Of a DNA stretch of 32,337 nt, positions 1 through 32,337 are shown one piece after another. The stretch lies in IMG/VR virus record IMGVR_UViG_3300042384_000949, positions 1 through 32,337 of that record; one strand, given 5' to 3'. Position numbers and translations under genes: made by a program. The notes beneath the pieces are model-generated. The model was not told the DNA's origin. It worked only from the letters and a program-made list of their open reading frames with translations, and did no database searches. Source of the DNA: a virus. How positions within the stretch are numbered: position 1 is the stretch's first letter; each line of letters opens with the position of its first letter.

Positions 1-342
1 ATTATGATTAAATGATTTAATGGCCTGGGTATCGTCAAAGATCCCTACGGTAACGGTCCCGTTATCTGGGTTAGTTTTGAAGGTGAGAGCGTTTAGCATG
101 TCCCCGTTTAGATCTAGGTTGGCCATGGTATCCCCCATTTTTTGAGAGTTAGCATAGCTTTCACTTAGGGTAGCTTTATACTTTCCCCCTGCTACTGGGC
201 TCTTAGCCTCTCCTACATAATCTAGGATAGACTGCACTAGATAGTCTCCCACTTCATTAACCAGGTCAGATCTAAGGCTATCCGGTACCTGGTCAATGTT
301 TGGGATCTCAAAAGTGAAGCTAGTCTCTTCCTTACTTATCAT
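1..342 (-). CDS. Virion morphogenesis-like head/neck protein, 3' end outside window
   Basis: The reading frame is open from an ATG at 342 to the window edge (114 codons) and continues beyond it. The visible part begins MISKEETSFTFEIPNI and contains a region rich in Gly, Asn and Asp (about residues 50-114) with GDTMANLDLNGDML and TVTVGIFDD. This pattern resembles small phage virion-morphogenesis or tail-completion proteins, which carry a 'leu-x-gly-x-met-leu...val-gly-ile' core. The start overlaps the end of the portal gene by 11 bases, so the two are translationally coupled in one leftward late operon. Function is inferred from that resemblance and from its place directly after the portal; I cannot see the C-terminus that would settle it. 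Confidence 0.7.
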   Translation of the reverse strand, partial: MISKEETSFTFEIPNIDQVPDSLRSDLVNEVGDYLVQSILDYVGEAKSPVAGGKYKATLSESYANSQKMGDTMANLDLNGDMLNALTFKTNPDNGTVTVGIFDDTQAIKSFNHN

Positions 343-1834
343 TAGTTTCTATGTCCTGAGAGTTTTCTAGTTTTGGAGTATTAAACATGCTGGCCAGATC
401 TACCTTAGACTGCTGAATAGCTAGAAGCTTATTCTTAGACTCTTCCTCTGATAAGTTAGGATCGTACATCTGAATGAGCTCATAATCTGGCCATAGCCCT
501 AGCTCTTTCATAGTCTTAAGGTTATCTAGTTTTTCCTTATCCGAGATCATTACCTTAGGCTTTCTATAAATTACCTTAAGCATATCCTCAGGCAAAACTG
601 CCATACCTTGAGAAGCTAGCTGAGCTCCTACGATCTCGTAAATCTCATGCTCTACTTCTGAGAAAACTTCCTGGTTATCTTCTATGATTCCCTGTACGTC
701 TGACTGAGAGAGCAGACGATCAAAACCAGAGCTAAAAGACTCTACCCCACCGGTTAGGACCTGAGAGCCGCTTATCCCATGCTCATCTAGAATAGTAGCG
801 AGATAGGTAGTAATGGCCTCTTTGTGCCCCGTCATGTTTGGAGTAGGAGAGATAAAATTAACGTCTGTAGGTTTATCCTCTGGTCTAGAAGACTGAGGAG
901 CCTCGATAGCTGTATAAAGACTATGAGAGCTAATGCTAATTTTCTGCTTCTCTGGACGGGTAATTTTTAAGACTCCTACCTGCATGTTAGCAGAGGTTAA
1001 GTAAACGCTCATGAGAGCATTAAGCTCTACCGTCTGCATAGGCAGAGGTGAGGGAGTCGGGTAGTTTTTAGAGAAATTCATAGGTACATAAACGAAAGGA
1101 AGTTTACCGTATGGGTTTACCCCTGAGTCATTACCTGGAATAGGCTGAAACTCGATTAGAAGTTTATCGCTTCCCTTGTTTCCTGTTACCTTAATCATAA
1201 CGTGCTGGTACTCAGTCCAGAAGCTATAGAAGCGCTCTCTGTAGACCTCGTCATTATTACCATTCTCAGCTATTAGAGAGTTATAACCGTCCCCAGTGAG
1301 CCCAGAGCTTACAGAAGGATCTGGGTAAGAAAGCACTACTACCTGGACTTCCCCGTCCTCATCCTTAACTACATCATACTCGTAAGGAGCTAAGCTATAA
1401 AACTTCCAATAGAGTTTAGAGGTGTTATCTTCCTCTACTTCTCGGTCCATAAAGCAAGCGATTAACCCGTGCTTATGCTGGTTATATTGTACATCCAGGT
1501 CCCGCATAGCTGTATTAAGCCCGTACTCGTTTACAATATTATGATAGATCTCGCTAGCTGCCTCATCCCCTACTACTTTACGGATAGGAGCCTCTTTGTA
1601 TGCCTTAGCTTTCTTATTAACGATCTTATTCAGGACTGAGTAGTCCGTAATCGTATACATAGAGCTAGTTTTCGGGTACATCTGTTTAATACGAGCGTCT
1701 ACGAAAGGCTTAAGATTACCGGTCCGGATCTGTTCACTATCCCAGGCGATACGCTTGCGCTTAATGTTTTGTGCGCTCTCTATCTCTCTGATAACGTTTC
1801 TAATAAAGTCCTGGTTTAATTCAAATTTATTCAT
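332..1834 (-). CDS. Portal protein (SPP1 gp6-like)
   Basis: 500 residues, the usual size for a siphovirus portal. Portals form the twelve-subunit ring at one capsid vertex through which DNA is packaged and to which the neck attaches. The N-terminal half has the charged helical and beta pattern of the SPP1 Gp6 family (residues about 35-260). It is followed by a long helical stretch (about 330-440) and a polar tail. The gene lies immediately downstream of the large terminase, the classic position. An AGGAG ribosome site sits about six bases before the ATG. I recognise the overall family character and context rather than a single catalytic motif, since portals have none. Confidence 0.88.
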   Translation of the reverse strand: MNKFELNQDFIRNVIREIESAQNIKRKRIAWDSEQIRTGNLKPFVDARIKQMYPKTSSMYTITDYSVLNKIVNKKAKAYKEAPIRKVVGDEAASEIYHNIVNEYGLNTAMRDLDVQYNQHKHGLIACFMDREVEEDNTSKLYWKFYSLAPYEYDVVKDEDGEVQVVVLSYPDPSVSSGLTGDGYNSLIAENGNNDEVYRERFYSFWTEYQHVMIKVTGNKGSDKLLIEFQPIPGNDSGVNPYGKLPFVYVPMNFSKNYPTPSPLPMQTVELNALMSVYLTSANMQVGVLKITRPEKQKISISSHSLYTAIEAPQSSRPEDKPTDVNFISPTPNMTGHKEAITTYLATILDEHGISGSQVLTGGVESFSSGFDRLLSQSDVQGIIEDNQEVFSEVEHEIYEIVGAQLASQGMAVLPEDMLKVIYRKPKVMISDKEKLDNLKTMKELGLWPDYELIQMYDPNLSEEESKNKLLAIQQSKVDLASMFNTPKLENSQDIETNDK

Positions 1835-1873
1835 TTTAAGGCTCCTGTAGTTATAATTATGCTAATCATTAAG

Positions 1874-3247
1874 TTATGAAATTACTAGAGTATCAATGTC
1901 CCTGGTTAATATATCGTTACGGTAACAGTAATAGCCTAAAGCCGTTGTGATATGCTGCTCTCTGAGCGAGTCGTTTTCGATTAGCTTAGAGTCTTTCTTA
2001 AGCTGAGTTAGCCTTAAACCTTTACCTAGATCCTTGGCCTCTTTGTAGATAAACAGATTAGACTGCTTTAGATCATTTCTACAGAGCCCGTTGATTAAGT
2101 TATGCCTAGCTTTAATTTGAGGGTTAGCTGCTGGGACTTCTATTTCAAACTCTAAAGCCGGCCTATGTTTTGGTCTATGGTTAGAGATCCAATTTTCTAT
2201 TAGGTCCCAGTCTGGCTTATTACTACGGGTATCCCCATGCCTACCAGAAGCGTCCCCGAAAAATCTAATCAATGGGAAAGGCTTATCTAGGTACCCATCG
2301 TTAGCTATCTCGTCCATCATGTCTAACGTTCTCATCCCTGGAATGATCCAGGTTTTTCCTAGGTGGTACTGCCCGTTAATGTATTGGCCTGCGCCTATGC
2401 TCATGGGTTTACCGCTCTTAGAATTGTTAAAGTCTATAAACAGGTCCAGAGGTTTTGTTAGGTCCCAAACATAATCCCGATCTATATAGTTATTTTCATC
2501 CTCATAGGCATAGTAGACATTATCCCTATTAATCTCTATCCAGAGCCCTTCTAACATTCTTAAGCATTGTTTATGATCTAGAGTTTTACGTAAGCTATCC
2601 GTATACCAGGCAGGCAGAAAGGGGTTATCTTTTGTTTTTGAGTAAAATACTCTCCTGGTATCAGAAGCATTTTCTATAAAGTAGACATAGGCAGGGTGAG
2701 AGGGAGCGTCTGGGTTAGTAGCGCATAGTAGTAAATTCTCACCTACTCCCTGGGCTCTACCTAAACGCATCCGGATCTCTGTTACCATGTCCATTGTATC
2801 GTTTTCGGTTAACTCCTCTATGATAGCTAGGCTAAGCTCATAGGACCTGAATTTATCATAGTCCCCTTTATCCCAGCTTACCCCGTAGAAGATAGAGCCA
2901 TTAGGTAAGATTATGGTAGTGTTTGATTTATTCCAATACTTTTTTAAGTCTGGGTAGTGCTTTAGAATCATGGCCCAGATAGTATTTTTCATATCGCTAT
3001 GTACTCGCCTGCCTACTAAGATCCCTGCTCCTGGATATAAGAGCGCATGAGTTACGGCTATGTGAGCGAGTAAAAGACTCTTAGCAGATCCTACCGATCC
3101 ACTTAGCAAAATCTCAAGTGGGCCCAGGTTATAGTTATAGTCACTCCTAATGAGCTTAATAACTTCTATCTGGTACGGTACTAGGTACGGGTTAAACTCT
3201 GTTAGAGTAGGGACCGCACTAGCTACCTGGACCGCTTCTCTGGTCAT
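1874..3247 (-). CDS. terL: Terminase large subunit
   Basis: 457 residues. This is the ATP-driven packaging motor and headful or site-specific nuclease. Walker A is GSVGSAKS at residues 50-57, Walker B is LAIIEE at 140-145, and the coupling motif ATNP is near 176-179. The C-terminal RNase H-like nuclease shows acidic residues at D272 (LFIDFNN) and D332 (FFGDASG), as in other TerL nuclease domains. It lies between TerS and the portal. The ATG is preceded by a weak AAGGT site, and a 25-codon ORF ends in a 4-base overlap with the start, which may couple translation. Length and motifs match full-length TerL proteins. Confidence 0.97.
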   Translation of the reverse strand: MTREAVQVASAVPTLTEFNPYLVPYQIEVIKLIRSDYNYNLGPLEILLSGSVGSAKSLLLAHIAVTHALLYPGAGILVGRRVHSDMKNTIWAMILKHYPDLKKYWNKSNTTIILPNGSIFYGVSWDKGDYDKFRSYELSLAIIEELTENDTMDMVTEIRMRLGRAQGVGENLLLCATNPDAPSHPAYVYFIENASDTRRVFYSKTKDNPFLPAWYTDSLRKTLDHKQCLRMLEGLWIEINRDNVYYAYEDENNYIDRDYVWDLTKPLDLFIDFNNSKSGKPMSIGAGQYINGQYHLGKTWIIPGMRTLDMMDEIANDGYLDKPFPLIRFFGDASGRHGDTRSNKPDWDLIENWISNHRPKHRPALEFEIEVPAANPQIKARHNLINGLCRNDLKQSNLFIYKEAKDLGKGLRLTQLKKDSKLIENDSLREQHITTALGYYCYRNDILTRDIDTLVIS

Positions 3248-3321
3248 TTATTACTTACCTTAGACGGTAAATTTATGATTATCTGCATACTTTCTAAGCT
3301 AAAGGCATGGTAAAAATACAT
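3244..3321 (-). CDS. Possible 25-residue ORF upstream of terL
   Basis: ATG at 3321 opens a frame reading MYFYHAFSLESM and ending in TGA, which overlaps the terL ATG as ATGA. That overlap is typical of translational coupling and is the main reason to list it. The ribosome site is poor (AGG about 12 bases upstream), and the peptide has no recognisable family. It could simply be a leader that carries ribosomes to the terL start, or chance. Confidence 0.25.
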   Translation of the reverse strand: MYFYHAFSLESMQIIINLPSKVSNK

Positions 3322-3332
3322 AAACTTTATGC

Positions 3333-3407
3333 CTATTCTCGTTTCTTAATAATTAAGAATAGGACCATTGATACAGTGAAAGCTAAGACGGTAATTTTCT
3401 CACTCAT
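3333..3407 (-). CDS. 24-residue single-membrane-span peptide between terS and terL
   Basis: ATG at 3407 overlaps the terS stop by eight bases (GATGAGTGA contains both). The frame reads MSEKITVLAFTVSMVLFLII followed by the basic end KKRE and TAG. That is a single hydrophobic helix of about 16 residues with a positive C-terminus, a typical inner-membrane peptide. The terS end supplies an A/G-rich stretch that can act as ribosome site. A palindrome (TTCTTAAT, one base, ATTAAGAA, 3343-3359) and a competing 8-bp inverted repeat (3332-3339 with 3356-3363) lie inside it. Another micro-ORF at 13832-13924 starts in the same kind of eight-base overlap, which supports both as real. Confidence 0.5.
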   Translation of the reverse strand: MSEKITVLAFTVSMVLFLIIKKRE

Positions 3408-3870
3408 CTTTTTTACCTGGTAGAGCGTAAGCTAACTTAATAAGATTTTTCGTACTATCGTCTACGGTATGCTCTACTTTCTCTTTGAAAGTATCAGATA
3501 CGCTATTAAGAATGAATTTAACAAAACCCGGATCGTATGCCCTAGATATCCCACCTTGCACTAAAATATTCTCCTGGATCTTTTTACACTTGTTAAATGC
3601 TACTAAAAACTCATTGTGCTCAGAAGCCCAGTTATGTAGAGTCTGCATAGTCACATCTCTAATTACTGCTGAGTAGTATTGGAAAGTGGGGAGATCGTTA
3701 AGCTCTTTTTTATTAAAAGTCTTAGACTCTTTATAGATCCCTCGATTAAAGTATTCGAGCATCTCTTTACAAAATGATGGATCATACTTACTAGGTCTAC
3801 CCTCTCCAGGTCTAGGAGCTCTTTTAGGTACCTTAAGTTTCTTAGTCTGTTTGTTAATCTCTTTTTTCAT
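3400..3870 (-). CDS. terS: Terminase small subunit
   Basis: 156 residues. It recognises phage DNA and recruits TerL for packaging. A basic, proline-rich N-terminus (about 1-27, ending GEGRPSKY) leads into a helix-turn-helix region with VTMQTLHNWASEHNEF (about 73-88). The segment around FVKFILNSVSDTFKEK (about 116-131) is characteristic of the phage terminase small-subunit family whose helical core ends in 'F-x-L-x-N'. It sits directly upstream of TerL. A GGGAG ribosome site lies near the ATG, which overlaps the preceding gene by 17 bases. Confidence 0.88.
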   Translation of the reverse strand: MKKEINKQTKKLKVPKRAPRPGEGRPSKYDPSFCKEMLEYFNRGIYKESKTFNKKELNDLPTFQYYSAVIRDVTMQTLHNWASEHNEFLVAFNKCKKIQENILVQGGISRAYDPGFVKFILNSVSDTFKEKVEHTVDDSTKNLIKLAYALPGKKDE

Positions 3871-4069
3871 TCCATTTCTCCCAGAATCTAGTGACGTTGT
3901 GCTTTATAGTTACGTTTTTCTCTTCTGCTATAAGTATGTTTGAGGCTTTAGAGAAGTATAAAATGACTGCTTTAAAATATTCCGGTCCTGAGTATTTAAC
4001 TCTAATGATCTCTATGTAGAAACTATTCTCCGGTACATGCCAAAACTTACCAGGTATAAACTCAGACAT
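3854..4069 (-). CDS. Hypothetical protein, start of late operon
   Basis: 71 residues, not recognised. It is rich in aromatic residues and beta-prone (MSEFIPGKFWHVPENSFYIE), with a basic C-terminus (FWEKWNEKRD). No signal peptide or membrane span is visible. It lies two bases downstream of the preceding small gene, has a GAG ribosome site near the ATG, and overlaps terS by 17 bases, so it is co-translated with the packaging genes. Confidence 0.6.
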   Translation of the reverse strand: MSEFIPGKFWHVPENSFYIEIIRVKYSGPEYFKAVILYFSKASNILIAEEKNVTIKHNVTRFWEKWNEKRD

Positions 4070-4071
4070 AA

Positions 4072-4251
4072 CTACTCTTTGATAAAAGCTACAGTTAGAA
4101 GCTTCTCATCATTAAGGTAAGCGCTCATGAGTTTATTAATTAATGCTTGATCGTTTGGGTTAATCTCTAACTTGACCGTTATAGATCCGTCTACTCTGGT
4201 ACTTATTGAGGATAGTATGGCCTGACAGGCGCCTATTTCTTTTGTGCTCAT
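4072..4251 (-). CDS. Hypothetical small protein, first gene of late operon
   Basis: 59 residues from the ATG at 4251 (MSTKEIGACQAILSSI). I prefer this start because AAGG stands seven bases upstream; an in-frame GTG at 4299 would add 16 residues and has a weaker AGG five bases upstream. The body is a helix followed by beta strands (ITVKLEINPNDQALINKL). It belongs to no family I can name, though compact proteins of this build occur at the head of packaging operons. It is the promoter-proximal gene of the leftward late unit. Confidence 0.6.
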   Translation of the reverse strand: MSTKEIGACQAILSSISTRVDGSITVKLEINPNDQALINKLMSAYLNDEKLLTVAFIKE

Positions 4252-4299
4252 CTTAAAGCCTTCGCTTAAAGTTTTAAAGCTATTCAGCTTTTTATACAC

Positions 4300-4368
4300 T
4301 TTAACCTAGTACGATAGTAGTACGTCAAGTAGTAGACTTATAAGATTTAACTAATTAGCCTGTTATTA
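4300..4368. promoter_or_regulatory. Divergent control region upstream of the late operon
   Basis: This 69-base gap separates the leftward late operon from the rightward gene at 4369. It holds TAGTACG at 4307-4313 and 4318-4324 (11-base period) and TAGTAGA at 4330-4336. Repeats spaced about one helical turn suggest protein binding. On the minus strand, TTGACG (a good -35) lies at about 4323-4328, with only a weak -10 candidate near 4300-4306. On the plus strand, TAAGAT (4341-4346) could be a -10 for the gene at 4369. Sequence supports a control region; the exact promoter is inference. Confidence 0.45.
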
Positions 4369-4629
4369 ATGAAAGCTTTCATCTTTTTAGCTTTATTTAT
4401 GTACCCCTCTTACTCTTACACTAGAGACTACCTACTCGAAACTATGTTTAACTCCTGGGCATACACCCCAGAGGCTCAGGATAATAAGGAAGATGTAGAA
4501 GTAGATGAGTCTGTAGATAACTCTGGAGAGGCAGAGCATTATAGCTGGGATAATCTTTACCTAGATCCCTATGCAGATACGATTATAATCTACAATGACG
4601 CAGATAGTTCTGGTTGTGGCTGCCATTGA
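4369..4629 (+). CDS. Secreted acidic protein with C-terminal CGCH
   Basis: 86 residues, not recognised. The N-terminus (MKAFIFLALFMYPSYSY) is a plausible signal peptide with cleavage near residue 17. The mature part is strongly acidic (many Asp and Glu between residues 37 and 60) and ends in SSGCGCH, a potential metal or disulfide site. No clear ribosome site precedes the ATG, so the message may have a very short leader. It is the only plus-strand gene between two minus-strand operons and overlaps the end of the 4590 gene by 40 bases, tail to tail. The signal peptide and own control region suggest an envelope-directed role, but the function is unknown. Confidence 0.55.
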   Translation: MKAFIFLALFMYPSYSYTRDYLLETMFNSWAYTPEAQDNKEDVEVDESVDNSGEAEHYSWDNLYLDPYADTIIIYNDADSSGCGCH

Positions 4630-4847
4630 CCTTTAAAACCTGGATATACTTTCCAGGAGTCTCTAACCCCGTAATGGTATCTCTGGTTTGATATTGCTAT
4701 TTGAAAGGCAGATAGATTCGCCTGTTTTTGGTCATACTTAAGCTTAGCTAGCCATAGGTCCCAGTTATCCTGCCATGACTGTAGACGCTTAATTTCTTCC
4801 TCTCCTGGTAGATACTTAAGAGGGAAGAAGATAACCCGTCCCATCAT
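4590..4847 (-). CDS. Hypothetical protein, last gene of left early operon
   Basis: 85 residues, unrecognised, soluble, and rich in Trp and Gln (QSWQDNWDLW, GQWQPQPE). A central helix is likely (about 15-50). The ATG overlaps the stop of the ImmA-like metallopeptidase gene (ATGA), so translation is coupled and the two may act together. The 3' end overlaps the convergent secreted-protein gene by 40 bases. Confidence 0.6.
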   Translation of the reverse strand: MMGRVIFFPLKYLPGEEEIKRLQSWQDNWDLWLAKLKYDQKQANLSAFQIAISNQRYHYGVRDSWKVYPGFKGQWQPQPELSASL

Positions 4848-5146
4848 TTGAAAATGCTTTTTTGAGCTATAACGTCCTCTATAAGCGTAGCGAAAGACTG
4901 GACTATAACTTCCTGGAGCTCAGGGGGTAGGATCTGGTCTAGTCCTGTAAACGTTTTGCAAGCGTGGCCCATCTCATGATAGAGCCAGTATAGCTGAGTC
5001 CTCTTAGGAGCATTACCGTCTATGTAAATAACTCTCTGGGTAGGGTCCCAGATACCTGCAGCGTCCTGGAAAATAACGTCTAGCTGCTCTTTAGTGCAGA
5101 TTTTAATAGGTATTTTGCGTCCGTAGATAGTGACAAATTTTGGCAT
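4844..5146 (-). CDS. ImmA/IrrE-like zinc metallopeptidase
   Basis: 100 residues. HEMGH at residues 57-61 (preceded by YWLY) is the HExxH zinc-binding and catalytic motif. A strand with VIYIDGNAP just before it matches the compact ImmA/IrrE (M78-like) or SprT-like phage metallopeptidases, and a downstream acidic helix (LQEVIVQSFATLIED, about 77-91) could supply the third zinc ligand. Such proteins often cleave repressors or act on host factors early in infection. An XRE-type regulator is encoded in the same operon, a possible substrate by analogy with ImmA/ImmR, but this is inference. A GGGGGAT ribosome site precedes the ATG. Confidence 0.72.
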   Translation of the reverse strand: MPKFVTIYGRKIPIKICTKEQLDVIFQDAAGIWDPTQRVIYIDGNAPKRTQLYWLYHEMGHACKTFTGLDQILPPELQEVIVQSFATLIEDVIAQKSIFK

Positions 5147-5207
5147 GGTATCCCCCTACTAAAATTGTAGAGGAGATAGGGACATAATGTTAGTGATTAA
5201 TACCCGA

Positions 5208-5432
5208 CTAAGGTACTACCCCTATGTGAAAGTCTGGGTATTTATCGTGTATTTGATTTACTGCGTTAATTAAATCATGACTAGCTACCTTTCCTGATAT
5301 GACTAGGCGCTTATAAGTAAGAGCGTTTACCTTATCTTTTACCTGCATACTCTCCCAGGTAGTTTTATCCTGGGCCCGCATATCGCAGCCTATACAGGTC
5401 TTTTTAATTTCTTGGCATATCTCACAAGCCAT
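5208..5432 (-). CDS. Small protein with paired CxxC zinc motif
   Basis: 74 residues. Cysteines at 3, 6, 13 and 16 (CEIC...CIGC) make an N-terminal CxxC-x6-CxxC pattern, likely a zinc knuckle. A basic helical region follows (about 32-65). The ATG has an AGGGG site seven bases upstream and overlaps the preceding gene's end by 11 bases. No family recognised; a small nucleic-acid- or protein-binding accessory factor of the early operon is plausible. Confidence 0.6.
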   Translation of the reverse strand: MACEICQEIKKTCIGCDMRAQDKTTWESMQVKDKVNALTYKRLVISGKVASHDLINAVNQIHDKYPDFHIGVVP

Positions 5433-5802
5433 TTTCTACCCCTGGTTTTTCATCAAATATTTCTAGCTCTTTCTTTATTGCTTTCTCGCTTAGCCCTATG
5501 TCTATTAAGATCCTTTTAAACTGCGTCCTACTTAGAGCTATCTTTCCAGGTATATAGTTAAACTGCTTACTAAATTCCTTAAGCGTCTCGCCTTCTACTA
5601 TCGCCCCGGATATAAAGCTAGGTTTTTTCATAATCTCATTCTGCACCTTGAGCTTATCAACTTCACCCTGCATAAACTCGGCACCTGCTCTAAATGCCTG
5701 CTTCATTAATTCAAAATTTACTTTGTCGGAAACATCCGATCTGTCGTCTCCTCTCATCTGTGTGGCATGAACTTCTGCCGCCTCTTCGATTCTAGTTTTC
5801 AT
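5422..5802 (-). CDS. Hypothetical early protein
   Basis: 126 residues from the ATG at 5802 (MKTRIEEAAEVHATQMRGDD). An in-frame ATG at 5817 exists, but the GAGAGGGGG ribosome site lies between the two and serves the second. The first part is helical. The last third (LSRTQFKRILIDIGLSEKAI) looks like a helix-turn-helix or a short helical bundle. No family recognised. It overlaps both neighbours by about ten bases in the leftward early operon. Confidence 0.6.
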   Translation of the reverse strand: MKTRIEEAAEVHATQMRGDDRSDVSDKVNFELMKQAFRAGAEFMQGEVDKLKVQNEIMKKPSFISGAIVEGETLKEFSKQFNYIPGKIALSRTQFKRILIDIGLSEKAIKKELEIFDEKPGVENGL

Positions 5803-6139
5803 TAAACCCCCTCTCATTACCCAGCATTTTAATTACCTCTCTAGCTTTCTCCCCATTATCCTGCATATCTATTAGAGAAGGGCTCCCCTGGTAGTTATTT
5901 TTATCTGCATAAAAACCTAATGCCCGTATAGTAAGCTCCAGGCGCTCCCTTAATCTGAATTTATCTGCCTGTACCTCTGTTAGTATAGCCTCAGCATACT
6001 TTAGGTTGTGCTCTAAAATATCGGTGCGTCTTTGTTCTACATAGATATGATTAAAAAGCTTCTCATTATACGATAGTCTTTTTTTGAGCTCCTCATTATC
6101 TTTTAAAATCTTTTTTATAAACTGTATTTTTTTTCCCAT
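5792..6139 (-). CDS. Hypothetical coiled-coil protein
   Basis: 115 residues, highly charged. The first 70 residues form a likely long helix or coiled coil (KKILKDNEELKKRL, LEHNLKYAEAIL). No membrane span or signal. GAGGT lies six bases before the ATG. Function unknown; co-transcribed with the replication genes. Confidence 0.6.
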   Translation of the reverse strand: MGKKIQFIKKILKDNEELKKRLSYNEKLFNHIYVEQRRTDILEHNLKYAEAILTEVQADKFRLRERLELTIRALGFYADKNNYQGSPSLIDMQDNGEKAREVIKMLGNERGFNEN

Positions 6140-6176
6140 TGATTAACCTCTATAGTTTTTTAAGTTTTTATAATGC

Positions 6177-6443
6177 TTACTCTATATTTAAAGATTTATT
6201 TAAGCTCTCGTTATAGTCTTTAGTCATAGCGTCTATGATTTCTGCCCTGGATATGTAAAGAGCACTAGAAAGTCTGCTAATACTCTTAGAAGGGAAGGGG
6301 CATAAAGCTCGTTCAATATTAGAAACATACTGAGAGTTATTTTTTTTCCATCCTAGGAGCCCGGTTAAAGTTATCTGGCTCATTCTTAAATCTAGACGCT
6401 TATTTCTTATTAGACTGGCCATGTTTGTAGGTACAATTCTCAT
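6177..6443 (-). CDS. XRE-family helix-turn-helix regulator
   Basis: 88 residues from the ATG at 6443. This start is chosen because AGGGGA stands just upstream and an upstream in-frame codon at 6473 is only TTG. Residues about 8-60 form a Cro/C1-type domain (LIRNKRLDLRMSQITLTGLLGW, then YVSNIERALCPFP), with the 'SQ...LA...G...S-x-I-E-R-G' pattern of XRE proteins. The rest is short, so it is a single-domain DNA binder without a sensor domain. It could control its own operon or the divergent region at 8.1-8.3 kb, where palindromes occur, but binding is inference. Confidence 0.8.
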   Translation of the reverse strand: MRIVPTNMASLIRNKRLDLRMSQITLTGLLGWKKNNSQYVSNIERALCPFPSKSISRLSSALYISRAEIIDAMTKDYNESLNKSLNIE

Positions 6444-6462
6444 AGGTCCCCTGTAGTTTAGT

Positions 6463-7266
6463 TTATTTATCAAGCTTATTTCTCTGACTATACATCTCTT
6501 TAAATTTTTTAAAGTCTATCGCAAGGTCCCCAGAAAATGACCTTAATCGTTTATCATACTGTAGATAATACAGACTATGTAGGAGCTCCTGGGATCTATG
6601 CTTTACTACTCTGATAGTAGGATAAAACCCCTCTTCTATCTCAAAACGCTGCAGGATATAAGCAAACTCTACCAGGTTAGCAATAGACTTAGAGCCTCTA
6701 ATATCATTTATATTAATAAGCCTACCCATAGAGTCTGTAGCTTTTGCGTCTGTATGAGCTATTAACACCGTAGCTATGTCTAGCCTGGTAGTAATCTCCT
6801 TAAGCTTTTTAGCAAAACTACCCTGCTCCCTAGCAGTCCTATCATTGTAGAGTGAGCTAGTCGTAACGTTATCGAATATTAAAACGTCTGGTTTATTAAA
6901 CTCTACCCACTCGAAAAAAAGCATTTCTGTTACCCTCTGAGCGTCTAGCTCTGAGAAGGCATTAGTAGTTAGAAGTTTATCGTGACTAGGCATACCGTAG
7001 CTTAACTGCCGTTTATAATCTTCTACCGTTTCCTCAGATAGCCAAACACCTACAGAAAGCTGATTATCTGCGTTAAAAATTATATCCCTTAAAACGGTCC
7101 TTACGAGCGTTGACTTGCCACCCCCTGTGGTACCAAGGACCAGGTGCAGAGAACCTCTCCTAAGCCCGTTGTGAGCGTTTAGGAAGCCTAATTTACTGTG
7201 GGCATGAACTAGTTTAGTCTTGTCGTCATATTGCTGCTGTTCGTCATTAGTGAAATAGAGCGTCAT
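6463..7266 (-). CDS. RecA/DnaB-fold replicative ATPase (helicase-like)
   Basis: 267 residues. Walker A is GTTGGGKST (45-53), a catalytic Glu pair lies in WLSEET (75-80), Walker B is DVLIFDN (127-133), and AHTDAK (170-175) followed by IRGSKSI (189-195) matches the RecA/DnaB core. At 267 residues it has the ATPase domain only, like short RepA/DnaB-type phage helicases without the DnaB N-terminal domain. It lies directly behind the DnaD-like initiator, the usual initiator-helicase pair. It most likely unwinds the phage origin; a RadA/Sak4-like recombination role is the alternative, though the phage already has Erf. Confidence 0.82.
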   Translation of the reverse strand: MTLYFTNDEQQQYDDKTKLVHAHSKLGFLNAHNGLRRGSLHLVLGTTGGGKSTLVRTVLRDIIFNADNQLSVGVWLSEETVEDYKRQLSYGMPSHDKLLTTNAFSELDAQRVTEMLFFEWVEFNKPDVLIFDNVTTSSLYNDRTAREQGSFAKKLKEITTRLDIATVLIAHTDAKATDSMGRLININDIRGSKSIANLVEFAYILQRFEIEEGFYPTIRVVKHRSQELLHSLYYLQYDKRLRSFSGDLAIDFKKFKEMYSQRNKLDK

Positions 7267-7281
7267 TTCTTACCCCTAGCG

Positions 7282-8093
7282 TTAATTAATACTATAATCG
7301 TACGGAACTATTTTAGCTGCTGCCTCTTCAAAAAATGCTTTTAAATTAAAATCTGCTTCTGAGAGATTACCTTTAAGTTTTTTATTATTATCCCGGTCAA
7401 TCCAGCTAGATAGAAACGTCCCAGCTTGACGCTTTTTATTCTCAAGCTGCCAGTAGAAAGCCTTCTGGATAACTTCGCTCAGGTAGTCGTAGTCATACTT
7501 TTTTAGGAGCTTTTCTTGTAAAGCGAAAGTCCCTTTTCTAATCCAGGTAATAACTTCAGGATCGGTAAAGCTTAAAACTTCTAAAGGTGAGTTTACACTA
7601 GGAGTATTTTGTTTAGGTATACTATCAACTAAAACTTGTTTATCTAATTTATTAGCGCTGCCTATTATATTCTTATCTCTTCTCTTCTTATCTAATCTAG
7701 TCTTATCTAGGGGCAAGTTACTGGCAAGTTGCTGGCAAGTTACTGGCAAGTTTTTAGTGTGATTATCCTTTATTTTTAAAAGGTTAGGTAATTCGATTAC
7801 GTAATCATAATCATTTTCAGTTACTTTACAAAGATTTGAAAGTGATAATGAAACCATAACTAAACTGGTTTGTTTTGACTTTGTTCTTAGTTTGTTCTGG
7901 ATTAGTTTCTTGTTTAAAGTGAAAACCGGATCGGTTTGACCGTCCCATTTATCTGCGCAGATCTCCAAAATCTTCCAATATGCTGCATAGCCCAAGTGTC
8001 CAAATTGTTCCTCTAATCGGTTAATAGCAGCGTCATTTGAAGCATTAGAATAATGTTTAAACCACTTTATAAGATACCCCCAGGTATGGACAT
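7282..8093 (-). CDS. DnaD-like replication initiator/organizer, 5' end frame-disrupted
   Basis: The main frame (7282-8070) encodes about 262 residues. Its N-terminus has the conserved organizer pattern WFKHYSNASND...LEEQFGHLGYAAYWKILE, a winged-helix DNA-binding start. A C-terminal DnaD-type helical region with YLSEVIQKAFYW and FLSSWIDRD would contact the helicase. The main frame has no ATG, GTG or TTG ahead of the conserved block; the first is a TTG at 7995, inside it and without a ribosome site. An ATG at 8093 with AAGGA six bases upstream opens MSIPGG, then runs off frame at five G's (8077-8081) and stops at TAA (8067-8069). One extra G would give MSIPGGYLIKWFKHY. Otherwise initiation would have to occur at AUA (8068-8070). 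Coordinates assume the ATG. Confidence 0.75.
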
Positions 8094-8113
8094 AAATTGT
8101 CCTTTTATTAAGA

Positions 8114-8162
8114 TTCCCCGGTTAGCAGTAGCAGAAGCTAAAGGCAAACCTAACTCGGGGAA
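8114..8162. repeat. Large imperfect inverted repeat / leader hairpin
   Basis: TTCCCCGGTTAG at 8114-8125 pairs with CTAACTCGGGGAA at 8150-8162: twelve base pairs with one bulged base, around a 24-base loop. It has no T-run on either side, so it is not an intrinsic terminator. If the leftward operon starts near 8160-8190 it would lie in the 5' leader of the replication initiator mRNA; otherwise it could be a protein-binding site. Confidence 0.5.
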
Positions 8163-8164
8163 AT

Positions 8165-8189
8165 TTAAGACTAGCCTAAGCTAGTTTAA
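8165..8189. promoter_or_regulatory. Candidate operator palindrome
   Basis: ACTAGC (8170-8175), a CTAA spacer and GCTAGT (8180-8185) form a perfect 6-4-6 palindrome. Flanking TTAA on the left and TTAA on the right extend it, with one bulged G. A dimeric XRE-type repressor would bind such a site, and one is encoded at 6177-6443. The pairing of protein and site is inference. Confidence 0.4.
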
Positions 8190-8313
8190 TCAAAATTTAA
8201 TTTTTTCGTAGTTTGCTCTACTAAGTAATGAATAAGAATAGATAATCTGATTTTTAATTTTAATCAAGTATTTTCGTGGTACCATGACCTATATTAAATT
8301 TCTGGGGTATAAA

Positions 8314-8514
8314 ATGTTTAGACTTATTTTTGTTTTCTCTCTTCTACTACTTGCGTCTTGTGGTTCAAAAAACGAAAAAAGATGTTTTACTAGAGAGGAA
8401 GCAATACTCTCCTGCCAAGCTCATGAGATAGCTAATAAACAAGTAGACGCTCCTACCGCAAAATTATTATGTGAGCCTTATTTTCCTAAAGGCCCTAACT
8501 GTTACAATCTTTAA
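8314..8514 (+). CDS. Small lipoprotein, first gene of rightward early operon
   Basis: 66 residues from the ATG at 8314; GGGG lies seven bases upstream. An in-frame ATG at 8284 would put ten residues before the signal and is unlikely. MFRLIFVFSLLLLASC is a type II signal peptide with lipobox LLASC, lipidated at Cys16. The mature part is short, with cysteines and KGPNCYNL at the end. As the first early gene, an envelope role such as blocking superinfection is possible; many phage exclusion proteins are small lipoproteins. No family recognised. Confidence 0.7.
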   Translation: MFRLIFVFSLLLLASCGSKNEKRCFTREEAILSCQAHEIANKQVDAPTAKLLCEPYFPKGPNCYNL

Positions 8515-8520
8515 AACATT

Positions 8521-8619
8521 ATGAAAAAATGCTCTAACTGCTTTTTAGTTTTACCCTTAGATCATTTCTATAAAAAGAAAGACGGTCTACAATACTCCTG
8601 TAAAAATTGCACAAAATAA
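8521..8619 (+). CDS. 32-residue zinc-finger micro-protein (possibly truncated)
   Basis: ATG at 8521 reads MKKCSNCFLVLPLDHFYKKK and ends with CKNCTK. The pattern is CxxC, about 20 residues, CxxC, with the 'pro-leu-x-x-phe-tyr-lys...gly-leu-gln' core typical of the N-terminal zinc finger of phage endonuclease VII-like HNH proteins. Here the frame stops at TAA (8617-8619) straight after the finger, yet stays open for another 23 codons to 8690. It may therefore be a remnant of a longer gene or a stand-alone finger. There is no clear ribosome site; the ATG follows the lipoprotein stop by six bases. Confidence 0.5.
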   Translation: MKKCSNCFLVLPLDHFYKKKDGLQYSCKNCTK

Positions 8620-8687
8620 AAGGTTTACTCCTGGAGAAAAGAGCAGGTATCTAAACGCTGGGACGTTTTATACAGTAAGGATAAAAA

Positions 8688-8891
8688 ATGAAATATACAG
8701 GAGCGAGTGAAATTTTTCTATGTAGTAAGTGTAAACGTGAAATAATTCTAGACTATGATAACAATGATAATGTAGTAAATGCTTCTAAATGTTTATGTAG
8801 TTATAGACCTAATAAAGACCTGGATAAGGCTTTTAAAAAAATTGATAAGCTAATTAAATCTGGAGAAATAACTCTCCTTACTAAACGATAG
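8688..8891 (+). CDS. Small zinc-ribbon-like protein
   Basis: 67 residues. Cysteines in CSKC (about 12-15) and CLC (about 35-37) suggest a metal site. A basic helical tail follows (KAFKKIDKLIKSGEI). AAGGA lies six bases before the ATG. It lies directly ahead of erf, with ten bases between the stop codon and the erf ATG. Unrecognised; probably a nucleic-acid-related early accessory protein. Confidence 0.65.
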   Translation: MKYTGASEIFLCSKCKREIILDYDNNDNVVNASKCLCSYRPNKDLDKAFKKIDKLIKSGEITLLTKR

Positions 8892-8901
8892 AGGTATAAA
8901 A

Positions 8902-9621
8902 ATGCAAAAAAAACCACTCGTAGACTCTACTCCTGTTACTATGTTTCACTCTGGCTTTAATTTATTTCAAAGATTAAACCAGGTCATGAGAGAGGTAACG
9001 TCTATAGCTAAAGGGACTTCTGTAGCTATCACTCAGTCTAGTAGTTATAAAGCCGTTTCCCATGACGATGTAGCCGCTCTCTTACATACTCCTCTAGCTA
9101 TGGTAGGAGTCTTAGCTTTCCCAGACATGGTAGAGGCTACCGTAGAAACGTATGAGACTAAAAAAGAATATAACGGAAAGGTAACGATAGGGACCGGGTA
9201 CCTGGTTAAAGTCTGGGCGAGTGTAACTTTTATCAATGTAGACGCTCCAGAAGAAAGAATAGTCTCTAAATGTTTTTCGTACGCTCTAGACTCTGGAGAT
9301 AAGGCAATAGGGAAAGCTTACTCTATGGCATTAAAATACTGCTACCTTAAAACGTTTATGCTAGAAAGTTTTGACGATGAGGAAAGTAGATCGTACGAAA
9401 ATTATAACCATGCTCCTGCTACTCCTGCCTATTCTAATAAAGGTACCCTAGCCCCTGCTGACCCTGCTGCTGTATCAAGCTCTGAAGCCATGGCCACTCC
9501 TGCCCAGTTAGGCGCTATTAAAAAGCTCTACCCTATGAGCTTCCTGGATAAGTTAGACCCTGCTGCTATTACTAAAAAGTATGCTGGGGAGCTAATTTCT
9601 AATGCCCCAAAAAATAAATAA
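8902..9621 (+). CDS. erf: Erf-family single-strand annealing recombinase
   Basis: 239 residues. It anneals complementary single strands during phage recombination and circularisation of permuted DNA. The N-terminal core (about 15-165) carries the family signature: AVSHDDVAALLHTPLAMVG near 51-69 and GDKAIGKAYSMALKYC near 132-147, followed by LESFDDEES. The C-terminal part is a Pro/Ala-rich linker (about 172-200) and a small helical domain, as in P22 Erf. GAGGT lies seven bases before the ATG. SSB and an exonuclease follow, so 8.9-10.7 kb is a recombination cassette. An Erf-type annealer fits a circularly permuted, headful-packaged genome. Confidence 0.92.
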   Translation: MQKKPLVDSTPVTMFHSGFNLFQRLNQVMREVTSIAKGTSVAITQSSSYKAVSHDDVAALLHTPLAMVGVLAFPDMVEATVETYETKKEYNGKVTIGTGYLVKVWASVTFINVDAPEERIVSKCFSYALDSGDKAIGKAYSMALKYCYLKTFMLESFDDEESRSYENYNHAPATPAYSNKGTLAPADPAAVSSSEAMATPAQLGAIKKLYPMSFLDKLDPAAITKKYAGELISNAPKNK

Positions 9622-9634
9622 ATAATTAATTAAT

Positions 9635-9654
9635 GGGGTAGCTAGTTCTACCCC
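9635..9654 (+). promoter_or_regulatory. Hairpin between erf and ssb
   Basis: GGGGTAG (9635-9641), a six-base loop and CTACCCC (9648-9654) form a perfect seven-base-pair stem. No T-run follows, so it is unlikely to terminate transcription. It ends four bases before the CAGGAG ribosome site of ssb and could tune translation or protect the message. Confidence 0.45.
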
Positions 9655-9667
9655 TACCAGGAGTTTT

Positions 9668-10006
9668 ATGATTGCAGTAAATAAAGTTATTCTACTAGGT
9701 CCCGTTTACCAGATTAAGAGCATAGAGACTAAGACCGGTAAAGATATGATAGCCTTTACGTTAAAAACTTGGCGCCCTATGGGTAAGTTAGAAGACGGTA
9801 CAAAGAGAGAAGATAAAAAGTCATGGCATAAAGTAGTTGCGTACGGTAACGCTGCTAAGGTTTTAACTCAGTACCTAGAGGACGGTAAGATTATTTATCT
9901 AGAGGGATCTGTAGATTACTACAAAGATAAGGATAGCGTAGAGCGTACCCAGATCGTCCTGGAGTCTTTTAGTTTCGTGGGCGATAATCAGAAAGCGTCT
10001 GAATAA
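9668..10006 (+). CDS. ssb: Single-stranded DNA-binding protein
   Basis: 112 residues with a single OB fold. MIAVNKVILLGPVYQI at the N-terminus, FTLKTW, then SWHKVVAYGNAAKVL (about 52-66) and GKIIYLEGSVDYY match bacterial and phage SSB. It lacks the long acidic C-terminal tail of cellular SSB; the end is DNQKASE, without the DDDIPF-type tip, so it may not recruit the host's SSB partners. AGGAG lies five bases before the ATG. It is one base from overlap with the exonuclease (TAATG), so they are coupled. Confidence 0.93.
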   Translation: MIAVNKVILLGPVYQIKSIETKTGKDMIAFTLKTWRPMGKLEDGTKREDKKSWHKVVAYGNAAKVLTQYLEDGKIIYLEGSVDYYKDKDSVERTQIVLESFSFVGDNQKASE

Positions 10007-10713
10007 TGATAACTCATGACCTTTCCGGGTATCTTCCTAAGATAGAGCATTATCTTATAGTAGATCTAGAAACTACTGATAAGCTGCCCGGATCTGCTCA
10101 GATCCTAACCGGTTTTTTTATCCTGGTAGATAAGAATTTAAAAGTAATAGATACCTATGATCTGAAAGCAGCGCCTCGCCTCTGGGATAAAGCCGCCCAG
10201 GATAGTACCTTGATACATGGGATAACGTACGATGTAGCTAAGACTTTCCCCTCTCATAGTGTAGCTATGAAAAACCTATCTCACTGGCTTTTAAAACTTC
10301 CTACCTGTCATTTTGTAGCTCATGCTAACCGTACTATATTCGGACGTTTCTCTACTTTTGATTATGCAGTCTTAAATTTTAACCTGTTTGATTATGGTTA
10401 TCAGTTTATTTTCTATAACCGTTGCCCTGTAAAAAGTATTATTTCTACCCATAGCCTTGCAAAATACTTAAGTCTGGGGTGTAATTTAGATCTAAAAAGT
10501 TTATCCGATTATTTTAAGCTTCCTGCTTTTTCACATCATGATGCAGAGGCAGACGCAAAAAAATGCTTAGAGATATTTAAAAGGTTAATGAGTACCGGTG
10601 TAGACGTAGAGGCTTTCCTTAATCAGGAAAATTATAACATAGGGGTAGAAAATGACGGTGAGAAGAAAAAACGAAATACTAGACCACTTAAAAGCCAAGG
10701 GCTCAGACTATAG
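10006..10713 (+). CDS. DEDD-family 3'-5' exonuclease (DnaQ-like)
   Basis: 235 residues. Exo I is IVDLETTD (D20, E22), Exo II is FDYAVL (D119), and Exo III is HHDAEADA (H178, D183), giving a complete DEDDh set. Members degrade DNA or RNA from the 3' end; beside Erf and SSB it likely processes ends for annealing or proofreads. Its ATG shares a base with the ssb stop. The last 62 bases overlap the next gene in another frame, and the C-terminal 20 residues (basic, EKKKRNTRPLK) lie wholly in this overlap, suggesting a late extension of the reading frame. Confidence 0.88.
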   Translation: MITHDLSGYLPKIEHYLIVDLETTDKLPGSAQILTGFFILVDKNLKVIDTYDLKAAPRLWDKAAQDSTLIHGITYDVAKTFPSHSVAMKNLSHWLLKLPTCHFVAHANRTIFGRFSTFDYAVLNFNLFDYGYQFIFYNRCPVKSIISTHSLAKYLSLGCNLDLKSLSDYFKLPAFSHHDAEADAKKCLEIFKRLMSTGVDVEAFLNQENYNIGVENDGEKKKRNTRPLKSQGLRL

Positions 10714-11068
10714 AGAAGTCCTTCCTGCTCTGTTTGAGGTAATAGATCCCATGAGAGCTAATTATAAAGAGCTCCTCTGGCTTATGGCCATGCCTGCATC
10801 ACTATCTAATGAGTCTTATACTGTAGTTAAAAGTGTAATTAAGGCGATAACTCCAGATCCTTCTACTCTAGAGGAGCTTATAGATTCTAGTTATCCCCTG
10901 GGCTCTACGTTTGACGCTATTGGATTAGGTCTATCTTTTAAAACTATTGGCCCAGTAGTAGACGCTGCGACTAACACTATCCTGGTGGGAGAGTATGCCT
11001 GTCAAAATTTAATAACAGGCGCTACCGTATCGCTTCCCATTGATACAAAAATTAGATGGATATTCTAA
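10652..11068 (+). CDS. Hypothetical early protein overlapping the exonuclease
   Basis: 138 residues, unrecognised. The N-terminal half is helical (about 5-65), and the remainder is beta-rich and Gly/Thr-rich. AGGGGTAG directly before the ATG is a strong ribosome site, and the frame uses the same codons as neighbouring genes, so I accept it despite a 62-base overlap with the exonuclease. No signal or membrane segment. Confidence 0.65.
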   Translation: MTVRRKNEILDHLKAKGSDYREVLPALFEVIDPMRANYKELLWLMAMPASLSNESYTVVKSVIKAITPDPSTLEELIDSSYPLGSTFDAIGLGLSFKTIGPVVDAATNTILVGEYACQNLITGATVSLPIDTKIRWIF

Positions 11069-11196
11069 TGCGGTACTTTTTATTTCTGCTTTCTTTTATG
11101 ACTGTATCTGTAGCCTCGTTTTATTTTGGCCTGAAGATAGGCATAAAAAAACCGTCTATCGTTATCTCATGTCATAGGGCTTTTAATGGTAGATGA
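11068..11196 (+). CDS. 42-residue single-span membrane protein
   Basis: The ATG shares one base with the preceding stop (TAATG). MRYFLFLLSFMTVSVASFYF is one hydrophobic helix, followed by a basic cytoplasmic or periplasmic end (KIGIKKPS...SCHRAFNGR). It overlaps the next gene by 11 bases. The tight packing in the early operon supports it; function unknown. Confidence 0.55.
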   Translation: MRYFLFLLSFMTVSVASFYFGLKIGIKKPSIVISCHRAFNGR

Positions 11197-11374
11197 AACT
11201 CTAGCTAGATTCGCTATCTATGAGCACGTTTTGAGCTCTAAAGACTTAAACCAGGCGCTTGATCGTCTAACTGACATAGCTATTACTACAGACTCGGATA
11301 GTATTTTTAGCTACACTGAGGATCTGAGATCATTAGTAATAGATTCTAAGGAGATTTTGTGGAGCGTAAAGTAA
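11186..11374 (+). CDS. Hypothetical small acidic protein
   Basis: 62 residues, helical and acidic (DLNQALDRLTDIAI, YTEDLRSLV), with no signal or membrane span. AGGG lies before the ATG. It overlaps both neighbours. Not recognised. Confidence 0.55.
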   Translation: MVDETLARFAIYEHVLSSKDLNQALDRLTDIAITTDSDSIFSYTEDLRSLVIDSKEILWSVK

Positions 11375-11694
11375 TCATTAGGCTTAAGGCCAGAATCATA
11401 GAACTAACTCGAAAGATCTACGTCATAGATGAGATTTTAAAGGTTAGAAACGAGTCTAGAATACGCTCAGATCGTAAGAATTTAGCCGATATGCTTAAGG
11501 TTAATAATCTTTTGATCTCGTTTTTAGCTCCTGGTCTAGAGCTTGGCTATTTTGATAGATGTACTTCTGACTTTCTCAAGTGGGAAGTTTTTAATAATTC
11601 TAACGGTACTAAAAGACTTGTTTTGAATGGTTTAATATATAAAGATCTAGTTACTAAAACTGAAGCTATGACCATAATGGAAAATTTAAAATGA
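11359..11694 (+). CDS. Hypothetical protein, GTG start
   Basis: 111 residues beginning at GTG 11359, with AAGGAG five bases upstream deciding the start. A basic helical N-terminus (VIIRLKARIIELTRKIYVID) is followed by a mixed region. No family recognised. It ends in an ATGA-type overlap with the lipoprotein metalloprotease gene, so translation is coupled. Confidence 0.6.
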   Translation: MERKVIIRLKARIIELTRKIYVIDEILKVRNESRIRSDRKNLADMLKVNNLLISFLAPGLELGYFDRCTSDFLKWEVFNNSNGTKRLVLNGLIYKDLVTKTEAMTIMENLK

Positions 11695-12221
11695 AATTAA
11701 TCTCTCTCCTTATCTTTCTCGTATCCTGCTCTACTCTCCAGACTCCTATTAGTACCCAGGTAGATACTGCTACCGTTATCATGGGACCTAGAGCGGTATT
11801 TTTTACTAACTCTAAAATCCCCTGGGTTATTAACCTGGTAGGATCTGCTAACTGCGTAGTTAATACTAAGGCTTTTATTAATGAGGTTAAAACTTACCCT
11901 AAATTTACCCTCACTACTGCCACCCCTACAGAGGTAGCTTCTGGCCTGGAGTCTATGGGACCTTTTGAGGTGGCTACCTATAAGACTACTAACCCCCTGA
12001 GTAAGGCTATCGCCACCACTTTCAAGGGCAATAAAACTACACTCTTCTTAAATGTTAGACGTAACCCCAGAGCTCTGCCTGCTATGGTTAATACACTAGC
12101 GCATGAGTCTCTACATCTAGCCGGGTATTCCCATGGCGATAACTCCCCAGTAGGTAAAGAGGAAAGCGTAAATTATAAGGTAGGCTCTATCTCTGAGAAA
12201 TACTTAGAAGGTTGTAAATGA
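11691..12221 (+). CDS. Lipoprotein with HExxHxxGxxH metallopeptidase motif
   Basis: 176 residues. MKLISLLIFLVSC is a type II signal peptide with lipobox LVSC, lipidated at Cys13. H138-E139-x-x-H142-x-x-G145-x-x-H148 is a complete metzincin-type zinc site (two His of the helix, a Gly turn and the third His). The intervening 120 residues are beta-rich with scattered polar stretches. A lipid-anchored, zinc-dependent protease or hydrolase in the periplasm or outer membrane is the straightforward reading. It lies in an early operon rather than the lysis module, hinting at envelope remodelling or superinfection exclusion; the substrate is unknown. The gene overlaps both neighbours by four bases. 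Confidence 0.78.
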   Translation: MKLISLLIFLVSCSTLQTPISTQVDTATVIMGPRAVFFTNSKIPWVINLVGSANCVVNTKAFINEVKTYPKFTLTTATPTEVASGLESMGPFEVATYKTTNPLSKAIATTFKGNKTTLFLNVRRNPRALPAMVNTLAHESLHLAGYSHGDNSPVGKEESVNYKVGSISEKYLEGCK

Positions 12222-12334
12222 TTTTGGAAGACTCTCAATTAAGCGCATTTATTTTAGGCTTTATCATTGCTCTATTTTTTAAATCTAGAAAGGTTAAAGG
12301 ATACGAGATCAAAGAGATAGGGAAAATTAGGTAG
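12218..12334 (+). CDS. 38-residue single-span membrane protein
   Basis: The ATG overlaps the stop of the lipoprotein protease gene (ATGA). Residues about 9-21 (SAFILGFIIALFF) form one membrane helix, and the remainder is basic (KSRKVKGYEIKEIGKIR). The coupling suggests it works with, or is made in step with, the metalloprotease. The TAG is the first triplet of the following hairpin. Function unknown. Confidence 0.55.
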   Translation: MILEDSQLSAFILGFIIALFFKSRKVKGYEIKEIGKIR

Positions 12335-12367
12335 GGTATTTTTCCAGTCCTTCGGATTAATACCCTA
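12332..12367. terminator. Hairpin at end of rightward early operon
   Basis: TAGGGTATT (12332-12340) pairs perfectly with AATACCCTA (12359-12367), and AGTCC/GGATT may form an inner stem closed by a TTC loop. It lies between convergent genes. No long T-run follows on either strand, so it is a weak intrinsic or factor-assisted terminator, or a 3'-end stabiliser. Confidence 0.5.
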
Positions 12368-12409
12368 GATCAAGCTTAATTTAATTAGATATTAACCTAC
12401 TCTATTAGT

Positions 12410-13087
12410 CTAGTGCAGTAATAGCCCAGGCTTTCCGTTTCTATCTATCTCCCCTACCGCATTAATAAACGTGGGTAAGTTATTCTTAGAGTATTGGAAA
12501 GCGAGTTTACTAGCGTCTGCTAAACATCCTACAAACATATTATACCGCATAGACGTAACAGTTTTGTGCCAAGTAATCTCTGCCTTAGTATGAAAATGCC
12601 CCTGTATACAGCTAACTCCCATAGCTCTAGCTAGAGCCCCATAGCCGCTTGATCTACCATGACATAAATAGACTGGGCCTGCGTTAGTCTTAAGTAAAAT
12701 ATCGCTATGCCACTCATAGAGAGGGGTGCCGTAAATTTCTGGTAAAGGTTTAATTAGGTTATAAGGTAGCCCTGCGAATTTAGCCCGTCTGTAAAATAGA
12801 CTCCCATGGTTTGAGTCTAAAATATACATCTTAGGAAAGAGCGTACTAAGTAGTTTCATAGAATCGCAGGCAAGCTCTAACTCCTTAGAGGCGCTTGGCA
12901 TACCAGGCTCTTTTTCGTGGAAAGAGTAAGCAGCGTTATCTACCTCATCCCCTATGCTTATAATAATGTCATACTTTTTTCTTTTGTGGTGAAACTCTAG
13001 AAACTCAAACCAGTCATCTACTGCCCAGGGTAAATGCAGATCTGAAATAATTAAGACTCTCTTACCTCTAGCGTCCAGTTTAAGCAT
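12410..13087 (-). CDS. Calcineurin-like metallophosphoesterase
   Basis: 225 residues. The five family motifs are present in order: DLH (D16, H18), GDEVD (D47), SNHGS (N93, H94), LCHGR (H143) and GHFH (H164, H166), coordinating two metal ions. Family members cleave phosphomono- or diesters, including nucleic acids and signalling nucleotides, so the substrate cannot be named. It is a single-gene minus-strand unit with its own candidate promoter (13198-13227) and a leader whose two ends can pair over its ribosome site (AGGGG). Confidence 0.88.
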   Translation of the reverse strand: MLKLDARGKRVLIISDLHLPWAVDDWFEFLEFHHKRKKYDIIISIGDEVDNAAYSFHEKEPGMPSASKELELACDSMKLLSTLFPKMYILDSNHGSLFYRRAKFAGLPYNLIKPLPEIYGTPLYEWHSDILLKTNAGPVYLCHGRSSGYGALARAMGVSCIQGHFHTKAEITWHKTVTSMRYNMFVGCLADASKLAFQYSKNNLPTFINAVGEIDRNGKPGLLLH

Positions 13088-13092
13088 TAAGT

Positions 13093-13187
13093 CCCCTAAG
13101 GTAGGTTAAGAAAAAAATAGATATGTTTATGGTAGGTATAACTGAAGCTCTGAAGTGAGCATTTTTTAACGGCCATACCTTTAGGGG
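13093..13187 (-). promoter_or_regulatory. Leader inverted repeat covering the phosphoesterase ribosome site
   Basis: In the minus-strand transcript, CCCCTAAAGGTA (13187-13176) can pair with TACCTTAGGGG (13103-13093), leaving one unpaired base. The second arm contains the AGGGG ribosome site of the phosphoesterase, so pairing would hide it. A small inner stem, GCTC/GAGC, lies between. This could be a riboregulator or simply a long-range hairpin. Confidence 0.4.
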
Positions 13188-13197
13188 TAGTTTTGAC

Positions 13198-13227
13198 ATA
13201 ATAGCTCTGCGTCCTTGCTAGAGTTAA
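13198..13227 (-). promoter_or_regulatory. Candidate promoter for the metallophosphoesterase
   Basis: Minus-strand TTAACT (13222-13227) and TATTAT (13198-13203) are 18 bases apart, matching four and five of six consensus positions. Initiation would fall near 13191, just before the 5' arm of the leader repeat. A plus-strand TTGACA (13193-13198) overlaps it but lacks a good -10. Confidence 0.35.
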
Positions 13228-13250
13228 TCTGTTATAAGTATTATGATGAT

Positions 13251-13730
13251 ATGAATAACCTCATAATGCAAATACCCATCAAGCCCTTATCTGTTAATGC
13301 TAAATTTACGATTAATAAAAACTACAGACGTATTGTTAAGAGCTCAGCAGCGTCTAAATTTGAGACTGCAGTAGAGAAATATCTATTAAAATATTCCCAG
13401 GATATGCAGGATTTTGTAGAAGCTTTTAATAAAGATACTCATGCCCTAACTCTAGAGGTAGTTCTGTACGTCCCCAGGAGTGAATTTTTTACTAAGAAGG
13501 GATCGGTTAGCTCTACCTGTATAGACGCTTCTAACGCTCTTAAAATGCTTGAGGATATTACCTATAAGTTAATGGGTATAAATGACGCTCTTAATGTACG
13601 GGTAAGCTCTGAGAAACGGCCTGTAGACCGTGATACCTGGACTACTCTGCTAATTATTACAAAAGTACCTAAGCCTAAACTGGACCCCCTGGACGCTATA
13701 GCCTGGGGACCTTCCCGCCTTTCCGAATAA
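13251..13730 (+). CDS. RusA-like Holliday junction resolvase
   Basis: About 159 residues from the ATG at 13251; an upstream in-frame TTG (13215) and an inner ATG (13266) are alternatives, and none has a good ribosome site. MQIPIKPLSVNAKF is the usual RusA start. The metal-binding region is CIDASNALKMLEDITYK...GINDALNVRV, equivalent to the 'D-x-D-N-x-x-K...D...DD' motif. The spacing of acidic residues fits, although the first motif has DASN in place of DLDN. RusA enzymes cut four-way junctions during recombination or before packaging, fitting the Erf system. Transcribed alone, divergent from the phosphoesterase. Confidence 0.8.
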   Translation: MNNLIMQIPIKPLSVNAKFTINKNYRRIVKSSAASKFETAVEKYLLKYSQDMQDFVEAFNKDTHALTLEVVLYVPRSEFFTKKGSVSSTCIDASNALKMLEDITYKLMGINDALNVRVSSEKRPVDRDTWTTLLIITKVPKPKLDPLDAIAWGPSRLSE

Positions 13731-13857
13731 TCATATCTGAGTAAAATTTTTTGAGCTTCTCAGTAGGGGCAGTTAAATACTTCTGCTTAAGAGACTCTAA
13801 GGGATCTTTAGGCCCGGACTTTTTCTGGTCCTTAGGGCCTGATTTTGATGATTGCAT
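13696..13857 (-). CDS. 53-residue lysine-rich protein at end of late operon
   Basis: ATG at 13857 opens MQSSKSGPKDQKKSGPKDPL, with a repeated SGPKDxxK/L unit at the N-terminus (about 6-19), and ends KGGKVPRL. It overlaps the preceding membrane micro-ORF by 26 bases in another frame and the 3' end of the RusA gene by 35 bases, tail to tail. The ribosome site is weak. Strongly basic and soluble; no family recognised. Listed because it fills an otherwise empty 100-base stretch. Confidence 0.4.
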   Translation of the reverse strand: MQSSKSGPKDQKKSGPKDPLESLKQKYLTAPTEKLKKFYSDMIIRKGGKVPRL

Positions 13858-13924
13858 AAATTACTACCGGTAAAATTGAGATAGCTACTACAGAGTCTAA
13901 GGCAAAAGCTATTAGCTCAGTCAT
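13832..13924 (-). CDS. 30-residue single-span membrane peptide
   Basis: ATG at 13924 overlaps the preceding stop by eight bases (AATGACTGA). MTELIAFALDSVVAISILPV leads on through VIYAII to the basic end KIRP. One membrane helix. It lies at the 3' end of the lysis region, next to the lipoprotein gene, so a lysis accessory such as a holin regulator is conceivable. The eight-base overlap repeats the arrangement seen at 3333-3407. Confidence 0.5.
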   Translation of the reverse strand: MTELIAFALDSVVAISILPVVIYAIIKIRP

Positions 13925-14246
13925 TTTCATTATTCCCGTTTTCTATTTTAGACCTAACTGCTTCCCAGAAAACTGCTTTTTTAGCATAGTCGTCTGGTAC
14001 CCACCCTACTAACTTATCGCATGACTTAATGGGCTCTTTCCAGGTAGAAGTATTTTTTACCGGTCCTACATAATCAATACCAAAATGGTACATTCTGCAG
14101 ATACAGTAAGAGTCTACCGTAGAGATATACTCGATATTTTCTAGGCTAGTTTCATACTTAAAGATAGGTGAGCACTGAGGAGAGTCTGGAGTAGTAGGGT
14201 AGTTTGAGCAGGCAGAGAGTAAGAATAATAAGATAAACTTAATCAA
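13917..14246 (-). CDS. Lipoprotein of the lysis region (candidate outer-membrane spanin subunit)
   Basis: 109 residues. MIKFILLFLLSAC is a type II signal peptide with lipobox LLSAC, lipidated at Cys13. The mature part has four further cysteines (SYCICRMY, and KSCDKLVGW near 75-83), so disulfides are likely. It overlaps the upstream membrane gene by four bases and follows the endolysin by two genes, the usual place for an o-spanin. Its Cys-rich compact domain is unlike the short Pro-rich Rz1 type, so the spanin call rests mainly on position. Confidence 0.55.
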   Translation of the reverse strand: MIKFILLFLLSACSNYPTTPDSPQCSPIFKYETSLENIEYISTVDSYCICRMYHFGIDYVGPVKNTSTWKEPIKSCDKLVGWVPDDYAKKAVFWEAVRSKIENGNNEND

Positions 14247-14443
14247 GGTAAATTACCGAAAGAGTCTTTAACTTCCTGGGTACTTAATGCTTTTTTAAAA
14301 ATATCTGCGCTTATTTTAGCCGCTTCCTCTCTCTGCTTTCTGATCTCTCTAACTTTAAAAAAGTTAAAAAGCATAAATGCCAAGTCCTTTAGGATCGGTA
14401 AAAGTAAATTAGTTACTAAGATCTCTAGAAGCTTGGCATACAT
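14243..14443 (-). CDS. Small membrane protein of lysis region (holin or inner spanin candidate)
   Basis: 66 residues. Residues about 5-30 are hydrophobic with a Pro-Ile-Leu-Lys-Asp interruption (LLLPILKDLAFMLFNFF), so either one long or two short segments. A charged helical tail follows (REIRKQREEAAKISADIF). AGGAT lies before the ATG. Its four-base overlap with the lipoprotein gene suggests an inner/outer spanin pair, but a small holin is equally possible. Confidence 0.55.
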   Translation of the reverse strand: MYAKLLEILVTNLLLPILKDLAFMLFNFFKVREIRKQREEAAKISADIFKKALSTQEVKDSFGNLP

Positions 14444-14447
14444 AAAA

Positions 14448-14675
14448 TTATCCTACTTCGCCATCAATTTTATCTACTGCTTTATTAATAAATGACTCAA
14501 GTTGTGGCAAAACGATTAGCGCCATGTCATCGTAAGGGGTAGCAGATAGCTTAGCAGACTCTTTAACCCATACTAGAGTAGACTCTACTACTAGTTTAGC
14601 TGCGTCCTCTGCTAGGTCTAGACCTTTAGACTTAAAAATATTAACTAACTCTGATACATCGTAAGGCTTAAGCAT
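14448..14675 (-). CDS. Hypothetical protein between endolysin and membrane gene
   Basis: 75 residues, acidic and helical, with LAEDAAKLVVESTLVWVKESA and MALIVLPQLESFINK; it ends in DKIDGEVG. It overlaps the endolysin gene by eight bases. I believe similar small helical proteins recur beside endolysins in related phages, but no function is known to me. The amphipathic helices could associate with membrane or with the neighbouring lysis proteins. Confidence 0.55.
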   Translation of the reverse strand: MLKPYDVSELVNIFKSKGLDLAEDAAKLVVESTLVWVKESAKLSATPYDDMALIVLPQLESFINKAVDKIDGEVG

Positions 14676-15120
14676 TTTTATTTTCCTTTTTTACTGTTTT
14701 ATTAACTGGGTACTTCCAGTTGGGATAGAGTGATTTATATTTCTCAATTATATCTATCCCGATCGCTAGATGTATATGGGGACCGTTACCATTATTATGA
14801 TAAAACATTAATCTGCGCTCATTTTTTTGAGTCAAATAGCCTAGATGTTTGTATTTTTCGGTGAAAGTCTGCATGAGTAAGATTAGCTTAGCTCTAGGTA
14901 TATCAATAGTTCTAATATCTACTGCCCTAGCTTGGCTATGAGCAGGACTTACCCGGTCTAGCTTCTTATCTAGTTCCGGTGTGCTGAGTGTAGCCGTTAA
15001 AGTAATAGAGTTTTTATCGTAATCCTCTGACCACTTATTAACCTGGTTTACAATGTCCACTAGAATAGGGTGTAGCTTACTGAAGCCTTCTTTTGCGTAG
15101 TCGTCTTTAAATTTTATCAT
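14668..15120 (-). CDS. M15-type peptidase endolysin
   Basis: 150 residues. H61 and D68 in SPAHSQARAVDIRT, with H115/H117 in GPHIHLAIG, give the H...D...H-x-H zinc site of D-Ala-D-Ala or L-Ala-D-Glu peptidases of the M15/hedgehog-like fold. It should cut peptidoglycan cross-bridges or stems to release virions. There is no signal peptide, so a holin must export it. It lies between membrane genes in the lysis region. Length is typical of single-domain Gram-negative phage endolysins. Confidence 0.83.
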   Translation of the reverse strand: MIKFKDDYAKEGFSKLHPILVDIVNQVNKWSEDYDKNSITLTATLSTPELDKKLDRVSPAHSQARAVDIRTIDIPRAKLILLMQTFTEKYKHLGYLTQKNERRLMFYHNNGNGPHIHLAIGIDIIEKYKSLYPNWKYPVNKTVKKENKNA

Positions 15121-15314
15121 TTATGCTCTAAAAGGTAGTCGTTAATACGGTCTATTTTATTTTCTAGTCTAGTTATATCTGCCTGAGTAGATACTGTATC
15201 TAGTTTTTTTATCGCATCCTTAGAGGCAAAATTTTCGTGAGCATAGACTACGAGAGAAGCGCCTAAGCATACCCAGTAAATAGCTAGCTTGATATTATCG
15301 TTAAAGCTTTTCAA
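15117..15314 (-). CDS. Membrane-anchored coiled-coil protein (inner spanin or holin candidate)
   Basis: 65 residues. One N-terminal membrane helix (about 9-25, LAIYWVCLGASLVVYA) is followed by a coiled coil (about 33-62, with TRLENKIDRINDYLL). That build resembles a short i-spanin. The ATG of the endolysin overlaps its stop by four bases. A second candidate with a similar build lies at 14243-14443, so the division of roles is open. Confidence 0.55.
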   Translation of the reverse strand: MKSFNDNIKLAIYWVCLGASLVVYAHENFASKDAIKKLDTVSTQADITRLENKIDRINDYLLEHK

Positions 15315-15450
15315 GAAACTTACCAGATTTTTCTAGCTGCTTAGCTTCCCAGCAAGGTGAGCTCTTAAAGTTTTCTAACTTGCATACCTCATAATTTCTA
15401 GTTCCGTTGTGAGCAGAAGTTACAAGAAAAACAAAGAGAATCAAAAACAT
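15301..15450 (-). CDS. 49-residue secreted protein upstream of the lysis genes
   Basis: ATG at 15450 with AAGGGG five bases upstream, an excellent ribosome site. MFLILFVFLVTSA is a short signal peptide, with cleavage likely after TSA. The mature part has two cysteines (C23, C33) that could form a disulfide, then a basic helical end. It overlaps the next gene by 14 bases. Not recognised; a periplasmic lysis accessory is plausible. Confidence 0.6.
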   Translation of the reverse strand: MFLILFVFLVTSAHNGTRNYEVCKLENFKSSPCWEAKQLEKSGKFLEKL

Positions 15451-15459
15451 AAATACCCC

Positions 15460-15798
15460 TTAGCAAGGTTTAATCATTAGGCCTTTAGAGAAATAAACAA
15501 TAGGCTCTATAGTTTTGTAAGTTTCATAGGTAATGACTTCGCTCTGAGTGATTACAGTCTCGCCTAGCTCATTAAGGCTAGACTCTTCTACGATAGTTTT
15601 AACTTCATTTTTTAGGATCAAGTTTTTATTAGCGTCAAAATCATAAAATTGAGGGACGTTATCAAGCCCAAAATAATAATTAAGCTCTACAGATCCCTCG
15701 TCTAGTTTTAGAGCTCTGCAGGTAGCTGCTATAAAAATATCCCCTGGAGAATTACTCCAGAAATTATTCAAAATATCATTTACAAAAAGTGAAAACAT
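15460..15798 (-). CDS. Hypothetical protein after fibre genes
   Basis: 112 residues, mixed alpha/beta, with no signal or membrane span. It is acidic (about 30-90) and ends GLMIKPC. AAGGA precedes the ATG. Its place right after the receptor-binding-type genes fits a fibre-assembly chaperone or another tail accessory, but there is no motif to support either. Confidence 0.55.
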   Translation of the reverse strand: MFSLFVNDILNNFWSNSPGDIFIAATCRALKLDEGSVELNYYFGLDNVPQFYDFDANKNLILKNEVKTIVEESSLNELGETVITQSEVITYETYKTIEPIVYFSKGLMIKPC

Positions 15799-15807
15799 AA
15801 AAAGTCC

Positions 15808-16341
15808 TTAAGAAATTTGATTGTACTCTTCAATGAAAAAACTAATACCTGTCAAAACTGTCCCAGAAGGTGCCCAGAAAGAATGGTTAATTGGAAAAGA
15901 GTAAATTGTCGCGGTCATTGACTGAACGGGGCCTTGGTTTGTGGTTGTTAGAGAATAATATCCCTCACTTAGCATTCGTGTAAAAGCTGTTCCGTTTGTT
16001 GTTCCTGAGTTAAGCCTTGAAATGGCTGTTGCATTAAATCCAGTTGGAGTACCAGCTGCGATAATTGCCGTAGTAGTCTGAGCACCGCCATTCGAAACCG
16101 ACCAAGAAGAAACGTGAAATCCAGTGCTATTAAAGGTGAATCCGTGAGTTATTGTCGCTGAAACTGCGTTACTACTTATAGAAAAGACTCTCGAATTACC
16201 AGCAAGAACTCCGTTAACCGAAAGGTCTGGGGTGGCATTGCTCACTCTTGCATACTTCCCAGCTGGAATAGTATAACTTGCAGTTTTTGAGCTTATTGAT
16301 GAGGGATTAAAATTAAACGGGACTACAATAGGCGCGGCCAT
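15808..16341 (-). CDS. Tail fibre/receptor-binding-type protein, foreign composition
   Basis: 177 residues, rich in Ser/Thr/Asn and beta strands. The N-terminus has TIPAGKYARVSNATP; the C-terminus has SFWAPSGTVLTGISFFIEEYN, a pattern I associate with phage fibre tips and decoration proteins. AAGGA precedes the ATG. Its codon use differs visibly from the neighbours: the CTA, TCT and AGA codons that create frequent CTAG elsewhere are scarce. This suggests recent acquisition, as is common for host-range genes. The exact role is inference. Confidence 0.6.
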   Translation of the reverse strand: MAAPIVVPFNFNPSSISSKTASYTIPAGKYARVSNATPDLSVNGVLAGNSRVFSISSNAVSATITHGFTFNSTGFHVSSWSVSNGGAQTTTAIIAAGTPTGFNATAISRLNSGTTNGTAFTRMLSEGYYSLTTTNQGPVQSMTATIYSFPINHSFWAPSGTVLTGISFFIEEYNQIS

Positions 16342-16350
16342 AAATTTTCC

Positions 16351-16866
16351 TTATAGGGTACCATACACTAAAATCCTAAAGCTGCCTAAAGGTATAGTTG
16401 GTAGAGAGGTAATATCTAAACGTAAAAACTGCCCTGCTGCTACTGTTTGGTTAGAGATATTTAATGTCCCTGTAGCTATGTCATAATCTGAAGCAGTAGA
16501 GAAGTTAATAGACGGTTGAGTAGTTAAGATCGTGGTCATACTAGTAGCATCCATAGTATTACCTTTCAAGATATTAGCTGAAAGTATCCCAGACGTTACA
16601 ATGCCCTTTTGAAAGATCTCAAGCTCTACTCTGCTGATAGTAAAATTAGTAAGAGCTCTATAGTAGTCTAAGCCTGTAAGGGTAGAAGCAGAGGAAGCGT
16701 TAAGGATCGTATTATTCCAAACCTCGATAGGAGCAGATCCGAGCTCTAGAGAAGATACCCGGTCATTTAGATTAATAAAGTTATCTCTAACGTAAGTAAA
16801 AATCTCACGTTTGATAGCTTTACCTACTGCAATTATCGCTAAGGGTATCTCTGTATAAACTGCCAT
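16351..16866 (-). CDS. Tail appendage (fibre-like) protein
   Basis: 171 residues. The N-terminal helix (MAVYTEIPLAIIAVGKAI, then FTYVRDNFINLNDRVSSLE) looks like a tail-attachment or trimerising segment. The rest is a Ser/Thr/Ile-rich beta domain. It follows the tail-tip protein and precedes the 177-residue tip-like protein, fitting a fibre shaft or adaptor. Native composition, unlike its downstream neighbour. No family named. Confidence 0.6.
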   Translation of the reverse strand: MAVYTEIPLAIIAVGKAIKREIFTYVRDNFINLNDRVSSLELGSAPIEVWNNTILNASSASTLTGLDYYRALTNFTISRVELEIFQKGIVTSGILSANILKGNTMDATSMTTILTTQPSINFSTASDYDIATGTLNISNQTVAAGQFLRLDITSLPTIPLGSFRILVYGTL

Positions 16867-16870
16867 TATC

Positions 16871-19633
16871 TCACCCTATTAAAGTAGTCCCTAGCTCTAA
16901 CTCGCTAGTTATGTCTGGAGTCTCAGTTTGATTATCTAAAATATAACCGTACCTGTCTACCTCTTCTGCCCCAGCTAGGTAGTCGGCTGCTGTATCTGGG
17001 GCCATAGCTGGGACCCTAGAGAAGACGTTACCGAGATCGTTTATCTGTACGCTAGTAGAATCGCCATTTTTAGAGATAGAGTTAATGATCCCTACTTTTC
17101 TCTTTGATGAGCTCCCAAAACGTTTATAAAGCCTGGAGAGATCCAGAAGCAAAACATCGTTTAGGGTATTAAGGGAGAAATTTAGCTTAGCGTTAAGGCT
17201 AACTACTGACTGGGTAAGGGACCTAAAAAATAGCCACCTCTCAGAAATTATCTGAGCGTCTTCTAACTTATAAAGGTAGCTAGTTACTTCTAGGCGCTGC
17301 TTACTTTCTACTGCCTCATTAACGAAAGCTGAGTCTGCTATGATTGTTTTAAATGTTTCTACTTGAGCGTCTAGATCCACGTAAGGCCCGTATTTCAAAA
17401 TGAGAGAGTTAATAATATTGGTTTTAGTTGTTACACTAAAGTTAATAATGTCCTCGTCTTTTACTACGGTAAGGCTTTCCGGTTTATCTGCGTTTAGAAT
17501 GTTATAGGTATAATTAAAAGAATTGTTTAAGAATAAGCTACCGAATACGCTTTTGTTTACTTCGGTTATAATGTCCCTTAATGCTGGGATCTCTGAGCCT
17601 ATGCTCTTAGGGTAGTATAAACTCATTAAGAATTTACAGTCCTCTGCTGCCTGGGTAAAAGATGCAGCGTCCTGGTTAGTTAGACCTGAGTAATCGAGTA
17701 CCCACTTAACCACTTGAGAGGGGTACCTAATCCAGGTAGAGCCACTTTCTAGACCTAAGCATGAGACTGTTACCAGAGAGTCATCATTAATAAAGTCCGG
17801 TTTTTTGTATTGAATTGTACCGGTAAAGTTAGCGGTAGCGTTTACTCTTAAAACCAGGCTAGACGTGTTTACGCTTAGGACCTCATACCAGGTAGGGGTA
17901 GTTATAGACTTCGCTCTAATCCAGTCCCTGGGGCTTAAAATGGTACTTAAGTCTACCGTAGTAGATGAGGTAGTTACGTTAGGAGATCCAGACGTAAAAG
18001 TGAAAGAGATAGTAGGGTTATTGCTATTAGTTACGTTAAACTCAGCTAAACTGTTAAAGTTTATTACTGCGTCTGTAGAAGTATTTGAGACTGTAAAATC
18101 TCTATTAATAATGTACTGGGTAGTCCCTACTGATACAGACTGCACGGGTATCTTTGTCACGGTATCACTGACTACTGGAGTAGTAGCTAGCGCCTGGTTA
18201 AGCGTAATCATGTTATTAGATACTCTTTTAACCAGGTAAGAGGAGCCTAAGATTGTTACATAGTCCCCTGCTTCTATGTCCGAGATATTATCTACAGTTA
18301 TATTAGTAGCATTATTTACTACCGTTATATTGACCGAGTATTCTCTAAGCTTATGGCCTGCGATATGCCACGATCTATTTTTACCCCTGTATGGAATCTC
18401 TGGAAAGTTAGTGGCAGATACACCCGTAAAGGTAGCAGTTATCTCATCGTCTAATAGTAGTGAAGTATCTGAGCTTATAGATCTAACCTTATAAGTGTAT
18501 AGGGTAGAGTTTACCGTGAGACTTATTTTATCATTAGGACTTAGTAGCGTTTTAAAAGCTGTACCCGTACCGGTAACGATATTATTTTCTACGTCTGCAT
18601 TACGTCCTAAAGCGTTAGAAAATGTTACAGATACGGTCCCGGTAATCGTTAGGACTGTATTACTTGTAACGGTATTAACGGTGTAAGAATACTCTACCAG
18701 GGGAGTTATAACCTTGAGCTTCTGCCCTGCAGAGATCTGGGTAGTAAAGCTAGTACCTAACCCGTTTATAGTGTTAGAGGTAGCTATGCCTGAGATCGTC
18801 CCAGATAGTAAGTTAGTATCTGCTGAGCCTGAGATCGTCCCAGTAATCGGGTAGCCTGTTAGCGTCTTATCTACCCCTACGGTCCTAAGGTTATCTACCT
18901 TCCCTAATACTACCCGTTTAGGTGTATCTAGAATTGAGTTATCTACTTCCCCGTCTAAGGCAGAGAAACGGCTAACTACTAAAGGTTGTTTAAGTTTAGA
19001 GAGCTCATCTTTTAAAGTGAATTTAACCTCTGTAGGACTAAAAGCTTTATCGGTAATGATACCTTTATAGATTAACTTAGCCTCTGAGGTAGGTAGATCG
19101 TCACTCCAGGACCAGAAATTTGCAGTACCATTTTCCCATATAAGGGGATCAAAAATAGAATCGAAGTACCCATCATTATTTTCTAGCGAGATAGAGCTAT
19201 TAGTCTCTAGCGATATTCCAGTCTGCTCGAAATCTAGCTCTAGTTTTAAACTACCGATAGACTTGATTCTAGAGTCATAATGTACGCTCTCCCCAGTTGT
19301 AATAGAGTGAGGAAGATTTACCGGGATATTAGCAAAAAAGAATTTATAACTAACGTATAAGCTATTAGCTACCGGATCGGTATTATCTGAAAGTCTAACG
19401 TATAAAATCCCCTCGTCTGGGGAATAATAAAACTCTCCTGCAGTTAAAGCATTAGTAGAAGCTTCTACCAGGTCTACACTATTTACCCTTACTGCAGTTA
19501 CAAAATACTTGACTGATTTTTTGTAGATCGTCCCACTATGTACCGTGAATAGTTTTAGTTTTTCCTTGGCCTCTAGCTGGGCGAGAATTATTTTTTTAGA
19601 TCTAGTTTGTAGTGAAAAATCCGAGTAGCTCAC
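16871..19633 (-). CDS. Large tail-tip protein (central fibre/hub-like)
   Basis: 920 residues starting at GTG, which shares a base with the upstream stop. Residues about 1-230 and 600-900 look like the tail-tip hub scaffold seen in siphoviruses. In between are small beta modules in tandem: one at about 287-339 and one at about 351-403 share the pattern 'G-x-G-T-x-F...L...G/N-D/Q-K...Y-x-V...I/T-S-x-T-x-L', and a diverged third may lie near 545-600. The gene lies after the tape measure and distal-tail genes, where the central fibre (Tal, lambda gpJ role) is encoded. No enzymatic motif is seen. Confidence 0.72.
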   Translation of the reverse strand: MSYSDFSLQTRSKKIILAQLEAKEKLKLFTVHSGTIYKKSVKYFVTAVRVNSVDLVEASTNALTAGEFYYSPDEGILYVRLSDNTDPVANSLYVSYKFFFANIPVNLPHSITTGESVHYDSRIKSIGSLKLELDFEQTGISLETNSSISLENNDGYFDSIFDPLIWENGTANFWSWSDDLPTSEAKLIYKGIITDKAFSPTEVKFTLKDELSKLKQPLVVSRFSALDGEVDNSILDTPKRVVLGKVDNLRTVGVDKTLTGYPITGTISGSADTNLLSGTISGIATSNTINGLGTSFTTQISAGQKLKVITPLVEYSYTVNTVTSNTVLTITGTVSVTFSNALGRNADVENNIVTGTGTAFKTLLSPNDKISLTVNSTLYTYKVRSISSDTSLLLDDEITATFTGVSATNFPEIPYRGKNRSWHIAGHKLREYSVNITVVNNATNITVDNISDIEAGDYVTILGSSYLVKRVSNNMITLNQALATTPVVSDTVTKIPVQSVSVGTTQYIINRDFTVSNTSTDAVINFNSLAEFNVTNSNNPTISFTFTSGSPNVTTSSTTVDLSTILSPRDWIRAKSITTPTWYEVLSVNTSSLVLRVNATANFTGTIQYKKPDFINDDSLVTVSCLGLESGSTWIRYPSQVVKWVLDYSGLTNQDAASFTQAAEDCKFLMSLYYPKSIGSEIPALRDIITEVNKSVFGSLFLNNSFNYTYNILNADKPESLTVVKDEDIINFSVTTKTNIINSLILKYGPYVDLDAQVETFKTIIADSAFVNEAVESKQRLEVTSYLYKLEDAQIISERWLFFRSLTQSVVSLNAKLNFSLNTLNDVLLLDLSRLYKRFGSSSKRKVGIINSISKNGDSTSVQINDLGNVFSRVPAMAPDTAADYLAGAEEVDRYGYILDNQTETPDITSELELGTTLIG

Positions 19634-20394
19634 TATTTACCTTCCTCAAAATTTAGCTCTGTATTCCAGTAGTTTCCTATTACGAAAGATAAAGTAGGAT
19701 CGTCTTTCAAATAATAGTAGCCGTTAATACGATCATTATCCGTAGTTATGTTACCCTCTGGAAAGATAAGCCAGATAGGTAGAGTAAAAGAAGTAAAATC
19801 AAGCATAGAAAGCAGGGGAGCTACTTCCTCTTTCGTCATAGTAGAGATAGAGCCGCTAATCTCTTTCTGCGTATTAATTAGATCTATGAACCTCTGCCCT
19901 AATCTATTCTTAGTTACTGAGGAGTTATTATTTTGCTTATACTTAATAGGATACTCAAAAGTTAATTCCCCTATAGAGGCATACTTACCTAGAAAGATTT
20001 TACTAACTTCGCAATAAGCGAGTGAGCTAGTTAAAACTATCCGGGCATATCTGTAATTTTGGTCAATGTTAAAGATGTGATAACCGAAACCATGCGTAGT
20101 ATCTAGAGTTATAACCTGACTTACTGCTGGACTAGTCCAGACGTTAGTAGAGTTTAATTCTAGCGTTACGGTAGTTACACCGAAAGCAGTACCATTATGT
20201 ACGATGGAGAAAGCATTAATATCTTGAGCGCTGCCTAGATCTATCTCAATATTATCTGAGTTAGAAGTAGATCGGTAGACCTTAGTACGTCTATCGTCTA
20301 CCAGGTTAGCTACGGGATACTGAGCACTAACCGTTGAAGGGGTTAATGCTGCAGTCTTAATTAAGTTATTGTATAAAAAATATTGATTAGCCAT
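19633..20394 (-). CDS. Distal-tail-type protein with discoidin-like domain
   Basis: 253 residues. Residues about 30-130 resemble an F5/8-type-C (galactose-binding) fold: VDDRRTKVYRSTSNSDNIEIDLGS then AFSIVHNG and ending in a strand near ARIVLTSS, which is typical of phage adhesion modules. The C-terminal half is beta-rich. It lies between tape measure and tail-tip genes, the place of the distal tail protein, and its ATG overlaps the tape measure stop by one base. The carbohydrate-binding role is inferred from the fold pattern. Confidence 0.66.
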   Translation of the reverse strand: MANQYFLYNNLIKTAALTPSTVSAQYPVANLVDDRRTKVYRSTSNSDNIEIDLGSAQDINAFSIVHNGTAFGVTTVTLELNSTNVWTSPAVSQVITLDTTHGFGYHIFNIDQNYRYARIVLTSSLAYCEVSKIFLGKYASIGELTFEYPIKYKQNNNSSVTKNRLGQRFIDLINTQKEISGSISTMTKEEVAPLLSMLDFTSFTLPIWLIFPEGNITTDNDRINGYYYLKDDPTLSFVIGNYWNTELNFEEGK

Positions 20395-22397
20395 TATGCA
20401 AATACCTCGAATCCGTTCCGTTGCTCATCACGTATTAATCTTGCCAGCTCCCGACCGTTGGCCTGGACTATAATAGGGATACTTCGGATCTCGTTAATAA
20501 TTTGGGACATATCTAAGCCCCCACCTGCTCCAGATCTAGAGCCATTGGCCATAGAAAAAAGCTCTGTTTGTTGGTTTCGGTTGAGTACCATTTCTCCAGA
20601 GTTTAATAAGCTGGGTATTCTATCCCCTGAGGTAGAAGATCCTGGGACGATCCCCCCGGTAGCGAATTTAGCTCCTGCAATTTTTGCCACGTTAGCCAAA
20701 CCTAAAGCTACGATAGAAGCCGCTACTGCTGGTCCTAAGAAAGCCGGTCTAGTATCTGCTAAAGCGTTAGTAGCAGCAGTATAAGTTGATACCGTAGCAG
20801 TAGCGATAGATAGGGCTTTCTGAGCGGTAGATCCTTCCTTACTTAAAGCTAGGCCTGCGTTTAGAAAATTAGAAGCTACCTGGAGTTTTACATCGTTTTC
20901 TTGACGCTGCATCTTAGTTAGGTCTTTCTCTATTGCTACTGTATTTTTAGCGTAGTTTTGCTGCCTAGCTAGATCTGCTTTCTGGTTAGCTGCTTCTATT
21001 GTAGATTTCTGAAGTCCCGAGTTAGTAATTAAATCGGCCTTAGCTAACTCTGCCTGCCTGACTGCTTCTACTTTTGCCTGTTCTGCTAGGTATAAATTTT
21101 CGTACTCAGTAGCTCTCTGCTCCTGGGTTAGCGTATCGTCTGCTAGCTTAAGCTGGGACATATAAATATTAAAATCCTGCTGCTGCTGTATGAGCGTCTG
21201 ATTTAATGCCTCTTTGTCGGCTATTAATTTATCTGCTGCAGTCTTCTCTGCTTCTGTTTGTACTGGAGCGATACCCCCAGTATTAACTGCAGGACCTTTA
21301 GATGGGGCAGTATTTATCTGGTTAAACAGTTTGGCCTGCTGGGCCTGGAGAGCAATAATCTCCTGCTTAGCCGCTCCTGCATCAAATAAAAGATTATCAA
21401 AAAAGCCTAGATTACCGTCCTGCTCTGCCTGTAGCTGGGCCTGATAAGCTTCTATCCTGGTAGTTAGCTGAGCATACTTGGAAGATAATGTATCTAAGGT
21501 GGCAGAGTTTTGCTCCTCAGTCCTAGCAGTACCTATGAGTACCGTATTAACGTCTGCTAATACAGTCCCGAAAGTTGAGAAGGTAGCATTTACTACATTA
21601 AGAGAGGCTACTGTTAAACCGTTTTGAGTTACAAAATTACCGAGCTCTTCTTGAAAGTTATTTAAAACGTTTTTAGTTTCTTGTATTTTACCTGAGTAAG
21701 TATTGAGCTCATTAGCTGCTGCTCCTGCGAATTTAGCATTTACTACGTCTAACGCTGCCCCAGCTTTTAACTGCTCTATAGTTAGAGATCTGAGCGCAGG
21801 GATCTGCTCATTAAGCTTTCCTGCTGTACCGTCTAGAGTCTTAGCGAGTTTACTAACATTTTCCTCTAGAGATCCCCCGAAAGTAGCTGAAAGGTTAGCT
21901 GCTGCTTGGACTAAATTTTTGGCCTGCTCATTACTAACCCCGAAAGACTTAGCAATAGCTAACTGCCCTATTACTACATCGTCTGCATAAACAGAGGCGC
22001 CTTGTAGAGCATTAGCAAAATTATTAAAGTCTGCTACTACTTCCTTAGAGAAAGATCCTGTAGCTCTTAGAGCTTGGCTTAATTTATTTAAAGCTGCTTC
22101 CTGCTCTGCAGAGGCATTAATAGATCCTGAAATAAAATCTTTTAAAGATGTAAACGCAAAAGAGATACCGTCTGCTACTAAATTCCCTACTGCTGCGCCT
22201 TTAGCAATATTCGCAAAAGACGAATTAAACGCAGAAGAAATAGAGTTAGAAGTTTTTATAGCCTCTGATTTAATAGGGGCAAAACTTGAGACTACGCTAC
22301 CGGAAAATTTAACGGCTGCTTTATCTGCAGAGTTTAGAGCTTTAATGAGCTCCTCTGTACCTGCTGAGATCTCAATTTTAATCTGGTTATCTGCCAT
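20394..22397 (-). CDS. Tape measure protein
   Basis: 667 residues, predominantly helical and Ala/Ser/Gln-rich. A hydrophobic region around 65-95 and an Ala-rich segment near 540-585 (ATVSTYTAATNALA, then a GLANVAKIAG run) are typical of tape measures. The Gly-rich C-terminus has GGIVPGSSTSGDRIPSLLNSG, a motif found at the end of many phage tape measures. Length sets tail length; at roughly 0.15 nm per residue the tail would be near 100 nm (estimate). No lytic domain visible. It follows the G/GT chaperones, as expected. Confidence 0.92.
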   Translation of the reverse strand: MADNQIKIEISAGTEELIKALNSADKAAVKFSGSVVSSFAPIKSEAIKTSNSISSAFNSSFANIAKGAAVGNLVADGISFAFTSLKDFISGSINASAEQEAALNKLSQALRATGSFSKEVVADFNNFANALQGASVYADDVVIGQLAIAKSFGVSNEQAKNLVQAAANLSATFGGSLEENVSKLAKTLDGTAGKLNEQIPALRSLTIEQLKAGAALDVVNAKFAGAAANELNTYSGKIQETKNVLNNFQEELGNFVTQNGLTVASLNVVNATFSTFGTVLADVNTVLIGTARTEEQNSATLDTLSSKYAQLTTRIEAYQAQLQAEQDGNLGFFDNLLFDAGAAKQEIIALQAQQAKLFNQINTAPSKGPAVNTGGIAPVQTEAEKTAADKLIADKEALNQTLIQQQQDFNIYMSQLKLADDTLTQEQRATEYENLYLAEQAKVEAVRQAELAKADLITNSGLQKSTIEAANQKADLARQQNYAKNTVAIEKDLTKMQRQENDVKLQVASNFLNAGLALSKEGSTAQKALSIATATVSTYTAATNALADTRPAFLGPAVAASIVALGLANVAKIAGAKFATGGIVPGSSTSGDRIPSLLNSGEMVLNRNQQTELFSMANGSRSGAGGGLDMSQIINEIRSIPIIVQANGRELARLIRDEQRNGFEVFA

Positions 22398-23225
22398 TTT
22401 TCTTAGCCTCTGCTATCTGTTTTTTAAGACGTTGTATCTCGTCTTCTATTCTCAGTGAGTTAATTAGATTAAGTATCTCTATTAGCTTGGCAGGCTGCTC
22501 TAGGAGCCCACCGCTATATGGTAGCAGTCCATTTTCTAAATGCCTAGCATGGTTAGAGAGCTCAGCTACCATAGGAGAGTAGAAGTTAGAGGGGCATTTA
22601 TAGAATAAGATTTTGTCTTTATACTTAGCTACTGGGGTAGCTATTTTGCTAGCGCATCCCTTTAACGTTACCCTCTTAATCTCAGGGTACTTCTCCTTGC
22701 AAGTAGAGCAGTTAAAATTAACACTGTTTAGAGCTAGATGAGTAGCTACTACCCTTACGGTATCTTCCCAGGTTAGGCTAGACTGCCAAGTAATCTCACT
22801 AAGGAGATAATCTAGAAGGCTGCTTGGCTCTACTTTCCCAGGTCTAGGACCTTACCGTTTACTTTTATCTCGATACCCTCGTAAGCTCTAGGACTAGCAG
22901 AGGTAGAGATAAAGCTAATAGGAGAAAGGAAAGGAGTTTTTACTAGGATATTAATAGCTGTACTTACATCGTCCTCAGATAGTTCCCCGTTGATTGCTTT
23001 AATAGCTACCGGGTTATTATCATAGTCCGTTACTCCCCTAATCTCTTTAACTGCGTATTTAATCATTAGAGAAGTCTGTTTAGTTACGTCTACTACCATG
23101 TTACCGGCCTCGTTCCTGGTAGTATTAGCTATTTCAATAGATCGGTCATATCTGAGAGGGGAAAAATCTACTTCTAACTCATCATGCTTAAGGGTAATAA
23201 TGTCATTAGTCCGTAATACTTTCAT
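22387..23225 (-). CDS. Tail assembly chaperone GT fusion, made by -1 ribosomal frameshift
   Basis: The first 131 residues are those of the upstream G-like protein. At GGGAAAG (22833-22839), just before its TAG, a -1 slip enters an open frame of 148 further residues (VEPSSLLDYLL onward) that ends at 22387, giving about 279 residues. The T-like part carries four cysteines (NCSTC, LKGC, FYKC) that could bind zinc, and a helical C-terminus (INSLRIEDEIQRLKKQI). In lambda the same heptamer joins gpG and gpGT, which bind the tape measure and the tube protein during tail assembly. The stretch 22573-22829 would otherwise hold no gene, and an isolated 61-codon ORF there is only its tail. Confidence 0.85.
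22785..22828 (-). promoter_or_regulatory. Candidate frameshift-stimulating hairpin
   Basis: In the transcript, GCCAAG (22828-22823) can pair with CTTGGC (22790-22785), enclosing a smaller ATCTC/GAGAT stem. It starts four bases after the slippery heptamer, slightly closer than the usual five to eight. It may be part of a pseudoknot. Confidence 0.4.
22830..23225 (-). CDS. Tail assembly chaperone, short form (G-like)
   Basis: 131 residues, ending in LGK at TAG (22830-22832). The length and place between the major tail protein and tape measure, plus the slippery heptamer directly before the stop, identify it as the G-type chaperone. The N-terminal half is a beta-rich domain (TLKHDELEVDFSPL...), and the middle is acidic. 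AAGG lies nine bases before the ATG. In lambda the short form is made in excess over the fusion. It is downstream of the terminator at 23274-23302, so its level may be set by read-through or a separate promoter. Confidence 0.85.
   Translation of the reverse strand: MKVLRTNDIITLKHDELEVDFSPLRYDRSIEIANTTRNEAGNMVVDVTKQTSLMIKYAVKEIRGVTDYDNNPVAIKAINGELSEDDVSTAINILVKTPFLSPISFISTSASPRAYEGIEIKVNGKVLDLGK
22833..22839 (-). other. Programmed -1 frameshift slippery site GGGAAAG
   Basis: Read in the G frame as CTG GGA AAG TAG: the heptamer G_GGA_AAG fits X_XXY_YYZ and is the same sequence used by lambda. The zero-frame TAG follows immediately, and the -1 frame is open for 148 codons. Confidence 0.85.
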
Positions 23226-23273
23226 AGTGTGTTGCCTTTTTTTAATCTTAATTTAGTCTACTATCTGGATAAT

Positions 23274-23302
23274 AAAAAAGAAAGCCCAGCTTATGCCAGG
23301 CT
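23274..23302 (-). terminator. Intrinsic terminator after the major tail protein gene
   Basis: On the minus strand AGCCTGGC, ATAA loop and GCTGGGCT form an eight-pair stem with two G-T wobbles, followed by TTTCTTTTTT. Placed just after the most abundant tail product. An additional imperfect stem (GTTATTCCGT/ACGGATTAAC) sits upstream, at about 23307-23337. Confidence 0.8.
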
Positions 23303-23339
23303 CCCCGTTAATCCGTAACACACTAAAACGGAATAACTT

Positions 23340-24515
23340 TTAGATGAAAGTTAAGAATACAGTATCATTCCCAGAGCTAACTTGAGCTTGAAACTCTAGT
23401 TCGTCTGTCAAAATCCCGTCCTGATCCCCGTTTACAATAGCTGTAAGGGTAACTTGAGGGAGCCAGATACCTACAGAGTTTTTTAATTCTCCTGCAGAAG
23501 TCCCTGGGTTAGAGATATGTACGAAAATACTAACAGGAGTACCGTCATTGTATTTAGTAAATCGGTCTACTGAGTCTGTTTTCATGTACGGATTAAGCTT
23601 ACCAGTTACTAGGAAGTTAGTATTTCTACCGGCAATTTTACCCTGGGCTGCGCAAGGACTCAAAACGTCTACCAGAGTATTACCGAAAGTAAGGCTAAAC
23701 TCTACGTAATCAGTTTCCTCTCCATTGATATAAGCGCAAGCGTCTAATGCTACAGGTGGCTGAGGCTCAGCAGAGAAGTCTGGGATTAACCCAGATACAG
23801 AATCTACTTTAGATAGGCTAAGAGCTTTTAGCGCAAAATTAATTTGAGGGATCTGCCCGGTAGTCCAGTTAGAAATTTCTGCAGACTCTACTTTAGCCCC
23901 TGCTAGTTGCTCAGTAATTTCTCCCCCCATCTCTGCCGTAACAGAAAGAGAGCTAGAGTTATCACTGAAGAAATAAGTAGAAAGGGGAGCGATCTCTACC
24001 CCAGCGATAGGAGCAGAAGGAGCAGCGATAGCTAAAGTTACCGTTACCGCTCCCAGGACGTTAGATACAGAAGCCACAGGACGTAAGCAATGAGCCCCTG
24101 CAATCTTAAGCTGGACCGTATCGCCTTTTTTAATTTTGTTAATATCTACATCGTCTAGGTTTAAGACTGTAGTAGTAGAGCCTGCTTCTAAAATGATAGG
24201 AGCCGCTACCTGTCTTTTACCACCTAAGAGAGATTTATAGAGTAGATCTGCTCTAGGCTCATCGCCTTCTACTGCAGAAGCTTTAAACTCTGTAGGAAGT
24301 GAACCAGAAGCGTTAGGGAGCCCTGCTCTAGGAGCTACAGACTCAATAGTAGCCTTGAGGATTTTTCTTTCTACTTTATCTTTTGTAAATTCAAAACCAG
24401 CAAAATCGTCAATAACTTCTACTGCCTCAGCAGCAGACGTAGGAGCTATATAGGTCCCTTCTGTTACTTCCTCTTTTACAAAAATTGAGCTTTTACCCTT
24501 AATAACAAAATCCAT
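23340..24515 (-). CDS. Major tail (tube) protein
   Basis: 391 residues. Beta-rich and acidic with repeated Ser/Thr/Gly loops, as in siphovirus tube proteins; length is above the smallest forms, so an Ig-like or other surface domain may be included (about 100-200). It lies between the tail terminator and the G/GT chaperones, the conserved place, and AAGGAG stands five bases before the ATG, the strong site expected for a major structural gene. A terminator follows. Identification is by position, ribosome site and composition. Confidence 0.82.
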   Translation of the reverse strand: MDFVIKGKSSIFVKEEVTEGTYIAPTSAAEAVEVIDDFAGFEFTKDKVERKILKATIESVAPRAGLPNASGSLPTEFKASAVEGDEPRADLLYKSLLGGKRQVAAPIILEAGSTTTVLNLDDVDINKIKKGDTVQLKIAGAHCLRPVASVSNVLGAVTVTLAIAAPSAPIAGVEIAPLSTYFFSDNSSSLSVTAEMGGEITEQLAGAKVESAEISNWTTGQIPQINFALKALSLSKVDSVSGLIPDFSAEPQPPVALDACAYINGEETDYVEFSLTFGNTLVDVLSPCAAQGKIAGRNTNFLVTGKLNPYMKTDSVDRFTKYNDGTPVSIFVHISNPGTSAGELKNSVGIWLPQVTLTAIVNGDQDGILTDELEFQAQVSSGNDTVFLTFI

Positions 24516-24524
24516 ATTAACTCC

Positions 24525-24974
24525 TTAAATATTACTTACTCTGTATTTTACCGATAGCGTTAGCGTTACCGTTACCAAATTATTATCATTATCTATTTTA
24601 GGCTCAGATAAGTCTACAGGAGCGATAACTAAAAGACTCGCAGAAGCTAGGGCCCCAGGTCTACGATAAAACTCCTTATAGAGAGTTTCTAGGTCATCAT
24701 TTAGCAGGTTAATTTTGTCCCTTAGGTCCAGGTCCCCAGAGGATTTTTTAGGCTCATATCTGGCCGTTAAATCTATCTCTACACTATGGTCAAAAGTAGC
24801 AGCGTTATTAGTCCCTGAGATAGTAGATGCAGACCCTAATTTAACCCCGTAGTTTTTGACTGCTAGCCGGTCATTTAGCTCTAGGCTATAGACGAAAGGC
24901 ATAACCTTATAAGTAGGTAGAAGCGCCTGGACCTTAGTTTCTATCAAGCTAACTAGCTCACTAGCTACACTCAT
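24525..24974 (-). CDS. Tail terminator / head-tail joining protein
   Basis: 149 residues, alpha/beta, beginning MSVASELVSLIETKVQALLP and ending with the strand VTVTLTLSVKYRVSNI. This fits tail terminator proteins (lambda gpU-like), which stop tube growth and join tail to head. It lies directly upstream of the major tail protein and overlaps the neck gene by four bases. The assignment is mainly positional. Confidence 0.6.
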   Translation of the reverse strand: MSVASELVSLIETKVQALLPTYKVMPFVYSLELNDRLAVKNYGVKLGSASTISGTNNAATFDHSVEIDLTARYEPKKSSGDLDLRDKINLLNDDLETLYKEFYRRPGALASASLLVIAPVDLSEPKIDNDNNLVTVTLTLSVKYRVSNI

Positions 24975-25768
24975 AGTCTGCCTACGATTACAGGCATATC
25001 TGCTGCCTCTTCATAGTCCTCGATTATCCCGTTATCATTTTGGTCCAGGGTAATAAGAGGAGTTAATGAGCCTGCTGCCTCTGCCTCATACTTAGAAGCT
25101 AAATTTTCCCACTTATCGCCTGGAGAGTCTGATAACCATGAGAAGATTTTAGAGAGCGCAAAATACTTAGCAGCGTCTCTAACTTCCTCTTTATCCAGGA
25201 GATCAAAAGCGTCTATCTGTTTTCTGCCTGCTGCGTCTGTTAATCTGCCATTAATGACTAACCCCGTACGTCTTAGGTCTATGATAATGTCCCTAGCTGC
25301 TTCCTCGTGAAAGCGTACAAAAGTATTTTGCCCCTGGGGTAAGTGGTTTAAGATTGTAGGATAAATACCGATTAGATCGTAATCGTCTGAGAATAAGGTA
25401 GAAATACCTCTTAGATCAATCGGATCTGAGGAGTCACTGCTTACCTGGTACCAGTAGAGCTCTACCCCTTCTACCTCAGTCTTAGCTTCTGCAATCTGGC
25501 CATTTTTCCAGGATAAAAAGCCTGGTCCTGATAGACCGAAAGTAAGATCCTTAACCCCTGCTACGTCTTCAAAAGAAATACCGTTAAAATATTTTACGGT
25601 TAGTCCTCTGATAATATCGTCTTTAATAGAGTTTATATAAAGGTTATTAATTGGCTTATAATACCCTATAGATAGAATGTTATCTAATAGCTGTACGTTA
25701 CTGGTTAAATACTCGTATCTAGATTGTTCTCTAGAAATATCTTCCCCACCGTGAAAAACTTTAAGCAT
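24971..25768 (-). CDS. Neck protein with EF-hand-like loop
   Basis: 265 residues. Probably a head completion or neck protein by place, between small connectors and the tail terminator. Near the C-terminus (about 241-252) DQNDNGIIEDYE matches a canonical EF-hand loop (D1, N3, N5, G6, I8, E12), a likely calcium site that may stabilise the neck. AAGG lies before the ATG. No enzyme motif is visible. Confidence 0.58.
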   Translation of the reverse strand: MLKVFHGGEDISREQSRYEYLTSNVQLLDNILSIGYYKPINNLYINSIKDDIIRGLTVKYFNGISFEDVAGVKDLTFGLSGPGFLSWKNGQIAEAKTEVEGVELYWYQVSSDSSDPIDLRGISTLFSDDYDLIGIYPTILNHLPQGQNTFVRFHEEAARDIIIDLRRTGLVINGRLTDAAGRKQIDAFDLLDKEEVRDAAKYFALSKIFSWLSDSPGDKWENLASKYEAEAAGSLTPLITLDQNDNGIIEDYEEAADMPVIVGRL

Positions 25769-25777
25769 TTTTTTACC

Positions 25778-26086
25778 TTACAAGTTAAATTGATTATTAT
25801 ACCTATCTATCGCTATCTGCATAAACTTCTCTAGTCTATCGTATCCCTGTTTTCTTAATTTTGACTCACAGTCATTGACTCGAATATCATTGAGTCTCAT
25901 TTCTGAGCCAGCGTCATATCTTATGCTTATCCCGTCTATAGTCACATTAAATGAGTCTAAAGCCCCAGCAGCGCCGTTTCTTAAAGCGTCCTCTACTTGA
26001 ACAAAAGCCCTTTTAATTTTATTTTTAAGATCAATATTATTAGCAATCTGCTCATTATATTTATTTTGTTCTAAAGGCGCTGGCAT
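25778..26086 (-). CDS. Hypothetical connector-region protein
   Basis: 102 residues. Two helices flank a short beta hairpin (NVTIDGISIRYD, about 46-57), with a basic C-terminal helix. AGGA lies eight bases before the ATG. It lies with the other small connector genes between capsid-linked fibres and neck. No family named. Confidence 0.55.
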   Translation of the reverse strand: MPAPLEQNKYNEQIANNIDLKNKIKRAFVQVEDALRNGAAGALDSFNVTIDGISIRYDAGSEMRLNDIRVNDCESKLRKQGYDRLEKFMQIAIDRYNNQFNL

Positions 26087-26095
26087 GTTTTATTC

Positions 26096-26359
26096 CTAGT
26101 AAATTGCTTTATTGATAGCTAACTTTAAAAGACCTAAGCCCTGGTTATAGTATTTTAGTTTTTCCGTATTAGGCTCTACGGATAGCTTGGCGTCCGTTGC
26201 GGTCACTCTTACAAAACCACCGTCCCAGTATATATCCTGGTGGTAAGTAGTAGGAGCAGATAAAGACGAAAGCTTTAAATCTAGATCTACAAAAAAATCT
26301 AGTACCCTGGTCTTTCTATTTTGGAGCGATGTTTCTAAATTGTCTACGTAGGTGGCCAT
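26096..26359 (-). CDS. Hypothetical connector-region protein
   Basis: 87 residues. A helical start is followed by a beta part with aromatic residues (YHQDIYWDGGFVRVT, about 39-53) and a helical end. GAGG lies eight bases before the ATG. Structural role inferred from the surrounding head-to-tail genes only. Confidence 0.55.
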   Translation of the reverse strand: MATYVDNLETSLQNRKTRVLDFFVDLDLKLSSLSAPTTYHQDIYWDGGFVRVTATDAKLSVEPNTEKLKYYNQGLGLLKLAINKAIY

Positions 26360-26362
26360 AAA

Positions 26363-26524
26363 TTAAACCTCTAATATAGTAGAAGAAGACTCTATTTTTA
26401 TTTCTGCTCTGTACTCGTTACCGTCTGCTCTTAGTAGTTCTAACGCAGTCAATAGCTCAGACTCTTCTACGTTCTCTTCTACTAATAGCCATGAATTATT
26501 TTCAAGCTTCCAAATTGTAATCAT
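26363..26524 (-). CDS. 53-residue acidic protein after the fibre gene
   Basis: ATG at 26524 opens MITIWKLENNSWLLVEEN and the protein ends SSSTILEV. It is short, acidic and beta-prone. AGGGGTG lies before the ATG, and the gene neatly fills the space between the 608-residue gene (one base away) and the next, so I accept it. No family recognised. Confidence 0.6.
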   Translation of the reverse strand: MITIWKLENNSWLLVEENVEESELLTALELLRADGNEYRAEIKIESSSTILEV

Positions 26525-26525
26525 A

Positions 26526-28352
26526 TTAAACACCCCTAGCTGTGATGCATAAACAAAACATTGAAGAACCTATTCCAGCTGTTGATGTTATCGCTCTTAC
26601 AAATTTAGGTAAACATTGTGAGCTGCTTACGATTTGAACACTTGATGCTGGTGTGGTTGTTAGCGTTGTTGATGGAACATCGTAAAAGTTTAAGTTGTCA
26701 TTAGAGCCTATCAGTTTAAAGATTGGCGCTGTTCCGCCTGCGTTCATTGTGACTGCTAATTGAAATTGATCGCAACCTTCTACAAGGTAAGATGGGGTGG
26801 TTGAGTTTAAGGTGTTTGGGTCTATTGTTCTGTTTACGAAGTTTCTCCAAATATCAGAAGAAGTTTGTCTTGCTGGTCTCACAACGATATTTGTAAACGA
26901 TGGCGTTGTTCCCCCGACTGTTCTTACATACCTTATTCCTGATCCTGATATTCTGATTTGAGGTGACTGATACTGACCAATTGCTGTTATTCTCGGAAAA
27001 TGATAGATATCAAAATAGTTTGTCCCATCAAATGTTTCTTGAACTACAACATCCATAAACTGACCGACTCCACTGGTTGCAGTCACAGATACTTGAAAAG
27101 CCATGTTTGCTGAGTTGTTTGTAGTAATGTTTGCACTTGTTTGAGTGGTTGTTATTGCCAATAAAGCAATATCGGTAACTGTACTAGCGGCAAGTTGTGC
27201 TGCTGTGATTGATGTGATAGTTCCTACTGAAGTCAAAGAACCGACTACAGTAGCGTTTAAGTTAGCGGCTGTTGGTTGTGAAATTGCAGAGGTAAAAGAT
27301 GCAAACGAGGCTTGTGAAATCCTTGTATGTGCCTGAATAGAACCACCTGTGATGGTAGTGACAATTCTTAATCTTATGTACCTAGTCTGAATTGGAAAAA
27401 CAAAAATATTTTGTGAAACTGTGGCTGTAATTGCCGCAACAATAGCAGCGCCAGTCAAAAGTGAATGGTTGAATATAGGGATTGGTTGAAAGGTAACGTT
27501 ATTGTTAGAGCCTTCAAGAATAAAAGTTCCACCTGTACCAGTCGAAACAATTTGAATTGTCCCGCTTCTATAACCAGAAGCGTCTGTTGCAGTTGTTGAT
27601 GATGGGTCTGATATGATGTTGCTAATAATAGCTGTTTGGGCTGCCTGACCTGTTATGAATAAATCGGGCATAGATGTTGCAACAACTTGGTTAGATGCTA
27701 TGACTACCCTTTGTGTGTTTGCATCAGAAACACCAGAACCAAAAGTCTGATAAGCTCCTGTTGCTGGGTTAGTTGGGGTGGCAGGTAAGGGCTGCGTAGG
27801 TGTGAGGGAGTTACCAGCATTAAAAGAAAAAAGATCAATAGGCAAAACACCGCTAATAGTAACGGGTACGGTCCCAGATATTTCTGTTATGAGCTCATTG
27901 TTTACGTTCATAGCAGGAGCAGATAATACCCCACCGTTTAGGATACCTATAGATAGAGCATTATCCTGGAAAGGCGCAGGCATAACATCGTCTAATGTCC
28001 CACCAAAACTAGAGTTAAGAAGGTTTACGTCTAACCCAGCTTTCCCACTTACAATGTCTATAGAGGCTTTTGCTTCCTCTGTACCTACAGACTCATCATA
28101 AATTAATTCTAAGATGTCTGCATCTGCCATACTAGATGTATTGAATTGTAAATTTAAGCTATATTGAGTAATAAACTCGCCTTTAGTTGGAGAGGAGTCT
28201 CCCCCACCGGTAGCATAAATTAATGTTTGGGATCTTGAGGTATTAATAACTGCTAGTAATCTCTTAGGATCAAAATCCGGATACATTGAAAAATCAATGT
28301 TAGAAGATCCTGAGTTAAAATAATATTGAGTTGTGGGTAGTAGTCTTTTCAT
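26526..28352 (-). CDS. Chimeric fibre/receptor-binding-type structural protein
   Basis: 608 residues, Ser/Thr-rich and mainly beta. The N-terminal part (about 1-165) has the phage's normal composition. The following part shows ANTQRVVIASNQ and then two related beta modules (about 260-345 and 525-608; both have 'E/I-G-S-N-x-N-x-x-F' and 'x-R-x-x' strands), plus another between. From about residue 167 (position near 27850) composition changes, with fewer CTAG and more ACA, CAA and GGT-type codons. This points to a native attachment end joined to an acquired binding end, as in host-range proteins. It lies between capsid and neck genes rather than after the tail tip. Confidence 0.6.
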   Translation of the reverse strand: MKRLLPTTQYYFNSGSSNIDFSMYPDFDPKRLLAVINTSRSQTLIYATGGGDSSPTKGEFITQYSLNLQFNTSSMADADILELIYDESVGTEEAKASIDIVSGKAGLDVNLLNSSFGGTLDDVMPAPFQDNALSIGILNGGVLSAPAMNVNNELITEISGTVPVTISGVLPIDLFSFNAGNSLTPTQPLPATPTNPATGAYQTFGSGVSDANTQRVVIASNQVVATSMPDLFITGQAAQTAIISNIISDPSSTTATDASGYRSGTIQIVSTGTGGTFILEGSNNNVTFQPIPIFNHSLLTGAAIVAAITATVSQNIFVFPIQTRYIRLRIVTTITGGSIQAHTRISQASFASFTSAISQPTAANLNATVVGSLTSVGTITSITAAQLAASTVTDIALLAITTTQTSANITTNNSANMAFQVSVTATSGVGQFMDVVVQETFDGTNYFDIYHFPRITAIGQYQSPQIRISGSGIRYVRTVGGTTPSFTNIVVRPARQTSSDIWRNFVNRTIDPNTLNSTTPSYLVEGCDQFQLAVTMNAGGTAPIFKLIGSNDNLNFYDVPSTTLTTTPASSVQIVSSSQCLPKFVRAITSTAGIGSSMFCLCITARGV

Positions 28353-28361
28353 TATTAAACC

Positions 28362-30344
28362 TTATCCGAAAATTAGAGCGTTTACGATTGATTTACTATC
28401 TACATAGTCTTTATTAGTAGCGTCTGTACCTGTAGTGGGTACTGGTACGTTTTCTAATGTACCAGAGTTTAAGCTCATACCGTTAGAGCTAAACTTACCT
28501 GTAGCGTCTATTTTAGCTACCTCTGTAGCTCCTGTACCAGTAGAGAATTTTATCTCTGCGCCTGCAGTATCGGTCATAATATTTAGGGTACGTTTTGAGT
28601 AAAGCCCAAACTGGTTAGCCGTCCACATTCCATAGGCATTAGCAGCGCCACCAGAGTTAAGAGCTGCTATCTGGATAACTTCCCCATCGTCTGCCCGTGC
28701 GTTAATAGCGCAATACCCAGCCGTATTAGTGTTATTTACCAGGATACCAGGAAACTCTACCCCGTTGTTTCCTGTAACGGTTAAACTGCCCGTCATTGTA
28801 TCGCCAGATTTATTAACCTTAAGAGCTAGCGCTGTATTAACTGCAGTTTTAGAAGGCGCTACCGTTGTAGAAGCTGTGAGGTTATTCGCTACTTTTGCGT
28901 CTATAGCAGTTTGTTGAGCAGTAGAGACTGGTAAATCTGCAGGAGCTAAATTTGATACGTTAGAAAGTCCTACGTCTGACTTAGTTAGAACTACCACCCC
29001 AGCATAACCGTTTACAGAGATAACTGCATCTGCTCCAGAGTGAACCTTTTCCCAGGTAGTCCCGTTATATACTGCATAATCCCCTAGTACAAAATTAAGA
29101 CTGTTTACTCCTGGTCCTGCTACAGACGTTTTATAAACGTCCCCAGTATTACCGGTCCCATCTACCAGGGTAGGGGTATTAGTGAGAGCATTATAAGCTC
29201 CCTTATATTCCATAATTGAGTTAGGTAACTGAGCTACTGGGACCTTGCCCCCAGCGTCTAGACCTGCTACCCCTAGAGGTGAGCCTATCGCTGCTAGATC
29301 AATCTTAAGATCTAAAGCGTCCTGAGTATCTGTAGAAATAATTTTATCAATGTCTGCAGTATTGTTTACGTTACCTAGTCCTATGTCATTAGGAGAAACG
29401 TAATCCGTAACCTGGAGCCAGTTACCAGGGTAAGCTACTGGGTTATAACCTGCTGCCCCGATAGCTGCGATCATTCTAAAAGAGGCTCCGTTAAACATTA
29501 CCCCATCGCCTACAGTATAAGTTACACCGTTATTGTAGTCCCCGGTCCAGTTTACGTTTGTAATTAAATTAAGCGCAGTCTGGGTAGCGGTAGAGATAGG
29601 CTTATCTAAGTCTGCAGTATCGTCTACGTTACCTAGCCCTAAGTCTGTTTTTACTAGAGTTTCATTTTTCCATAGTGAGGTAGTAGAGTCATATCTTAAA
29701 ACTTGATTATCTACTAATGAGCTAATAGAAACGTTATGTAACTCCTGGAGCTCAAAACCGTTTTGTACTCTTACTTCTATTGTCCCGTTTGTAGGGTGGG
29801 ATCTAGTAGTAGTACCGATAAATACCGCATGATCTGGAGCAGCAGGCTTAGTAGTAGTCATACCACCGGGTACCGTAGGAGATAACCAGAGAGATAACCC
29901 CACCGTAAAGGCAGAAGTATCTAGAGACTCTGCTAGACCGAAAACTACTACCTCACCATTAGAATTATCTGCAATAGATGTAGCAGTAATACCTACAGTC
30001 TTACTAGAGGTAGCCTCTGAGTTAGCTAGAGATAAAGCTATAGTAGGTAAGTTACCTAGAGCTCCGTTAAAATAAACTACTGAGCCCTTAGGGACTGTAA
30101 CCCCTGTATTATTTCTAACTGTAGTTGTGAGCTTATTAGTTGAGGCAGAAGCTAATAGCTGCCAATAGGTAGTATTAGTCGGGACGTTGCCCGTAGTAGG
30201 AGCGATACAAAGATAGGACGCATTACCATAGGACACCGAATCTCCAGGACCGTAAGAGGTACTAGGAGAATAAACACCCGTAGGATTAATATTTGAGTTA
30301 ATTGTAAACGGGTTAAGAAGTTGGACTAATTTAAAATCAGACAT
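28362..30344 (-). CDS. Fibre protein with carbohydrate-binding and collagen-free shaft repeats
   Basis: 660 residues. Residues about 21-65 (VYSPSTSYGPGDSVSYGNAS, then YWQLL) and 265-312 resemble small chitin/carbohydrate-binding (CBM5/12-like) modules. Residues about 80-200 are a common phage beta domain starting VPKGSVVYFNGA. Shaft repeats of the pattern GLGNVxxTADxDKxISTxTQxAL lie at about 236-258 and 322-344, with a degenerate copy near 455-482, as found in long tail fibres. The C-terminal part is beta with Gly, ending in TTGTDATNKDYVDSK, a known fibre end. No peptidase-type chaperone. Its gene lies between capsid and neck genes, so it may decorate the head or the neck. Confidence 0.72.
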   Translation of the reverse strand: MSDFKLVQLLNPFTINSNINPTGVYSPSTSYGPGDSVSYGNASYLCIAPTTGNVPTNTTYWQLLASASTNKLTTTVRNNTGVTVPKGSVVYFNGALGNLPTIALSLANSEATSSKTVGITATSIADNSNGEVVVFGLAESLDTSAFTVGLSLWLSPTVPGGMTTTKPAAPDHAVFIGTTTRSHPTNGTIEVRVQNGFELQELHNVSISSLVDNQVLRYDSTTSLWKNETLVKTDLGLGNVDDTADLDKPISTATQTALNLITNVNWTGDYNNGVTYTVGDGVMFNGASFRMIAAIGAAGYNPVAYPGNWLQVTDYVSPNDIGLGNVNNTADIDKIISTDTQDALDLKIDLAAIGSPLGVAGLDAGGKVPVAQLPNSIMEYKGAYNALTNTPTLVDGTGNTGDVYKTSVAGPGVNSLNFVLGDYAVYNGTTWEKVHSGADAVISVNGYAGVVVLTKSDVGLSNVSNLAPADLPVSTAQQTAIDAKVANNLTASTTVAPSKTAVNTALALKVNKSGDTMTGSLTVTGNNGVEFPGILVNNTNTAGYCAINARADDGEVIQIAALNSGGAANAYGMWTANQFGLYSKRTLNIMTDTAGAEIKFSTGTGATEVAKIDATGKFSSNGMSLNSGTLENVPVPTTGTDATNKDYVDSKSIVNALIFG

Positions 30345-30618
30345 AGACTAAGCTCGCTCTGTTATCCCATACCTGGTCAAAATTATTAGACGCTGCTGTA
30401 ATTACTACCCCAGAGGATAGATCTATTTTTTTAATAAGCCACTTAGGCTCACTTGCTAGAGCTCCGAAAGTACCCTCTCCTAAATAGATTAAGGTAGAGC
30501 TAACGTTATCTACTCTAAGTCCTACACTATCACTCTCATTAGTTACGGCTATTTTAGACTTACCATTTTCGGCAGATCTAAACTTATCGTACTCTCTAGT
30601 TTGACTGTCTGACTGCAT
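30337..30618 (-). CDS. Hypothetical fibre-associated protein
   Basis: 93 residues. A polar start (MQSDSQTREYDKFRSAEN) leads to a beta-rich remainder with VTNESDSVGLRVDN and DLSSGVVITAASN. AGG lies eight bases before the ATG. It overlaps the fibre gene by eight bases and its upstream neighbour by 23, so the three are co-translated. A decoration or fibre-anchor role fits the context. Confidence 0.6.
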   Translation of the reverse strand: MQSDSQTREYDKFRSAENGKSKIAVTNESDSVGLRVDNVSSTLIYLGEGTFGALASEPKWLIKKIDLSSGVVITAASNNFDQVWDNRASLVYV

Positions 30619-30823
30619 TAGGTACCTTTACAGCATTATACTGCTGGGCTGCTATATTCTCTGCCTTATCATGGTACCAGGCCACGTGCGTTTTTGAAAC
30701 TGTATCGTAGTAAACAGAGAAGAAATTAACGGTACCACCACGGGCAAAACTAACTTTCATCATTAGGGACCTGAGATCTTCAACGGTTTTTGCCTGGATA
30801 AAAGTAGGAAAAAGTTGGTCCAT
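30596..30823 (-). CDS. Hypothetical protein downstream of capsid
   Basis: 75 residues, mixed alpha/beta, with MKVSFARGGTVNFFSVYYD. GAGGA lies before the ATG, only a few bases after the T-run of the capsid terminator, so read-through is needed to make it unless a promoter lies in the capsid gene. No family named. Confidence 0.6.
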   Translation of the reverse strand: MDQLFPTFIQAKTVEDLRSLMMKVSFARGGTVNFFSVYYDTVSKTHVAWYHDKAENIAAQQYNAVKVPNAVRQSN

Positions 30824-30836
30824 TGTCTTTCCTCAC

Positions 30837-30867
30837 AAAAAAATGCCCAGGGAATTACCCCCAGGCA
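30837..30867 (-). terminator. Intrinsic terminator after the major capsid gene
   Basis: On the minus strand TGCCTGGGG, loop GTAATT and CCCTGGGCA form a nine-pair stem (two G-T wobbles) followed by seven T's. The CCTGG/TGGG-type stem resembles that after the major tail protein gene. Confidence 0.85.
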
Positions 30868-30887
30868 AAATAAAAACTGTTTAAAAA

Positions 30888-31739
30888 TTAAGCAGCCTTG
30901 AATTTAATCATGAGGGCAGACTTAGTAGGAGCAGCGTTACCCTGACCAATTTCCAAGCCCTTAAGCCCATATAAAGCCTCAAGTGCCCGTTTTTTCGCTC
31001 CTACCCCATGGTCGATGTCATCCTGTTCCCCATAGGAAGGCTCACGCTGAAAACCGTAGGCGATAGCGCCTTTCTCAGCCATGAAGTATTCTGCATCGCC
31101 TAGAGCATTACAGACTACTACGTTAATCCCGAAAACCTTACCGATAGAACCGGTTTGGATTACAGAAGCGCCGTAAACTTGGTTAGAAGAAAACTCAGTG
31201 ATCTTAAGCATAGCAGTTTCTTGAGAAGGAGAGATAAAAAGAGTTACAGCATTCATATCTGCTTCATTCTTCTTAAGGTATTCTCTCATTTCTAGAACTA
31301 CGTCACGAGTAATTGCACTTGCTGCTGCTACTTCTGCAGCCTCAGCCAATACTACTGCTTTAAGTTTAGCGTCAAAATAGCGACCGTGACTTGAAGAAGC
31401 TCTTTGAACGAGCTCAAGCTCCCAGTTTAAAGTTGACTGAATAGAATCGTTAGGATCAATGATCCATTTTACTGCTGCTGGGACGTTGAGCAAAAGTGTA
31501 TCAACTGTACTAGTGATAGCCTGAGCGTCAACTGTACCACCTGAAGCTCTCTCACCTACTGTGAAAGATGAAAGCTTAGGGAAAGAGATAGACTTCATCC
31601 CTTTAACTGCGAATTGAGAAACGTTAGTAAAGTAGTTTGAGAAAATAGCCTTAGCTAGTAGCTCTTTCTGGGCCATGTCTACGATAAGCGCCATTTTTGT
31701 AGCTGCTACCTGGGTATTTCCGATAATTGCGTCTGACAT
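30888..31739 (-). CDS. Major capsid protein
   Basis: 283 residues. It lies directly behind the scaffold and has the composition of HK97-fold coat proteins: an N-terminal helix and arm (about 1-55), a P-domain-like stretch (VSQFAVKGMKSISFP, TSTVDTLLLNVPAAV), and a beta/helix A-domain toward the end (about 190-283). The strong AAGGAG ribosome site and the following terminator fit the most abundant virion protein. The fold is inferred; the sequence shows no single diagnostic motif. Confidence 0.85.
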   Translation of the reverse strand: MSDAIIGNTQVAATKMALIVDMAQKELLAKAIFSNYFTNVSQFAVKGMKSISFPKLSSFTVGERASGGTVDAQAITSTVDTLLLNVPAAVKWIIDPNDSIQSTLNWELELVQRASSSHGRYFDAKLKAVVLAEAAEVAAASAITRDVVLEMREYLKKNEADMNAVTLFISPSQETAMLKITEFSSNQVYGASVIQTGSIGKVFGINVVVCNALGDAEYFMAEKGAIAYGFQREPSYGEQDDIDHGVGAKKRALEALYGLKGLEIGQGNAAPTKSALMIKFKAA

Positions 31740-31773
31740 TTTTAATTCTCCTTAGAATTATATTATTAAAAAA

Positions 31774-32337
31774 CTATTTAAACGTGCTAGAGATATAATC
31801 TTTTAGCTCTGAAGCAGACATTTTAGTTGTATCTATAGTGGTTGTGGTCCCAGTAGATCCTGGTCTAAAAGTATTAGCTCCTATAGGTCCCTGGGCTTTC
31901 CATAGATAAGGAGATTTTTTCTTAATCTCTTCTACAAAACGCTTAGTAACCTCATCGCTAAAGTCCAGGTTATCCTCGTCTAATCCTTCTTTTAGATACT
32001 CTTTTAATTCAGGTCTACTAAGTAGATCGTCCGGGTTATGTAGCTCCCCTGCGTATTTCATTAACTTATCTTTAACTACTTGAGAAATTACTTTCTTTTT
32101 CGTTTTTCCAAGCTCCTGTAAAGCAGCGTTAGCCTTTCTCTTCTCAGCTTCTAACTGGGCAGAGATGTCCCCAGACTCCTGTAGCTTTTTACTTTCTAGA
32201 TCTTCTTTCTCTTTTAAAGCAGTCTTGTACTTCTCTTTGTAGTCCTGACTTTCTTTTAAGAGTCTAGCATTAGTAGCCGCTAATCTTTCCGAGTCTAAAT
32301 TTTCTGGATTAACTTTTGTTGCGTCTGACTGTTCAGC
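31774..32337 (-). CDS. Scaffolding protein, 5' end outside window
   Basis: The frame is open from the right window edge to the TAA at 31774, 187 residues in view. From about residue 15 to 90 it is a strongly charged coiled coil (YKEKYKTALKEKEDLESKK), followed by an acidic middle and a Gly/Pro/Thr segment (TFRPGSTGTTTT). A short helix closes the C-terminus (KMSASELKDYISSTFK), the kind that contacts the coat protein. The place immediately before the capsid and the coiled coil identify a capsid scaffold. An inner ATG at 32061 lies in the middle of the frame and is not the true start. Confidence 0.8.
   Translation of the reverse strand, partial: AEQSDATKVNPENLDSERLAATNARLLKESQDYKEKYKTALKEKEDLESKKLQESGDISAQLEAEKRKANAALQELGKTKKKVISQVVKDKLMKYAGELHNPDDLLSRPELKEYLKEGLDEDNLDFSDEVTKRFVEEIKKKSPYLWKAQGPIGANTFRPGSTGTTTTIDTTKMSASELKDYISSTFK

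Follow-up and report, generated by a model that had tools for sequence, protein, structure and literature searches.

We propose that a region of an uncultured virus genome (22387–23225, minus strand) in all likelihood encodes a pair of tail assembly chaperones, G and GT, that would be produced by a lambda-like −1 ribosomal slip and in which the T part is a domain with four cysteines. The region lies within a 32,337-base virus contig from IMG/VR, analyzed here over its whole length and referred to as the window, in which the minus strand carries the head and tail genes. Four sequence hallmarks of a G/GT frameshift are found together at this locus, namely an in-phase slippery heptamer near the end of G, a conserved T frame that lacks an early start codon, a tape measure gene directly downstream, and retention of the heptamer in relatives. 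What the sequence itself shows is the heptamer in its phase, a −1 coding frame that is conserved, the position of the genes and the four invariant cysteines.

In the mechanism that we envisage, G and GT would be translated from one start, with most ribosomes stopping at the TAG codon to give G and a minority slipping back by one base on G GGA AAG to give GT, a predicted fusion of about 280 residues. By analogy with lambda, many copies of G together with a few of GT would cover the tape measure protein, with the T domain recruiting the tail-tube subunit. T itself would be a small domain, with the four invariant cysteines most likely serving as ligands of a single zinc ion. The occurrence and rate of the slip, binding to the tape measure protein and to the tube protein, and the nature of the metal are what we infer from these features. 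The frameshift as such is a further instance of a widely conserved and known device.

The Probable Frameshift Site and the −1 Frame

The G-like tail assembly chaperone ORF (22830–23225, minus strand; 131 residues in the zero frame), which has homologs in related contigs that are 60–85% identical, closes with GAC CTG GGA AAG TAG. The slippery heptamer G GGA AAG (22833–22839, minus strand) is followed directly by the zero-frame stop TAG (22830–22832), with 10 nt from the start of the heptamer to the end of the stop. A tandem −1 slip on GGGAAAG would be decoded as GGG AAA and then GTA GAG CCA, so that the fusion would continue as VEPSSL. The T frame (22387–22833, minus strand) consists of 148 codons and a stop, it has no start codon (ATG, GTG, or TTG) before codon 88, and it is free of internal stops, compared with 15–22 stops in each of the other frames. 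Its stop ends at 22387, 11 nt inside the tape measure gene, whose ATG is at 22397 and which follows directly downstream (20394–22397, minus strand; PHROG 24676, tail length tape measure, E = 8e-22). Both frames had been reported in the first-pass annotation, the one as a 131-residue chaperone ending in GGGAAAG TAG and the other as a 148-codon −1 frame running to the tape measure start, and their coordinates, frames and residues are as given there.

To place this site in context, in-phase heptamers of the form X XXY YYZ were recorded in every called ORF of the window. There are 59 such heptamers in the 48 ORFs, and only for the GGGAAAG at 22839–22833 does a position at the gene end coincide with a long −1 frame that is not started separately. 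The −1 frame at this heptamer is open for 150 codons and reaches 440 nt past the zero-frame stop.

Conservation and Selection Among Close Relatives

Separate scans of IMG/VR with G and with T recovered the same small group of contigs, seven in number, which represent four distinct sequences besides that of the window. Among the five distinct sequences the T domains are 53–87% identical in pairwise comparisons. The in-phase GGGAAAG and the open T frame are present in all seven related contigs, and hence the check proposed in the first-pass annotation, that the heptamer or the −1 frame might be lost in close relatives, revealed no such loss. In two of the contigs (L011 and L012), which represent the most distant relative, the sequence reads GGGAAAG GCG AAG TAG, with two sense codons separating the heptamer from the zero-frame stop, and since the stop is displaced while the heptamer is unchanged, retention of the heptamer does not depend on the stop. 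The codons CTG-GGA-AAG are identical in all five sequences, whereas over G as a whole only 13 of the 71 codons that are invariant at the amino acid level are also invariant at the codon level.

The T frame shows synonymous divergence (pS) of 0.33–0.71 against nonsynonymous divergence (pN) of 0.08–0.33, with pS exceeding pN in all ten pairs, and the two other frames show no synonymous excess of this kind. Judged by these substitution patterns, the −1 frame of T is evolving under purifying selection. This bears directly on the notion that G and T were once a single frame, now separated by a sequencing or assembly indel or by gene decay. A single metagenomic contig could carry such an error, but the same frame change is seen at the same heptamer in seven more contigs, some of them with only 57% identity in T and with the stop in another position, and the same layout is found in the isolate genomes of other phages. 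We thus assign this explanation next to no probability, and the coding-type conservation of T across the relatives excludes sequencing error and gene decay for practical purposes and indicates that T is very probably translated.

Possible Stimulatory Elements

The first-pass annotation had pointed to a hairpin starting four bases behind the heptamer. A possible 6-bp stem does exist at this position (22785–22828, minus strand), in which GCCAAG (22828–22823), located 4 nt after the heptamer, can pair with CTTGGC (22790–22785) across a 32-nt loop, but a role for it as a stimulator of slippage is not borne out. The minimum free energy of the 75-nt region is −16.6 kcal/mol, compared with −17.3 ± 2.9 kcal/mol for dinucleotide shuffles (z = +0.24), and 106 of the 200 shuffles fold as well. 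The corresponding regions of the four relatives likewise fold no better than their shuffles. The stem is only partly kept among these sequences, with a G-C pair changed to U-A in L007 and with the pairing broken in L006 and L012, and 48 of 500 shuffles pair equally well. On the basis of these five sequences, a stimulatory role for the hairpin is unsupported and seems doubtful.

A separate feature on the 5′ side is a weak Shine-Dalgarno-like AAGG located 10 nt upstream of the heptamer (within 22840–22860, minus strand), which is also present in L006 and L008. The spacing of 10 nt is that of the stimulator in dnaX. As L007 and L012 differ at this position, the AAGG may reflect only the codons for the residues NGK.

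Distant Homologs of T

Translated searches (tblastn) with T identified homologs in the Rhizobium phages L338C, P11VFA, and RHph_I4 and, weakly, in Alteromonas phage P24, and further searching from these matches led to the Rhodobacter phages RcTiptonus, RcDurkin, and RcZahn, Agrobacterium phage JP1 and Rhizobium phage TM16. In all distant phage regions that were read, T occupies the −1 frame and is preceded by an in-phase heptamer. The heptamer is GGGAAAC in Rhizobium phages L338C and I4, AAAAAAC in Alteromonas phage P24, Agrobacterium phage JP1, Rhizobium phage TM16 and Rhodobacter phage RcZahn, and AAAAAAG in RcTiptonus. Two gammaproteobacterial genomes also encode T with an in-phase heptamer, AAAAAAC in L041, where T is followed by a tape-measure-like frame, and AAAAAAG in L042. 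A further candidate from the profile search (L043), a cellular gene resembling glucose-6-phosphate isomerase, was rejected as a false positive. When separately built profiles were aligned with hhalign, the T profile of the window group matched that of the alphaproteobacterial phage set with a probability of 96.7% (E = 4e-10) and that of P24 with 94.6% (E = 7e-8), these E-values being for single comparisons. For the G halves, no similarity to the G of the window was detectable in the distant phages, and shared ancestry of the G proteins is unsupported.

These homologs also help to evaluate whether T might instead be expressed as an independent gene, either from a start codon of its own or through reinitiation once ribosomes have terminated at the end of G, with the heptamer being incidental. 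Such an arrangement would be in keeping with the 61-residue ORF that begins with an ATG inside T (22572) and with the separate short ORFs assigned by gene callers to the homologs in Rhizobium, Agrobacterium, and Rhodobacter phages. Against it, the first possible start in the five close sequences is at codon 88, 29, 57, 57, and 61, and in four of the five the N-terminal part of T that is under selection (LLDxLLxEI..ATH..C..C) lies upstream of any ATG, GTG, or TTG, while every distant homolog has an in-phase slippery heptamer even though its letters differ. We therefore regard a separately initiated T as very improbable.

Comparison With Lambda and Other Phages

In lambda the slip site is G_GGA_AAG, the ratio of G to GT is about 30:1, and G binds the tape measure protein while T binds the tube protein (PMC5009743; PMC7618472). 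When lambda was read with the same script as the window, the two loci were found to share the heptamer GGGAAAG, its phase, and the −1 direction, and in both the heptamer is near the G stop (25 nt from the heptamer start to the stop end in lambda, 10 nt in the window) and T immediately precedes the tape measure gene (H in lambda). Hence the earlier statement that the heptamer is the one used by lambda is correct, as it is identical and in the same phase in lambda G. The description of the pair as lambda-type holds for the mechanism, phase and gene order but not for the proteins themselves, as neither BLASTP nor hhalign detected similarity of the window G and T to lambda G and T. In addition, lambda T contains no cysteine while the window T has four that are invariant. 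Because mechanism, phase and gene order match, the window pair would work like lambda G/GT, whereas the differing sequences do not show that they belong to the same protein families. HK97 was considered as a second yardstick, but no heptamer of the scanned X XXY YYZ pattern underlies its annotated −1 fusion, so that it offered no additional comparison.

Other systems close to that of the window include the gene products annotated as tail assembly chaperones in the Rhodobacter phages RcTiptonus and RcDurkin (gp42-43) and RcZahn (gp27-28), which have a homologous T domain with the four cysteines. RcTiptonus and RcZahn also have an in-phase heptamer and a T that adjoins the tape measure gene (RcDurkin was assigned by similarity only). 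They differ from the window in using AAAAAAG (RcTiptonus) and AAAAAAC (RcZahn) rather than GGGAAAG, and the Rhodobacter phage G is not detectably similar to that of the window. Rhizobium phages L338C and RHph_I4, Agrobacterium phage JP1 and Alteromonas phage P24 share the layout with a four-cysteine T in the −1 frame, which is wholly or partly unannotated in these genomes; they differ from the window in having GGGAAAC or AAAAAAC and a T that is about 20–30% identical to that of the window.

Two of these genomes provide observations of their own. In the RcZahn genome paper no clear evidence for frameshift sequences was reported (PMC8601537). The RcZahn genome (MW677529.1) contains an in-phase A AAA AAC at 1998–2004, 22 nt before the end of gene 27, that leads in the −1 direction into gene 28, which suggests that this phage does have such a frameshift. 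In Alteromonas phage P24 (MK241539.2), the interval separating the G-like gene from the tape measure gene contains an unannotated T frame (2992–3300), an intact −1 extension located behind AAAAAAC.

The Four Cysteines of T

The first-pass annotation had noted four cysteines in T (CxxC, C, C) as unusual for a chaperone extension and as pointing to a zinc-binding fold. The cysteines are indeed present, and all 14 of the T domains that were aligned retain them, at pairwise identities that go down to about 15–30%, with about 15% as the lowest. In the numbering of the window T, the invariant columns are A30, C42, C45, C60, C80, P81, G102, G108, and Q113, so that the cysteines make up four of the nine invariant residues, in a pattern of CxxC, C and CP that is followed by a G..Q motif. 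The four-cysteine core (CxxC at residues 42 and 45, C60, and C80-P81) is encoded at 22591–22710 and the second conserved motif, ENGLLPYSGGLLEQPAKLIE (residues 100–119, including the invariant G102, G108, and Q113), at 22477–22536, both on the minus strand.

Structural Zn(Cys)4 sites are usually laid out in this way, as a CxxC pair with two further invariant cysteines. As the four-cysteine pattern fits such a site and no other role explains it better, the cysteines of T probably bind one zinc ion that would hold together a compact fold. It is also conceivable, though in our view unlikely, that the frameshift is real and the cysteines serve instead in an iron-sulfur cluster, in disulfides, or in redox chemistry. 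This would accord with the lack of a predicted metal-site structure, given that the AlphaFold2 model of T (built from eight sequences) has a mean pLDDT of 53 and is too weak to judge a metal site, and with the fact that the only hint of a zinc finger in the family libraries is to the DksA/TraR C4-type, at 18.7 bits against a cut-off of 96. The arrangement of the cysteines is, on the other hand, typical of Zn(Cys)4 sites in general, and disulfides in particular are unlikely for a cytoplasmic chaperone.

Zinc binding thus remains our preferred assignment, and we find it likely that the T domains of phages of Alphaproteobacteria and Gammaproteobacteria, together with those of the uncultured group to which the window belongs, belong to one family, so far undescribed, of domains that are made by frameshifting and organized around a Zn(Cys)4 site. 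If so, metal binding would influence the way in which these phages bring the tape measure and tube proteins together. The contact between T and the tube protein is, to our knowledge, still poorly understood in structural terms. The four-cysteine signature also provides a means to recognize T where it is unannotated or has been split into short hypothetical ORFs, and it makes metal binding by T a concrete and testable hypothesis.

The four-cysteine T domain is apparently undescribed, although individual homologs in Rhodobacter phages are already annotated as tail assembly chaperones. Pfam, PHROGs and NCBIfam contain no confident match for G or T (G has no Pfam or NCBIfam match and only a weak PHROG match), and a sequence search of the PDB gave chance-level matches only. 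The structure models, built from shallow alignments, have pLDDT values of 69 for G and 53 for T, and with models of this low quality Foldseek returned no match at E ≤ 0.001, the T model being compared with a viral library only. A search confined to the open-access literature found nothing relevant on tail assembly chaperones in connection with zinc or cysteine.

Other Features of the Window

In the heptamer scan, one other called ORF (11359–11694, plus strand) ends in slippery sequence, AAATTTA/TTTAAAA, from which a long −1 frame also opens, but this frame is the next called gene (11691–12221). The latter has its own ATG within the overlap, and this is probably an ordinary gene overlap. The protein encoded after the tape measure (19633–20394, minus strand) contains an F5/8 type C (discoidin-like) domain (E = 4.5e-7) and is a possible carbohydrate-binding part of the tail tip.
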